A stretch of DNA of 64,000 bases from an uncultured Parvularculaceae bacterium (GCA_947259375.1 CAMYLZ010000026.1:45476-109475); one strand, 5' to 3'. Counted from the stretch's first letter, positions 1 to 64,000 are shown. Program-made: numbers and translations. The notes: generated from the letters alone by a model not told the origin.

Positions 1-211
1 TCTTTTTCTGGATCAGCACTGATTTCTCTCTGTACGAACTATAACTGAAAAGGAGCCTAGTGCCTGTGAATCAGTAATTGCAACGGGATATCAGGGGTGT
101 AACAGAAAATTGAATGGCCAGAGCGCAAGCGATCATTTTTTGCGATCGATGGTTTACCTTGAGATCTCGAGCCGCAAAGACTGCGTCATGGCTCAAAGCT
201 GTTTGCAAGCG

Positions 212-1066
212 TCAGCACTGATTTGTGAGAAATTCTTCGATTTTTCGCCACGCCGCCGGTTCGGTTAGCATCGGCGCATGGCCGACGCGCGGCACTTCCG
301 CATATTCAAAGGATGGATGCGCCTCGCGCATTTTCTCGATGATCTCTGGCGTCAACAGATCGCTGATGTTGCCGCGAAGGATCAGGGTGGGGGTGTTTTT
401 CAAGGACTGAAACGCCACCCACAGATCGGGCGCAGGGCCGACATCTGAAAAGGCTTTGGCGATGTTCGGGTCGTAGTCGAGCACCCATTTTCCGCCGTCG
501 ATTGCCTTGAATGTCCGCCGCGCGAATTCGACCCAGAATTCCTCCGTTTCGTCAGGGAACGCGACTTCGTTGATCGCTTTAATTCGAGCGGCAGCTTCAC
601 TGATATCCGCCGCCGGGCCGCCCTCTCCGACATAGCCGGCAATGCGCTGTATCCCCTCAGCCGCGAGCTCGGGGCCGACGTCGTTTATCACCGCCGCCTT
701 CACGCGGTCCGGCGCCGCTTCGTTTGTAAGCATCGTGGTGATGCCGCCAAGCGACGTGCCGACAAATACGGCCGCCGCGATCCCAAGCGCGTCCAGCGTC
801 TTTAATATGTCGTCCCGATAGGTCAGCGGGTGATAATTGAGATAATTCGGATCGTAGTCCGAATCCGCGCGCCCCCGCAGCGACACGGCGATAACATTTC
901 GGCCCGTCGCGGCAATCTTTGTGGCCAATAGGTCGAAATCACGAGCATTGCGCGTGAGCCCGGGGATGCAGACCACCGGGGCTTTGTCGCCTCCCGGGTA
1001 TATGTGCGCACGCATGCGAACGCCGTCGCCTACATCTATCTTGGTCGTTTCATACGCCTTGGTCAC
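212..1066 (-). CDS. alpha/beta hydrolase
   Basis: 284 aa ORF; GTSLGG nucleophile elbow, C-terminal GHAPML; typical alpha/beta hydrolase layout. Confidence 0.85.
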   Translation of the reverse strand: MTKAYETTKIDVGDGVRMRAHIYPGGDKAPVVCIPGLTRNARDFDLLATKIAATGRNVIAVSLRGRADSDYDPNYLNYHPLTYRDDILKTLDALGIAAAVFVGTSLGGITTMLTNEAAPDRVKAAVINDVGPELAAEGIQRIAGYVGEGGPAADISEAAARIKAINEVAFPDETEEFWVEFARRTFKAIDGGKWVLDYDPNIAKAFSDVGPAPDLWVAFQSLKNTPTLILRGNISDLLTPEIIEKMREAHPSFEYAEVPRVGHAPMLTEPAAWRKIEEFLTNQC

Positions 1067-1584
1067 GGTGGCGATTCCTCAGCAATTGGGCTTTGCGTCT
1101 TTGGGTGGCGGGATTGTGTCCGTGGGTCTTTCGGCGTGGCGTCCTGCTGCTCCGGGGTGGTCGGTGCGATATTATAACTCAAATTGTGCGGCGCGGTAGC
1201 GGCCCCGTGTTAGCATCTTATTAACCAAAGTTTCGAGGTTGTTAATTTTGAATAGCATGTTGTTGCTAAATTGATACGCCATCAGAACATTCTGTCCGCC
1301 TCGCACGGCCACGAGTTGACGCCCCGAGCCCGGCGGAAATAGGTTTTATTAAAGGCGGGGGAACCGCCCATTTTGCCTAAGGCGCGAGAGCAAAGTGCGC
1401 CGAATTGATAAACGGCCTGTAGTGACGCCGGTTTTGTCGGGCCGCGGGCCATTTGTAGCGTACCGAAAAAACAGAATTCGATCGGGCGAGCCGTCAGCCA
1501 GGCGGCGTCTCCATCCGCCTGCAGTGAATGTTTTGCGTACCAGCTGCCGGCAGGTCGAAGGTTTCTTCTACACCGGAGGGTACA

Positions 1585-4500
1585 ATGAATAAAACGGATA
1601 TGACGAAACGCCTGCTTCGCACGACAGTGTTGTCAGGGATGGCGACCGTCCTATTGACGCCCGCCTTTGCCCAAGATGACGTGGAACAAGTGCCTGATGC
1701 GGCCGATGTGGCGGATGCGGAGACGGATGACACGATAGTGGTCACCGGTTCACGCTTGCGCAAGGACGCCTTTAACAGCCCATCGCCGTTGACGACCTTG
1801 GATATCGAATCCAACCGTCAGTTGGGCATCACTGATATTGGCGAGCTATTGACGCGGTCGGTGGTTTCAAGCGGCCAGCAGATTGACGGCACGCTGAACA
1901 CAAATGCCGGGAACTCGAACGCGACAGAAGCGCCGCCTGCTGGAGGCACCGGCTCATCGAACGTCAACCTTCGCAATTTGGGGCCGGAGCGGACGCTGAT
2001 TTTGCTCAACGGTCGTCGCCTTGGTTCGACCGGCGTGCGCGGCGCTCCATCGCAACCGGACTTGAACCTGATCCCGTTCACGCTTGTTGAGCGGGCTGAG
2101 GTCGTTACGGAAGCGGGCTCGTCAATTTATGGTGCGGACGCGGTGGCGGGCACCGTCAACCTCATCCTCAAGACGGATTTCGAGGGATTTGAAATTTTTG
2201 CTTCGGGCGATGTGCCGGAGCATGATGGCGGACGTCACTATCAGGTCGGCTTCATCGCCGGGGCTCAAGGCGATCGGGCGCGAATATTATTTGGCGGTGA
2301 GTATTCCGACCGCAATCGTGTTTCCGCAGGGCAGAGAGCGTTTTCAGCTTTTGAAACCGATATCGAAGTTGATGCGAATGGCAACATTTTCGATGCACCG
2401 ATCAATGGTTTCTTTGACAATAACGGATTTGACGAGAATTTCGACGTCATCTGTTACCAGCCAGGGGCCAATAACGGGACAGACCCGGCGGACTTTACCA
2501 ATTGCGGCAACCTGACGCCGCCGGCTGGTTTTGAAGATCTCGGCGACTCCAACTTTATTTACTTCCCGCAATACAATGACACATTCGAGCGTCAGCAAGC
2601 TGATTTGATACAGCCGCTCGAGCGATTGTCATTGTTGACGAATGGCGAAGTGGATCTCGATTGGTTCGGCACGAACAACCAGTTCTATTTTGAGGCGCTG
2701 TACACGAATCGGCAGCAATTTGTCCGTGGGGCGATTGAACAGATTTTCCCGACCGTTCCAGGTATGATTGATGTTCGAGATTGCGATCCTGGCGATACAA
2801 TTTGTCCAGGCGCGCCGGTGACCGGCCAAGTGGACAACCCACTCAACCCGTTTGACGGGTTCTTCATTCCAATTGTCACATTGGAAGACTTGCCTCAGAC
2901 ATTTGACGTGGAGTTGCAGCAAGTCCGTTTCGTGACCGGGATGCGCGGCGATATTCCGAGCGGTTGGTTCGGTCAGAATGAATGGACCTGGGACGCCTAT
3001 TTCTCATATGACCGCGGTACCGGTCACGTCGCCCAGCCGATCCTGTTCGAGCCGCATCTCGCGGCAAGCCTGAACTATTACATCAATGACGAAACAGGCG
3101 AGGTTGTTTGCGATCCAATTGCGCCAAACAGCGATGTCTTTGGTGTGACGACGCCAACGGACTGCGTCGTTTTTGATGCATTAAACCCGTCGATTTTCAC
3201 GGGCGGACCGAATGGCGACGGGGCTTTCTCGACGCAAGCTGAGAAAGACTATCTTGTCGGTAATCGGACGAACCGGACAGCGATCGAGCAATATATCGCG
3301 TCGGCCTTTGTTCAGGGGCGTTTGTTCAGCATCAAGGGCGGCGGCGACGTCGCGGCGGGCGTCGGCTTTGAGTATCGCAAGGACATTATCGATTCTCAAA
3401 ACAGCCTTGCCGGCGTCCTCGGCCTCAATGTTGCGGAAAACCCGGTTCCCGAAGGCAACACGATCGGCAATCGTAATTTCGTCGAGTTCTTCGGCGAAGT
3501 CGACATTCCGTTGATCGTCGGTCAGCCGGGCATCGAATTGCTGAATATTGATGGCGCTGTCCGTTATACGGATGAATCAAACTTTGGCAGCGACGTAACT
3601 TATCGTGGCCGATTGCAATATCGTCCGGTCGATTGGTTTGGAATTTCCGGCGGGTATGGCACCTCGTTCCGTGCGCCGAACCTGCGTGAACAATTCCTTG
3701 CCGATCAGGGCGGCGGCGTATCCGGCTTCCTTGACCCGTGTAATGCTGCCAACATCGCACAATCTGTGACTCAAAATGGCGATGGCGATCCGGATGTTCA
3801 GTTGGTCATCAACAACTGTATCGCAGATGGCGTGTCGTTCACCGATACGGATATGAACGGCAATCCGGACACGACCCTGCTCGGCTCTGCCGGTACGGTC
3901 ACCATTCCCACGACATCAGGCGGCAACTCGGATCTCGAGCCGGAAACATCGCGGACCTATACGATAACGGCCTCGATGAGCCAGCCATGGTTCGAAGGGT
4001 TCAATTTCGACCTGGTGGCGAGCTATTACGACATCAAGATCAAAAACTCGGTTGAGGAGCCTGGGGCGGGGTTGATCCTGGCGAATTGTTACAGCGATCC
4101 GGATTTCCCGGGCCTGACAAGCCCGTTCTGTTCGCTGCTGTCGCGTAATTCGGCAGCCGGGCCGGAAAGCCGGTTCCTGCGGAATATCGACCTTACCTTC
4201 TTCAATATTGGCGAGCTCACCGCACGCGGTATTGACATCAATTCGCGTTTCGACACCGACCTGCCGATAAAATTCAATGGCGAGCCGGTGAACTGGTCCT
4301 TGTCGACTGCAACATCATATGTTCTTGAGCAGGAACGCGAGCAGTTCGATCCAAGCGATCGTGACGATGATCTGAACGAGATCGGGTCGCCAAAGTTCCG
4401 GCTCAATGTCGACAACAAGCTGGTCTTCGGAGAGTTCTCGCTGATTTCCGAGCATCGCCGGATTGGTCGCCAGTTTGAGGATGTGACGGAATCCTTCCGC

Positions 4501-4752
4501 GACAACCCATTCTTCACGGGTATGCAGCTCACGCGCGACCTCGATTTCGTGGGGGCGGTCTGGTACCACGATGTCGCTGTTACCTGGACGCGCGACAACT
4601 ACTCATTCTCGGCAGGCGTCAATAATGTCGCCGACCGGGAGCCGCCGCTGATCGACAACTCGGAAGGGCCAAACAGAAACAACGCGGTTTCCTCGACTGG
4701 GTATGATTTCTTCGGCCGCACTTTCTTTGTAACGGGACGTGTTACGTTCTAA
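1585..4752 (+). CDS. TonB-dependent receptor
   Basis: ORF track starts at 1528, but ATG 1585 follows CGGAGGG and opens a signal peptide; IVVTGSRL TonB-box-like segment, plug and beta-barrel features, C-terminal F. Confidence 0.9.
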   Translation: MNKTDMTKRLLRTTVLSGMATVLLTPAFAQDDVEQVPDAADVADAETDDTIVVTGSRLRKDAFNSPSPLTTLDIESNRQLGITDIGELLTRSVVSSGQQIDGTLNTNAGNSNATEAPPAGGTGSSNVNLRNLGPERTLILLNGRRLGSTGVRGAPSQPDLNLIPFTLVERAEVVTEAGSSIYGADAVAGTVNLILKTDFEGFEIFASGDVPEHDGGRHYQVGFIAGAQGDRARILFGGEYSDRNRVSAGQRAFSAFETDIEVDANGNIFDAPINGFFDNNGFDENFDVICYQPGANNGTDPADFTNCGNLTPPAGFEDLGDSNFIYFPQYNDTFERQQADLIQPLERLSLLTNGEVDLDWFGTNNQFYFEALYTNRQQFVRGAIEQIFPTVPGMIDVRDCDPGDTICPGAPVTGQVDNPLNPFDGFFIPIVTLEDLPQTFDVELQQVRFVTGMRGDIPSGWFGQNEWTWDAYFSYDRGTGHVAQPILFEPHLAASLNYYINDETGEVVCDPIAPNSDVFGVTTPTDCVVFDALNPSIFTGGPNGDGAFSTQAEKDYLVGNRTNRTAIEQYIASAFVQGRLFSIKGGGDVAAGVGFEYRKDIIDSQNSLAGVLGLNVAENPVPEGNTIGNRNFVEFFGEVDIPLIVGQPGIELLNIDGAVRYTDESNFGSDVTYRGRLQYRPVDWFGISGGYGTSFRAPNLREQFLADQGGGVSGFLDPCNAANIAQSVTQNGDGDPDVQLVINNCIADGVSFTDTDMNGNPDTTLLGSAGTVTIPTTSGGNSDLEPETSRTYTITASMSQPWFEGFNFDLVASYYDIKIKNSVEEPGAGLILANCYSDPDFPGLTSPFCSLLSRNSAAGPESRFLRNIDLTFFNIGELTARGIDINSRFDTDLPIKFNGEPVNWSLSTATSYVLEQEREQFDPSDRDDDLNEIGSPKFRLNVDNKLVFGEFSLISEHRRIGRQFEDVTESFRDNPFFTGMQLTRDLDFVGAVWYHDVAVTWTRDNYSFSAGVNNVADREPPLIDNSEGPNRNNAVSSTGYDFFGRTFFVTGRVTF

Positions 4753-4776
4753 CGCGGCAAAATAAGCTGAAAAGAA

Positions 4777-4807
4777 ATGGCGCGCTTCAAAGCGCGCCAT
4801 TTTTTTA
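4777..4807 (+). terminator. intrinsic terminator after TBDR
   Basis: ATGGCGCGCTT-CA-AAGCGCGCCAT perfect 11-bp stem followed by a T run. Confidence 0.85.
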
Positions 4808-4942
4808 TCTGCATTTTTTATCTGAAGGAAAGATTTGCCCGGATGCGCAGGACTCGAACAGCGCAAGATTCGTTGCTTGCTTTTGCGGCTGTTCGCGATT
4901 GTTGTGTAAATGCCAGAGTGCCGGTTGGCGGTGGTGTGACGC

Positions 4943-5560
4943 CTAACGCAATCGTTCGACGGTGATGGTGATATTGGGGTCGCTGATTTCCATGCGATAC
5001 CCGGACAGCGCGCCCCGCCGCACCTTGACGTCAGGCCGTTCGCCCTCACGAAGCCGCACTTTGGCGCTATCGGATGAGCGTTGCGCCCAAACTTGGCCGT
5101 TTTCGAGTACGATTATGAGCCGTCCCGTGGCCGTGTGGGCGAAATCTACAATGCGGCTCTCGGCGGCGCTTTGGCGAATCCGTTCGCGGCGTTCTTCTCG
5201 GCCTTCTTTCGTTTCGCGTTCTTGCCGGGCGATCACCTGTTCAGCCCCCAGGCCGGAGGGCGCAGCCTCGGCCTCAGCAGTGGTTAACGTTTCCTTGGCG
5301 CCGGCGGTCGCTTCGCTCGACGCGCTTCGCGCCTGTGAGGCGTCGCCTGAGCCGGCGTCTTTACCAGCTGCCTGGCGTGTGGCTTTTTCTCCGGCGATCA
5401 GTTGGGTGATTGCGTTTTCCAGGCACTCGATCCGTTCACTTTTGCCGCTTGATTGCTCACGGCAATAGCTGATCGGATCTGTGGGTTGAAAATGAGCGCT
5501 GGCGCTTAGGGGAAGGGCTCCCCCTAATCCGCCAATGAGAAGAGTGGCTATCTGCTTCAC
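4943..5560 (-). CDS. hypothetical secreted protein
   Basis: ORF extends to 5689, but GTG at 5560 preceded by GGGAGGG gives a signal-peptide-like start (VKQIATLLIGGLGGALPLSASA). Confidence 0.65.
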   Translation of the reverse strand: MKQIATLLIGGLGGALPLSASAHFQPTDPISYCREQSSGKSERIECLENAITQLIAGEKATRQAAGKDAGSGDASQARSASSEATAGAKETLTTAEAEAAPSGLGAEQVIARQERETKEGREERRERIRQSAAESRIVDFAHTATGRLIIVLENGQVWAQRSSDSAKVRLREGERPDVKVRRGALSGYRMEISDPNITITVERLR

Positions 5561-6247
5561 GAATTGTCCCTCCCGGCATCGATCTGCGAATTGCACATAG
5601 GTTTGGCGCCCAGCGCCGCATCTTCTTTCATTTCTCTGGGCGGCCCCATGGCAAAGGCTAACACCCAAATAATGATCGTTTTCGCTCAAATTTACAAGGA
5701 GTTAGGCGTGCGCGCGCCAATGATCGACGGCAGGAATCTGCGGTGATCCGGCGCATCGAACTTCCTGCACTGGGTTAGAAGGCGATCAGCGACGGGCTGG
5801 AGGAATTTGGTTCAGGCGGCTGCCTGTTCAGGCAGTCCTCACCATTCGATGACCAAAGGTGACAATCACGTTTTCGTGATTATGCGTTACCAATTTTGTG
5901 AAGTGAGACAAAAACCATCCGGATAAAGATTAAAAATCTGCTGAAAACAAAGGGATTAAAGTGATTTTTCGATCCTAAGTTTTCGGCAAAGTCCCATGTT
6001 GCGGATTGGCCACGGGGCATTCGTGAAAGCCGTTCAGGCCGGCGCGCCCGCGTTGACGGTTTTGTGTGCTCACACCTAGTCTCGCGAACATCGCAGGCTT
6101 TTTATTTAAGAATGAAAAACCGCGAGCTCTGCCCTGAGGGCTGGGTTACACCGACGCGGGGCGACCGCAAGTTTGAGTATCTGAGGGGTAAAGCGACTCT
6201 TTAACTTTCATCCAAAACAACAGTTAGTCAGAGTCCGGAGGACATTA

Positions 6248-9200
6248 ATGACCAAAACTATCCGATCTCGCGCTCTATTGGGCGCGGCCGTGGCGGCGCT
6301 CGCGCCGGCGGGACTACTGACAGCGACATCGGTGATTGCACCGGCCGCTGCTCAGGACTACACATCTGGTGGTATCGACGGGTATGTCGTCGACGCTGCG
6401 GGCAATCCGGTTGTGGGGGCAACGGTTGAGGTTACGTCTCAAGCGCAAGGCTTCTCGCGTACAGCGTCCACGTCAGGATCAGGCCAGTTTCGTTTCACAG
6501 GGTTGCCGCAGGGGCGTTACGACCTGCGTGTGACGTCAAGTGCGGGTTCAGCAACGCTTACCGACGCACGTGTTTCCGCCGGTACATCTTCGGATTACAA
6601 TATCGCGCTGGGTGCCGCCGGTGATGAAGTCGTCGTTACCGGTACACGCCAAAACCTTGACTTCGCGAATACCACAGTTGGCGTTAATATCGACCTGGAA
6701 GATCTGGTTAAAGAAGTTCCGATCGGCCGCGACATCACGTCTGTGACGCTTTTGGCCCCAGGCACTGTCCTCGGTGATTCCTCGTTTTCCTCACTGGCCA
6801 ATGGCGGCCAAAACTTGCCTGCGATCGGCGGTTCTTCGGTTGCGGAAAACGTTTATTATATCAATGGCCTGAACCTTACCAACTTTGATAACGGTCTCGG
6901 TGGCTCGATCGTGCCATTCGAGTTCTACAAGTCGGTCGAAGTTAAAACTGGCGGTTATCCTGCAGAGTTCGGTCGTGCGACGGGCGGTATCGTCAATGCG
7001 GTTACCAAGTCTGGTACAAACGAATGGAAGGGTGCAGTTCACCTGAACTGGTCGCCGGACGGGTTGCGTTCGGATTCGCCAGACACCAACGCCGCTGCTA
7101 ATCGTGCGGATGAAGCTGATCTCTTTGATGCGATCGTTGAAGTCGGCGGGCCGATCATTAAGGACCGCTTGTTTGTATACGGCCTCGCTGAATTCAATGA
7201 CAACCGCACAGTCAATGCTTCCAATCGTTCTAACAATGCGGTTGTTGACACTGCAGATGATCCGTTCTGGGGCATCAAAGTCGATGCATACCCCCATGAT
7301 GATCACCACTTTGAGTTCACTTATTTCGACACAGATAGGAAGACCACGCGTCAAGTATTTCCGTTTGATAGCGCCGATGGTAACAAAGTCGACACGGCGT
7401 TCGGAAATGCGTTGTCAACGACGCAATTCCGCAATGGCGGCGCGAGTTTTGTCGGAAAGTACACCGGCCAAATCAACGATTGGTTGACGGTTTCAGGTGC
7501 GTATGGTCAGAACGACGACCGTGGTGAACAGATTCCTGGCTCAAGCCTTTCTCGCGCCGCAGACGTTCGTTCTGGTTCAACAATTGAATTAAGCCCGAAC
7601 ACAACCACTAGCGTTACAGCCCCGCGCACGACAGAGCGTGAGTTTATCCGTGCGGATGTTGATGTGCTGTTCAGCCTGTTTGGCGATCACCATGTACGGG
7701 CAGGATTTGATAAAGAAAATCTGCAATTCAATCGAACGACCATCCGAAACGGTCCGTCCAATGGCCAATTCGGAGCCACGTATCCGGTAGACCCTGCGGG
7801 CAGCCTTCTCTTCGTCTATCGGACGGCCTCTGCAACTGATACCCGCATTGGCGGCACATCGCCGATCGTTGCCGGTGATGAGTATGTTGAACTCAACTAC
7901 TTCAATTCAGGCGGCTCTTTCTCGTCTGAAAATACCGCCTATTACATCCAGGATGAGTGGGATGTTACTGATCGGTTGACACTGAATCTTGGTCTTCGCC
8001 TTGATCAATTCAGCAACCGGACGGCCGATGGTTCGGAATTCGTCGATTTCAATAAGGAATTCGGACCGCGTCTCGGCTTCTCTTATGACGTCTTTGGTGA
8101 CGGCCGTACGAAGTTCTTTGGCAACTATGGCGTCTATTACCTACCTGTTGCTTCGAACACGGCCTTCCGTCAGGGTGCGCAGGAGTTTTTCTTCCGCGAA
8201 TTCTGGACATTTAGCGACATCGATGGCGACGGCGTTCCGACGCTCGACACCCAAATTACGGGTTTCTCGAGCGATACGGCATGTCCGTTTGGGCTAACTT
8301 CGGGAAGCTCGGGCAATGGCTGCCAGGTAACTGGTGATGGATCTGTTCAGGATCCGACAGCGTCAATCTCTCGCAATCTTGAAGCGACGAAGGAACGTGA
8401 GTTCCTTGTTGGTGTCGAGCATCAACTCAACGACCTCTGGACTGTTGGTGTTACCTATCTGCATCGCGATCTCGTTGCAACGGCTGAAGACGCTGCGGTT
8501 GATGATTACATCAATGCTTATTGTGATGACCCCGCAAATGGTGTTGATCAGAGCGTAACGGATTGTTCGTCAATTTGGTCTGGTTTCCACCAATATACGA
8601 TTATTAATCCGGGTAGCGCTTCAACAATCACATTCAACGAGTTGCTGCCGGGCGAATCTGAGCTGCGTACTGTGACGTTTACTGCAGATCAGCTTGGGTT
8701 CCCGAAAGCGACGCGTAAATATGACGCCATCCAGCTTTCGTTCAATCGCGCTTTTGACGGCAAGTGGAGCCTGCGTGGTTCCTACACCTGGTCGAACAGC
8801 CGCGGTAATACGGAAGGGTATGTCCAGTCTGACTTCGGTCAAACCGATGCGGGCATCACCCAGGACTTCGACAAGCTTGGCTTCCTGGATGGAGCTTTCG
8901 GCAAACTGCCGAACCACCGCGCACACGAGTTCAAATTGTGGGGCGGTTATCAGGTAACCGAACAATTCTCGGTTGGCTCGAATGTCTCTGTTCAGTCTCC
9001 GCGTAAGTTTGGTTGTTTTGGTTTGTACCCGCTTGACGGAGTGGGGCTCTTTGACGAGGCTTTGCGTTCGCCGGATGGTCCGGGTGTGGGTCTGAACCTT
9101 TATGGTGCAGCTTCGCACTATTGTACGGAAGCGGCGCTCGGCATCTCCGACGATGACACAACCAGCGTTCGCGTTCCGCGTGGAACGGGCCCCGACGGCG

Positions 9201-9427
9201 ATTGGATTGCCAACGTTGACGTTGCCCTACGCTATAATTTGGAATTGCCGACAGGCAATAACCTGACGCTTCGGGCTGACGTGTTCAACTTGTTCGCGTT
9301 TGATGGCGTGAACACACTTGACGAGTTTGGTGAAACGGGTGGCGGTTCCGCTCGTCCGGACTTCGGTACTCCGTTGACTTATCAGCGGCCGCGTTCGGTT
9401 CGGTTTGGTTTGGATATTGCTTTCTAA
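6248..9427 (+). CDS. TonB-dependent receptor, Oar-like with N-terminal carboxypeptidase-regulatory-like domain (paralogue 1)
   Basis: 1059 aa; signal peptide ending AAAQ, GYVVDAAGNPVVGATVEVTSQ (CarboxypepD_reg-like), plug EVKTGGYPAEFGRATGGIVNAVTKSGTNE; GGAGG RBS. Confidence 0.9.
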   Translation: MTKTIRSRALLGAAVAALAPAGLLTATSVIAPAAAQDYTSGGIDGYVVDAAGNPVVGATVEVTSQAQGFSRTASTSGSGQFRFTGLPQGRYDLRVTSSAGSATLTDARVSAGTSSDYNIALGAAGDEVVVTGTRQNLDFANTTVGVNIDLEDLVKEVPIGRDITSVTLLAPGTVLGDSSFSSLANGGQNLPAIGGSSVAENVYYINGLNLTNFDNGLGGSIVPFEFYKSVEVKTGGYPAEFGRATGGIVNAVTKSGTNEWKGAVHLNWSPDGLRSDSPDTNAAANRADEADLFDAIVEVGGPIIKDRLFVYGLAEFNDNRTVNASNRSNNAVVDTADDPFWGIKVDAYPHDDHHFEFTYFDTDRKTTRQVFPFDSADGNKVDTAFGNALSTTQFRNGGASFVGKYTGQINDWLTVSGAYGQNDDRGEQIPGSSLSRAADVRSGSTIELSPNTTTSVTAPRTTEREFIRADVDVLFSLFGDHHVRAGFDKENLQFNRTTIRNGPSNGQFGATYPVDPAGSLLFVYRTASATDTRIGGTSPIVAGDEYVELNYFNSGGSFSSENTAYYIQDEWDVTDRLTLNLGLRLDQFSNRTADGSEFVDFNKEFGPRLGFSYDVFGDGRTKFFGNYGVYYLPVASNTAFRQGAQEFFFREFWTFSDIDGDGVPTLDTQITGFSSDTACPFGLTSGSSGNGCQVTGDGSVQDPTASISRNLEATKEREFLVGVEHQLNDLWTVGVTYLHRDLVATAEDAAVDDYINAYCDDPANGVDQSVTDCSSIWSGFHQYTIINPGSASTITFNELLPGESELRTVTFTADQLGFPKATRKYDAIQLSFNRAFDGKWSLRGSYTWSNSRGNTEGYVQSDFGQTDAGITQDFDKLGFLDGAFGKLPNHRAHEFKLWGGYQVTEQFSVGSNVSVQSPRKFGCFGLYPLDGVGLFDEALRSPDGPGVGLNLYGAASHYCTEAALGISDDDTTSVRVPRGTGPDGDWIANVDVALRYNLELPTGNNLTLRADVFNLFAFDGVNTLDEFGETGGGSARPDFGTPLTYQRPRSVRFGLDIAF

Positions 9428-9446
9428 ATCGAGCTTTACGATACGG

Positions 9447-9476
9447 AAAAAGGCGGCCCTTGGGCCGCCTTTTTTT
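9447..9476. terminator. intrinsic terminator between convergent TBDR and TPR-sulfotransferase
   Basis: AAAAAGGCGGCCC-T-TGGGCCGCCTTTTTT; A and T tracts on both sides, could act bidirectionally. Confidence 0.8.
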
Positions 9477-9536
9477 GTCTTACTTTAGCTTAAACTCATT
9501 AAATTCTGGATTGTCCAAAAGCCAAGCTGATTTGGA

Positions 9537-11015
9537 TTAAATGCTTTCGTCAGTATAGGCGTCACGGAATGGTGCTAAGTGACTCTTGTAAGCGGCGGAA
9601 GCGCCGACTTGCCGCGTAGAGATGGGGTTGCGCACCTGTGCAACGCTCGCAGTCAATACGGGGCGCTTTTTTTGTTGATGAGGACGGAACACATCCGTTT
9701 CCCTGGGTAGGTCGACAAAATCTAGAATTCTTTCGATCCATGGTGTTGGGTCTGTGACAAGGTCTTCATAGGAAACGGTGAGAATACGGTCTGGAAATAG
9801 CCCAGACCAATGGGCGTGCAGCCTGTCATCACATTTGAAATAATGACCGATATCTTCGAGCGACCATGCCCATTTAATAGTCGAGGCGAAGTAATTTCGA
9901 AAACAGGATAGGGCTGTATCCTCGGGGTCGCGTCGCAACCAAACCACTTTGGCGTTCGGCATTGAGTGAAGGATAAGCCCCATGAATCGTGAGTGATTTA
10001 ATGTCTTATCCACAATCCGACCGTTGGGGCCGAATCGTTGAGTTAATAATTCGAGGTAATCGGATGCTAAAGCGCCCCATGGGTCGGGGGTGTTCTTTGC
10101 ACGGAGTTGGTATTTTATGGCTCCATCAAATGAGTAGTCTTGAGTGGGAATTAACGCCGCACGAAACAGATTTAATTCGGCTCCCCCTGAAACTTTTGAG
10201 TGGCTTGTAAGAATCTGTTCAACAAGTGTTGTTCCGGATCTGGGCAATCCCGTTACAAAAATCGGCCTGTCGCTCATGCAATGCGATGGCGTCAATTGGG
10301 TGAGGTTTTCTCGTGTGAAATCGCGGATCAGAGCGTTGGTGAAGTCGAAACGCTGATGTGCATCATATGGATATTCTATCCGTTTAAGGGCCGCGCCTTC
10401 GCTGAATGCTTGAAAGGCGACGTCGTAGTTTTCGCAGTCATGATGTGCTTTGCCAATTGCGTATAGGAACGGCGCATAGCTGCTAGCTGGCTGCCCATTA
10501 AATTTGGGGGCGAGTGTTTTAAGGCTCTCATAGTCGGCATCGCTGGGTGAAAAACGTTTGATCATGGCCAAGGCGAGCCAGTGCTGCCCCACCATGGGCG
10601 CTTGCTTTAATGTTTGACGAATATACCGCTCAGCAGCCTCAAACTCTCCAAGTTGCGTCGCAATTGCTCCTTGCAGATGTAAGATGGCGGTTTCATGGTT
10701 GCGGCCTTGCGGAGCCAAGCTTTCGATTTGCGCCAAACACTCTTCTACCCGTCCCCGGGTTGCAAGTTCGCTGCAATAGGCAAGGAATCGTTCCAATGTT
10801 ACTGGGCTGGTTGCCGCATAGCGGCGCATAGCTTCAATCGAGAGGTCGATCTCCCCCATACGGTCAGCTAGTCGCGCAATGCTCTTCCATTGTTCACCAG
10901 ATCCATATGTTTCTGCCAAATATCGCCGCAAACGTGCCGCGGCTTCGCGGCGTTCAAAAATACGAAGCTGGTCTACGGCTTCGTGAGCCAGGGTGCGCAT
11001 ATGGTTCTGAGCCAT
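9537..11015 (-). CDS. tetratricopeptide-repeat sulfotransferase (paralogue 1)
   Basis: N-terminal TPR-like repeats; RPIFVTGLPRSGTTLVEQILTSH (PAPS-binding 5'-PSB-like) and VVWLRRDPEDTALSCFRNYF (3'-PB-like). Confidence 0.88.
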   Translation of the reverse strand: MAQNHMRTLAHEAVDQLRIFERREAAARLRRYLAETYGSGEQWKSIARLADRMGEIDLSIEAMRRYAATSPVTLERFLAYCSELATRGRVEECLAQIESLAPQGRNHETAILHLQGAIATQLGEFEAAERYIRQTLKQAPMVGQHWLALAMIKRFSPSDADYESLKTLAPKFNGQPASSYAPFLYAIGKAHHDCENYDVAFQAFSEGAALKRIEYPYDAHQRFDFTNALIRDFTRENLTQLTPSHCMSDRPIFVTGLPRSGTTLVEQILTSHSKVSGGAELNLFRAALIPTQDYSFDGAIKYQLRAKNTPDPWGALASDYLELLTQRFGPNGRIVDKTLNHSRFMGLILHSMPNAKVVWLRRDPEDTALSCFRNYFASTIKWAWSLEDIGHYFKCDDRLHAHWSGLFPDRILTVSYEDLVTDPTPWIERILDFVDLPRETDVFRPHQQKKRPVLTASVAQVRNPISTRQVGASAAYKSHLAPFRDAYTDESI

Positions 11016-11613
11016 TCAAAATAAATTGGGAATGTTGATTTCAGACGGGGCAATTTACTTTTTACCTACAGAAGTGCGTTAATGGCGTCCAGCGTAGTTT
11101 CCGCTGCTTTGAGGCTAGTTAAGCGCTAGGCTGCGCCTGTGGTTCTGGATGAAATTGCGGCGTTCGCACAATTGCCCGTGAAGGGGCGAATCTAACGACC
11201 CAAAGTCTCGTTATATTCCTGGAAAGCAGCAGTCATCAGGAATTGACCTATTTGTTACCAGGTTTGGTGATGGTAATCCGGGAAGCGGTGCTGTCTTGAT
11301 GGCCAACGCGCTGTCGCCAACCGAGCGCGCTCAATACCCAAAGGTTGAATCTCTCGCGCTAGATTCTGTTGCGCATTTGACACGACTTGCTCGCGATAAC
11401 GTGATTCACGATTTCATCACATTGACGTGATCGGACGTTTGGACGTAGATATCCGATCTCTGCATGAAATTGTCAAAATCCACCATGCAGGCCTGACCCC
11501 GAGGACCGGCGAAATCCGGCGCGGGAAGAGCGTAACTTTTTGTATCTGAGGGGGCTGGGCGCCACTTTTTATCAATCAAAAAACTGCAGTTAGTCAGACT
11601 TCGGAGGGCAATA

Positions 11614-14600
11614 ATGACTAAGACTATCCGATCTCGCGCTCTATTGGGCGCGGCCGTGGCGGCGCTTGCGCCGGCAGGGCTCCTGACGGCGACATCGGTG
11701 ATCACACCGGCCGCTGCTCAGGATTACACGTCCGGCGCTATCGCCGGTACGGTCGTCGACGGTTCCGGCAACCCGGTTTCGGGCGCTTCCGTTTCGGTTT
11801 CATCCCAAGCGCAAGGCTTTACGCGCTCCGCAACGACAACGTCTGCGGGCGGTTTCCGTTTGTCGGGCCTGCCAGCCGGCTCTTATGATGTCAGCATTTC
11901 GTCTTCTGCCGGATCGACGTCCGAAGAAGGCGTGCGCGTCGCTGCGTCATCAACGTCGAACTACACGTTTGTCGTTGGCGCAGCCACAGGCGATGAAGTC
12001 GTCGTCACAGGCACGCGGAAAAACCTTGATTTCGCGAATACAACAACGGGCGTTAATCTTGATGTTGAAGACCTCGTTCGGGAAATCCCCATCGGCCGCG
12101 ATCTGACGTCCTTGACGCTGCTGGCGCCAGGCACAACCCAAGGCGATGATGGCTTTGGCAACCTTGCCTCGCTCGGCGGTGCGTCCGTTGCGGAAAACGC
12201 TTATTACCTTAACGGCCTGAACATCACCGATTTCAACAACTATCTCGGCTCCTCGCTGGTGCCGTTTGAGTTCTACAAGTCGGTTGAAGTGAAAACCGGC
12301 GGCTATTCGGCGGAATTCGGCCGCGCGACAGGCGGCGTTATCAACGCCGTGACCAAGTCGGGCTCGAATGAATTCGACGCCAAGCTGCATGTAAACTGGG
12401 AACCGGATGCGCTTCGCTCCGATTCGCCGGATACCTATTCGCAGCGCAATGCGCTCGATTCAGGGCGCAGCTTCGACATGATCGCCGAAGTCAGCGGACC
12501 GATTATTGAAGACCGGTTGTTTGTTTATGGCATCGTCGAGCTGAACGACAATGTTGACCGTGATTCCGGCATCCTTTCAGGAAACACGATTGTCGATACT
12601 CAAAAGAGCCCGTTCTTTGGCTTCAAAGTCGATGCCTATCCGATCGATAACCATCACCTTGAGTTCACCTATTTCGACTCAGACCGTAAAACCACGCGGA
12701 CGACATTCGACTTTGATACTGCAACCGACACGTCGGCGACAAACCCGAATGGATTGTCCGAATATCGATTTGGCGGTGAGAGTTTCGTTGGCAAATATAC
12801 CGGCGTTCTTACTGATTGGCTGACGATTTCTGCGGCCTACGGCAAGAACAATGATCGCAACGAACTGATTCCGTTGTTTGGCGACGCGGCAAAGCCATAT
12901 GTCGTCGACCTGTCGCTCGGCGGCGTGGTTTGCGGCTTCGGTAGCCTGTGTAACGGTCAAACAACGACGGTTGAAGACTTCCCGCAATACACGCAGCGTG
13001 AATTCTGGCGCGCCGACGCGGATATGTTCTTCAACTTCATGGGCGACCACCACGTTCGCATCGGATTTGACCGGGAAGAAAACCTCCTCGTTCATGATGG
13101 AACGCGTACCGGCGGCGGTGAATTTCCGCGTGCTTACATCTACCGGAACTGCGGTGGCTCGGCGCGATGCCAAGGGACCCCGGCGCTTGGGCCTAACGAC
13201 AACTATGTCGAGATCAACCACTACAAGACTGGCGGCGTGTTCGACTCCAAGAACATCGCTTACTACTTCCAAGATGAGTGGAATGTTACTGATCGCCTGA
13301 CGCTGAATCTCGGCGTTCGTCTCGATCAGTTCAACAACTTCACGGCCGACGGTTCTCAGTTTGTTGATTTCAACAATCTCTGGGCGCCGCGCGCCGGCTT
13401 CTCCTATGACGTCTTCGGCGATGGCCGCGGCCGTCTCTATGGTAACTTCGGTGTTTACTTCCTGCCGGTTGCGGGCAACACCGCTTACCGTCAGGGCGCT
13501 CAGGAGTATTACTTCCGTGAGTACTGGACGTTTACCGGCGCCGACGGTGACGGTATTCCGGTTCTCGGCGACCAGATGTTGAATTGGGCGGGCGGCAATA
13601 CCTGTCCGTACAATCTTGAGCCGACGTCAACAGGTGCGGGCACGTCGTCATGTAACGTGACTGGCGACGGTTCTGTCCAGGACCCGACATCGTCGATTTC
13701 GCGCAATCTGCGGGCGACCCGCGAGCGTGAAATCATCATCGGTTATGAGCATCAGCTGAACGATCTGTGGACGGTTGGCGTCAACTACACGCGCCGTAAT
13801 CTGCGCACGAATGCGGAAGACGTCGCGATTGACGCAGCGGTCATTGACTTCTGTAACGACCCTGCAAACGGCGTTGATCAGTCGACCACGGCTTGCTCGT
13901 CGATCTGGACTGGTTACCACCAGTACACGATCATCAATCCGGGCTTCGACTCGACGATCGTGCTCAATGAGCTCTTGCCGGGCGAAACCGAGCAGCGCAC
14001 GGTTGCGTTTACGGCTGACCAGCTTGGTTATCCGAAAGCGGAGCGCACCTATGACGCAGTCGAAGTCACCTTCGCGCGTGAATTCGACGGCAAGTGGAAC
14101 CTCAATGGTTCTTACTCGTGGTCGCAGGCCAAGGGTAATTCAGAGGGCTATGTCCAGTCTGACTTTGAGCAGGACGATGCCGGCATTACCCAGGACTTCG
14201 ACCAACCGGAGTTCACGGACTTTGCCTATGGCAAGCTCCCGAACCACCGCACGCACCGCATCAAATTGTGGGGTTCATATGCGGTGCTCGAGAACCTGAC
14301 AGTCGGCAGCCAGGTGCAAATTTCGTCGCCGCGGCCGTTGAGTTGTATTGGTTATCACCCGCTTGACCAATTCGGTGCTGGTGACTTCGTGAACCTCGCT
14401 AATGGTTACGGCGCCGCCTCGCGTTATTGCGGCGGTCAGCCTTCGCCGCGTGGTACAGCGCAAGAAACCGACTGGCTCTACAATATGAACGCTTCGGTGC
14501 GTTACAATATTGAGATCCCGTCAGGCCAGACGCTTACGCTGCGTGCCGACGTGTTCAACCTGTTCAACCTCGACGCTGTTCAGGGTCGTAACGAAACGGG

Positions 14601-14769
14601 CGAGAACGCTGAGCCGCTTGATGGCCTTGGCAACACGGTCGATTGGACGGCTGATGGCGTTTGCGATGCAAGTGAGCAAGCGGCCATCAACTGTAACCCG
14701 TATTATGGTCGGGCGACTTCCTTCCAGCAGCCGCGTTATGTGCGTCTGGGTGTGGACATCGATTTCTAA
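11614..14769 (+). CDS. TonB-dependent receptor, Oar-like (paralogue 2)
   Basis: 1051 aa, collinear with the 6248..9427 product, near-identical signal peptide; GGAGG RBS. Confidence 0.9.
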   Translation: MTKTIRSRALLGAAVAALAPAGLLTATSVITPAAAQDYTSGAIAGTVVDGSGNPVSGASVSVSSQAQGFTRSATTTSAGGFRLSGLPAGSYDVSISSSAGSTSEEGVRVAASSTSNYTFVVGAATGDEVVVTGTRKNLDFANTTTGVNLDVEDLVREIPIGRDLTSLTLLAPGTTQGDDGFGNLASLGGASVAENAYYLNGLNITDFNNYLGSSLVPFEFYKSVEVKTGGYSAEFGRATGGVINAVTKSGSNEFDAKLHVNWEPDALRSDSPDTYSQRNALDSGRSFDMIAEVSGPIIEDRLFVYGIVELNDNVDRDSGILSGNTIVDTQKSPFFGFKVDAYPIDNHHLEFTYFDSDRKTTRTTFDFDTATDTSATNPNGLSEYRFGGESFVGKYTGVLTDWLTISAAYGKNNDRNELIPLFGDAAKPYVVDLSLGGVVCGFGSLCNGQTTTVEDFPQYTQREFWRADADMFFNFMGDHHVRIGFDREENLLVHDGTRTGGGEFPRAYIYRNCGGSARCQGTPALGPNDNYVEINHYKTGGVFDSKNIAYYFQDEWNVTDRLTLNLGVRLDQFNNFTADGSQFVDFNNLWAPRAGFSYDVFGDGRGRLYGNFGVYFLPVAGNTAYRQGAQEYYFREYWTFTGADGDGIPVLGDQMLNWAGGNTCPYNLEPTSTGAGTSSCNVTGDGSVQDPTSSISRNLRATREREIIIGYEHQLNDLWTVGVNYTRRNLRTNAEDVAIDAAVIDFCNDPANGVDQSTTACSSIWTGYHQYTIINPGFDSTIVLNELLPGETEQRTVAFTADQLGYPKAERTYDAVEVTFAREFDGKWNLNGSYSWSQAKGNSEGYVQSDFEQDDAGITQDFDQPEFTDFAYGKLPNHRTHRIKLWGSYAVLENLTVGSQVQISSPRPLSCIGYHPLDQFGAGDFVNLANGYGAASRYCGGQPSPRGTAQETDWLYNMNASVRYNIEIPSGQTLTLRADVFNLFNLDAVQGRNETGENAEPLDGLGNTVDWTADGVCDASEQAAINCNPYYGRATSFQQPRYVRLGVDIDF

Positions 14770-14795
14770 TCGGTCCCAAAGTTACTGCGTTATGG

Positions 14796-14823
14796 AAAAG
14801 GCGGCCTTTGGGCCGCCTTTTTC
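14796..14823. terminator. intrinsic terminator between convergent TBDR and TPR-sulfotransferase
   Basis: AAAAGGCGGCC-TTT-GGGCCGCCTTTTT; very similar to the terminator at 9447. Confidence 0.8.
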
Positions 14824-14931
14824 TTTGTGCGCTGAGATTGAAACGCGCGAAGGTTTGTACGCATTCTAAAACCGGGCTATAAGAAAGCTCCGATTGTCAG
14901 TGTCGGCCGTCTTGCAGCTTCGGGCGCGCGG

Positions 14932-16401
14932 TTATTTTCCGTAATAAGCTTCCCTGAAAGGCCCCATGAATTTGTCATAAGCCTTCGCGGCGCCGACCTG
15001 CTTTGCTGAAATCGGCTGGCGAACCTGGGCTACGCTTGCGGTCAGTACAGACCGTTTTTCCTGCTTGTGCGGTTCAAAAGCGGCGCGTTCTTCTGATAGG
15101 CCGACATGGGCGAGGATTTTCGCGATCCATGGTTTCGAGTCGACGACAAGCTCTTCATATGGAATTGTTAAAATCCGGTCCGGATACGCATTTGCCCAGT
15201 GATTGAAAAGGGCGTCGTCTTTTTTGAAGTACCTGGCGATATCGGTCAGCGACCACGACCATGGCAGCGGCGATGCGAAATAGTTTCGAAACACCGAAAT
15301 CGCCGTATCGTCCGGATTGCGTCGCAGCCAAATGACCTTGGCGTGCGGCAATGCGTGCAATATCAGCCCCATAAAGCGTGAATGGTTCAGTGTTTTATCG
15401 ACGATACGGCCGTCCGGTCCGAACCGTTGATTTAGCATGGTCATATAATCTCTGCCGACGCTCCCCCATGGGTCGTCGCCAGAAGCGCTGCGTCCCTCAT
15501 AGGCGAGGGCGGCGTTCCAGGAAAAATCGCCCGCCGGCAAGAGCGCCGCGCGAAGGAGGTTTAACTCTGCGCCCCCGCTAACAGCTGAATGGCTGGTAAG
15601 GATTTGCTCGACCAGCGTCGTGCCGGAGCGCGGCAGTCCGGTGACGAATATCGGCCGCTGACTGTCACATTCCGACGGTGTCAATCGATTGAGGTTTTTC
15701 GGCGTGAATTCCGCGATCACCTGGTCGGCAAACTTGTCGCGCGCCGCGGCGTCAAAGGTTTCTTCAGTGCGCTTGACGTCCGCCCCGTCGCGATATGCTG
15801 CGAAGGCCCGGTCAAAATCCTTGATGTCGTGATAGGCTTTGCCAAGAGCATAGAAAAATGTCGCCTGACTGGTCGGCGGCGTTCCCCGAATTGAGCCGCG
15901 CAAGCGTTCCATTTCGTCAATATCAGGGTCGCCTTCGGTGAATTTCTTGATAACGGACAGGCCCAGCCAGTTTTGGCCTGTCAATGGAGACTGTTCGATC
16001 GTTTGGCGGTGCCATTGTTCGGCGCGATCAAATTCGCCGGTTTGCGTCGCCAGGGTCGCACGCAAATGGATGACGGCTGTGTGGTTTTGCACGCTCGTCG
16101 GGAGGCGATCAATTTCAGCCAGGCATTCTTTCACGCGACCATGCGTGGCCAGCTCGCTGAAATATTCCAGAGTTCGGTCAAGGGTCTGAGGCGGTGTGTG
16201 CGCATAGCGACGCATGGCTTCGACGGCAATATCGATTTCGCCAATCCGGTTTGCCAATGTAGTGACGCTGCGCCAGCTATCGCCGGGCTCCATTCGCTCT
16301 TTGAGGTGCAACCGCATGAAAGAAACGGCCGCATTGCGATCAAAACTGCGCAATGCGGCGATTGCTTCGTGGATTCGGGATTGAGGGGCGGAATGCTGCA
16401 A
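14932..16401 (-). CDS. tetratricopeptide-repeat sulfotransferase (paralogue 2)
   Basis: 489 aa, collinear with the 9537..11015 product; RPIFVTGLPRSGTTLVEQILTSHSAVSGGAELNLLRAAL. Confidence 0.88.
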   Translation of the reverse strand: MQHSAPQSRIHEAIAALRSFDRNAAVSFMRLHLKERMEPGDSWRSVTTLANRIGEIDIAVEAMRRYAHTPPQTLDRTLEYFSELATHGRVKECLAEIDRLPTSVQNHTAVIHLRATLATQTGEFDRAEQWHRQTIEQSPLTGQNWLGLSVIKKFTEGDPDIDEMERLRGSIRGTPPTSQATFFYALGKAYHDIKDFDRAFAAYRDGADVKRTEETFDAAARDKFADQVIAEFTPKNLNRLTPSECDSQRPIFVTGLPRSGTTLVEQILTSHSAVSGGAELNLLRAALLPAGDFSWNAALAYEGRSASGDDPWGSVGRDYMTMLNQRFGPDGRIVDKTLNHSRFMGLILHALPHAKVIWLRRNPDDTAISVFRNYFASPLPWSWSLTDIARYFKKDDALFNHWANAYPDRILTIPYEELVVDSKPWIAKILAHVGLSEERAAFEPHKQEKRSVLTASVAQVRQPISAKQVGAAKAYDKFMGPFREAYYGK

Positions 16402-16482
16402 GATTGTGCCTAAGGAGTTCGCGCTGCAAAAAGAAAAATCCTATAGAACCGTGGGACCGCGGTCGAGCAAGACTTTTGAGCC

Positions 16483-17535
16483 TCAATTCGATATGCGGGG
16501 CGCGGGGTTGCGATGCGGCGCGCCGGGTTGCGGCGGCCGAAATGAACCCTGCCGCCAAAGCGCATTCGCGGGTTCTTCCGGGTCAGGTTCGGCAAAATTC
16601 AGGTAACCAAAGTATGTCGCGATGACGCGTTCTTCAATGTCGAATATCGCTTTGCGTCCATGCATGAACCGCGTGTTGTCTAGGACAATGATATCGTTCT
16701 TACACCAATCAATGGGTGCCGTGAGCCGGTCGCTGATTTCTTTGACCTTGGCCACTAACTCATTCGGAATGTGCTGGTTTCCATCAAACACCGGAAAGGT
16801 TGGCAGTCGCAAATAGTAACGCGCGAACAAGACAAAATTTCCGAAGGCGAGCGCATCGCTGAACATAGGTTTGTGCAGGGCCGGACGGCTGAAGCTGCGC
16901 GTTACGCCTCCCGGCGCCCGCGCGAAGGTGTAAGGGCATCCCGCGCGCGGATTGTTGATGGCTTGGTCGTTAGGGTTTTCGCGGCCGAGCCAATACGCGC
17001 AAACGGCGGGCGCCATGCGCTGCGTATACACCAAGCGCCGATTTTCGAATGCGCCGAACAGGTCGGAAGGCATTTGCCGAACAATCTCGATGCCGTCGCA
17101 AAGCGTAGTCTGGCCGCCTTCCCTGGGCGGGCTGACGCACCAGAAAAAACAAATATCCGGCTTCCATGGTTCTCGCGAGAGCTCGGGGTGCAGCGGAAAG
17201 GGATCGGCGCCGAAGTTGACAGTCTGGATATTGCGATCATTGTCGAGGAGCTTGCGATCGGGGCTTTCATTGAAAACGGAACTTGCGCAATATTGTGACG
17301 TGAGCGTCCGAAATCCATTCATTTCAACTGAAAAACCACGAAGCAGCATCGCGCCATGTGTCTTGTATGCCTGAATAAACTTGGATGACGGAATAGCCGA
17401 CGGGTTCTCGCCCTCGGTGGCGATAAAACAGGCATAGGGTTTTTCTGGGGAAGGTGCTGTAAACTCGATCATTCGATCACTAGGAGACAATTCGTCGCCC
17501 TGGCGACATGCCGGGCGATCCGGAGCGCCAATCAT
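16483..17535 (-). CDS. TauD/TfdA-family Fe(II)/2-oxoglutarate dioxygenase-like protein
   Basis: LHPELSREPWKPDICFFWCVSPPREGGQTTLCDG and DNTRFMHGRKAIFD, typical TauD-fold motifs; start codon uncertain (17535 or about 17472). Confidence 0.78.
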   Translation of the reverse strand: MIGAPDRPACRQGDELSPSDRMIEFTAPSPEKPYACFIATEGENPSAIPSSKFIQAYKTHGAMLLRGFSVEMNGFRTLTSQYCASSVFNESPDRKLLDNDRNIQTVNFGADPFPLHPELSREPWKPDICFFWCVSPPREGGQTTLCDGIEIVRQMPSDLFGAFENRRLVYTQRMAPAVCAYWLGRENPNDQAINNPRAGCPYTFARAPGGVTRSFSRPALHKPMFSDALAFGNFVLFARYYLRLPTFPVFDGNQHIPNELVAKVKEISDRLTAPIDWCKNDIIVLDNTRFMHGRKAIFDIEERVIATYFGYLNFAEPDPEEPANALWRQGSFRPPQPGAPHRNPAPRISN

Positions 17536-17589
17536 GGCATAATCAAGCCGGAAAGAACAACAACCACACGCACCAACGGATTGAGACGA

Positions 17590-18633
17590 ATGATGCAGAT
17601 CAAGGAATTGTTCGAACGGCCCGACAAGTACTTGTTAGCGTTTGAAGATGCGCAAGGTGTTTTTGTGGACATGGACCGGGAGGCCTATAACCGGTCTATT
17701 TTTTGCGACATGCGCATCTCGCCAAAGTCAAAACAGGCTTTGAAAATTGCGATTGCGCCGCTGTGTGAATTTCATGAAAAAAACGTCCAGGCAATGCCCA
17801 GGGTGAGTTTCATTTTCCACGTTGCTCATTGCGGCTCGACGCTGTTGGCGCGGGCATTGGATTTAAAAGAAAGAAGCATTGTATATCGCGAACCGTTGAC
17901 TCTTCGCCAGCTTGCTGTGGAGCGCGCTAGCGCCGGTTTCAAAACGCCTCAGGACTGGGATAGAAGGACGCGATTGGCCGTTCAATTGTTGGATCGCCGA
18001 TATTTTGACGGCGGCCCCGCGATTGTTAAGGCGAATGTTCCTGTAAATTTTATCATTTCAGATCTGTTGGACATTACGCCAAGCCAGCCGTCGATCGTGC
18101 TTTACTTTCCACTTGAACACTATCTCTTGGCGGTTCTGCGTTCGCCCAATCACAAGAAATGGGTCGCGAGCGTCGTTACGGAAATGCAGCACGAAATCAA
18201 AAAGCGGGCGCCGCTCGATAAGAAACTCAGCATTGCGCAAGCCGCAGCGGCGCTGTGGTGGGCGCAAATTAAAACTTTTCACGAAGTGATGCTGACCCAT
18301 CCGACGGTCGCCAGTCTCAACGCTGAGGACTTGTTTGACACGCCGGAGCGGGCGCTTGGGGGTGCGTTCAACCACATGCAGGTAGAGCACACCGATGAGG
18401 AGATTTGCGGTATTGTCCGAGGAGACCTGTTCTCCAAATATTCCAAGAACCCTAGCGTGGACTTCAACAATGCATCCAGGTTGGCAAGGCGAGCTGCGCT
18501 CAAGGACAGCTTGGTCCGAGAGATAGAGGAAGCGCGCTCCTGGATTGCGAACGCGACAGCGGCGGATCCGCTGCCGGCGCGCTTGGGCCGGTCGCTTGTT
18601 GGGGAAGGACCGGAATTGTTGATGCAGATTTAG
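17590..18633 (+). CDS. sulfotransferase-like P-loop protein
   Basis: SFIFHVAHCGSTLLARALD resembles the PAPS-binding P-loop; ATG ATG at 17590. Confidence 0.6.
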   Translation: MMQIKELFERPDKYLLAFEDAQGVFVDMDREAYNRSIFCDMRISPKSKQALKIAIAPLCEFHEKNVQAMPRVSFIFHVAHCGSTLLARALDLKERSIVYREPLTLRQLAVERASAGFKTPQDWDRRTRLAVQLLDRRYFDGGPAIVKANVPVNFIISDLLDITPSQPSIVLYFPLEHYLLAVLRSPNHKKWVASVVTEMQHEIKKRAPLDKKLSIAQAAAALWWAQIKTFHEVMLTHPTVASLNAEDLFDTPERALGGAFNHMQVEHTDEEICGIVRGDLFSKYSKNPSVDFNNASRLARRAALKDSLVREIEEARSWIANATAADPLPARLGRSLVGEGPELLMQI

Positions 18634-18637
18634 CGGT

Positions 18638-19171
18638 TCAATCTTGTAGCGCCGCTTCGCTATCCAACACTGCGGCAGCTGCATTAACGCTTGCGGCTAT
18701 TCTGAGCGCGGCCTGGACCTGGTCAGCGGAAAGCCCGCCTTTGCGAACGACTTTCTCGTGTGAATCTAGGCACATGCCGCATCCATTGATGGCTGAAACG
18801 GCAAGCGACCATAATTCAAAATCGACCTTATCGACGCCAGGATTAGCAATGATGTTCATGCGCAGCTTTGCCGGCATGGTTGCGTAATTCTTATCACTCA
18901 TCAGATGCGTCGCACGGTAATAGACGTTGTTCATTCCCATGATCGCGGCGGCGGCTTTGGCGGCAGTCGCGGCTTCCGGCGACAGCTTTAAAAGCGCTTC
19001 GTCCGCAATAGCTTTGGTCACCGTCCTGTTCCCAGCGGTGAGGGCGGCCGCGAGAAAAGTCCCCCATTTTTGTTGCTCGGTGAGGGTGGTTTCGGATGCG
19101 AGCGTGCCTAGATTCAGGCGGATATCCTTGGCGTAATCCGGTATCTTGTTGCGAAGTTCGTCGATGCTCAT
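18638..19171 (-). CDS. ahpD: alkylhydroperoxidase AhpD / carboxymuconolactone decarboxylase family
   Basis: [21 protein letters not shown]...[18 protein letters not shown] (CxxC AhpD motif); ORF trimmed to the ATG at 19171. Confidence 0.92.
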
Positions 19172-19195
19172 GGCAATTCTCCTGACAACTGGATG

Positions 19196-19240
19196 CAAAA
19201 AGGGCGCGGCGGCGCATTCACGGCCGCGCGCGCCCTTCTG
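19196..19240 (-). terminator. GC-rich hairpin with T run (minus strand) between ahpC and ahpD
   Basis: minus strand GGGCGCGCGCGGC...GCCGCCGCGCCCTTTTT. Confidence 0.6.
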
Positions 19241-19251
19241 GTGTTCGTGTT

Positions 19252-19797
19252 TTAGAGCGTATCGCCGCCAACCGGACGATTGCAGGCGCAAAGCTCGTCA
19301 GTTTGCAGACCATCAAGAACGCGGAGCGTTTCCTGGGGATTACGGCCGACATTGAGCCCGTTGACTGTCACATGTTGAATGACATTGTGCGGATCGACCA
19401 GGAACGTCGCGCGCAGCGCCACGCCTTCCGGCGCACGAATGCCGAGCCCATCCACCAGCGATCCGGTCGTGTCGGCGAATTGCCAAGCTGGGTGCTTGTC
19501 GAGATCGGGGTGGTCGCGACGCCAGGCGAGTTTGCAGAACTCGTTGTCGGTGCTGCCGCCTAAAACCACGGCGTCGCGATCTTCGAACTCTTTCGCGAGC
19601 CGGCCGAATTCAGCGATCTCCGTTGGGCAAATGAAGGTAAAGTCTTTCGGATAGAAATAGATGACTTTCCATTTCCCCTGAAAGCTGTCTTGCTTAATCT
19701 CTTCGAAAGCAGATTCGCCATTTTCTTCATGGGTGTTGAAGCCCGGTTTAACACCGACAACCGAAAAATCGGGAAGTTTGTCGCCGACGCCTAGCAT
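19252..19797 (-). CDS. ahpC: peroxiredoxin AhpC
   Basis: [17 protein letters not shown] peroxidatic Cys motif; resolving Cys near [14 protein letters not shown]. Confidence 0.93.
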
Positions 19798-19882
19798 GCG
19801 TGTCTCCTTTAAATATCAATTTGAAATCTCGGCGACCCTCAGGATCGCGCGCCTTACATACCGCGCTTGGAAAATTAATCAA

Positions 19883-19920
19883 ATAGATTATATTTCTATA
19901 ATAAATCGATTATTCCGATT
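19883..19920. promoter_or_regulatory. two adjacent dyads in the ahpC-oxyR divergent region, candidate OxyR site
   Basis: ATAGA-N7-TCTAT (19883-19899) and AATCG-N7-CGATT (19904-19920), centres 21 bp apart. Confidence 0.45.
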
Positions 19921-19936
19921 AAATGAGAGATCCTGA

Positions 19937-20833
19937 ATGACCCCCTTGCCAACCTTGCGTCAGCTCCAGTTTTTTATGGCTTTGGTGCGCCGGCAATCCT
20001 TTTCGAAGGCTGCCGAAGATTGCCTTGTTTCTCAATCCACGCTGTCTTCGGCAATCAAGGAAATGGAAGCGCTGATGGACCAGCAGCTGGTTGATCGCTC
20101 GACGCGCTCTTTTGCGTTGACGCCCGCGGGCGAAGAGGTTGCGGTTCGCGCGCCGGCGTTGCTCGCCGGGGCGGAAGATCTGGTGCGTTCGGCGAGCGGT
20201 CGCCGGCCGCTAGAGGGGCCGTTCACCCTCGGTGTTATTCCGACGATAGCGCCATTTGTCTTGCCGCAGGCCGCGAGAGCGTTGAAAGCCGCTTATCCGA
20301 AATTGCAGCTTTATCTTCGTGAAGATTTGACGGCGACCCTGGCGGAGCGCTTGAGCGCGGGGCTTATCGATGCTGCAATCCTTGCATTCCCTTATGAACT
20401 GCCCGGCATTGAGTCGATTGAAATTGGCGAAGATCCATTTTGGTTTGCTTGTTCGCCGGACCATCCGCTCGCAGATAGAAAATTGTTGAAAAGAGGCGAC
20501 CTTGTAGGGTGCGAGTTGCTATTACTCGAAGACGGTCATTGTCTTCGCGAGCATGCAATTGACGCTTGCGAGTTGCGTGATCGCGATGCGGCGGCGGCGT
20601 TTGGCGGCACCAGCCTTTTTACATTGGCGCAAATGGTGAAGTCAGGCCTCGGCGTGACGCTTTTGCCGGATATGGCTGTGCGCGACGGGTTGGCGAAAAC
20701 TGCCGAATTGACGGTTGTGCCGTTTTGCGACCCGGCGCCCGCACGCAGGATCGGCGTCGCATGGCGGCGCGGTTCCGGGCGGCGTGAAGAGGCGAGTGCG
20801 CTTGCTGAAACGATCAAGTCGACGATGTCTTAG
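19937..20833 (+). CDS. oxyR: LysR-family peroxide regulator OxyR
   Basis: N-terminal LysR HTH (LRQLQFFMALVRRQSFSKAAEDCLVSQSTLSSAIKEME); LLLLEDGHCLREHAIDACEL carries the OxyR Cys pair; divergent from ahpC. Confidence 0.88.
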   Translation: MTPLPTLRQLQFFMALVRRQSFSKAAEDCLVSQSTLSSAIKEMEALMDQQLVDRSTRSFALTPAGEEVAVRAPALLAGAEDLVRSASGRRPLEGPFTLGVIPTIAPFVLPQAARALKAAYPKLQLYLREDLTATLAERLSAGLIDAAILAFPYELPGIESIEIGEDPFWFACSPDHPLADRKLLKRGDLVGCELLLLEDGHCLREHAIDACELRDRDAAAAFGGTSLFTLAQMVKSGLGVTLLPDMAVRDGLAKTAELTVVPFCDPAPARRIGVAWRRGSGRREEASALAETIKSTMS

Positions 20834-21965
20834 CCGGTTTTTCTGTTTCTGCTGACGCCGGATGCGGGTGCTTGATGGCAGCGATCTCTCCATTGTCGGA
20901 CATCATGATGGCAATGCTTCGCGTCGATTGAAATTGCGACAAAATAATCATCACGGTAACCGTGATCGGTACGCTAAGAAGAAGACCGGCGAAGCCCCAG
21001 ATCGACCCCCAAACGCCCAATGAGAACAAGATGATAAGGGGGCTCAAATTCAACGTTCTTCCCACGATGCGCGGCTCGACGCCATTGGACATGATCTGTT
21101 CCGCGCCGATCAGGCTGACCGCGGTGATCGCCGCCATTTTCAGGCCGCCGCCATCTGGCTGGACCAAAGATAAAAGGACGGGCAGGGTGATGGCCGAAGC
21201 CGCGCCGAAAATGGGAATGTAATTGAGGACAAATATCAACAACGCCCAGAAACCTGCGAATTGGACGCCAATAATCAGCATAATGATGTAGCTGACGGTT
21301 GCCGTCACGAGATTCGATCCGGTCTTAACCGTAATATATTGCCGAACCATGACGCCGATATCGGCTATCGTTTCGTTTATGACGCGGCGCTGTTGCGCGT
21401 CTGCGCCTAGCAGGCCAATCTTCTTGAAGATTCGCCCACGCTCAATCAGCATAAATACAAGGTATAAGAAGACGGTAATAAAGGTGAGGAAATTCGACGT
21501 CAGCGATCGCAGACTGCCCGCGGTTTGCGAAAGCAAAGGCCTGATAAGGTCAAGCGCCGATTGTTGAATCTGTGAAACGCCGCCCCATAATTCTTCTGGC
21601 AAAAATTCTATGGTTCGGAAAAAAGCGACCGCCTCGCGAGCCAGGGTGCGCAGTCGCTCCTCATAGCTTGGCCAGGAGTCGAGCAATGTTTCGACATTCG
21701 AACGAATGATTTCCACAAACAGCACGGCGCCGAGGCCTATTAGGGTAAAAGCAATGAGGTATCCGGTCCAGTCCGGCATATAATTTCCGATAACCGGAAT
21801 TCGGCGAACAAGCTCCTTCAGCGTGAATATAAGAAAGCACAGGAAACCAGCAACGACGAATGGGATTAGAACGCCGCGGCCGATATAGGCAATGAAGCCA
21901 AAAAGAACGGCGATCGCCAATCCATAGAATGTTTTCGCTATACCCTGGCCGCTCTCTCGCGTCAT
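20814..21965 (-). CDS. AI-2E family transporter
   Basis: 383 aa polytopic; PIFGAASAITLPVLLSLVQ and LSPLIILFSLGVWGSIWGFAGLLLSVPITVTV motifs. Confidence 0.85.
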   Translation of the reverse strand: MTRESGQGIAKTFYGLAIAVLFGFIAYIGRGVLIPFVVAGFLCFLIFTLKELVRRIPVIGNYMPDWTGYLIAFTLIGLGAVLFVEIIRSNVETLLDSWPSYEERLRTLAREAVAFFRTIEFLPEELWGGVSQIQQSALDLIRPLLSQTAGSLRSLTSNFLTFITVFLYLVFMLIERGRIFKKIGLLGADAQQRRVINETIADIGVMVRQYITVKTGSNLVTATVSYIIMLIIGVQFAGFWALLIFVLNYIPIFGAASAITLPVLLSLVQPDGGGLKMAAITAVSLIGAEQIMSNGVEPRIVGRTLNLSPLIILFSLGVWGSIWGFAGLLLSVPITVTVMIILSQFQSTRSIAIMMSDNGEIAAIKHPHPASAETEKPAKTSST

Positions 21966-22098
21966 TTACCCCTCCTTATCGAGACAGCATCGGCGATTAA
22001 GCCAATTCGGGGATTTGCGCCAGCATGGCGCCTCCAGTGCGGGCGCCCGCGCCATATTGCGCTTCTCATCAGGTCCGCCTGCGGCTAGAGAGCGTTTC

Positions 22099-23439
22099 AT
22101 GCAGGTTACAGAAATACCCTGGCGAAACCCCTATTCCGCCTTTGCGCCGCTGGCGGGCGAGCCCTATGCGCATATGTTGCATGCCGGAGAGTTAGCCGCG
22201 ACGGATCACTGGTCAATCATCACCGCCTTTCCGTCGATGGTAATTGAGGCGAGTGCTGGTGATGAAGATCCGTTCATAGGAATCGATTCGGTAATTCGTG
22301 AGCGGAGGGCCCAGCGAGCGCCGGAATACAGGCAGTTTCCATTTCTGTCTGGCTTACTGGGCTTCATCGGTTATGAAGCGGCGGAATTCATTGAGCGCGG
22401 CCTCAATCTGCCCGCCTCTGGCTATGCGGCGCCTGATATGTCGGTCGGCGTTTATGACGCTGCAGTGTTGTTTTCCCGACGCGACCATCGCGCTTACATT
22501 GCCGGAACCCATGAAGCCGCAGTCACACGGCTATACAAGGCATTGGGAAATGGCGGCGGCGCGATTGGAAAGAAAGCGCCGTTTGGCGCCGTGTCTTCAA
22601 ATTTTTCACCACAAGCCTATAAGGCTGCGGTTTCGTCTGTAATCGATAATATTCTCGATGGTGACTATTATCAGGCGAATATATCGCAGCGTCTGATGGC
22701 GGCCGCGGATGAACTGGTTGATGTGTTGGCCTTATTCCAGACGGTCGCCTCTGCGAGCGACGCGTCATTCGGAGCGTTGCTGCAGCTGAAAAACTTTTCG
22801 GTAGTCTCCAATTCGCCTGAGCGTTTTTTTAAGCTGCGGCCGATGGATAACGGAAAGGTGCGGATTGTTGCGGAACCAATCAAGGGTACGCGCCGACGCG
22901 GGGGATCCAACCATGAAGATCGAAAATTGGCGCAAGACTTGATGGCTGATCGGAAAGATCGCGCCGAAAATATCATGATAGCGGATCTCATAAGGAACGA
23001 TCTGTCTCGTATCTGCCGCAACGGTACAGTCTGCGAAGAGGCCGTGTGCGATTTAATGACCCTTTCAAATGTTCATCACCTGGTGTCTCGAATCAGCGGC
23101 GAATTGCGCGTAGGCGTTATGCTATCGGACATTCTAAAGGCGCTGTTTCCATGCGGATCAATAACAGGCACCCCAAAAATTGAGGCGATGCACGCAATAG
23201 CGCGACATGAAAGAATCGGGCGCGGTCCGTATTGTGGTGCGATCGGCTATATCGATGATGGCGGCGGCGCAGATTTTTCCGTAGCTATTCGTGCGATGAT
23301 GGTGCAGGGGCGAAGTGTTAGCGTGCCGGTTGGCGGCGGGGTTACCTTGCGCTCGGACCCGATGAGTGAGTACGACGAGACCATCGTCAAAGCTGCGGGA
23401 GCGCTTGGCGCGCTAGGCGTTACTTGGGATTCGTTCTAG
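22099..23439 (+). CDS. pabB: aminodeoxychorismate synthase component I (anthranilate synthase I family)
   Basis: chorismate-binding fold; RFFKLRPMDNGKVRIVAEPIKGTRRRG, PCGSITGTPKIEAM; likely ATG at 22099. Confidence 0.87.
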   Translation: MQVTEIPWRNPYSAFAPLAGEPYAHMLHAGELAATDHWSIITAFPSMVIEASAGDEDPFIGIDSVIRERRAQRAPEYRQFPFLSGLLGFIGYEAAEFIERGLNLPASGYAAPDMSVGVYDAAVLFSRRDHRAYIAGTHEAAVTRLYKALGNGGGAIGKKAPFGAVSSNFSPQAYKAAVSSVIDNILDGDYYQANISQRLMAAADELVDVLALFQTVASASDASFGALLQLKNFSVVSNSPERFFKLRPMDNGKVRIVAEPIKGTRRRGGSNHEDRKLAQDLMADRKDRAENIMIADLIRNDLSRICRNGTVCEEAVCDLMTLSNVHHLVSRISGELRVGVMLSDILKALFPCGSITGTPKIEAMHAIARHERIGRGPYCGAIGYIDDGGGADFSVAIRAMMVQGRSVSVPVGGGVTLRSDPMSEYDETIVKAAGALGALGVTWDSF

Positions 23440-24020
23440 TGATCCTTGTGATCGATAATTACGATTCTTTTGTTCATAATCTCGCGCGCTATGTTCGGGA
23501 GGCTGGTCGGGAAACGCTTGTCTTGCGCAATGATGAAGTAGGCGTCGAGGCGTGTTTGGCGACAAATCCAGAGGGCGTTGTCATTTCACCGGGGCCTAAA
23601 CGTCCGCAAGATGCCGGAGTATCATTGCCGCTGATCAGAGCGTTGCCCCCGACGACGCCGCTCTTGGGCGTATGTCTCGGACACCAGTGCCTGATTGAAG
23701 CATTTGGCGGGGAGACAGTTCGGTCACGCCATCCCTTGCATGGTGAAGCGAGTGAAATTCGGCATGACGGCGCTGGAATTTTTTCCGGCATTCCCTCACC
23801 AATGATGGCGGCTCGTTATCATTCGTTGATAGGGCGCATGGCTGCATCATTCGAATTGCGCCGAACCGCCGTCAGTGAGGATGGCGAGCTCATGGCGGTC
23901 GAGCATGTAAATCGCCGGTGGTTTGGCGTCCAGTTTCATCCGGAGTCCCTGTTAACGTTTCATGGAAGGCGGATCATCGATAACTTTCTGTATTATTGCC
24001 AACCTCCGGTGGATGCATGA
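23439..24020 (+). CDS. pabA: aminodeoxychorismate synthase component II (glutamine amidotransferase)
   Basis: ILVIDNYDSFVHNLARY, GVCLGHQCLIEAFGG, FHPES; GTG overlaps pabB TAG. Confidence 0.88.
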   Translation: MILVIDNYDSFVHNLARYVREAGRETLVLRNDEVGVEACLATNPEGVVISPGPKRPQDAGVSLPLIRALPPTTPLLGVCLGHQCLIEAFGGETVRSRHPLHGEASEIRHDGAGIFSGIPSPMMAARYHSLIGRMAASFELRRTAVSEDGELMAVEHVNRRWFGVQFHPESLLTFHGRRIIDNFLYYCQPPVDA

Positions 24021-24877
24021 CTTTTTGGCTGAATGGCGTTTTTCAAAATCAGACAAATGCGATCGATATCGCTGACCGTGGCTTTCTGTTGGCGGACGGT
24101 CTTTTCGAAACCTTGCGCATCATTAACGGACGGCCCCTGTTTTTTGAGCGTCATATGTCGCGCCTTCATAAGAGCGCCGCAGCGCTCAAGATAAACATTC
24201 CGTTTAAGGAAGAAATAATCAGGGCCGCTATCGAAAAGCTGGTTGGCGTTCATGTCCGGGCGGGCTCGGCGGCGTCGGCGCGCATAACGTTAACGCGGGG
24301 CGTTGGTGATCGCGGGCTGGGGGCGCCATCGCCTGAAATCGCGCGCAGCACTGTTTTAATCACCGCCGAGGAAGCGCCGAGTCCGGCTGAGGGGGCGGCG
24401 AAGATTATGGTCAGCCGGCACAGGCGCTGCGCGGCTAGCTTCGCCGCACGACACAAGACCCTGAATTATATCGACAACATCATGGCGCGCATGGAAGCAG
24501 GGGAGGCGGGCGCCGATGATGCGGTGATGCTGAATGAATATGGGCGTGTGGCTTGTGCGTCGGCGGCGAATATATTTGTTATAACTAGCGACCTGCGTGT
24601 TGTTACGCCACCACTCGAAGATGGCGCGTTGCCAGGGGTCGTACGCGCTGTTCTGCTTGAGGCCGCAACCCGAAAGGGTGTGGGCATTGCTGAATCGTCG
24701 CTTGATGCGGATGCTTTGCAGGGCGGATTATGCTTTTTAACCAATAGTCTGGTCGGCGTGCGGCGCGCGAGGTTGGCGGGACGCCAGGCCGAAGCGTCGG
24801 GCGCCGCCTGTGACATTCTGAATGTCCTGAAATCGTGTTATGCCGAAGCGGTCAAGAAAGAATTCGGCTGCGAGTAA
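24017..24877 (+). CDS. pabC: class IV aminotransferase / aminodeoxychorismate lyase-like
   Basis: DRGFLLADGLFETLRI and KTLNYIDNIMARMEA; ATG overlaps pabA TGA (ATGA). Confidence 0.8.
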   Translation: MTFWLNGVFQNQTNAIDIADRGFLLADGLFETLRIINGRPLFFERHMSRLHKSAAALKINIPFKEEIIRAAIEKLVGVHVRAGSAASARITLTRGVGDRGLGAPSPEIARSTVLITAEEAPSPAEGAAKIMVSRHRRCAASFAARHKTLNYIDNIMARMEAGEAGADDAVMLNEYGRVACASAANIFVITSDLRVVTPPLEDGALPGVVRAVLLEAATRKGVGIAESSLDADALQGGLCFLTNSLVGVRRARLAGRQAEASGAACDILNVLKSCYAEAVKKEFGCE

Positions 24878-26045
24878 GGTTTTGAAACCATTTACAATAA
24901 CCGAAAACCAGATTGCCAGCGTTATCGGTGCTGCATGCGCTGATGAGTTGTCCCGGCGGTTCAATCGGCATGTTGATTTTTTGACGGCCGCGACATGGGG
25001 AAGCGATGCCGCACTCGGCGCCGGCGGTCTGATGCTCGAGGGAAAGGAAAGGCTTGCTTGCGCGGCGCGCGTGGCGGCAATGTTTGGTCTTGATTCAAAT
25101 CTGCTCTCCCAAAGCGCGTCAATCAAAATCGGGGATTGGGCGGCGCAAATTCATGAGGGTCTGTCGCGGAGTTTGGCAACGTTCTCATTTAAGCCTGCGG
25201 CCCGCGGGGGCGAAGACCTTTCATACAGTCACGGGGCGGATGAAATTTTTCAAGATGCGGCATCGGCTGCCAACGTTCTTTACGGTCGCCGCCGCCTTCT
25301 GTCTTTTGTAGCGCCGCACAGCCTGCTTGGTTTTGAGCTGTCGGTGCTAACACCTAATTTGCTGGGGATCGAGGCCATTGACGCGAGGGGCATGCCGCCG
25401 GAGGTTTTGACCGAGCAGCTCTTGTTTGGTGATGTCTTGGTAGCGACGCCGACATTGTGGCGTTATATGATGCATGAGCATTTAAGCGCGCCAGACAATA
25501 CGCTGGCTGTATCGTTCGGCGAACCCATGGCGCCGGAACTCTATGCGGAAATGCGCAAAGGCGGCTTCGGCGTCATGCGGGAGTTGTATGGTTCAACTGA
25601 AACGGGATTGATCGCTTGGCGCGATACGCCCGGTGAGCCGTTTGTTCTCTTTGATCATTGGCAATGCAAAAACGGGCGATTATCTCGAATTTCACCCTGT
25701 GGCGGCGCGCGTGCGGTTGAGCCAATGGATGCTTTGGAGTGGTGCGGGGAGCGCAGTTTTGAACTTGCCGGGCGCCGCGATGGCGCGGTGCAGATCGGTG
25801 CTGTGAATGTCTTTCCAGGTGCCGTTGCGACGGCGATGTTAGCCCATCCTGATATCGCGCGCTGTATCGTCGAGGTGGGGCGCAGGGGTGACGGCGCCAC
25901 CCGGCTGGTCGCCAATATCGTATTGGATAAGCAGATTTCGCCGACTGAGAAAACGGCGCGCGCGATCGATGCCTGGTGCCGATCCAACTTGCGGCAACAG
26001 GAACGCCCTCAAATTTACAACTTTGAATCAGTGCTGTTGGACTGA
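24840..26045 (+). CDS. adenylate-forming (AMP-binding)-like protein, atypical and short
   Basis: YGSTETGLIAWRD and FELAGRRDGAVQIGAVNVFPGAVATAMLAHPDIARC resemble ANL-family C-terminal core motifs; 401 aa; no clear A3 (SGTTGxPK) loop seen. Confidence 0.65.
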   Translation: MPKRSRKNSAASKVLKPFTITENQIASVIGAACADELSRRFNRHVDFLTAATWGSDAALGAGGLMLEGKERLACAARVAAMFGLDSNLLSQSASIKIGDWAAQIHEGLSRSLATFSFKPAARGGEDLSYSHGADEIFQDAASAANVLYGRRRLLSFVAPHSLLGFELSVLTPNLLGIEAIDARGMPPEVLTEQLLFGDVLVATPTLWRYMMHEHLSAPDNTLAVSFGEPMAPELYAEMRKGGFGVMRELYGSTETGLIAWRDTPGEPFVLFDHWQCKNGRLSRISPCGGARAVEPMDALEWCGERSFELAGRRDGAVQIGAVNVFPGAVATAMLAHPDIARCIVEVGRRGDGATRLVANIVLDKQISPTEKTARAIDAWCRSNLRQQERPQIYNFESVLLD

Positions 26046-26070
26046 CAAATTCGTTAGGCGGCCCTCGGGC

Positions 26071-26529
26071 TTATTCTTCATCGCCGCCCTGTGCGAGGCT
26101 CGCCGCCTGGCTGTATTTGTTTTGGACCTGCGTCGCGATGTCGTTAAATGTGGTGTTTTCATCACCAACTGTGATGGTCGCTTCACAGTTCGTCGTGCAA
26201 TTATAGGTCGTGCGCGCGGCGCCGCGATGGACCGTCAGCATATCTGCGCTTGGCGTGCGGACACGGATGATCAGGTTTTTAACGGCCTCGCCACGTTCAT
26301 CGAAAATGTAGATGTTGGTCAGGCCTGGCGCTTTTCCGAAAAGCAGAACATTAGTGTTGTCGCGAACGGTAACGTCTGCGATTGCCGGGTTGCCGACGAC
26401 GATGCTTTGGGCTGGGTGCTCAAGCTGATATGGGCGCACTTGGTCCATCGTCAGCCAGATCTGGTCCGCAGCCTGAGCGGTCTGCGTCGAAGCAATCAAC
26501 ATTCCTGCGGCGGCAATAATCCTGCGCAT
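26071..26529 (-). CDS. pilus assembly protein N-terminal-domain protein (CpaC-N-like), secreted
   Basis: signal peptide; SIVVGNPAIADVTVRDNTNVLLFGKAPGLTNIYIFDERGE parallels the CpaC N-domain in this window. Confidence 0.75.
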   Translation of the reverse strand: MRRIIAAAGMLIASTQTAQAADQIWLTMDQVRPYQLEHPAQSIVVGNPAIADVTVRDNTNVLLFGKAPGLTNIYIFDERGEAVKNLIIRVRTPSADMLTVHRGAARTTYNCTTNCEATITVGDENTTFNDIATQVQNKYSQAASLAQGGDEE

Positions 26530-26691
26530 GGGAGCGTCCTCTCGATAGGGTGTCTTTACCTTAAGCGCGAGGTGTCAAAGAAAACTTAAAAGAACCGCGC
26601 GGATGCTGCGAACCGGCGTCATTTTCCACCGTAAATTTTACCGGACCTTAAATCGGGCGCGCCAATAATTTGTCTGCCGGTGGAGTATCCA

Positions 26692-27414
26692 ATGCCTTTA
26701 GCATCTCGAGAATCTGTCTCAGTCGATGAGAGCATCGTTGCCTCGCTCGCCTCGATAGCGCCGTTTCAGGATTTGCCGGACGCCGTACTTTCGCTGCTAT
26801 GCGAGCGAAGCGAACGGCGCTCCTATAGTGCGGGGCAAACGGTGTTTTCGCTAGGCCAGTATGATGGCGGCGAATTCCTCGTGGTCCTGTCGGGCGGTTT
26901 GCGGATATCAGTCGCAGACCCAACGAACGGCGCGATGTTGATCGAAGAGATTGGACCACATCATATTTTTGGTTTGGAAATTGCGATTGCCGAGCCTGAT
27001 CCGAGCAGCTTTGAACAAATTACCATCAACGCTGCGGTCGAAAGCGATGTTATCGTGATCGACGCCGCAGAATTCAAAGCCCTCGCCGGGGAACGGCCGT
27101 CTCTAATGCGTAATATCGCTGGTTTTCTCGCGGAGCAGCTTGCTGCGGTCCGTTTTAAAACAGAGGCCGCACAATCGGCGCCGGCGCAACGTGTTTACGC
27201 CGCACTGTTAAACTGCGTCGAACGCGACCGCGTTGATGGGCGGTGGCGCATCAGGAAAATGCCTAAACATCGAGAGCTTGCGGATCGTGCGGGGGTGGAT
27301 GAGGCGGGTGTAGCCGAGGCTGTCGCGGCGCTTATTCAGAAAGGCGTGGCGCAGCGTGAATATCCCGGACTCATCATAAGAGATATGCAGGCGTTTAACC
27401 GCCTTGCACGATAG
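26692..27414 (+). CDS. Crp/Fnr-family transcriptional regulator
   Basis: cyclic-nucleotide-binding-like domain (FSLGQYDGGEFLVVLSGGLRISV) and C-terminal winged HTH (KHRELADRAGVDEAGVAEAVAALIQKGV). Confidence 0.82.
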   Translation: MPLASRESVSVDESIVASLASIAPFQDLPDAVLSLLCERSERRSYSAGQTVFSLGQYDGGEFLVVLSGGLRISVADPTNGAMLIEEIGPHHIFGLEIAIAEPDPSSFEQITINAAVESDVIVIDAAEFKALAGERPSLMRNIAGFLAEQLAAVRFKTEAAQSAPAQRVYAALLNCVERDRVDGRWRIRKMPKHRELADRAGVDEAGVAEAVAALIQKGVAQREYPGLIIRDMQAFNRLAR

Positions 27415-27558
27415 TTAATCCGCATTAATCATAATTAGCATACGGATAAAAAATATGTTTCCTTCATCGATTGTTTACGTCTTCCGATGAGAATGGCGAA
27501 ATATGAGGGGGAAAATCTCTCTCAGCGGTGCAAGTGAAGAGTAAGCAGGAGTCGACAA

Positions 27559-27723
27559 ATGAAAGCTCTTATCGAACGTTTTAAGCAAGACGAAGACGGC
27601 GCGACCGCCATCGAGTATGGCCTGATTGCCGCGCTTATCGCTGTCGCCATTATCGCCGGTGTTCGGGCGGTTGGCACGCAGTTGAACGCAAACTTCACGA
27701 CGATCGAAACAAGCCTGCAGTAG
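27559..27723 (+). CDS. flp: Flp-family type IVb pilin (absent from supplied ORF track)
   Basis: manual translation: MKALIERFKQDEDGATAIEYGLIAALIAVAIIAGVRAVGTQLNANFTTIETSLQ*; Flp prepilin G/ATAIEY motif. Confidence 0.95.
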   Translation: MKALIERFKQDEDGATAIEYGLIAALIAVAIIAGVRAVGTQLNANFTTIETSLQ

Positions 27724-27775
27724 TTGAAGCGGCTTTGTTCGCCGGGGCGGAGACGCGCCGGTGTGGAATATCGCG

Positions 27776-27804
27776 AAAAAGGAGACCGATAGGTCTCCTT
27801 TTTT
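27776..27804 (+). terminator. intrinsic terminator downstream of flp
   Basis: AAAAAGGAGACC-GAT-AGGTCTCCTTTTTT. Confidence 0.8.
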
Positions 27805-27875
27805 GTTTATGTCTAACGGAGCATTAAGGCCGGGCGTCTTATGGTCGGCGGCAGGAATTGTCCGGAGGCCATAAC

Positions 27876-28382
27876 GTGATCGCCTATCTTTTGTTGTCGG
27901 TGTTCCCTGCCGCTCTGCTGATTGCGGCGGCCAACGATATTTACGAATTCAAGATCCCGAATTGGATATCCATTGTCCTAGTGTCGGTGTACCCGGCCGC
28001 CGGGCTGGCGGTTGGCGCGTCGCCGCATATCCTGATTGAGGGGGCGTTGATTGGCGCGGCTGCGCTGGCGGTTGGATTCGGTCTCTTTGCCGGAAAGCTG
28101 GTTGGTGGCGGCGACGCAAAGTTGCTTGCGGCCTCCGCGCCCTGGCTGGGGCTCGGAAGTCTCGGAATGTTCCTGTTTTATACGGCGATTTCCGGCTTCG
28201 TATTGGCGATGGCGATGGCGATGTTTCGCAAATTGCCGATTTTGCCAGTCTACGCGCATGCGCCTTGGCTGATTCGACTGCATGAACGGAAAAAAGACCT
28301 GCCATATGCTGTGGCGATCGCTGGCGGCGGGCTGATTAGTTTTTCGCAAACGCCGTACTTCCAATTGGTGATAGGCGGTTAA
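27876..28382 (+). CDS. cpaA: prepilin peptidase CpaA/TadV (A24 family)
   Basis: ANDIYEFKIPNW and LVGGGDAKLLAA aspartyl peptidase motifs; GTG 27876 after CGGAGG. Confidence 0.88.
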   Translation: MIAYLLLSVFPAALLIAAANDIYEFKIPNWISIVLVSVYPAAGLAVGASPHILIEGALIGAAALAVGFGLFAGKLVGGGDAKLLAASAPWLGLGSLGMFLFYTAISGFVLAMAMAMFRKLPILPVYAHAPWLIRLHERKKDLPYAVAIAGGGLISFSQTPYFQLVIGG

Positions 28383-28472
28383 CAGATTCGGTTAACACAG
28401 TTTTGAGGAGTTTGGCGCACCATTGACCAGAACCATTCTGTGTGGGGATCGGATTAGTCAGGCAGGACCGTC

Positions 28473-29216
28473 ATGAATGTGAGTCGAGTAGCTATTCTGG
28501 GTGTCGCGCTAGTGGCCGGCGTTGGGGCGTTTTTTCTCATGTTGGGCAACAACAATGAAATTGCGCCTGTACAGATCGTCGAACCGGTTCGTGAAGAGAC
28601 GGTAAGGGTTCTGGTGTCGTCAAAAGACATTCAGCGCGGCCAGCGCTTGTCACTGGAAGACACGACATGGGTGGTGTGGCCCAAAAAAGCGGTAGAGCCG
28701 ACATTTATCACCGACAAAGATGCAGGCGCGCGTGAAAACCTTGAGAACGCCGTGGCGCGGTCGCTCATCGTCAAGGGCGAGCCGCTTGTGAACGTTAAAG
28801 TCGTTCGCGCCGGGTCTTCCGGGCTCATGGCGGCGATCCTTTCGCCGGGCATGCGCGCGGTTACGTTGCGCGTCTCGCCAGAAACGTCGTCAGGCGGATT
28901 TATTTTACCGGGTGATCAAGTCGACATTATTTTCAGTCCTGGACGCAATGGCGGCGGTAGTGCTCGGACAATGTTTGAAAATGTTCGTGTTCTGGCCGTG
29001 AATACCGTGTTCTCGGAAAATACCGAGTCCGCTCATATCGACGGCTCGAATGTAACGTTGGAAATGTCGCCGCAGGATGCAGAAGCTTTCACAATGGCGC
29101 GCGGCGCTGGCGGGTTGAGTCTCGTGTTGCGCAGTATTTTCAAGCCGGAGACCGAACTCCAGGCGAATGAGCGGCGTTCATCAAATGTCAGCGTGATTCG
29201 TTATGGGCGCTCATAA
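28473..29216 (+). CDS. cpaB: Flp pilus assembly protein CpaB/RcpC
   Basis: N-terminal TM, SAF-like domain, SPGMRAVTLRVSPETSSGGFILPGDQVDII. Confidence 0.9.
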   Translation: MNVSRVAILGVALVAGVGAFFLMLGNNNEIAPVQIVEPVREETVRVLVSSKDIQRGQRLSLEDTTWVVWPKKAVEPTFITDKDAGARENLENAVARSLIVKGEPLVNVKVVRAGSSGLMAAILSPGMRAVTLRVSPETSSGGFILPGDQVDIIFSPGRNGGGSARTMFENVRVLAVNTVFSENTESAHIDGSNVTLEMSPQDAEAFTMARGAGGLSLVLRSIFKPETELQANERRSSNVSVIRYGRS

Positions 29217-29241
29217 GATTCAGTTTGACCAGGGGGTCCGA

Positions 29242-30699
29242 ATGCCAATTCTTTCCAAGATCACGAAAGTCGGCGGTTCGTTGTTGGCTGCGTTGGTGAG
29301 CGCAGTGGCGCTGGGCGGCGCAAGCCCCGCCGCGGCGCAGTCAGGCGCTTATCCTGTCAACATCGATGTTGGCGGACAAAGCGCCGTTTCAAAAAGCATT
29401 ATATTGCCGCTGGATAAGGCGGCCATTGTCGAGTTGCCGCGTGCTGCGGCGGATGTGCTTGTATCGCAGCCTTCGGTCGTCGACGCTGTCGTGCGCTCGC
29501 CGCGCAGGGTGTATCTGCTCGGCCTGGCGACAGGGCAAACCAACGCTTTCTTTTTTGATGCGCGCGGACGGCAGATTCTGAACTTGGAGATCCAAGTCGA
29601 ACGCGACATGGACGCTCTCGTGGAGCTGTTTTCTCGCGTTATGCCGGATTCGCGAATTGAAATTGAGTCCGTTAATGACAACGTCATTTTGCGGGGCATG
29701 GTGCAAACCGCGAGCGAGGCAACCAATGCATCAGAGCTGGCGGGCCGGTTTGTAGGAAACCCTGAAAACGTCATTAACATGATTTCCATTCGCGATCCCG
29801 AGCAGGTAATGCTCAAAGTCCGGATCGTAGAAATGCAGCGACAATTGCTGAAGCAGCTCGGCGTTACAACGTCAGGTTCCGTGCGCCTGTCCGATGCGGC
29901 TTTCTCTTTCGCCGCGGCCAATTCGATTGCAACGAATGGCGGTATTGGACTTTCCGGATCAAAGGTAAACACAGGCGATCTTGAGCAGCTTGACGCTTCA
30001 TTGCAGGCGTTTGAGTCCAATGGTCTCGTACGCGTTCTGGCTGAGCCAAACCTGACGGCGATCTCGGGCGAATCTGCGCGCTTTCTTGCCGGCGGCGAGT
30101 TTCCGGTGCCGGTGGGACAAGATGACGGCGTGATTTCAATTGAGTTCAAGGAATTCGGCGTCGGCCTCGGCTTTACGCCGCTGGTGCTCAGCAAAGGCCG
30201 GATCAATCTGAAAATATCCACTGAAGTCAGTGAGATTACGACGGAAAATGCGTTCTTCGTGCCGGGCGCGACCACCGTGGATGATGACGGCAATCTCGTG
30301 ACGACGGCCGGTTTGTCAATTCCGGGATTGTCGGTCCGGCGCGCTAACACAGTTGTCGAGTTGCCCTCCGGCGGCAGCCTGGTCATGGCGGGGTTGCTGC
30401 AGGAGGATATGCGATCGACGATAGAGGGCGTCCCCGGCGTCAAGGATGTTCCGGTCCTGGGGCAACTATTCCGTAGTCGGAATTATGCCAATAATGAGAC
30501 CGAATTGGTTATTATCGTTACGCCCTATCTCGTGAACGCGACGCATGAGTCGAACCTGCTAGACCCGACTAAAGGATTAGTTCCAGCGAGCGACGCCGAG
30601 TCGATTCTCCTCGGGAAATTGGTGTCGACCTACGGTTTGGCGGGCGCGGGCGTAGATGAAGCGTCTCTGCAAGGCCCGATGGGCTTCATTCTGGATTAA
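29242..30699 (+). CDS. cpaC: type II/III secretin, Flp pilus outer-membrane secretin
   Basis: secretin motifs VLAEPNLTAISGESARFLAGGEFPVPV and VPVLGQLFRSR; in-frame ATG at 29242 opens a signal peptide. Confidence 0.92.
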   Translation: MPILSKITKVGGSLLAALVSAVALGGASPAAAQSGAYPVNIDVGGQSAVSKSIILPLDKAAIVELPRAAADVLVSQPSVVDAVVRSPRRVYLLGLATGQTNAFFFDARGRQILNLEIQVERDMDALVELFSRVMPDSRIEIESVNDNVILRGMVQTASEATNASELAGRFVGNPENVINMISIRDPEQVMLKVRIVEMQRQLLKQLGVTTSGSVRLSDAAFSFAAANSIATNGGIGLSGSKVNTGDLEQLDASLQAFESNGLVRVLAEPNLTAISGESARFLAGGEFPVPVGQDDGVISIEFKEFGVGLGFTPLVLSKGRINLKISTEVSEITTENAFFVPGATTVDDDGNLVTTAGLSIPGLSVRRANTVVELPSGGSLVMAGLLQEDMRSTIEGVPGVKDVPVLGQLFRSRNYANNETELVIIVTPYLVNATHESNLLDPTKGLVPASDAESILLGKLVSTYGLAGAGVDEASLQGPMGFILD

Positions 30700-30712
30700 T
30701 GGGAAAGACGTT

Positions 30713-31396
30713 ATGACCATTGTAGTACAAAAGATCGCGCTTCTTTCCGCTGTATCGCTTATGGCTGCGGCCTGTGCCGGCGGTCCGTTTAATGGGCCGC
30801 AGCATGCGAAAACGATTGCAGAATCCCACCCGATCGCCGTTGACGGACAGGTCATGACATTGATGATATCGGCGGATGCATCGACCAGTGATTTGTCGAA
30901 TATTGATCGCGCGAGGCTCAGGGCTTTTGCTGATAGCTATCTGACGGGCGGTCACGGGCCATTGACAGTGACCGGACCGTCCGGCGCGGGCAATGATTCT
31001 GATGGCCACGAAGCCTCGGCCGATATTCGCCAAGCGCTTAACGACGCCGGCGTGCCTTGGTCGGCTATCCATGGCGCTACATATCGAAATGGCGATGCCG
31101 CCAGCGACGACATTATCCTTTCATTCACGCGTTATGTTGCGACAGCCAGCAAATGCGGCGTTTGGACCGGCATGCGCGAAGCGGAATATCGCAACCTGCG
31201 CAGCCCGAATATGGGGTGCGCCACGATGAATAATTACGCCGCAATGATTGCAGACCCGCATGACCTTATCGCGCCGGCTGCCGTCAATCCCCGTGATGGG
31301 GAAGCCGCCGTGCGCGCCGTCGAACTCTATCGAGAAGGAAAAAACACGGCGTCCGAGATCGATTCGAACATCGAAGCCCAGGCGTCTAGCCAGTAG
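30713..31396 (+). CDS. cpaD: CpaD-family pilus assembly lipoprotein
   Basis: AACAGGPF lipobox-like; CGVWTGMREAEYRNLRSPNMGCATMNNYAAMIADPHDLIAP is CpaD-typical. Confidence 0.88.
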   Translation: MTIVVQKIALLSAVSLMAAACAGGPFNGPQHAKTIAESHPIAVDGQVMTLMISADASTSDLSNIDRARLRAFADSYLTGGHGPLTVTGPSGAGNDSDGHEASADIRQALNDAGVPWSAIHGATYRNGDAASDDIILSFTRYVATASKCGVWTGMREAEYRNLRSPNMGCATMNNYAAMIADPHDLIAPAAVNPRDGEAAVRAVELYREGKNTASEIDSNIEAQASSQ

Positions 31397-31433
31397 TTAA
31401 GCGTGATCTTGCGGGGAGCTCCAGGAGAGAAGA

Positions 31434-33248
31434 ATGACAAACGCTGCTGAACCGAATTATCAGCCAGCCGACGATGAAGAAGGCGTCGCCGAGGGCGCCG
31501 CAAGTCTTGGCGCTGACGGAGGCCCCGCATCGCAATCTCCGGCGCAAGCCGACGAAGAAGGTTTAGAGAGTGATCTGGACCTGTCGGAGGACGATGATGC
31601 GTGGCTCAATGAGGAGCTTTCCGATGAGGAGCTCGCCGCCTTGGGCGAAGAGGATTTCGATGACGAGTTTTTTGACGATGAAGCGTTCAGTGACGAGGCA
31701 TTAGAAGCGGCGACACTGGATGCGGAAGCGTCAGATGATCAATTCGAAGACGATGACGCAGCTCAGCATGATGAAGAATTTTCTGCAGACGACCTTGCTG
31801 CGATTGAGGCCGCGTTCGATGACACGCAAAACTACACAAATGCTGACTCGGATGATGTCGAATTAGCGGACAACGATGTGTCCAATAAGGACGAGGCGGC
31901 CGGTGACGACCTATTGGACGACGATGAGACAGCGCACGAAGCGCCGTCGGGCGGCGCGTTGATTGCGACGGACGGCCGGAGCGAGGGGAGCGCTGTCGAC
32001 ATACAGGAATATGGCGGCGCTGTCGCAGAGTTTGCGGAAGAGGAAACCGACCACCGACCGGTGCCGCGTATTTCTATCCACGCATTCTGTGAAACGCCTG
32101 AAACGACAGCGCTGCTTGAAAAGGCGTCGGTTGATCGACGATTGACCAAAGCGCATCTCACTATTCATATGGGCGGCGTTGCAAAGGCGATTGACCATTT
32201 TCAATCCTCATCAACGCCGAACCTGATCATTCTGGAAACGCTTGCGGGCGGCGCCGAGATCTTTGCGAAGCTTGGCGAATTGGCGGAAGTGTGTGATCCG
32301 TCGACCAAAGTCGTTATCATCGGCAAGGTCAACGACATCATTCTCTACCGCGAACTGATCAAGCAAGGCGTGAGTGAGTATATTGTACGGCCACACTCGC
32401 CGCTGCAGATCATAAAGACCGTCGCAGATTTATATGTCGATCCTTCGGCCCCGCCGATAGGCAAAACGATGGCGTTTGTTGGTGCTCGCGGGGGCGTTGG
32501 CTCGTCCACGGTTGCACATAATATCGGTTGGTGTACGGCAGAAGAATTCAAGAGCGATACCGTTATCCTCGATCTTGACTTGCCATTCGGCACGGCCAGC
32601 CTGGATTTCGATCAGGAAGCATCCGCCGGGTTGGTGGAGGCGCTGAGCTCTCCGGAACGCCTGGACGATGTTTTGCTCGACCGGCTTTTGCAAAAACACA
32701 CGGATCGCCTCAGTCTGTTTACAGCGCCGTCGATGCTCGACCGTGATTTCGATCTTGATGACCAGGCGTTTGAAACCGTAATCGATGTTGTGCGCGGCGC
32801 CGCCCCGACCATCATTGTCGATGTCCCGCATATGTGGACGACTTGGTCAAAACGCATTTTGATGACGGCGGACGAGATTGTCATAACGGCGACGCCGGAT
32901 CTTGCATCGTTCCGCAATACGAAAAATCTTATCGATATTCTCGGCGCAGCCCGTCCGAATGACGCGTCTCCGACGCTTATCATCAACCAGTTCGATCCGA
33001 AATCGTCCGCGGTTCAGGCTGAGCAGTTCGCCGAGCATGTGGGTATCAAGCCTGCGCAGGTGATCAATTGGGACCCGCAGCTCTTCGGGGCTGCTGCAAC
33101 CAATGCGGCTCCAATCACTGAAGTTGGATCGAAAACCAAAACGGCGCAGGCGTTTCGAGAGCTTTCAGGGCAGCTTCTTGGTCGCGCGGAAACGAATATC
33201 GCGCGCCCGAAATTCAGCTTGTCCGGCTTGTTCAAAAAGAATCGGTAG
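31434..33248 (+). CDS. cpaE: CpaE-like pilus assembly ATPase (ParA/MinD-like) with long acidic N-terminus
   Basis: receiver-like domain followed by GARGGVGSSTVAHNIGW deviant Walker A; N-terminal ~200 aa very Asp/Glu-rich. Confidence 0.88.
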   Translation: MTNAAEPNYQPADDEEGVAEGAASLGADGGPASQSPAQADEEGLESDLDLSEDDDAWLNEELSDEELAALGEEDFDDEFFDDEAFSDEALEAATLDAEASDDQFEDDDAAQHDEEFSADDLAAIEAAFDDTQNYTNADSDDVELADNDVSNKDEAAGDDLLDDDETAHEAPSGGALIATDGRSEGSAVDIQEYGGAVAEFAEEETDHRPVPRISIHAFCETPETTALLEKASVDRRLTKAHLTIHMGGVAKAIDHFQSSSTPNLIILETLAGGAEIFAKLGELAEVCDPSTKVVIIGKVNDIILYRELIKQGVSEYIVRPHSPLQIIKTVADLYVDPSAPPIGKTMAFVGARGGVGSSTVAHNIGWCTAEEFKSDTVILDLDLPFGTASLDFDQEASAGLVEALSSPERLDDVLLDRLLQKHTDRLSLFTAPSMLDRDFDLDDQAFETVIDVVRGAAPTIIVDVPHMWTTWSKRILMTADEIVITATPDLASFRNTKNLIDILGAARPNDASPTLIINQFDPKSSAVQAEQFAEHVGIKPAQVINWDPQLFGAAATNAAPITEVGSKTKTAQAFRELSGQLLGRAETNIARPKFSLSGLFKKNR

Positions 33249-33258
33249 GGGGTAATTG

Positions 33259-34746
33259 ATGTTCGGACGCAGAACAGCGCCAGTGGAAGCGCCGGCGACC
33301 GCAAAATCGTCCGCGGCTGTCAAAAAACCTGCGCCGGCAGCACCCAAGCCCGCGCCCAAACCGGCGCCCAAAAAAGCAAAGGCCGAAACAAAGTCCGCGA
33401 CGCAAGCACCGCCGCGTGTGGTGAAGCCGGCTGCCCAAAAACCGTCCGAACAAGTCGAAATCGGCGGGCGCTCGGACGAGTATTTCCATACAAAGACGAC
33501 GATATTCAATGCGCTGATCGATACAATCGATCTGTCACAACTCGCGCAGCTCGACACCGAGGCTGCGGCCGAGGAAATTCGCGATATCGTTAATGAAATC
33601 ATTTCGATCAAAAACGTTCAGATGTCGATCGCTGAGCAGGAATCCCTGTTACAGGATATCTGCAATGACGTTCTTGGTTATGGTCCGCTCGAACCGCTTC
33701 TGGCGCGCGACGATATCGCCGATATCATGGTCAATGGATCATCGCGGGTTTTCATCGAGGTCGGCGGTAAAATCCAACTCACCAATGTGCGTTTTCGCGA
33801 TAATGCGCAGTTGATGAATATCTGCCAACGGATCGTGAGCCAGGTTGGTCGCCGCGTTGATGAAGCAAGTCCGATTTGTGATGCGCGTTTGCCGGATGGC
33901 TCTCGGGTGAACGTTATTGCGCCGCCTCTATCCATTGATGGCGCTGCGCTGACAATTCGTAAGTTCAAAAAGGACAAGCTACGGATTGAGGACCTTGTCA
34001 ATTTTGGTTCGATCTCTCCGGAAGGCGCCAAGGTACTGGAGATCATCGGTCATTGCCGGATCAATACGCTGATTTCGGGCGGCACAGGTTCAGGCAAGAC
34101 GACGCTTTTGAACTGCCTGACGGGCTTTATTGAACATGATGAGCGCATCATCACTTGCGAGGACGCAGCCGAACTCCAATTGCAGCAGCCGCATGTTGTT
34201 CGCCTGGAAACGCGCCCGCCGAACCTTGAAGGCCAGGGCGAAGTGACAATGCGCGACCTCGTGAAAAACTGTCTGCGTATGCGGCCTGAACGGATTATCG
34301 TCGGCGAGGTGCGCGGCCCTGAAGCGTTCGACCTTCTTCAGGCGATGAATACCGGCCATGACGGGTCTATGGGTACGCTTCACGCCAACTCGCCTCGTGA
34401 AGCGCTCCAGCGCGTCGAGTCGATGATTACCATGGGCGGTTACAATCTGCCGTCAAAGACCATCAAGGAAATGATTGTCGGTTCAATTGATGTCGTTGTT
34501 CAGGCGGCTCGATTGCGAGACGGTTCACGCCGCATCACGCATGTGACCGAGGTGCTTGGCACTGAAGGCGATACAATCATCACACAGGACTTGTTCGTCT
34601 ACGATATGGATGGCGAGGATGTGGATGGAAAGATTATCGGTAAGCACAAGTCAACGGGTATTGCGCGCCCGGCGTTTTGGGATCGCGCGCGATATTACGG
34701 AAAAGAAGCCGAGCTGGCGAGCGCGCTCGACGCCGCTGCGGAGTAA
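33259..34746 (+). CDS. cpaF: CpaF/TadA secretion ATPase
   Basis: [14 protein letters not shown] Walker [44 protein letters not shown]. Confidence 0.95.
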
Positions 34747-34751
34747 GGGTA

Positions 34752-35741
34752 ATGGATCAACAGATCCTGATTGTCGGTGGTTTAGGCGTTTTGTGCTTCG
34801 GCGCACTCGCTTTTGCGCTCTTGTCGCCTACACAACGCGACAAGGCGAACAAGCGCGTAAATTCGCTGAATACGGCAAAGGCCGTCAAACGCGCCGGCGG
34901 GGTCAATTCCGAAGCGCAAAGCAAAGAGCGGCGTAAAAAGCTGGCGGATTCGCTTGCCGCGCTTGATGACAAAACAAAAAATCTGAAAAAGAAAAAGCGT
35001 CTGACTATGGAGCAGACGCTGGATCAGGCGGGTCTGCCAGTCAAACCCAAACATTTCTATTTTGCATCGCTTATCACTGCAGTGTTTTTCGGCTTTGTCG
35101 GTCTGGTGTCCGGGCAGCAGTTATGGGTGACCGGGCTGTTGATTGTTATCGGCGGTTTGGGTTTTCCGCGTTGGGTTGTGAATTTTCTGCGCAAACGCCG
35201 ACAAAAAAAGTTCGTTGACGAATTTTCAAACGCCATCGACGTTATCGTTCGCGGCGTAAAATCCGGTCTGCCGGTAAATGAATGCCTGAAAATCATCGCA
35301 CGCGAGGCGCCGCGACCCATTTGCGATGAATTTCACATGTTGACGGAAGGCATTCGCATTGGGCTTTCCCTTGAGCAGGCGCTTGAACGAATGCATGAAA
35401 GGATGCCGCTGCAGGAAGTGAATTTCTTCGGCATCGTCTTGCTAATCCAGCAAAAGACCGGCGGTAATCTCGCCGAGGCGCTCGGCAATCTCGCCACTGT
35501 CTTGCGTTCGCGCAAGCTGATGGAAGGAAAAATCAAGGCGCTTTCCGCTGAGGCCAAGGCGTCCGCTTATATCATTGGGTCATTGCCGTTCCTGGTGATG
35601 GGCGCCGTTAAGCTGGCATCTCCCGACTATCTGGACCCGCTCTTCTCGACACGTATGGGAAATTTCATTCTCATCGGAGCGGGCGTTTGGATGCTGACCG
35701 GCATTCTTGTCATGAAGAAAATGACGCAGATTAAGGTGTAA
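34752..35741 (+). CDS. tadB: type II secretion F family protein TadB
   Basis: T2SSF domain; FGIVLLIQQKTGGNLAEALGNLATVLRSRKLMEGKIKALSAEA. Confidence 0.9.
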   Translation: MDQQILIVGGLGVLCFGALAFALLSPTQRDKANKRVNSLNTAKAVKRAGGVNSEAQSKERRKKLADSLAALDDKTKNLKKKKRLTMEQTLDQAGLPVKPKHFYFASLITAVFFGFVGLVSGQQLWVTGLLIVIGGLGFPRWVVNFLRKRRQKKFVDEFSNAIDVIVRGVKSGLPVNECLKIIAREAPRPICDEFHMLTEGIRIGLSLEQALERMHERMPLQEVNFFGIVLLIQQKTGGNLAEALGNLATVLRSRKLMEGKIKALSAEAKASAYIIGSLPFLVMGAVKLASPDYLDPLFSTRMGNFILIGAGVWMLTGILVMKKMTQIKV

Positions 35742-35752
35742 GGCGCGATAGC

Positions 35753-36730
35753 ATGGACGCGATAATCAACACCGTTACTGATCGCTCGTTTCAGATCGCG
35801 CTGCTCGTATCGCTGGCCGCGATCGCTACCGTGTTCACTGTGCTTGAGCCGCTCCTGGTGAAGGACAAGCTCAAAGAACGCATGAAATCGGTGGGCAGTT
35901 ATCGCGATACACTTCGCAAACAGCAGCGCGAATTGCTGGCGAAGAAAAAGAATGCGAGTCTGCGCACGACTTCGCCCCAAGGCGCGATCAAAGAAGTGGT
36001 GGAGAGCCTCAAGCTTCTTGAAGTGTTTGACGCAGACTCTGCACGCAAAAAGCTGATGATGGCCGGATATCGCGGACAGGGGCCGGTTTTTACATTCATG
36101 GCGGCGCGCCTCGGACTGCCCTTCGTCATGGCGATTGTCGTCGGCGTGTATGTGTATCTGTTGGGCGGTTTCGAGCTGGACAGCTTTGGCAGGCTGTTGG
36201 CGACGCTTGGCGGGTTTCTTGGCGGCTTCTATCTGCCGAATATTTATATCTCGAATGCGGTGTCCAAGCGTCAACAAAAGGTTCAAAGCGCGTGGCCTGA
36301 TGCGCTCGATCTGTTGCTGATTTGCGTTGAATCAGGGATGTCTATTGAGGCAGCTTTTCAAAAGGTTGGCGACGAGGTCGGGCCGAATTGCCCTGAACTG
36401 GCTGAAGAGCTGGGGCTCACCACGGCAGAATTGTCATACCTACAGGAACGAAAGCAGGCCTATGTCAACCTCGCTGAGCGCACGGGTCTGGACTCTGTGA
36501 AAGGCGTCGTAACGGCGCTTGTCCAATCGGAAAAATACGGCACGCCGCTTGGTCAGTCCTTGCGCGTGATGGCGAAAGAAAGCCGCGATTTGCGCATGCA
36601 GGAGGCCGAAAAAAAAGCTGCCGCTCTGCCGCCGAAATTGACCGTGCCGATGATTGGGTTTTTCCTGCCCGTTCTATTCGCCGTCATCCTTGGTCCGGCG
36701 ATTATGAGCGTGATGGGGCTGGAAGGCTGA
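35753..36730 (+). CDS. tadC: type II secretion F family protein TadC
   Basis: WPDALDLLLICVESGMSIEAAFQKV, EKKAAALPPKLTVPMIGFFLPVLFAVILGPAI. Confidence 0.9.
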   Translation: MDAIINTVTDRSFQIALLVSLAAIATVFTVLEPLLVKDKLKERMKSVGSYRDTLRKQQRELLAKKKNASLRTTSPQGAIKEVVESLKLLEVFDADSARKKLMMAGYRGQGPVFTFMAARLGLPFVMAIVVGVYVYLLGGFELDSFGRLLATLGGFLGGFYLPNIYISNAVSKRQQKVQSAWPDALDLLLICVESGMSIEAAFQKVGDEVGPNCPELAEELGLTTAELSYLQERKQAYVNLAERTGLDSVKGVVTALVQSEKYGTPLGQSLRVMAKESRDLRMQEAEKKAAALPPKLTVPMIGFFLPVLFAVILGPAIMSVMGLEG

Positions 36731-36808
36731 CGCCGCGGAATCGTCCCAGAGGATTGGCGGCTTTCATTCTTAACGAAGTCCGTTATGGCTAGTCGGCACG
36801 CATAAAAA

Positions 36809-37729
36809 GTGGTGACGATGATGCGGATTCCAATAGCGCTCCTTGCAGTTTGCCTTGCAGCGGCGGGCATACAGCCTGCTGCCGCCAATGAAGCCGGGCC
36901 GCCGCGCTTTGAGATGCCGAGAAGCGAAGTCCGGACGATTGCCTCGAAGCGGCTGGAGCGCACATATGATCTTTATGTGAAACTTCCCCCGGGCTACGAG
37001 TCGTCGCGGAACGGCGAGCGCCGCTATCCTGTCATCTATCTCAATGATGCAAGCTATGCTTTCCAGACCGCCGCAGGCGTCACGCAAATGCCGATGAATC
37101 TCGGAGGGTTAGAGCACGCCATTCTCATCGGGATTTCTTATGCGAAAGGCGAACGCGGCATGGCGAGCCGGTCGCGCGACCTCACGCCGACATCCTTAGG
37201 CCCCGGTGCTCGGTACGCGCATGGCGGCGCGCGCGATTACCTGACTTTTCTGCGCGATGAAGTTATTCCCTTTATCGAAGCCAATTACCGCGCTGACCCA
37301 GCGCGGAGAACATTGGTGGGCCAGTCCTATGGCGGCCTGTTCGGCGCCTACGCCTTTCTTTCGGAACCAGACCTTTTTTCAGGCTACATACTGACGAGCC
37401 CGTCGTTATGGTTCGACAACAAAGTGATTTTTGAGTTCGAAGAAGCGTTTGCGGCGTCGAATGAGGCGCTCAAGGCGCGCGTTTATTTCGCAGTCGGCGA
37501 AACCGAAACGCCTTCGGTCAACGGCGGACGGCACGACATGGTGGGAGATCAAAAACGTTTCACCGACACGCTTCGAAATCGCGGATATGCAGGTCTGGAG
37601 ATTATGGATGAAGTCATCCCCGGTGCGACGCACCAATCGACGTTTCCCATTGGCCTAACGCAAGGCATGATGTGGTTGCACGCGGGGCCTGACCCGTACA
37701 ATGGCGGCGCGCGATGGTATGGGAATTAA
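36809..37729 (+). CDS. secreted esterase-like alpha/beta hydrolase
   Basis: signal peptide; RRYPVIYLND, LVGQSYGGLFGAYAFL, C-terminal GATHQSTFP. Confidence 0.8.
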   Translation: MVTMMRIPIALLAVCLAAAGIQPAAANEAGPPRFEMPRSEVRTIASKRLERTYDLYVKLPPGYESSRNGERRYPVIYLNDASYAFQTAAGVTQMPMNLGGLEHAILIGISYAKGERGMASRSRDLTPTSLGPGARYAHGGARDYLTFLRDEVIPFIEANYRADPARRTLVGQSYGGLFGAYAFLSEPDLFSGYILTSPSLWFDNKVIFEFEEAFAASNEALKARVYFAVGETETPSVNGGRHDMVGDQKRFTDTLRNRGYAGLEIMDEVIPGATHQSTFPIGLTQGMMWLHAGPDPYNGGARWYGN

Positions 37730-37853
37730 GGCGGGAAAATCAAAACGAGGTTTGCGAAGGGAGCGCCGTGCGCAGTTCGCATCAATGCATCAAGCGCGGT
37801 GAGAGGAGGCAAAAGCGGCTTGTAGAAAGCGCTTTTGCGTTCGTCGTTTTGCC

Positions 37854-39635
37854 CTACGGCGCCGTCGCCTCGCCGGCAATCCGGTCAAGCGCTTCATAAA
37901 GCGGCAGCTCGCCGGCGGCGACCTTCTCGCGTGAGGGCGCCGGCTGACCAAGCCGGGCGCGGTAAATCCAGAAATTGGTGAGAACGATTTCGACGAAGTC
38001 GCGACTTTCGCGGTTTGGAATGCTCTCGATAAAAAGCAAGGGGTCTTCGATATCGATAGCACGCTTCCAGCGGCGCAAGTTTCCGGGGCCGCCATTATAA
38101 GCTGCCGCCAGATGAAATAGATCGCCATCGACCGCTTTGGTCATCAAATGATCAACATAGTTTTGTCCGAGCTCAAGGTTGAAGGCTGGGTCGTAAAGCC
38201 TGTCGCGCCCGCTGCGGAAACGCAAGGATCGATCTCCGGCGATGAAACTCGCCGTGCTCGGCATCAGTTGCATTAGTCCGCGAGCGCCAACACGGCTCGT
38301 CGCGTCTTTTTTGAATTTCGATTCCTGACGCATCAAAGCGTACAACAATGCGCGGTCGATCTTGAAACCGCTTTCGGGCTCGAAATCCGGCACAGGAAAC
38401 AGACCGGGCTCGAATTCCTTACCTTCGCCAGAAAGGGCGATGTCGATTTGGGCCGCTGGAAGGTTGAGCGCGGTCGCGACGGCAAGGAGGTCTTGCCGAT
38501 TGGCGTCGGGCGTCGAACCACCGGCCCATCGCAGCTCGATATCCGCCAGCTCTCGTTGCCCGGATTCGACAAGCGCAATTGCGCGCTCAACGCGCGGCTC
38601 TACTGCGATAAGCCCTTTGATGTTTTCCGCCGTTAGTGCTGGCGCAGTCCAGTTGTAGTTATAATCGCGACCGAGTTGGGCGAGCGCCAATTGGCCGTAA
38701 AATGTGAAGGGAAAGTTTGCTGCGACTTCGAGGTTCGCAGTTACCTGCGCGGGACGGCCTGCTGCAAGCGCTGTTCGCGCCGCCCAGAATCCCGCCGCGG
38801 CGCGCAATGAGTCTTCCTGATACGGAATAGCGGCCATGGCGGCAAAGTGTTGATGTGCGCCGGCAATTTCGCCGCGGCGAAATTCGATCAGGCCGGAAAT
38901 CCAGTAAGCCAGTACGGCGCTGTCGCCATTGCGCGCGGCTGCGTCGGCGGCGATCTGTTCGGCCGTGTCCACATAGCCTTGATAATAAAGGCTCGCCGCG
39001 ATCCAGGAGCGCATCCGGTCAAACTGGCGTTCGGTGATGGCGCCGCTTTTCTCATGGCGCTCGATTTCACGCAAAGCTTCTATGGCGCGGGATTGGTTAG
39101 ACAGAAAACGCACGCGCCCTTCGATCCGGTTCAGGCGGGTTTTTCCGGTTTTTTTATAATCCGCAATAATATCCGGATGCAGATCCTTTTCCGGGGCGCT
39201 TTTCCATTTGCGCGTGATAGGGCGTACCGGATTGGATTGCCCGCTTGGACGGCGTTTGCGCGCGAGTGAATAAATCTTATCTGCTTCCGGGTGATCGGCG
39301 TAGAATGACATCCAACGCTTCAGTTCGCCAAATGTCGACCGATAGGCGGTTGGATGCATATAGCGCTGATACAGGACGTAACCGAGCAGTATATCATTTT
39401 CGAGGGACGCGATTTTATCGTCCGCTACTTTCCAGTTCCCCTCCTCTTGAAGCAAGAAAATGTCCTGGTAGAGCGCCGCGTCATCCGCGCTCAGAATTTG
39501 CAGGGCGCCGGGCTGTGAAACGGATTCGGCGGTTACGCTCGCCGCTAAGCCGGTCAGGGCGTCAATAGATTGAGCCTGCGCGCCAGGCAGATATGAGATT
39601 ATGCCGACCACGCTGAGCCAGAATCGAAACACCAT
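37854..39635 (-). CDS. lytic transglycosylase (SLT domain)
   Basis: ALMRQESKFKKDATSRVGARGLMQLMPSTA and AAYNGGPGNLRRW. Confidence 0.9.
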   Translation of the reverse strand: MVFRFWLSVVGIISYLPGAQAQSIDALTGLAASVTAESVSQPGALQILSADDAALYQDIFLLQEEGNWKVADDKIASLENDILLGYVLYQRYMHPTAYRSTFGELKRWMSFYADHPEADKIYSLARKRRPSGQSNPVRPITRKWKSAPEKDLHPDIIADYKKTGKTRLNRIEGRVRFLSNQSRAIEALREIERHEKSGAITERQFDRMRSWIAASLYYQGYVDTAEQIAADAAARNGDSAVLAYWISGLIEFRRGEIAGAHQHFAAMAAIPYQEDSLRAAAGFWAARTALAAGRPAQVTANLEVAANFPFTFYGQLALAQLGRDYNYNWTAPALTAENIKGLIAVEPRVERAIALVESGQRELADIELRWAGGSTPDANRQDLLAVATALNLPAAQIDIALSGEGKEFEPGLFPVPDFEPESGFKIDRALLYALMRQESKFKKDATSRVGARGLMQLMPSTASFIAGDRSLRFRSGRDRLYDPAFNLELGQNYVDHLMTKAVDGDLFHLAAAYNGGPGNLRRWKRAIDIEDPLLFIESIPNRESRDFVEIVLTNFWIYRARLGQPAPSREKVAAGELPLYEALDRIAGEATAP

Positions 39636-39760
39636 TACAAATCACCCTTGCTCGCGGCCGCGCGTTGCAATTTTACGGCCCTTTTGCCGCCAATCATCAA
39701 TATCGTGGAGATGAATCCCCAACGCCCCGGATTTTACACCTAAGAATATCGTAATGTCGG

Positions 39761-39775
39761 TTAATGCTCCTTTAA
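39761..39775. promoter_or_regulatory. candidate CtrA box
   Basis: TTAA-TGCTCCT-TTAA, exact TTAA-N7-TTAA, 126 nt upstream of the lytic transglycosylase start. Confidence 0.4.
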
Positions 39776-40576
39776 CCGATTGGCGAGGCTTTGAAGGTCC
39801 GCCCATGCAAGCCGTTTCGCACCGGGTTGGCGCAACAGGAAGGCGGGGTGAAAAATAGGGAGGGCCGGCGCCCGTTGTCCGTTGGCGGTCTCTATCTCAC
39901 GCCATACGCCCCGCGCCCGCATAATGCCGGTAACGCCAAGAAGAGCCTGCAAGGACGCGCCGCCCGCAATCAGGACGGCTTTGGGCGCGGTGATTTCTAT
40001 CAATCGGTCGACAAAAGGCCGGCAGAGAGCGATCTCGAATGCTGTCGGCGTCCGGTTGGCCGGCGGCCGCCAATAAACAATGTTTGAAATCAGTACGTTT
40101 TCACTGCGCGTCCGGCCAATGGCCGCCAGCATCCGATCCAGCAACTGGCCTGCCCGACCGACGAAAGGTTTTCCGATACGGTCTTCGTCGCGCCCGGGCG
40201 CTTCGCCGATCACAAGCAGGTCAGAGCCGGGAACGCCATCCGTAAAAACCGTATTCCTGGCGCCGGCTTTCAAGGGGCAGCCGTCAAAGGCGCGCACAGC
40301 GGCTTCGAGCGCCTCGAAATTGGCGCAGCCGGCCGCGCTTGCTTCCGCCGCGGCGATCGCTTCATCTACGGATGCTTCTACCGGTTCAGGCTGTGATGGC
40401 GCGTTCCGTACCTGCTTCGGCTGCGAATATGTCGGTTCGGATGGCGGCGGCAGTGCACGCCAAGAGTAAAAATCCGTTGGGCTGGGGTCGACAGTCTCGA
40501 CGACGCCCATTTCCGCATACCAGCGTAGCAGCGCGCGCGCTGCGTCATATTCGCAATTGGTGGTCACGATCGGCAT
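39761..40576 (-). CDS. uracil-DNA glycosylase, type 4 family
   Basis: LLVIGEAPGRDEDRIGKPFVGRAGQLLDRMLAAIGRTR and PIFHPAFLLRQPGAKRLAWADL. Confidence 0.9.
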   Translation of the reverse strand: MPIVTTNCEYDAARALLRWYAEMGVVETVDPSPTDFYSWRALPPPSEPTYSQPKQVRNAPSQPEPVEASVDEAIAAAEASAAGCANFEALEAAVRAFDGCPLKAGARNTVFTDGVPGSDLLVIGEAPGRDEDRIGKPFVGRAGQLLDRMLAAIGRTRSENVLISNIVYWRPPANRTPTAFEIALCRPFVDRLIEITAPKAVLIAGGASLQALLGVTGIMRARGVWREIETANGQRAPALPIFHPAFLLRQPGAKRLAWADLQSLANRLKEH

Positions 40577-40594
40577 TCTAGCAGAAGCGCGCCC

Positions 40595-41236
40595 TCAAAC
40601 TGAAGCTGCAAGCATGAGCTGTGAGAAATAATAAAGGGGCAAGCCCCAAGCTCTGTTGAAAAAATTCCGGCAAATAAATTGATCTCGAGCGACGGCCAGA
40701 TCGGAAACGGCAAAGCCGATTGCGCCGAATATCACCAGCATATGCGGCGCATCTGTCCCCGGCGGCGAAGCAATGAAGCTTGCGGCGACCATCATGGCGA
40801 TAATTAGCGTGTAAGCGGCGACGGGCCAGCGGAAGGCGCCAAGATGCGGCCATAGCCAGCGCAAAGCGACGGCGGAAAACGCCGCCATTGCCGCGGCGGC
40901 GAGGAAAAAGCCTGTGTCTAGTGCGGCGTGGCCAGTCAAAAACCCCGCAATATATGCGGCGTGGCCCATCGCGAAAGCCGACATGCCGGCAAGGAAAGCC
41001 TGGTCGCTTTTGGGAATGAGCGCAACATCGCCAAACGCGCACAGGAGCAAGGCGGCGAGCACCCATTGGCCATAGTCGGTGGCGAACGCGCCGCCCATAA
41101 GCGCCGCCAGCACGAAGCAAAAAGAGGCTGCCGGCTTGGCGACCCATTGCACTTTCCTGTCGCCGCGATACTCGGCAAACACAAGCGCCGCCACAAAAGC
41201 AAGGCAGGCTAGGGTGAAACTAATTGGCGCAATCAT
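40595..41236 (-). CDS. lysoplasmalogenase / YhhN family membrane protein
   Basis: polytopic; KPAASFCFVLAAL, CAFGDVALIP, FGAIGFAVSDLAVARDQF. Confidence 0.8.
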   Translation of the reverse strand: MIAPISFTLACLAFVAALVFAEYRGDRKVQWVAKPAASFCFVLAALMGGAFATDYGQWVLAALLLCAFGDVALIPKSDQAFLAGMSAFAMGHAAYIAGFLTGHAALDTGFFLAAAAMAAFSAVALRWLWPHLGAFRWPVAAYTLIIAMMVAASFIASPPGTDAPHMLVIFGAIGFAVSDLAVARDQFICRNFFNRAWGLPLYYFSQLMLAASV

Positions 41237-41362
41237 GGGGACGATAATGACGAATTTGGCTTGCCCGGACGAGGGGACATGTCTTCAGACATGGCTTTTC
41301 CCTGCGATTTTTGCCAGAAACGCGCCAGAAACAAGAACGACGCCGGTCGAGAGAGAACGCCA

Positions 41363-43042
41363 ATGACACATGACGCGCCCGAACGAGAAGCCATGGAAAT
41401 CGATGTTGTGATCGTCGGGGCGGGGCCCGCGGGCCTTGCCGCGGCTATCCGGCTAAAGCAACTGGCGGCGGAAAAGGGCGACGACATACAGGTTGTCGTC
41501 GTTGAAAAAGGCTCGGAAATTGGCGCCCATATTCTCTCCGGCGCCGTGCTTGATCCAGCGGGACTCGACCGGCTGTTGCCGGATTGGCGCAATATGGGCT
41601 CGCCCGTCGATACGCCGGTGACGTCGGAAAGCTTCAAAGTGCTAGGCTCGGGCGGGGCTTTTTCGCTTCCGGTCTGGGCGATGCCGGAGATGGTCAAAAA
41701 CCACGGCTGCTATGTAGTCTCGATGGGCAATGTTTGTCGTTGGCTGGCGGAGCAAGCGGAGAGCCTCGGGGTCGAGATTTATCCCGGCATGGCGGCCTCC
41801 GAGCTTGTCTACCGTGAAGACGGATCCGTTCGCGGCGTCGTGGTCGGGGAGGTCGGCATCGGCAAGGATGGTCAAAATAAAGCCTCATATGAGCCGGGCA
41901 TGGAGCTGGTCGGCAAATATGTTTTGATCGCCGAAGGGGTGCGTGGCTCGCTGGCCAAGCAGTTGATCGATCGCTTCAATCTTTCCGACGGGCGCGATCC
42001 GCAAAAATTCGGAATCGGGCTGAAAGAATTGTGGGAAATCAAACCGGAAAAAAGCCGGCCAGGCCATGTCCAACATACGTTTGGCTGGCCGCTCGACGAT
42101 GATACCGGCGGCGGTTCATTTTGCTATCACTATAACGACAACACTATTGCGCTAGGGTTCGTCGTGCATCTCAATTACAAGAACCCTTACCTTTATCCGT
42201 ATGGGGAATTTCAGAAATTCAAAACCCATCCCGACATTGCGGCGTTGCTCGAAGGCGGGAAACGCATTGCCTACGGCTCGCGCGCGATTACCGAAGGCGG
42301 TTTTCAATCAGTGCCGAAGCTGGCGTTCCCCGGCGGGGCCTTGATCGGCTGTTCGGCCGGGTTCGTGAATGTGCCGCGCATCAAGGGCAATCACAACGCT
42401 ATGTTGACCGGCATCATGGCGGCTGAGGCGGCATTCGATGCAATTGGAGCAGGCCGGCAAGGTGATGAACTTTCCGCCTATGAAGCGGCTTATGACGCCT
42501 CCCCGGTAAAGGCCGAACTTTTCAAGGCGCGCAATGCAAAGCCGCTATGGTCGAAATTCGGCACGCGGCTCGGCGCCATCGGTTTTGCCGGACTCGATCT
42601 GTGGACCAATTCGATCATTCCGGGTTTTTCTTTGTTCGGGACGTTGCATCATGGCAAAACCGATGCGGCCTCAACGGAACCGGCGTCGAAGCACAAGCCG
42701 ATAGATTATCCGCGACCGGACGGGACGCTGACATTCGACCGCCTCACCAATGTTGCGTTTTCCGCGACCAATCACGAAGAAGACCAGCCGGCCCATTTGC
42801 GCCTTAAGGATCCGTCAATTCCAATTGGCGTTAATCTTCCGCAATTCGCCGAGCCGGCGCAGCGCTATTGCCCGGCCGGCGTATATGAAGTGGTTACAGG
42901 AGACGGGGGCGGCGATCCGCAGTTTCAAATCAACGCGCAAAACTGTGTTCATTGCAAGACTTGCGATATCAAGGATCCATCGCAAAACATTATCTGGACG
43001 ACGCCGGAAGGCGGCGGCGGGCCAAACTATCCGAACATGTAA
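41363..43042 (+). CDS. electron transfer flavoprotein-ubiquinone oxidoreductase
   Basis: FAD motif VVIVGAGPAGLAAAIRLK; C-terminal CPAGVYE...NCVHCKTCDIKDPSQNIIWTTPEGGGGPNYPNM. Confidence 0.95.
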   Translation: MTHDAPEREAMEIDVVIVGAGPAGLAAAIRLKQLAAEKGDDIQVVVVEKGSEIGAHILSGAVLDPAGLDRLLPDWRNMGSPVDTPVTSESFKVLGSGGAFSLPVWAMPEMVKNHGCYVVSMGNVCRWLAEQAESLGVEIYPGMAASELVYREDGSVRGVVVGEVGIGKDGQNKASYEPGMELVGKYVLIAEGVRGSLAKQLIDRFNLSDGRDPQKFGIGLKELWEIKPEKSRPGHVQHTFGWPLDDDTGGGSFCYHYNDNTIALGFVVHLNYKNPYLYPYGEFQKFKTHPDIAALLEGGKRIAYGSRAITEGGFQSVPKLAFPGGALIGCSAGFVNVPRIKGNHNAMLTGIMAAEAAFDAIGAGRQGDELSAYEAAYDASPVKAELFKARNAKPLWSKFGTRLGAIGFAGLDLWTNSIIPGFSLFGTLHHGKTDAASTEPASKHKPIDYPRPDGTLTFDRLTNVAFSATNHEEDQPAHLRLKDPSIPIGVNLPQFAEPAQRYCPAGVYEVVTGDGGGDPQFQINAQNCVHCKTCDIKDPSQNIIWTTPEGGGGPNYPNM

Positions 43043-43055
43043 GGAATAGCGCCAC

Positions 43056-44786
43056 GTGTTGTGCAAAGAGTTTTCTCAAATATTGAGTGTGGCGCTGCTG
43101 GCGCTCGTCGCGGGTTGTGCGAGTGCTCCGCCGGAGGCGTCCGTGGTTGGCGATTATTTGTCTGGCCGGCTCGCCGCGCGCACGAATGAAGTTAATGCGG
43201 CGGCATCTGCGTTTCGTGATGTTCAGGCTGAAAGCGGGGCGACAACTGAAGTCTTGCGCAGCGCGTTCTTGTACCAGCTTGCCGCCGGTAATATTGAGGC
43301 CGCGGCCGCATTATCGGGCGACTTGCTCAGCAATGATGCGTCGGAAGATGACGATCTCGCGCGGCTGACGCTGGCGGCTCAATCGATCCGCAAGGGCGCG
43401 TTCTTGGACGCGCATGATGTGCTTGCGGCTGACGCCCAAGTCTCTTATCTCGGCGCGCCCATGGCAATCCTGGATGCCTGGGCCTTGTCCGGAGTGCAGG
43501 GACCCGAGGCGGCGCTGAAAACGCTTGCGCAAAAAGATGGCGAAACATTTCGAGGTTTTCATCCGCTGCATCAGGCGTTGTTATTCGAGAATGCCGGTCT
43601 GAATGATGAGGCGCGCACAGCGCATCAACTTTCGCTTGCGACTTATGGCGGTCTCGTCGGCCTTGACGCTTATGGTGCTTTCCTGGAACGCACCGGCGCT
43701 CCCTACGAAGCGCGCTCATTTTACGATCAAGTGTCGCAAAATGCAGGACTGGCGCGCGCCATTGCTCAAGGCGGTCTGTCGCGCCTCAATAAGGGCAAGA
43801 AAAGCCAGGCCTTCGAAAGCGCCGAGCCGGCGCAAGGCGCAGCGGTGGCGCTCCATCAATTCGCACAGGCTATTCTCGAGCAAATCGAAGAACAGCGTGA
43901 TGCTGCGAAAAAAGCCGGCTTCCGTATTGGAGATCCCAATTACGATATGCCGCTCGCCCTGATCCGTCTCGCGATCTATCTCGATCCGTCGTTCGATCAC
44001 GCGCAATGGCTGGCGGGCCGTATATTCAACATTTACGGCGACAGCGAGAACGCGATCGCCATGTTCAAACGCATTCCTTCTGCCTCGCCTTTTTTCGAGC
44101 AGGCGCAGATCGATATTGCTGCCGGGCTTCTTGAACTTGAACGTCCTGATGAAGCCTTGAAGGTGCTGCGAGCGGCGTCAAGGCGTCCGGGTGCGGCGGA
44201 GGAGGCGCGGTTCCAATATGCGAATCTGCTTGTCAGTGAGGGCCGCCATGAGAGTGCGATTGACGTATTCACGGCGCTGATTGAGGGCTTGCCGGCCGAT
44301 CCGCCGGAAGACGCTTGGCGCTATTTCATCGCCCGCGCGGCGGCGCGTATTGAAAATGACGATTGGGCGCTTGCCGAGCCGGATCTTGAGCGCGCCGTCG
44401 AGATTGCGCCGAAACAGGCCGTCGCCTTGAATTACCTCGGCTATTCCTGGGCGGAGCGCGGCGAAAATCTCGATCAGGCATTCGACTTGATCGAACAGGC
44501 CGTAGCGCTCGAGCCGAATTCCGGCGCTTATATCGACAGTCTGGGCTGGGCCTACTTCCAGCAGGGGGATTACAAAACCGCGATCGGCCACCTCGAGCAT
44601 GCGGCCTCGCTGGAGCCTGCGGACCCAACGATAACGGATCATCTGGGTGATGTGTATTGGCGCTTGGGGCGTGAAATCGAAGCGCAATATCAATGGCGGC
44701 GTGTGCTTGAGCTGGATCCGGACGATAAGCTGGCTGCTTTGGTTGAGAAAAAGCTTGAGAGCGGCTTGCCGGAACTCGTGGAATGA
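43056..44786 (+). CDS. tetratricopeptide-repeat lipoprotein
   Basis: lipobox LALVAGCAS; multiple TPRs (NYLGYSWAERGENLDQAFDLIEQAVALEPNSGAYIDSLGWAYFQQGDYKTAIGHLEHA). Confidence 0.85.
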   Translation: MLCKEFSQILSVALLALVAGCASAPPEASVVGDYLSGRLAARTNEVNAAASAFRDVQAESGATTEVLRSAFLYQLAAGNIEAAAALSGDLLSNDASEDDDLARLTLAAQSIRKGAFLDAHDVLAADAQVSYLGAPMAILDAWALSGVQGPEAALKTLAQKDGETFRGFHPLHQALLFENAGLNDEARTAHQLSLATYGGLVGLDAYGAFLERTGAPYEARSFYDQVSQNAGLARAIAQGGLSRLNKGKKSQAFESAEPAQGAAVALHQFAQAILEQIEEQRDAAKKAGFRIGDPNYDMPLALIRLAIYLDPSFDHAQWLAGRIFNIYGDSENAIAMFKRIPSASPFFEQAQIDIAAGLLELERPDEALKVLRAASRRPGAAEEARFQYANLLVSEGRHESAIDVFTALIEGLPADPPEDAWRYFIARAAARIENDDWALAEPDLERAVEIAPKQAVALNYLGYSWAERGENLDQAFDLIEQAVALEPNSGAYIDSLGWAYFQQGDYKTAIGHLEHAASLEPADPTITDHLGDVYWRLGREIEAQYQWRRVLELDPDDKLAALVEKKLESGLPELVE

Positions 44787-45649
44787 TCGCCGAACACGCA
44801 CCAGCGAAAATCAATCTTTATCTTCATATCGGCCCCTTGCGCAGCGACGGGCTGCATGATCTGGCGAGCCTGTTTGTATTTACCGAGACAGGCGACGTCA
44901 TTCGTGCTGAACAGGCCGAAGCATTGTCGTTAGAGGTAAAAGGACCGTATGCGGATGCTTTGAAGAGCGCGCCGGTCGAAGATAACCTCGTCTGGCGCGC
45001 TGCGCGGCTGTTGCAAGAGCTCTCGGGCGCGCCGCACGGCGCGGCGATTACGTTGGAAAAAAATCTGCCGGTGGCGGCCGGGATCGGCGGCGGATCGGCG
45101 GATGCGGCGGCGACGCTTCGGGCTCTCGTGAAATTGTGGAAGATCAAACTATCGGACTCTGCGCTTTCGAAGCTCGCATTTTCTCTTGGCGCGGATGTCC
45201 CCGCATGTCTCGCTCGTGCGCCTGTGAATGTGTCGGGTGCTGGTGAGATTCTTTCGCCGGGTCCAATATTGCCGCCAATATGGTGTTGCCTTGTCAATCC
45301 GCGCACGCCGATGTCGACCGGGCCGATATTCCGCGATTTCGATGCAGCCAATCCGGCGCCGCCACAGCCGCAAGCGATACGGTTTGCGCGCGGCGGATAC
45401 GACGCGCTGGCGGCGGCGCTGGCGGCCGCGCGCAATGACCTGGAGCCTTTTGCAAGCGAACGCGCGCCGGTGATCGCGGAGATGCTCGCTATGCTTCGCG
45501 CTGCGCCGGGCGCGCTCCTGGCGCGCATGTCAGGCAGCGGCGCGACATGTTTTGCGCTCTTTACTTCCGCCGCCGCCGCGTCGCGGGCTGCCGCCAAGGC
45601 AAACAGCGCGGGCTGGTGGGCCATGGCTTCGGCCCTTCATGTGCGCTAA
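44783..45649 (+). CDS. ispE: 4-diphosphocytidyl-2-C-methyl-D-erythritol kinase
   Basis: APAKINLYLHIGPLRSDGLHDL, PVAAGIGGGSADAAATLR, MSGSGATCFALF; ATGA overlap with previous CDS. Confidence 0.93.
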   Translation: MIAEHAPAKINLYLHIGPLRSDGLHDLASLFVFTETGDVIRAEQAEALSLEVKGPYADALKSAPVEDNLVWRAARLLQELSGAPHGAAITLEKNLPVAAGIGGGSADAAATLRALVKLWKIKLSDSALSKLAFSLGADVPACLARAPVNVSGAGEILSPGPILPPIWCCLVNPRTPMSTGPIFRDFDAANPAPPQPQAIRFARGGYDALAAALAAARNDLEPFASERAPVIAEMLAMLRAAPGALLARMSGSGATCFALFTSAAAASRAAAKANSAGWWAMASALHVR

Positions 45650-45679
45650 AGACTAGGCCGTCGCGGCAAAGCGGAACTG

Positions 45680-46810
45680 ATGAATCTACCACTGATCGAA
45701 CCTTTCATTCTTGCGGCGGCGGCGGCGATCACTATTGCCGTTTCATATTGCGCCAGCATGTTCGCGGCGCAATCGAACCGGTTCCTGGATCATCCAAACG
45801 AACGTTCCAGCCATTCGGCGGCGACGCCAAGGATTGGCGGTCTGGCGATTGTCGGCGCCTGGATGACGGGCCTTTTCGTGGTGAGCACTTTTTCATCGAA
45901 CATCGATTTGGCGCGAATTGCGGCGGTGCTTGCATTGTTCGCGGCGAGCGCGCTGGGCGTGGGCCTGATGGATGACCGTTTCGGCTTGGCGCCGTTATGG
46001 AAGTTCACCGGGCAAATTGCCGTTGCGGCGGCTTTTGTTGTTGTGTTCGGTCCGTTTCAGGAATTGCCCATGCCCTATTTGGGTGATGCCTTGCTGCCGC
46101 CGGCCTGGGGCGTCGCCATTACCATCATTTGGATTGCTGGGTTCATGAATGTATTCAACTTCATGGATGGCGCGAATGGGCTGGCCGGAGGAACGGCGGC
46201 TGTCGGTTTCGCCTGGATCAGCATAATCGCTGTCGGCGTCGGTGCGAATTTCTTGTTCGTCGCATCATTTTTGTTGGCGCTCGCCGCTACCGGGTTTTTA
46301 CCTCAAAATCTGAAGCGCGGCAGATTGTTCATGGGCGATAATGGCAGTCAGGCGCTCGGTTTCCTGATTGCCGCTTTCGCCGTGCTGGGGGCGAACTGGA
46401 CCGGCGGGCGAATGAGTGCGCTTGTGGTCCCGGCGATATTCATACCACTGATCTTTGATGTGGCCTGGACCCTGGCGTCGCGCCTGTTAAGGGGACAAAA
46501 CGTCCTGAGGGCGCATCGCGAACATCTTTATCAGTTGATGATCCGAAGCGGCATGTCGCATTCCGCGACCGCTGTTATTTATATGGGATTCACGAATCTT
46601 TCGGCGGCGGCCGCGATATGGATGCTGGCTTTGCCGCATTCACTGCAATGGTTGGCGCCTGCCTTGTTGACGGCGGTCTTCGGCGTGGGGGCGGCCCTCA
46701 TTCACGCGCGCGCAAGCAGCAAAGGCTTGTTGAGTCGCCGCCATGCAGCGGCGCGTTTGGATGCTGTCGAAATCAAGACGCCGTCCACGCATGTTCGGGC
46801 TGCGGAATAG
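45680..46810 (+). CDS. MraY/WecA-like polyprenyl-phosphate glycosyl-1-phosphate transferase
   Basis: NFMDGANGLAGG, FMGDNGSQALGF, AHREHLYQ. Confidence 0.87.
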   Translation: MNLPLIEPFILAAAAAITIAVSYCASMFAAQSNRFLDHPNERSSHSAATPRIGGLAIVGAWMTGLFVVSTFSSNIDLARIAAVLALFAASALGVGLMDDRFGLAPLWKFTGQIAVAAAFVVVFGPFQELPMPYLGDALLPPAWGVAITIIWIAGFMNVFNFMDGANGLAGGTAAVGFAWISIIAVGVGANFLFVASFLLALAATGFLPQNLKRGRLFMGDNGSQALGFLIAAFAVLGANWTGGRMSALVVPAIFIPLIFDVAWTLASRLLRGQNVLRAHREHLYQLMIRSGMSHSATAVIYMGFTNLSAAAAIWMLALPHSLQWLAPALLTAVFGVGAALIHARASSKGLLSRRHAAARLDAVEIKTPSTHVRAAE

Positions 46811-46816
46811 CGCGGT

Positions 46817-47962
46817 TCAGGACGCCCGAGCGATTGACGTAATGACAAGATTGCTCAGCGCCTCGGCATATTTATTGTCTGGCGCGCGGCGCAGCGCATC
46901 GAGCGCCCTTTCCGCGTAATCGCGCGCGCAAGCGATGGTATCGTCAATAGCGCCGTCACGCTGCATCAGCATGCAGGCATTCTCAAAATCGCCATCGTTG
47001 ATGTCGCCATCGGCGATCGTGCGGCGCCAGAATGACTTCTCGTCTTCGCGGGCGCGGGCTACGGCGAACACGACGGGCGCGGTCATCTTTCCTTCGCGGA
47101 AATCGTCTCCCAGCGTTTTGCCAAGCGATGCTTCGAATCCGTCGTAATCAAGCACGTCGTCAATTAGTTGGTAGGCTATGCCAAAATTGAGTCCGAAGGC
47201 GCGGATCGCTTTTTCCTCTTCGGGCGAGCGTTCGGAAATCAATCCGCCGACCTCAGTTGCAGCGGCGAAAAGCGCCGCCGTCTTGGCTTTGACGACTTCA
47301 ATATAAGTCTCAAACTTCGCGGCGAGGTTTTTCTGAGTCGTCAATTGCAGGACTTCGCCTTCCGCAATAACGCCCGATGCATGCGACAGCGCTTTCAACA
47401 CGCGCAGATCTCTCGCTTCGACCATGAGCTCGAAAGCGCGGGCAAAAATAAAATCGCCGACGAGAACGCTTTCCTTGTTTCCCCAGATGATATTGGCCGT
47501 GCTGGCGCCGCGGCGCAGCGCCGAACCGTCGACGACATCATCATGAAGGAGCGTCGCGCCATGAATGAGTTCGACCGCGGCGGCGAGCTTCACATGATCT
47601 TGGCCGGCATAATCGAACAGCTTGGCAGAAGCGAGCGTCAGTATGGGCCGGAGACGTTTTCCGCCAGCGCTGATGAGATGCCCTGCTAGCTCGGGAATCA
47701 TGGCGACGGGTGAATGCATGCGCGCCAGGATTTCGTCATTGACGGCGGCCAGATCGGACTTCGTAAGCGCCTGCAGTTCTGTGACGGCGGCAAGAAACGC
47801 GGCGTCGCGCTCAACGTCGTCGCGCGCGCGCCCCTTGGCGAGGGCCTCGCTTGCTGTCGCTGCTAAACTCAAGACTGGACCTTTCCAATAAACCAATATG
47901 CCGTCTGGCGCCAGGATGCGCAGATTGATCGCTGGCCGGCATTCGGTCAAGCGCCTCGGCAA
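46817..47962 (-). CDS. polyprenyl diphosphate synthase (octaprenyl-type)
   Basis: GGKRLRPILTL, LLHDDVVDGSALRRG, QLIDDVLDYDG; true start probably internal to the ORF (about 47.87 kb). Confidence 0.9.
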   Translation of the reverse strand: MPRRLTECRPAINLRILAPDGILVYWKGPVLSLAATASEALAKGRARDDVERDAAFLAAVTELQALTKSDLAAVNDEILARMHSPVAMIPELAGHLISAGGKRLRPILTLASAKLFDYAGQDHVKLAAAVELIHGATLLHDDVVDGSALRRGASTANIIWGNKESVLVGDFIFARAFELMVEARDLRVLKALSHASGVIAEGEVLQLTTQKNLAAKFETYIEVVKAKTAALFAAATEVGGLISERSPEEEKAIRAFGLNFGIAYQLIDDVLDYDGFEASLGKTLGDDFREGKMTAPVVFAVARAREDEKSFWRRTIADGDINDGDFENACMLMQRDGAIDDTIACARDYAERALDALRRAPDNKYAEALSNLVITSIARAS

Positions 47963-48054
47963 CCGCCGGTCAGCGGCGAATCAGCGCTGCAATAGCCTCT
48001 TTCGTTCGCTGATGATGCATTGAAAAGCCGCAGAAATTCACCTACTTGCGGACG

Positions 48055-48933
48055 ATGACAGATTTCTTGAAACCGCTGGGAGCGGCATGGCGCATAATGC
48101 CTTTTACCGGTGCGAGCGCGCCTCTCGTAACGGTGATCGATCTGGCGGGCGTGATCGGTGATGCGGGCGGGCCGGGCCGTCGAGGCATGTCGCTCAAGCG
48201 CATTGAAAAGACGCTAGATGCGGCATTTCGGCCAGGAAAACTTGCGGCCGTGGCGCTCGCAGTGAATTCGCCAGGGGGCTCGCCGGTTCAATCGAGGCTC
48301 ATACTTCAGGCGATCCGGCGACGCGCAAAAGAAAAAGACGTTCCGGTTCTTTCTTTTATCGAAGATGTCGGCGCTTCTGGCGGCTATATTCTGGCGCTAG
48401 CCGGCGACGAGATTTACGCTGATGAAAGTTCAATTGTCGGTTCAATCGGCGTGATTGCAGGCGGGTTCGGCTTTCACGAGGCGATCAGACGCCTCGGCGT
48501 CGAGCGGCGGGTTCATACGGCCGGTGAAAACAAGGCGATGCTCGACCCGTTTCAGCCGGAAGACCCAAAAGATCGAGACCGCCTTGAGAAGATTCTTGGC
48601 GATCTGCATGAGCAGTTCAAATCGCTGGTGCGCGAGCGGCGCGGCGGTAAGCTGAAAGAAGATGATGAGGTTTTCTCCGGTGCGATCTGGACCGGCCCTG
48701 CCGCTGCGGAGCGGGGGTTGGTCGACGGAATCGCTCAGCTCGGCGATTTTCTTCGCGCGCGTTTCGGAAAAGATGTTAAGGTCAAGCGCATCGCGCCTGA
48801 TGGCGGCTCGCTGGTTCGAAAGCTGTTGGCCGGCGGTGAGGAGCGCATCGACGCGTTTCCGGCGTTGATTGACGCTGACGAATTGATCGCGGCGGGTGAG
48901 CGCCGTGCGCTTTGGGCGCGTTACGGCCTGTAG
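48055..48933 (+). CDS. S49 family peptidase (SppA/SohB-like)
   Basis: NSPGGSPVQS, EDVGASGGYILALAGDEIYADESSIVGSIGVIAGGFGF. Confidence 0.88.
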   Translation: MTDFLKPLGAAWRIMPFTGASAPLVTVIDLAGVIGDAGGPGRRGMSLKRIEKTLDAAFRPGKLAAVALAVNSPGGSPVQSRLILQAIRRRAKEKDVPVLSFIEDVGASGGYILALAGDEIYADESSIVGSIGVIAGGFGFHEAIRRLGVERRVHTAGENKAMLDPFQPEDPKDRDRLEKILGDLHEQFKSLVRERRGGKLKEDDEVFSGAIWTGPAAAERGLVDGIAQLGDFLRARFGKDVKVKRIAPDGGSLVRKLLAGGEERIDAFPALIDADELIAAGERRALWARYGL

Positions 48934-48955
48934 GCCACGGTTGAGGAGAGAAACG

Positions 48956-49171
48956 ATGAGCGCAGTTACGACCCTTGCAGCGTCTGTCGCCGTCGCTGTG
49001 GGGGCGGCGGCGTTATACCGATATGCTGAGCGGCGTTCGCGTCCGCTGCGCGACGCCGTTTCCGAAATGCGCAAAGCCGCCCGCGGCGAGCGCGAGAGCG
49101 GCGCCGTGATCGACTATGAGCGCGATCCTGAAAGCGGTGTCTTCAAGCCCAAAACATCCAGCCGTCGCTAG
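48956..49171 (+). CDS. small membrane-anchored hypothetical protein
   Basis: 71 aa from ATG 48956 preceded by GAGGAGAG; one N-terminal TM segment. Confidence 0.65.
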   Translation: MSAVTTLAASVAVAVGAAALYRYAERRSRPLRDAVSEMRKAARGERESGAVIDYERDPESGVFKPKTSSRR

Positions 49172-49578
49172 GCTGCGGCCAGCAGCGTTACCGCGATGCG
49201 TCGCCGGTGCGGGCGCCGGCGATGCTCGATGACATAAACGCCTTGCCAGGCGCCTGTTAACAATCGTCCGTCCTCAAATGGAATTGACAAAGCGGTGGAA
49301 GTGATCGCCGCCTTAATGTGCGCGGGCATATCGTCAGCTCCTTCAGCGGTGTGCAAATAAGGGCCGTTTTCCGGCGCCAAGCGATCCAGCCAGGCGAGCA
49401 AATCGCGTTTTACATCCGGGTCGGCATTTTCCTGAACGGTCAATGAGGCGGAGGTGTGTTGAATGAAAATATGCGCAACGCCGCTATGAATATCTGATCG
49501 CAGGATGATGTTTCCGATTTCGCCGGTGATGTCGATCATCGAGCGTCCGGGCGTTTCGATCGATATGATATTCGCCAT
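49168..49578 (-). CDS. YjbQ family (secondary thiamine-phosphate synthase-like) protein
   Basis: GVAHIFIQHTSASLTVQENADPDVKRDL, LTGAWQGVYVIEHR. Confidence 0.88.
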   Translation of the reverse strand: MANIISIETPGRSMIDITGEIGNIILRSDIHSGVAHIFIQHTSASLTVQENADPDVKRDLLAWLDRLAPENGPYLHTAEGADDMPAHIKAAITSTALSIPFEDGRLLTGAWQGVYVIEHRRRPHRRRIAVTLLAAA

Positions 49579-49685
49579 GTCTAGCGCCTGATTGCTCCTC
49601 AGGCATATTTATTTTGCGCCCGTCAGATGAACAAGCCATAATCGCCAGCCTCAATTCGTAGATCTTATTATTTGATGGCGCTGTT

Positions 49686-50177
49686 TTGACAGACATTGCA
49701 TTCATCGACCTCGAAGCCTCAGGGCTTGGCGCGCGGTCCTGGCCGATCGAGGCGGGGTGGTGTTACATGTCGGGCGCGCCGCAGGCGATGTTGATCAAGC
49801 CGGATGACTCCTGGCCGCTTGATCAGTGGGATGAGAACGCCCAGGCGCTGCACGGTGTGGCGTATGATGAATTGGTCGCGTCCGGCGCCGAGGCGGGCGA
49901 AGTTTGCGAAATGCTGAACAGCGTGCTTGCCGGAAGAACCGTATATTCCGACGCGCCCGACTGGGACGGGTTTTGGTTTTATCGCTTGTTTCAGGCCGGC
50001 GGCATACGGCAGGCATTTTCGGTGCGCGACTTTTTCGATGTTTTCCGCACAATGGCGCCTGAAGTCATTGATGAGATCGTCGATGAAGCCAACCGGACTG
50101 CTCCACGCGCGCATCGCGCGATTCCAGATGTGCTTCACATGCGCGCCCTTTATGAGCTGGCTGCGCAACGTGATTGA
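49686..50177 (+). CDS. DnaQ-like 3'-5' exonuclease domain protein
   Basis: IAFIDLEASGLGARSWPIEAGW (ExoI motif-like), AHRAIPDVLHMRALYEL; TTG start. Confidence 0.65.
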   Translation: MTDIAFIDLEASGLGARSWPIEAGWCYMSGAPQAMLIKPDDSWPLDQWDENAQALHGVAYDELVASGAEAGEVCEMLNSVLAGRTVYSDAPDWDGFWFYRLFQAGGIRQAFSVRDFFDVFRTMAPEVIDEIVDEANRTAPRAHRAIPDVLHMRALYELAAQRD

Positions 50178-50222
50178 TTTCGCCGCCTGTTGCAGCAATG
50201 TCCGCGCATGACGAAAGCAGTT

Positions 50223-51095
50223 ATGACGCGCCCGCAGCGGATCTCGGTTGATCTGAGCGATGGCGAAATCGCTGGATTGCATTGGCCGGGTGAAGGCAAG
50301 CCGCCATTGCTTTTCTGCCACGCTACCGGTTTTTGCGCTTCCGCCTATACGCAAATGCTCTCGCATCTGAGCGCCCGGTTTGAAATCTTCGCTCTCGATA
50401 TGCGCGGACATGGGCGCAGCGCCTTGCCGGCTGATCCAACGCAATTGCGTTCCTGGCGCATTTATGCGCGCGATATTGGCGCTTTTCTGGACTGTGAACG
50501 GCGCGAAAGGTGGTTGTTGGCCGGCCACTCCATGGGAGGCGTAACCGCTGCGCTGGCGGCCGAAGGGCGCGGGGATGTCGCTGCGTTGGCGCTGATTGAG
50601 CCGGTGGCGATGCCGAGCTTGCTGGCGATGGTCGCAGCGACGCCCGCCTGGCCGTTAATTTCCGCCCGGTGGCCGCTGGTTCGGCAGGCGGCGCGACGGC
50701 GGTCGCGATGGGCGGAACGCGGCGCGGTTAGCCGCTCCTATGCCAAAAAGGCGCTTTTTCGAAACTGGGCGCCAGGCGTGCTCGAGGATTATTTGGAAGA
50801 CGCTTTGGCTGAGATGGAAGATGGCGGCGTCCGGCTTTCCTGCGAGCCGGCCTGGGAAGCGGCGACATTTGCCGCTCATGACAATGATTTTTGGGGCGCG
50901 ATCAAACATTTGCCTTGTCCAATCGCCGTTTACGCAGCAGATAGCGCGACCTCGACAGTCAGACCCTTTGCCCTGCGGCGGCTGCGCCGCGCCGGCGCGA
51001 GGGTGACGGTTGCGGCAGGGGTAAGTCACCTCGCGCCCTTGGAAAAGCCTGCTGAGCTGGCGGCATATATGGCGGAAACGCTGACCGCGCAGTGA
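50223..51095 (+). CDS. alpha/beta hydrolase
   Basis: LLFCHATGFCASAY, LDMRGHGRSA, LAGHSMGGVTAALAAEGRG. Confidence 0.87.
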   Translation: MTRPQRISVDLSDGEIAGLHWPGEGKPPLLFCHATGFCASAYTQMLSHLSARFEIFALDMRGHGRSALPADPTQLRSWRIYARDIGAFLDCERRERWLLAGHSMGGVTAALAAEGRGDVAALALIEPVAMPSLLAMVAATPAWPLISARWPLVRQAARRRSRWAERGAVSRSYAKKALFRNWAPGVLEDYLEDALAEMEDGGVRLSCEPAWEAATFAAHDNDFWGAIKHLPCPIAVYAADSATSTVRPFALRRLRRAGARVTVAAGVSHLAPLEKPAELAAYMAETLTAQ

Positions 51096-51229
51096 ATTCC
51101 CGCCCGCAGCGGAATGCGAGACTTGGAGCGCGGCGGCGTTTTTGCTAAGCGTGCCGGGCAGCGTCCCGGGGCGGGGCGGACGGCGCGCCTTTTTTGCGTC
51201 CGGAGAAGCAATAACAAGAAGGGTTTAAG

Positions 51230-52024
51230 ATGAGCGAGGCGCAAGCCACACCGCAAGTGACCGGCAAGATGTTTCTTTTTGAAAAGCCGGAACTTTTGAC
51301 CAAAGAGCAGCATGGCGAGCTCGCCCTGAAACCGGCCGCGCAGCAGTTCGGTTTCGTATCGAAAACGCGTGCTGTCCCGCTGACGCTGGGAGAGATCCCG
51401 TCGGCGATGAAGGACTACCCGCTGATTTTCATGTCGAAAGAGCAGCCGATCCTGCTTGCCGTGACGGGCGTTTACGATGACGTCAACTTGTTCGTCACCG
51501 AAGACGGCGGTTGGGAGGACAACGCCTATATCCCGGGATATATTCGTCGCTATCCGTTTGGTCTCGCCGCGGATAATGACGGAGACCGTATGGCGATCGT
51601 TATCGACCGGGCGTTTGAAGGGTTGTCGTCTGGCAATGGCCAACCGTTATTCAAGGACGGCGCGCCGACCGAAGAAACGAATGCGGCGATCGAATTCTGT
51701 AAGAATTACGAACGGGACCGTCAGATGACAGAACAGTTCGCCAAGCAGCTTGGCGAGCTTGACCTCCTTCAGCCGCAAACTGCGCAATATACGCCGCAAG
51801 GCGCCAGCGAGCCTGTGACGTTCGCGCAATATTTCAGCGTTGACGAGAACAAGCTGAACGAGTTGCCTGACGACAAAATTCTGGAATTGCGCAAAAGCGG
51901 CGCGTTGCCGCTCATCTATGCGCTGTTGATGTCTATGGGCAATTGGCGGCTTCTTCTGCAGCGCCGCGCAAAGCGCTTCAATCTGACTGAAACAGACATC
52001 GCCAAGCCGCAGGTTGTAAATTAA
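51230..52024 (+). CDS. SapC family protein
   Basis: YPLIFMSKEQPILLAVTGVYDDVNLFV...GWEDNAYIPGYIRRYPF; GALPLIYALLMSMGNWRLLLQRRAKR. Confidence 0.85.
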   Translation: MSEAQATPQVTGKMFLFEKPELLTKEQHGELALKPAAQQFGFVSKTRAVPLTLGEIPSAMKDYPLIFMSKEQPILLAVTGVYDDVNLFVTEDGGWEDNAYIPGYIRRYPFGLAADNDGDRMAIVIDRAFEGLSSGNGQPLFKDGAPTEETNAAIEFCKNYERDRQMTEQFAKQLGELDLLQPQTAQYTPQGASEPVTFAQYFSVDENKLNELPDDKILELRKSGALPLIYALLMSMGNWRLLLQRRAKRFNLTETDIAKPQVVN

Positions 52025-52046
52025 CCTGTCGGATGCAGCATTGCGG

Positions 52047-52081
52047 AAAGGCCGGGCGTTGATCACGACCCGGCCTTTTTC
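52047..52081 (+). terminator. intrinsic terminator downstream of sapC-like gene
   Basis: AAAGGCCGGG-N12-CCCGGCCTTTTT. Confidence 0.75.
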
Positions 52082-52235
52082 GTTGTGCGGGGCGATTTGC
52101 CGCTGCGCCGCAATGCTGGTCCGGATCGTGAAACCGCCCAATTTCGCCGCTTTGGCCTGTCACGAATGCTCACCCCTGCCGGAGGGGGCAAAAAGGGGGA
52201 TTGGCGATAAGGCGGGGCTTCGCTACCACCATGCC

Positions 52236-54341
52236 ATGAGAATGATACGCCAATTCGCGATGATTTGTGCTTTGTGGCTTGCCGCAGGTGCAATCGCGCA
52301 CGCCCAGACGCTTGTCGAGAATGAATATACGACGACCGAGATTACTCCGGAGGCGCAGGCATTCATACCGGGTGAGACGCTATGGTTCGCCGTGCGTCAG
52401 GAATTGCGTGACGGCTGGCATGTGTTCTGGGTCAACCCGGGAGATGCCGGCTTGCCATTGGCGCTTGAATGGGATTTGCCGGCGGGATTTGTCCACGGAG
52501 AAATTATCCATCCGAGCCCGGAATATATTCCGGTCGGCCCGCTAGCGAGCTATGCGCATGAGGGCGCGCCGGTGTTCCTTGTCCCGGTGAGCGCGCCGGC
52601 GCATGCCCGTCCTGGTGAAATCGTCGATATCGTAATTCATGCAAGTTGGCAGACCTGCGAGGAAATTTGCGTTCCGGAAGAAGGGCGCTTTTCGTTTTCA
52701 TTGCCGGTTGCGGAGGAGGCGGCGCCGGACGCCAATGTTGCGTCGCTATTTGCGGCTGCGCGCGCCGCGCATCCGGTGGAGGTTGAGGCAAACGCCGTCT
52801 TTCGCGTCAAAGGCGCCGGCTATTCGCTGACCTTGACGGCGCCAGATGATTTTGCGCCGGACGACGCGTTCTATTTCGCCGCCCCGGAAGGGGTGATTGA
52901 ACCCGCCGCGCGCCAGACCATTAAGATAGATGGCGGACAGGCGGTCATCGCCCTGCAGCCCGGTTGGCGCGACGGGTATGACATGCCGACGCTTGATGGC
53001 GTGCTGACATTTCAAACAGCGGCTGGCGCGCGCGCCGGGTATGTTTTCACCGCCGCCGTGCCTGAGCCGATCGTCAGGCCGGTATTGCAATCGCCGCCCC
53101 CGGCGCCGCAATCCTCTGTAAATGTGCCTTTATTGTTCGCGCTGGCTTTTTTCGGCGGCGTTATTTTAAACATCATGCCTTGCGTCTTTCCGATCGTATT
53201 CATCAAGGCGGCGTCATTCATGCGCAGCGTGGATGAAGACCCGGCGATGGTTCGCCGGGACGGGGCGTTCTATACGGCTGGCGTCCTCGCGACATTCCTG
53301 GCGCTTGGCGGGGCTCTGCTGGTTTTGCGGGCCGGCGGCGAGCAACTCGGATGGGGTTTTCATCTTCAATCGCCTTGGGTCGTTGCGCTATCGGCCTATA
53401 TTCTCCTGCTTGTCGGGCTCAATCTGGCGGGCGTTTACAGCGTCAATATCGGGCTTGCCGGGAGTGGCGAGGTGTTGACGAGCAAAGGCGGCGCAACAGG
53501 CGCCTTTTTTACCGGCGCACTCGCGGTGGTGGTGGCGGCGCCTTGTATCGGTCCGTTATTGAGCGCGCCTATGGGAGCGGCGCTGTTCCTGCCGCCTGTA
53601 GCAGGGCTGTTGATCTTTATCGTGCTGGGCCTCGGCTTGGCGGCGCCCTATCTCGTGCTTTCCCTGGCGCCGGGGCTTGGCCGCTGGTTGCCGAAACCGG
53701 GCGCCTGGATGACCGCCTTCAAGCAAGTGTTGGCCTTTCCGGTATTTGCGGCGGCGGCGTATTTCGTCTGGGTGCTGGCGCAGCAGGCCGGCGGCGGCGG
53801 GCTCGCTGCGGTGCTGGCGGGCGCTGTCCTGCTGGCGTTCGCGGCATGGGCTTTCGAGCGCAGCAAAGGCGAAGGGCGAACGGCGTTGTTTCTCCGCGCC
53901 ATGTCGGCGCTCGCGTTGCTTGGCGCGCTTGCGCCCTTGTTGCGGGTCGAGGCGGCGGCCTTGCCGACGAAGGGCGACAGCGAGCGGTTTGGCGCGCTGA
54001 CGGCTGAATCGTTCAGTCAAAAGGCTGTTGATGCTTACCGGGCGGCGGGCGTTCCTGTGTTTATCGATTTCACGGCGGCCTGGTGCATCACCTGCCAGTT
54101 CGACAAGGTGACGGTTTTTTCCGATGACGCAGTGGCGCAGGCATTTGCGGAACAGGGCGTTGCTTTCATGGTTGCCGACTGGACCGTGCGAGACCCTGAG
54201 ATTACGGCGGCGCTTGAATCATTCGGCGCCAGCGGCGTGCCGCTTTATGTTTATTACGGCCCGGACGGGACGCCGCATGTTCTCGACATCCCGTTAACCA
54301 AGAAAGCCGTTATTGAAGCGGTGTCAGGATTTGGGCTCTAA
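52236..54341 (+). CDS. DsbD-like thiol:disulfide interchange protein
   Basis: N-terminal periplasmic domain, membrane core ILNIMPCVFPIVFIKA / VVAAPCIGPLL, C-terminal thioredoxin FTAAWCITCQFDK; likely start ATG 52236. Confidence 0.9.
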   Translation: MRMIRQFAMICALWLAAGAIAHAQTLVENEYTTTEITPEAQAFIPGETLWFAVRQELRDGWHVFWVNPGDAGLPLALEWDLPAGFVHGEIIHPSPEYIPVGPLASYAHEGAPVFLVPVSAPAHARPGEIVDIVIHASWQTCEEICVPEEGRFSFSLPVAEEAAPDANVASLFAAARAAHPVEVEANAVFRVKGAGYSLTLTAPDDFAPDDAFYFAAPEGVIEPAARQTIKIDGGQAVIALQPGWRDGYDMPTLDGVLTFQTAAGARAGYVFTAAVPEPIVRPVLQSPPPAPQSSVNVPLLFALAFFGGVILNIMPCVFPIVFIKAASFMRSVDEDPAMVRRDGAFYTAGVLATFLALGGALLVLRAGGEQLGWGFHLQSPWVVALSAYILLLVGLNLAGVYSVNIGLAGSGEVLTSKGGATGAFFTGALAVVVAAPCIGPLLSAPMGAALFLPPVAGLLIFIVLGLGLAAPYLVLSLAPGLGRWLPKPGAWMTAFKQVLAFPVFAAAAYFVWVLAQQAGGGGLAAVLAGAVLLAFAAWAFERSKGEGRTALFLRAMSALALLGALAPLLRVEAAALPTKGDSERFGALTAESFSQKAVDAYRAAGVPVFIDFTAAWCITCQFDKVTVFSDDAVAQAFAEQGVAFMVADWTVRDPEITAALESFGASGVPLYVYYGPDGTPHVLDIPLTKKAVIEAVSGFGL

Positions 54342-54479
54342 CAGGGCGTGTTCAAATGCGCCGCCCTTTTCATGTATCGCGTTTGCCATGTCGGCGCGTT
54401 TTTCAAGTTCAAAGGCTTTTGCGCCGAAAATGGCCGTTACGGCGACAATCGCGGCGAGGTTGGATAAAAAACGCTTCAT
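54324..54479 (-). CDS. possible small secreted/anchored hypothetical protein
   Basis: MKRFLSNLAAIVAVTAIFGAKAFELEKRADMANAIHEKGGAFEHALLEPKS; convergent with and overlapping the dsbD-like stop; no clear RBS. Confidence 0.35.
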   Translation of the reverse strand: MKRFLSNLAAIVAVTAIFGAKAFELEKRADMANAIHEKGGAFEHALLEPKS

Positions 54480-54625
54480 GGGAAACCGGCTAAGGGCGAA
54501 TGGTAACTGCATGGCGTCAGGAATACCGGATTATTCTTTAAAACGCGTTGAGGATGACGCCTAAAATTTCTATCAACGCAACCGCGACCGCGTGCCGGGA
54601 CGCTTCGGGCGGATGGAGCTGAATT

Positions 54626-56287
54626 ATGACGTCATTAACCGAGATTCCGGAGTGGGCTGTGCTCGCCGAAGACGTCGAGGCGATGAAGGCGACAAGCATG
54701 CGGGCTTTATTCGCTGGTGATCCTCGCCGCTTTAACCGGTTCTCGATTGAGGCGGCGGGCCTGTTCCTGGATTACGCCAAGAACAAGATCACCGAGGATA
54801 TCGCCGATCATCTGATCGCCCTTGCCGTCGCGCGAGATGTCGAAGGCGCGCGCGCGCGCATGTTTGCTGGCGAGCCCATTAACGTCACCGAGGATCGCGC
54901 CGTGCTGCATCCGGCGCTGCGGGATTTCGCCATGCGCGACTATCATGTGTGCGGCGAGAATGTTTCGCTCAAGGTCCGCGCGGCCCGTGAGAAGATGAAG
55001 GCCTTTATCGGCCGGATCCATTCGGGCGCTCACAAAGGATATACCGGCAAGCGGCTCGATACGGTGGTGAATATCGGGATCGGCGGATCGGACCTCGGCC
55101 CGCAAATGGCGACCGAAGCGCTGCGGCCCTATTGGGTCGAAGGGCGGCGATCCTTTTTTGTTTCAAATATCGATGGCCAGCACCTCGCCGATACGCTTGC
55201 GCAATGCGACCCTGAAACGACTTTGTTTATCATTGCGTCAAAGACTTTCACCACCCAGGAAACGATGACCAATGCGGCGACGGCGCGCGCCTGGTTTTTG
55301 GAAAATGGCGGCGACGAAGCTGGCGTCGGCAAGCATTTTGTCGCTCTGTCGACAAACACCCATGCAGTGGCGGCGTTCGGTATTGAAAAAGACAATATGT
55401 TTGTCTTTTGGGACTGGGTCGGCGGGCGTTATTCTCTGTGGTCGTCTATTGGCTTGCCGATTGCGTTGCAGGTCGGGTTTGATAATTTCGAAAAGCTGCT
55501 CCACGGCGCGCATGCCATGGACGAGCATTTTCGGGCTGCGCCTTTGCGCGAGAACATGCCGGTGATGCTGGCGCTTGTCGGCGTGTGGAACAGAAATTTC
55601 CTTGGCGCGGCGTCGCATGCGGTGCTGCCTTACGATCAACATTTGCATCGTTTGCCGGCCTATTTGCAACAAGCGGATATGGAATCAAACGGCAAGCGCG
55701 TGGGGACCAATGGCGCGCCAGCGCCTGCGCCGACCGGTCCGGTCATATTCGGCGAGCCCGGCACAAACGGTCAGCACGCGTTCTATCAGCTTCTGCATCA
55801 GGGGACGGATTTGATATCCGCCGATTTTATTGCACCGGCGATCAGCCAGTCAGAAACCGGCGACCATCACGAAATTCTGTTGTCAAATTTTCTTGCCCAG
55901 CCTGAAGCTTTAATGCGCGGCAAGACCGAGGACGAAGTTCGTGATGAGCTTTCGGCGGAAGGCCGGGCGCAGGCTGAAATTGACCGGCTGGCGCCGCACA
56001 AGGTCTTTCCCGGCGACCGGCCATGCAATTCGATCCTGATGGAGAAGCTGACGCCGGAAACGCTGGGTGCGCTGATTGCGCTTTATGAGCACAAGATTTT
56101 CGTTCAGGGCGTCGTTTGGGGCGTCAATTCGTTCGATCAGTGGGGCGTTGAACTCGGCAAAACGCTGGCCAAGGCGATCCTGCCGGAGATTGCAAGACGG
56201 GGCGAGGTGAAACCGGCCGCCGACACGCATGATGCATCAACAAACGGTCTCATTGATCGCGTCAATCATCTGCGCGCCAAGGGCTAA
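54626..56287 (+). CDS. pgi: glucose-6-phosphate isomerase
   Basis: NIGIGGSDLGPQMATEAL, GGRYSLWSSIGLPIAL, VWGVNSFDQWGVELGK. Confidence 0.96.
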   Translation: MTSLTEIPEWAVLAEDVEAMKATSMRALFAGDPRRFNRFSIEAAGLFLDYAKNKITEDIADHLIALAVARDVEGARARMFAGEPINVTEDRAVLHPALRDFAMRDYHVCGENVSLKVRAAREKMKAFIGRIHSGAHKGYTGKRLDTVVNIGIGGSDLGPQMATEALRPYWVEGRRSFFVSNIDGQHLADTLAQCDPETTLFIIASKTFTTQETMTNAATARAWFLENGGDEAGVGKHFVALSTNTHAVAAFGIEKDNMFVFWDWVGGRYSLWSSIGLPIALQVGFDNFEKLLHGAHAMDEHFRAAPLRENMPVMLALVGVWNRNFLGAASHAVLPYDQHLHRLPAYLQQADMESNGKRVGTNGAPAPAPTGPVIFGEPGTNGQHAFYQLLHQGTDLISADFIAPAISQSETGDHHEILLSNFLAQPEALMRGKTEDEVRDELSAEGRAQAEIDRLAPHKVFPGDRPCNSILMEKLTPETLGALIALYEHKIFVQGVVWGVNSFDQWGVELGKTLAKAILPEIARRGEVKPAADTHDASTNGLIDRVNHLRAKG

Positions 56288-56338
56288 GTGCGCGCATAAG
56301 CGGTGTAACGACATGAATGGACCAAACGAGGTGACAGA

Positions 56339-56929
56339 ATGATATCGCGGCTGTTCACAGTTCTTGGCGCGGCGGCGGCGATGTTTGGCATGGCCGGCGC
56401 CGAAGAGGCGCGCCATGCGAAGATAAAAACATCCATGGGCGATATCGTCATTGAGCTTTATCGGGACGAGGCGCCGGCGAGCGTGGAGAATTTTCTCACC
56501 TATGCGACGAGCGGTCATTACGACCGCACGCTCATTCACCGCGTGGTGACCGGGTATGTTATTCAGGGCGGGGGTTATTCCCGTCTTTACACGGAGCGCG
56601 CCACGCGCGATGCAGTTCGTTATGAGGGCGAAAACGGCCTCAGGAATGAGCGCGGGACCATCGCCATGGCGCGCGGCGATGATCCGGAAAGCGCTCAGGC
56701 GCAATGGTTTATCAATCTCGCGGACAATCCGAAGCTGGATCATCGCGTTACCGAGCTCGGCCCGATCTATGGCTATGCGGTGTTTGGCCGGGTGGTCAAA
56801 GGGCAGGATGTGGTTGACGCGATTGGCGCCGTGGAAACAGGCGCGGCGGGGCCGTTTGACGCCGAAGTCCCGTTGCAGCAGATATTCATTGAACGCGTCG
56901 ACCCGGTCGAATGGCCGCCGGCGAACTAA
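56339..56929 (+). CDS. peptidylprolyl isomerase, cyclophilin type
   Basis: IKTSMGDIVIELYRDEAPASVENFLTYATSGHYDRTLIHRVVTGYVIQGGGY; signal peptide. Confidence 0.92.
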   Translation: MISRLFTVLGAAAAMFGMAGAEEARHAKIKTSMGDIVIELYRDEAPASVENFLTYATSGHYDRTLIHRVVTGYVIQGGGYSRLYTERATRDAVRYEGENGLRNERGTIAMARGDDPESAQAQWFINLADNPKLDHRVTELGPIYGYAVFGRVVKGQDVVDAIGAVETGAAGPFDAEVPLQQIFIERVDPVEWPPAN

Positions 56930-57396
56930 TCAACATTCTTGATTGCTTGAAGCGCCGCTTTATCGACGGTGAAGCGCTCGGTGATCGTCACGGTCTCACC
57001 GGCGAGGAGGTCGGCATATTCGGCCTCTGTCAATTCGCGTGAGAAAAACACATTCGCCCCCGGCGCCAACGTATCGATGGTTTGTCCTTTCAAGCTGATT
57101 TCAAGAATCGCGAGGATTGCAGGGTCGAGCGGTTGACCTTCCTTTGCGTCGATGGCGTTGAGCGTAAATGTCGCTTCATTCTCGCCTTGACGCACGAGGG
57201 CGTTGATCGGCCGCGACCCGGTCATGGCGCCGCTGTCGCCGGAAAGAAACGCATCCTCTTCACCGTTGATTGCGGTAATAACGGCAACGTCCCGCACCGT
57301 TACGCTTAAGGTAAGATAGACGCCCGAAGGCACAGGCCCGCCGCATCCCGTCAGCGTGAGCGCGATGAGCACCCAGATGAAATTCAGAGCCTTCAT
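56926..57396 (-). CDS. hypothetical lipoprotein
   Basis: 156 aa with lipobox-like LTLTGCGG near N-terminus. Confidence 0.65.
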
Positions 57397-57504
57397 TTCT
57401 CCCTCCCCGGATCAGCGGATCAGGCGAGTATGTGGCGAATGGCGGGCCGCCTCAACCGTCCCCCGCATTGCTCCATCCGGCCGCTTGGGCTATGTCCGCG
57501 CGTC

Positions 57505-58998
57505 ATGGCCCAGAAGCAGAACAAGAAGCAGAAGACCTTTCGCCCCAAAGCGCGTATTCCACGCGGGTTTCGTGATCGCTTGGGCGCTGAAATCGCCGCT
57601 GAGCGCGAGATGCTGGCGCGCATCAGCGCGGTCTATGAGGCATGGGGATTTGATCCGCTTGAAACGCCGGCGTTTGAATATACCGACGCGCTGGGCAAGT
57701 TCCTGCCGGATGTCGACCGGCCTAATCAGGGCGTCTTCTCCCTGCAGGACGACGACGAACAGTGGATGAGCTTGCGCTATGATCTGACGGCGCCGCTCGC
57801 CCGATTTGTGGCGGAAAACTATGACGGGCTGCCCAAGCCGTTCCGGCGGTATCAGATTGGCCCCGTCTGGCGGAATGAAAAGCCGGGGCCCGGTCGTTTT
57901 CGCCAGTTCACCCAATGCGACGCCGATACGGTTGGCGCGCCGGCGCCCTATGCGGATGCGGAAATCTGCGCGCTGTTTGCTGACGTAATCGCAGCGGCGG
58001 GAATCGCACGGGAGGACTATTTCGTTCGCGTCTCGAACCGCAAGATTGTCGATGGCCTGTTCGAAAAAATCGGCCTTGAAGGCGAAACAAACGCCGAAAC
58101 GCGCCTGACCGTCATGCGTTCTATGGACAAGTTCGACAAATTCGGGGCTGCAGGCGTGGCGCTGCTTTTGGGGCCGGGCCGCAAGGATGAATCCGGCGAC
58201 TTCACGGACGGCGCCGGGCTTGATGATACGCGCATCGACACCGTCTTGTCGTTCCTGCAATCGGGACCGGAAAATACCGGCGGCGATCCGCTGGCGATGA
58301 TCGCCGATATTCTCGGGGACACTGAAAGCGGCGCGGCGGGGCTCGAAGAGCTATATGGCATTAAATCATCGATCCCGGATTTTGAACGGCGCAGCATTAT
58401 TTTCGACTGTTCGGTCATTCGCGGTCTCGACTATTACACCGGGCCGGTATTCGAAGCTGAATTCACATCGACGCTGACCGACGCAAAGGGCCGGCCGGTG
58501 CAGATGGGCTCCATCGGCGGCGGCGGGCGCTATGACGGCCTCGTCAAGCGTTTCAAGGGCGTCGAAGTTCCGGCTGTCGGCGTATCCGTAGGCATTTCGC
58601 GCCTGCTCGCGGCGCTGGAGTTGAAAAAAGGCGCCGGCGACGCCGCGCAAGGCCCGGTTGTCGTGCTCGCCCTCGAAAAAGATCAGATGGCGGCGTATCA
58701 GAAAATGGCGGCGGAATTGCGCGCCGCGGGCATCCGTGCGGAGGTCTATCTCGGCGGGTCGAATTTCGGCAAGCAACTGAAATACGCCGATAAACGCGTC
58801 GCGCCGGTCGCGGTTATTCAGGGCTCGGAAGAGCGGGAACAAGGCGCGCTCCAGATCAAGGATCTCATTCTCGGCGCCGAGCTTTCAAAACAGATCGAAG
58901 ATAATGCGGAATGGCGCGAAGGCCAGCCCGCGCAATTCTCAATCAAGCGCGAAGAACTTGTGGAAGCGGTCAAAAAGGTGCTGGCGCGGAAGCGTTAG
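57505..58998 (+). CDS. hisS: histidyl-tRNA synthetase
   Basis: [71 protein letters not shown]; start MAQKQNKK at 57505. Confidence 0.95.
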
Positions 58999-59154
58999 CG
59001 CGACCTATCGAGGGAAAGACATACCCCATAGGGCAATAAACATTGTATAAAGCAGTATCAGCGCGACAGTGTGAGAAAGGCCGATCCATCCGGACTTTTG
59101 CGGCGGCACGAAAGGGACGCCCGAGACAAACGCAATTGGCGCCCAGAACCAGTT

Positions 59155-59442
59155 TCACGGCCGGCGTGTCGGTTCATGTGATGCATCGGTATCGTGCGAC
59201 TGGCGAAATTCGCCCTTTTCAGGATGCGGGCCGACGCCGTCTAAGATACGTCGCGCATCTTCCGCCAAATCGGATATGATCAACAGGCGATAGCCGCCGA
59301 GCGCCACGCGAAGCCAGGGCGCCATTGTGAGGTGATGTTCATTCTGGACAATCGCTTCAATGCCGTGCGATTGCAGGAGACCCTTTGCGCAATATGTCTC
59401 TTCGGGATCATAGAACCCAGCGATTTCAATTAGATTTCCCAT
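59155..59442 (-). CDS. DUF2007-like putative signal-transducing protein
   Basis: MGNLIEIAGFYDPEETYCAKGLLQSHGIEAIVQNEHHLTMAPWLRVALGGYRLLIISDLAEDARRIL; ORF trimmed to the ATG at 59442. Confidence 0.65.
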   Translation of the reverse strand: MGNLIEIAGFYDPEETYCAKGLLQSHGIEAIVQNEHHLTMAPWLRVALGGYRLLIISDLAEDARRILDGVGPHPEKGEFRQSHDTDASHEPTRRP

Positions 59443-59503
59443 GAATTTCAATAATAAAACGGAAATGTATTTGTGAAAAGCGCCAACAGGGCGGGAAAAC
59501 TCT

Positions 59504-60436
59504 TCACCCGAAAACCGCCAGCACGCCGGAAATGGTAAGCACCGCAATGATAGTCGTGAAACTGACGGCGGCCGCGGCTTCGGTCTGATAGACGCCATAC
59601 TGGCTCGCCATGATGAAGGCGCCGACGCCGGACGGCACGAATACAAATAACGCAAGCGCGCCAAAATAAACCGGATCGTTAAGCCCGAGCAGCGTAGCAA
59701 TCCCGAGCGCGATCGCCGGCAGCACCGCCATTTTCATGAGCGCAATAGCGCCGATGCGACCGGCGATGGGCTTCAAGGGCGGCGCTGGATGCGTCACGAG
59801 GAACAACCCCAGTGAAAACAGCGCCGTCGGTCCGGCTGCGCGGCCCAGTAGCGAAAAGAATGTCTCGGGCGGGCCGGAAAAAGGCAGTCCGAGTGCGGCA
59901 TAGGCAAGCCCGGCCGCCATGGCGATCACCAGCGGATTTTTAAACGGCCCGACCACATAGCCGCCAAGACGCGAAAGCGTTGAGCCGTCTTCCTTGCGCG
60001 GCGCCATCAGCGCGCTGCCGATGGCGATGACAAGCGTGCCTTCGACCAGCATCAGCGAAACGAATGGACGTTCCCAGCCCTCTATGGAAAGCGCGATGGG
60101 CAGCCCGAGGAACACCGCATTGCCGATGGTCGATGCGAAGCCATGGGCGCCGGCTTCGGGCTTTGTCAGGGGAAACAGCCCTTGCGCCAGAAAATACCCG
60201 CCGAAGACGGCGGTCAGCGCGGCGACGCCATAGGCGAGAGCGATCACGAGGTCTTTGTCTCCGGGCGGCGCCGCGCCGGCGGTCAGGCCGAACAACGCCG
60301 CCGGCATTGCAAAGCGGAAAACGAATTTGTTGAGCGCGGCGCTGTCGGAGATCGTCATCAGACCAAGTCGACCGGCGAGGAGGCCGGCGGCGATGATGGC
60401 GAAGACAGGCAGAGCGACGGTGACAACGGTCGACAT
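59504..60436 (-). CDS. AEC (auxin efflux carrier) family transporter
   Basis: polytopic; AIIAAGLLAGRLGL, NKFVFRFAMPAALF, FVPSGVGAFIMASQYGVYQTEAAAAVSFTT. Confidence 0.85.
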   Translation of the reverse strand: MSTVVTVALPVFAIIAAGLLAGRLGLMTISDSAALNKFVFRFAMPAALFGLTAGAAPPGDKDLVIALAYGVAALTAVFGGYFLAQGLFPLTKPEAGAHGFASTIGNAVFLGLPIALSIEGWERPFVSLMLVEGTLVIAIGSALMAPRKEDGSTLSRLGGYVVGPFKNPLVIAMAAGLAYAALGLPFSGPPETFFSLLGRAAGPTALFSLGLFLVTHPAPPLKPIAGRIGAIALMKMAVLPAIALGIATLLGLNDPVYFGALALFVFVPSGVGAFIMASQYGVYQTEAAAAVSFTTIIAVLTISGVLAVFG

Positions 60437-60660
60437 CGGGCGGGAAATCCGTGAGCTGACGTCAGGCAGGTCTCACAGACGCCGGGCTGCGCCGTCAAGG
60501 GTGCAAGGGCGTCGCCGATTGAAGGGGGGTATGCCGGGCGGGGCGAGAGGGCCAAATCTCCCGGGGGCTGGGGGCGATGGTTAAAACCGGAAACTCCGGC
60601 CGTATCGCCCGCCCGGCAAGGCTCAGATTGAGCGTGGAATGAGGCGCGGAAAGGGATCAA

Positions 60661-60675
60661 TTAAGGCGATTTTAA
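60661..60675. promoter_or_regulatory. candidate CtrA box
   Basis: TTAA-GGCGATT-TTAA, exact TTAA-N7-TTAA, upstream of the DUF2794-like gene. Confidence 0.45.
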
Positions 60676-60745
60676 GGATGATTATCGCGGTTTCGTGGGC
60701 GGGCGGGGCTTGTGAACCGTGCGAACCCGGGCGACACTCGCCCCA

Positions 60746-61087
60746 ATGCGCAGCAACGCCCTGATCTCAACCCCGCGAGCACGGCCGGAACCGGCGGCCT
60801 TCAGCCGCAGCGAGCTGACGCGCATTCTCGCCGTTTACGGCTATTTCGTCGCCGCAGGGGAGTGGCGCGATTACGCCATCGATTTGCTGAAGGACGCGGC
60901 GGTGTTTTCGATCTTCCGGCGCGCATCGGAATTGCCGGTCTACCGGATCGAAAAGCGCCCGGCGCTGGCGCGCAAGCAGGGCGTCTGGGTGGTGGTGTCG
61001 ATGACCGGCGCGGTCCTGAAGCGCGGGCATGATTTGGGGCAGGTGCTCAAGATTTTCGACCGCCAGAAACTGAAGCTGGCGACGTAA
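60746..61087 (+). CDS. DUF2794-like protein
   Basis: FSRSELTRILAVYGYFVAAGEWRDYAIDLLKDAAVFSIFRRASELPVYRIEKRPAL; start uncertain (ORF opens at 60719). Confidence 0.78.
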   Translation: MRSNALISTPRARPEPAAFSRSELTRILAVYGYFVAAGEWRDYAIDLLKDAAVFSIFRRASELPVYRIEKRPALARKQGVWVVVSMTGAVLKRGHDLGQVLKIFDRQKLKLAT

Positions 61088-61102
61088 AAGCACCCTTCGC
61101 CA

Positions 61103-62335
61103 TTATTGCATGCTGACGCTGCGCGCATCGCCGAGGCACGCTTCAATGGTTTCGACAAACACATGCCGCTGGGCGTGACTGCCGCCGATGCGGTGAAGGT
61201 TGTTCAGTACAGGTCCGAGTTTTTCCGCCGCTGCAAGCTTGTCGCCGGCGTTGAAGGCGACAATCGCCTCAGCCGCGGGAAGGCAGACCTCTCCCCAGAT
61301 GATGGCGCTCTCGCCTGCCGCCTGTTCGGCGCGCGCGCTCAACGAGGCGATGAAACGCGCCGCTTCGCCCGGCGCGCCGGCGCGGGCCAGCGCATAGACA
61401 TAGTGCAAATCATGAAACGGCAATAGATGCTCGCCGGCGCGTTTGCGCGCCTGGGCGACAACCGGCGCCCAGCGTTCGCCTACATCGACGCCGCGCAGCT
61501 CCAGGCGCCAAAGCAGCGAGACCGCGCCAATTTGTTCTTGCGGAAACTCCGGCCAAGCGCCCCACAAGCGCTCGTCGAAAATCTTCAGCGCCCCGGCTTC
61601 GCGGCCGAGCGAAATTTGAAACAGCGCCGCATGCCACCAATTATGGTCGCGAATAAAGACGCCTTTTTTCTCCCAGGTATGCGCGCAATGGTCGAGCCAG
61701 CGCGCGCCGTCGCGGGCGCGGCCTTCGGTTTCCATCACATGCGCGACTGCGTGATGCGCCCAGGCGTCGTCAATGGCGATTTCGGCGGCGCGTAAGCCCT
61801 CTTCCTCGGCCTCACGCAAGCGGTGGTTCTGTTCCAGCGCAAAGGCGCTCATGCCATGGGCGTAAGGCGTGTCTTCATGGACGATCGCCGCGCGCTGGCC
61901 GAGACGCAGTAAGGCGTCCTGATCGCCGAGATTGAAAGCGTGATACTGGCCCCATTTGATTGCGCAGATGTCCGCCGGCCAGCGCACGGTCACCTCGTCG
62001 AGCAAAGTCAGCGCTGCACGAAAATCCTTGGCCGCCCAAGCGGCGACAGCGGCGCAGAACAGCCGCTCGCGTTCGCTTGCCTGACTTTCGGCGTCGTGCA
62101 TGTGGGCAAGATAAGGCGCCGCGGCCTGCCAGCCTTCGGCGCCTTCAAAAGCGAGGTGGAGCGCGGCGGCATGCGCGTTAAACAACGGCGCCGCCGGATT
62201 GGCGTCAGCGACCGCGAACAGCGCGCGCAAATTCGCGCCATAGCTCAGAAACTCGGATACATAGGCGTCATAGCCGCGCGCTGATTCCGTACAGGCCGAT
62301 GTCACCGGCAACTCAAAACAATCACATACCGTCAT
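61103..62335 (-). CDS. TPR protein, TTC38-like
   Basis: MTVCDCFELPVTSACTESARGYDAYVSEFLSYG...; helical repeat composition; likely start ATG 62335. Confidence 0.7.
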   Translation of the reverse strand: MTVCDCFELPVTSACTESARGYDAYVSEFLSYGANLRALFAVADANPAAPLFNAHAAALHLAFEGAEGWQAAAPYLAHMHDAESQASERERLFCAAVAAWAAKDFRAALTLLDEVTVRWPADICAIKWGQYHAFNLGDQDALLRLGQRAAIVHEDTPYAHGMSAFALEQNHRLREAEEEGLRAAEIAIDDAWAHHAVAHVMETEGRARDGARWLDHCAHTWEKKGVFIRDHNWWHAALFQISLGREAGALKIFDERLWGAWPEFPQEQIGAVSLLWRLELRGVDVGERWAPVVAQARKRAGEHLLPFHDLHYVYALARAGAPGEAARFIASLSARAEQAAGESAIIWGEVCLPAAEAIVAFNAGDKLAAAEKLGPVLNNLHRIGGSHAQRHVFVETIEACLGDARSVSMQ

Positions 62336-62417
62336 GACGCGAAGCTTAAGCCAGGCGCGCGCCGCGCACAAATCGCGAAGTGCTGACGAATGCTCACGAC
62401 GTTGTTTTCCTTCCATA

Positions 62418-62456
62418 AAAAACCCCGCCTGTCCGTTCTGCCGGAAGGCGGGGTTT
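62418..62456 (-). terminator. intrinsic terminator downstream of the BI-1 family gene
   Basis: minus strand AAACCCCGCCT...AGGCGGGGTTTTTT. Confidence 0.8.
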
Positions 62457-62479
62457 CGCAACTTCGCAAAGTCCTGACG

Positions 62480-63205
62480 TTAGTCGCGCATGATCCCGAG
62501 AATGTTGAGGATGTGCACGAACAGCGTGACGAAGGAGCCGTAAAGCATGAAGGCGCCGAAGATCGAGGCGCGTTCATTCATGGCGCTGCCTTCGCGATAC
62601 CACGATTTGATCGCCTGCGTCTCATAGGCGGTGACGCCGGAGAAGACGAGCACCACAAGCGACGAGGTGATGAGGCTCATCATGCCGCTTTTGAAGATCA
62701 GCGCGTTGACAATGATCGCAATGATCAGACCGACGCTGGCCATCACGAGGAAGCTCGCCCAGCCTGAAAGGTCGCGCTTGGTGGTGTAGCCCCAAAGGCT
62801 CATCGAGCCGAAGACGGCGGAGGTGATGAAGAATGCCCGATAGATGTCCTGCGCGGCGCCTGCTTGCTGGAACATGAACAGCATCGGCGCGATCATCACG
62901 CCCCATAGCGCGGCGTATGCCCAGAACATGCCATGGGCGGCGACTTTCGATCCGTTCATCATCACTTTCGGGGCGAACCAGCCAAGGCCGAGAATGCCGA
63001 CAAAGCCGAGCCATTTGAGCGGCGTCGTCATGATCTGGATCATCAGCGCTTCATTGCTGGCGATGAGCATGGAAAAGAGCCCAGTGCCGGCGACTGCGAG
63101 CGCCATATAATTGTAAACGCCAAGCATGTATTGGCGCAGGCCCTGATCGATAGCGACCGTGCCGGTCTGCGCAACCGAGCCGAATTGTCTGCGAGGTTCG
63201 TTCAT
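62480..63205 (-). CDS. Bax inhibitor-1/YccA family membrane protein
   Basis: polytopic; GYTTKRDLSGWASFLVMASVGLIIAIIVNALIF, AYETQAIKSWY, GSFVTLFVHILNILG. Confidence 0.92.
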   Translation of the reverse strand: MNEPRRQFGSVAQTGTVAIDQGLRQYMLGVYNYMALAVAGTGLFSMLIASNEALMIQIMTTPLKWLGFVGILGLGWFAPKVMMNGSKVAAHGMFWAYAALWGVMIAPMLFMFQQAGAAQDIYRAFFITSAVFGSMSLWGYTTKRDLSGWASFLVMASVGLIIAIIVNALIFKSGMMSLITSSLVVLVFSGVTAYETQAIKSWYREGSAMNERASIFGAFMLYGSFVTLFVHILNILGIMRD

Positions 63206-63880
63206 AAAACGCCTGGTCCTTTCCGTTTCGCCTCAATTGGGGCTTTGCCGGCCCCTTGAACTTTCTGCGGCGTAATATCGTGGGCCTCGCCGGTGCAATC
63301 AAGGGATTTCGGGGCGAAGGCTGCGAAATTCAGCGCCTATCTAAAGGTTAACATTATTAATGTTTCCCGATTTCTTCCCGCTATCGACTATGCATTTCGC
63401 CATAAACTCATCCCCGCCGCGGGCGTCGCGCCAGAACCTTTTTGGGTGGAGAGGCTGCGTGGGGTGCAAAACATTCATCTCAAATTCAAATTCAGAACGC
63501 TCTGCGCCCTGCGCCGGCGGCGATTTTGCGCAATGACGGACCCGGCCGTAATGGCGACCCCGGACGGATTGCTTTACCGCCAGGGTTAGCGTTGCCAGAA
63601 AGCCCGGGCGCGGCATGCGGCGACATCGAAGGGCTCTCCGTTATGCAAGCCCTCGCGCTGGCGCGCGCCGCGATCCGAACCGACAAGCAACGGCTGGCCT
63701 TGCCGTCTCTCCGCATCCGGACTGTTTCGCAGTATAGGGCCGCCGAAAAAGTGGTGGATAACTACCCACCAAAAGCGGGATTCATGAAGATTTTCATCAG
63801 ATATGAGGTATTTTCAAGAGGGGTGTTCGACCTATGCGTGCAGGGGTTTTTGTTACCCCGTACGCGCCCTCCTCACGCAC

Positions 63881-63987
63881 CGACTCGCCACGGCTTGACC
63901 GCAGCGCCCATCACCAAGGCGATCCGTATGCGGCGCATGCGTGGAAAGGGCAGCAGTTGGACCCCACGGTCAAGCCGTGGGGAGTCG
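63881..63987. repeat. long imperfect inverted repeat at the window edge
   Basis: CGACTCGCCACGGCTTGACCG (63881-63901) versus CGGTCAAGCCGTGGGGAGTCG (63967-63987), 21-bp arms with one mismatch, 65-nt spacer. Confidence 0.7.
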
Positions 63988-64000
63988 CGAGAGGAGAGAC

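Follow-up and report, generated by a model that had tools for sequence, protein, structure and literature searches.

Recurrent pairing of Oar-type TonB-dependent receptors with TPR-sulfotransferases in Caulobacterales and Sphingomonadales, and candidate substrates of the enzyme

The window, a 64,000 nt stretch of DNA from an uncultured Parvularculaceae bacterium, carries two Oar-type TonB-dependent receptors (TBDR), TB1 and TB2, each convergent with an open reading frame for a TPR-sulfotransferase (TPR-ST), ST1 and ST2 respectively (Table 1). All four open reading frames were found where an earlier note on this DNA had placed them. Pfam domains of both receptors are CarboxypepD_reg, Plug and OMP_b-brl_4/TonB_dep_Rec. 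TB1 and TB2 share a 61% identity, and ST1 and ST2 55–57%. Similarity of the two units at the nt level (blastn) starts 97 bases 5′ of each receptor start codon and continues through both genes. The first 30 codons of TB1 and TB2 (positions 6248–6340 and 11614–11706) show a 91% nt identity, compared with approximately 65% elsewhere; possible causes are gene conversion confined to this stretch and selection acting on the signal peptide.

Table 1. Features of the doubled receptor/sulfotransferase locus (window coordinates).
Feature	Position	Strand	Description and basis
TB1 start-proximal upstream stretch	6151..6247	+	common to TB2 (11516–11613); blastn between units
TB1	6248..9427	+	Oar-type TBDR, 1059 aa; signal peptide, CarboxypepD_reg, plug, 22-strand barrel; Pfam, AlphaFold, Foldseek
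TB1/ST1 terminator	9452..9474	.	two-way intrinsic terminator common to both genes; motif search; kept in G010, G026, G019, G007
ST1	9537..11015	-	TPR-ST, 492 aa; Pfam TPR + Sulfotransfer_3; AlphaFold; fold matches
TB2	11614..14769	+	second Oar-type receptor, 1051 aa, of a separate receptor lineage; nearest relative G007_C7b
TB2/ST2 terminator	14800..14822	.	common to both genes, near-identical to the TB1/ST1 terminator; motif search
ST2	14932..16401	-	second TPR-ST, 489 aa; TTG start at 16401 (uncertain); Pfam TPR + Sulfotransfer_3

The sequence GGCGGCC-(4 nt)-GGCCGCC followed by a T-run is present in both receptor/enzyme gaps, where shuffled sequences give an expectation of 0. There are only three such sites in the whole 3.2 Mb genome, i.e. 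the two gaps and one elsewhere. The terminator is also found at the equivalent position in the sister genomes G010, G026 and G019, and in a fourth, G007, by BLAST. Thus the claim that nearly the same terminator separates receptor and enzyme in both pairs holds, and extends to the sister genomes. Since the terminator is rare genome-wide and its position is kept, the pairing with its terminator is old and not a product of chance.

These four congeners display a single convergent receptor/ST pair at the syntenic locus, which is flanked by an alpha/beta-hydrolase gene on one side and by an ahpC/ahpD/LysR block on the other, although not every genome has all of these genes. Compared with the sister loci, the window has in addition the second pair, a further TBDR (1528–4752) and an insertion consisting of a TauD/TfdA dioxygenase gene (16483–17535) and a divergent open reading frame (ORF17581, positions 17581–18633). 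The latter has no Pfam hit but shows a sulfotransferase-like motif, HCGSTLLARAL. The TauD/ORF17581 divergent pair is also found in G007, G093 and G081 with identities of 54–56% and 40–43%, and in G081 it adjoins two to three tandem TPR-STs. As it forms a divergent pair of its own elsewhere (G007, G093) and is absent from the sister loci, it was rejected as a third part of the module. Downstream of the module (18638–20833) are AhpD, an AhpC-like peroxiredoxin and a LysR regulator, a peroxide-defence-like block that is syntenic in G007 and G010.

Both TB1 and TB2 contain, above cut-off, an N-terminal PF13620 CarboxypepD_reg extension followed by Plug PF07715, the combination that defines the Oar subclass (PMC6434023). 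The AlphaFold model of TB1 has a mean pLDDT of 82, its Foldseek matches are all TBDRs, and its strands, counted by hand from the DSSP line, are consistent with a 22-strand TBDR barrel. Myxococcus xanthus Oar, which shares the PF13620 extension, plug and 22-strand barrel, is needed for secretion of PopC (PMC6434023); in contrast to TB1 and TB2, no paired TPR-ST is mentioned in the available portion of that paper.

The earlier note had proposed that the whole unit was duplicated in tandem. The collinear units and the common terminator are in keeping with this, but the relationship of the receptors is not. With the receptors of G026, G019 and G010, TB1 shares 71–76% identity, more than with TB2 (61%), and in receptor trees TB1 groups with these three while TB2 groups with G007_C7b, a receptor situated about 50 kb from the G007 pair and with no adjoining ST. 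A sister grouping of TB1 and TB2 is rejected (AU p = 1e-49), which rules them out as mutual nearest relatives. In the ST tree neither ST1 and ST2 as sisters (p = 0.14) nor ST2 with the G007/SAT22 enzymes (p = 0.44) is rejected. A recent in-place duplication of one pair could draw on the layout, the terminator, the ST1/ST2 result and the unusually similar 5′ ends of the receptors, but with TB1 and TB2 rejected as sisters and TB2 paired with G007_C7b it is highly improbable. TB1 and TB2 are old, separate receptor lineages. The doubled module is therefore no recent tandem copy; either it is old, or two receptor lineages contributed to its assembly.

The AlphaFold model of ST1 (pLDDT 93.7) gives Foldseek matches of which the top 13 in the PDB are all TPST1/2 or tick TPST, i.e. 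protein-tyrosine sulfotransferases, with small-molecule sulfotransferases lower in the list. Human and tick protein-tyrosine sulfotransferases are also the closest solved structures by sequence. Five residues, R259, E280, K337, R362 and S370, show no variation among 29 relatives and align with TPST2 R78, E99, K158, R184 and S192, which bind PAPS or act in catalysis. The 5′ and 3′ phosphate-binding motifs and the catalytic Glu/Lys are all present. By sequence as well as by fold, the catalytic domain is nearest to protein-tyrosine sulfotransferases, and its catalytic residues are intact. The small-molecule enzymes lower in the fold list, and the varied acceptors of Sulfotransfer_3 enzymes as a group, count against a protein acceptor.

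Bacterial RaxST is a comparison system of the protein-tyrosine sulfotransferase type, and RaxX is sulfated before export. ST1 resembles TPST1/2 and RaxST in the Sulfotransfer_3 fold and in the alignment of catalytic and PAPS residues, but differs in its added TPR arm, in being cytoplasmic, and in having Asn282 in place of the substrate-side Arg101 of TPST2. The TPR arm matches the TPRs of O-GlcNAc transferase, which recognises polypeptides through its TPR arm; there too a TPR superhelix is joined to a transferase acting on proteins, although the catalytic fold and the donor are unrelated. The genome encodes a CysC-type APS kinase domain within a 634 aa frame, thus PAPS can be made in this organism.

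A second TBDR/TPR-ST arrangement is present in the same genome (G000:C32:209977–214674). Here a 685 aa TPR-ST lies directly downstream of an 871 aa receptor, termed TBDR871. As in the window pairs, a TBDR is found beside a TPR-Sulfotransfer_3 enzyme; however, the receptor belongs to a different TBDR family that does not have the CarboxypepD_reg domain, the TPR arm is longer, and the two genes are always co-oriented with the enzyme second. Across 200 genomes, a TPR-ST adjoins 59 of 61 Caulobacterales hits to TBDR871, always downstream and co-oriented. The two exceptions are G012, where each gene lies close to the end of a separate contig, and G188, an incomplete genome. In the organism's own genome a BCCT-family transporter gene follows the TPR-ST (L058:6365–12675). 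The strongest case for an enzyme in the service of the receptor comes from this finding, as two unrelated receptor families are each accompanied by a partner of one and the same enzyme class.

The earlier note had called for a search of conserved neighbourhoods, with lack of recurrence as grounds for abandoning a receptor/enzyme link. Recurrence was found, with 18 adjacent pairs of Oar receptor and TPR-ST in 17 genomes. Twelve are convergent (the two of the window, G010, G026, G019, G007, G190, G317, G321, G342, G275 and the Sphingomonas SAT22 MAG), three divergent (G461, G444, G455) and three co-oriented (G423, Hephaestia, Sphingomonas UV9). Since related bacteria repeat the pairing in different layouts, the enzyme is likely to act in the service of the receptor. 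In G190, G317 and G275 (L194, L195, L224) the ST immediately follows, in the same orientation, a gene for an S49-family peptidase of the signal peptide peptidase SppA type (Pfam check in L194 only).

At the genome level, 398 Caulobacterales genomes were surveyed for the receptor (E ≤ 1e-60) and for a close ST (>300 bits). All 21 genomes with a close ST carry the receptor against a base rate of 58/398 (hypergeometric p = 7e-20, ignoring relatedness). Within Brevundimonas the ST is mostly unlinked to the receptor, and all 20 ST genomes carry the receptor (base rate 40/131; p = 7e-13, relatedness again ignored). Within the window's genus the receptor and the close ST are each found in five genomes, and these are the same five; several other genomes with only distant TPR-STs have no Oar receptor. 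These distant enzymes of about 474 aa adjoin other genes and were rejected as partners. The reverse dependence does not hold, as 37 of the 58 receptor genomes have no close ST; thus the receptor does not need the enzyme.

On the receptor tree, at least 8 changes of ST label are needed even when only well-supported branches are counted. The SAT22 receptor and ST each group with their G007 counterparts in the respective trees, thus the pair crossed orders as a unit; in keeping with a genuine sphingomonad contig, the SAT22 clpB shares 87% identity with its Hephaestia counterpart. In Sphingomonadales two pairs (L061, L072) adjoin clpB in different arrangements, suggesting an insertion hot-spot. 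In G423 (L268) an ST of the Brevundimonas ST clade is adjacent to a receptor of another lineage, as though one receptor had replaced another next to an unchanged enzyme; the match between receptor and enzyme is thus not one-to-one. Receptor and enzyme distances correlate (Mantel r = 0.84 for adjacent and 0.92 for unlinked genes), a result that is confounded by species relatedness and is not proof of partnership.

Recurrent adjacency in three orientations and strict co-occurrence in independent lineages, together with the second, independent TBDR/TPR-ST operon, strongly support the dedicated receptor-sulfotransferase partnership that had been suggested from the window alone. It could be argued that there is no functional link, and that the two genes enter the same insertion hot-spots and stay in company through chance or joint transfer. 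The pairs of Caulobacteraceae lie in one conserved island, those of Sphingomonadales adjoin clpB in two cases, and much of the co-occurrence is inherited. But such an explanation is quite improbable given the several unrelated sites and three orientations, the repeated label changes on the receptor tree, the conserved shared terminator, and the fact that unlinked STs still occur only with the receptor.

The preferred reading is that each pair consists of an outer-membrane TBDR of Oar architecture and its own cytoplasmic TPR-ST, which would use PAPS, recognise a polypeptide via the TPR arm, and transfer sulfate by a catalytic domain built like that of a protein-tyrosine sulfotransferase. The protein sulfated would be one tied to the partner receptor, either the receptor chain or a peptide that uses the receptor; we place the probability of this at about 0.4. 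Computation shows the conserved partnership, the TPST-like fold and catalytic residues, the TPR arm and a gene for making PAPS; enzymatic activity and a protein acceptor are predictions. The first and likelier candidate substrate is the receptor chain, which would be sulfated in the cytoplasm before Sec export and would then carry a fixed negative charge on an extracellular loop or on the periplasmic N-terminal domain. The second is a secreted peptide that would pass through the receptor.

The receptor chain as putative acceptor gains support from the neighbourhoods examined, as no third conserved gene was found across them. It is weakened by the fact that most Oar receptors do without the enzyme and that no acceptor residue is singled out. 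Residues separating receptors with ST from those without were sought, and none was significant on the tree, where there are only 6 independent pairs. Candidates such as D288 and the F780-H781-Q782 stretch (extracellular loop 8 by strand counting) were set aside on this ground. The conserved tyrosines of the receptors show roughly the same conservation in the absence of an ST. The wider proposal is of a bacterial system for sulfating outer-membrane proteins, in which dedicated cytoplasmic TPR-STs covalently modify the receptors they are paired with ahead of export. It would embrace two or more unrelated receptor families, in Caulobacterales and for the Oar type also in Sphingomonadales, and is tentative and rather doubtful.

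By analogy with Myxococcus Oar and with RaxX, the receptor might instead serve to export or display a peptide or protein that is sulfated and encoded elsewhere in the genome. In favour of this, the PF13620 plus plug architecture matches that of a TBDR shown to support protein secretion (PMC6434023), and the TPST-like enzyme is fused to TPRs. This is improbable, as no conserved small peptide gene was found in the intergenic DNA between receptor and enzyme, where only the terminator is conserved, nor a conserved small open reading frame or secreted-protein gene in or beside the pairs, and as an N-terminal domain of Oar type is missing from the other TBDR family that is paired with a TPR-ST.

It is also conceivable, although on balance unlikely, that the enzyme sulfates a small molecule (e.g. 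a phenol, a sterol-like compound or a siderophore) imported by the receptor or exported through it as a metabolite, which would trap, detoxify or mark the compound. TBDRs usually import small ligands, the 22-strand barrel of the model matches siderophore receptors, and many cytosolic sulfotransferases, including those lower in the fold list, act on such substrates. However, the neighbours of the pairs differ between sites, and no gene for biosynthesis, catabolism or inner-membrane transport is recurrent among them; the closest folds are protein sulfotransferases, the enzyme is fused to a protein-binding TPR arm, and a TBDR delivers only to the periplasm.

A literature search, with subscription papers and preprints outside its scope, found no paper joining TBDRs and TPR-sulfotransferases and no description of the TBDR871/TPR-ST operon; because of this scope the novelty is provisional. 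TPR-STs are abundant in alphaproteobacterial genomes, and no assigned substrate was found for them. The strict partnership with two receptor families offers a concrete, testable candidate substrate for these enzymes. An enzyme serving the receptor would, if true, be an undescribed use of sulfation in bacteria. If the receptor itself is sulfated, this would represent a novel type of modification of outer-membrane proteins, one that could modulate the binding of ligands, recognition by phages or bacteriocins, or the export of proteins.
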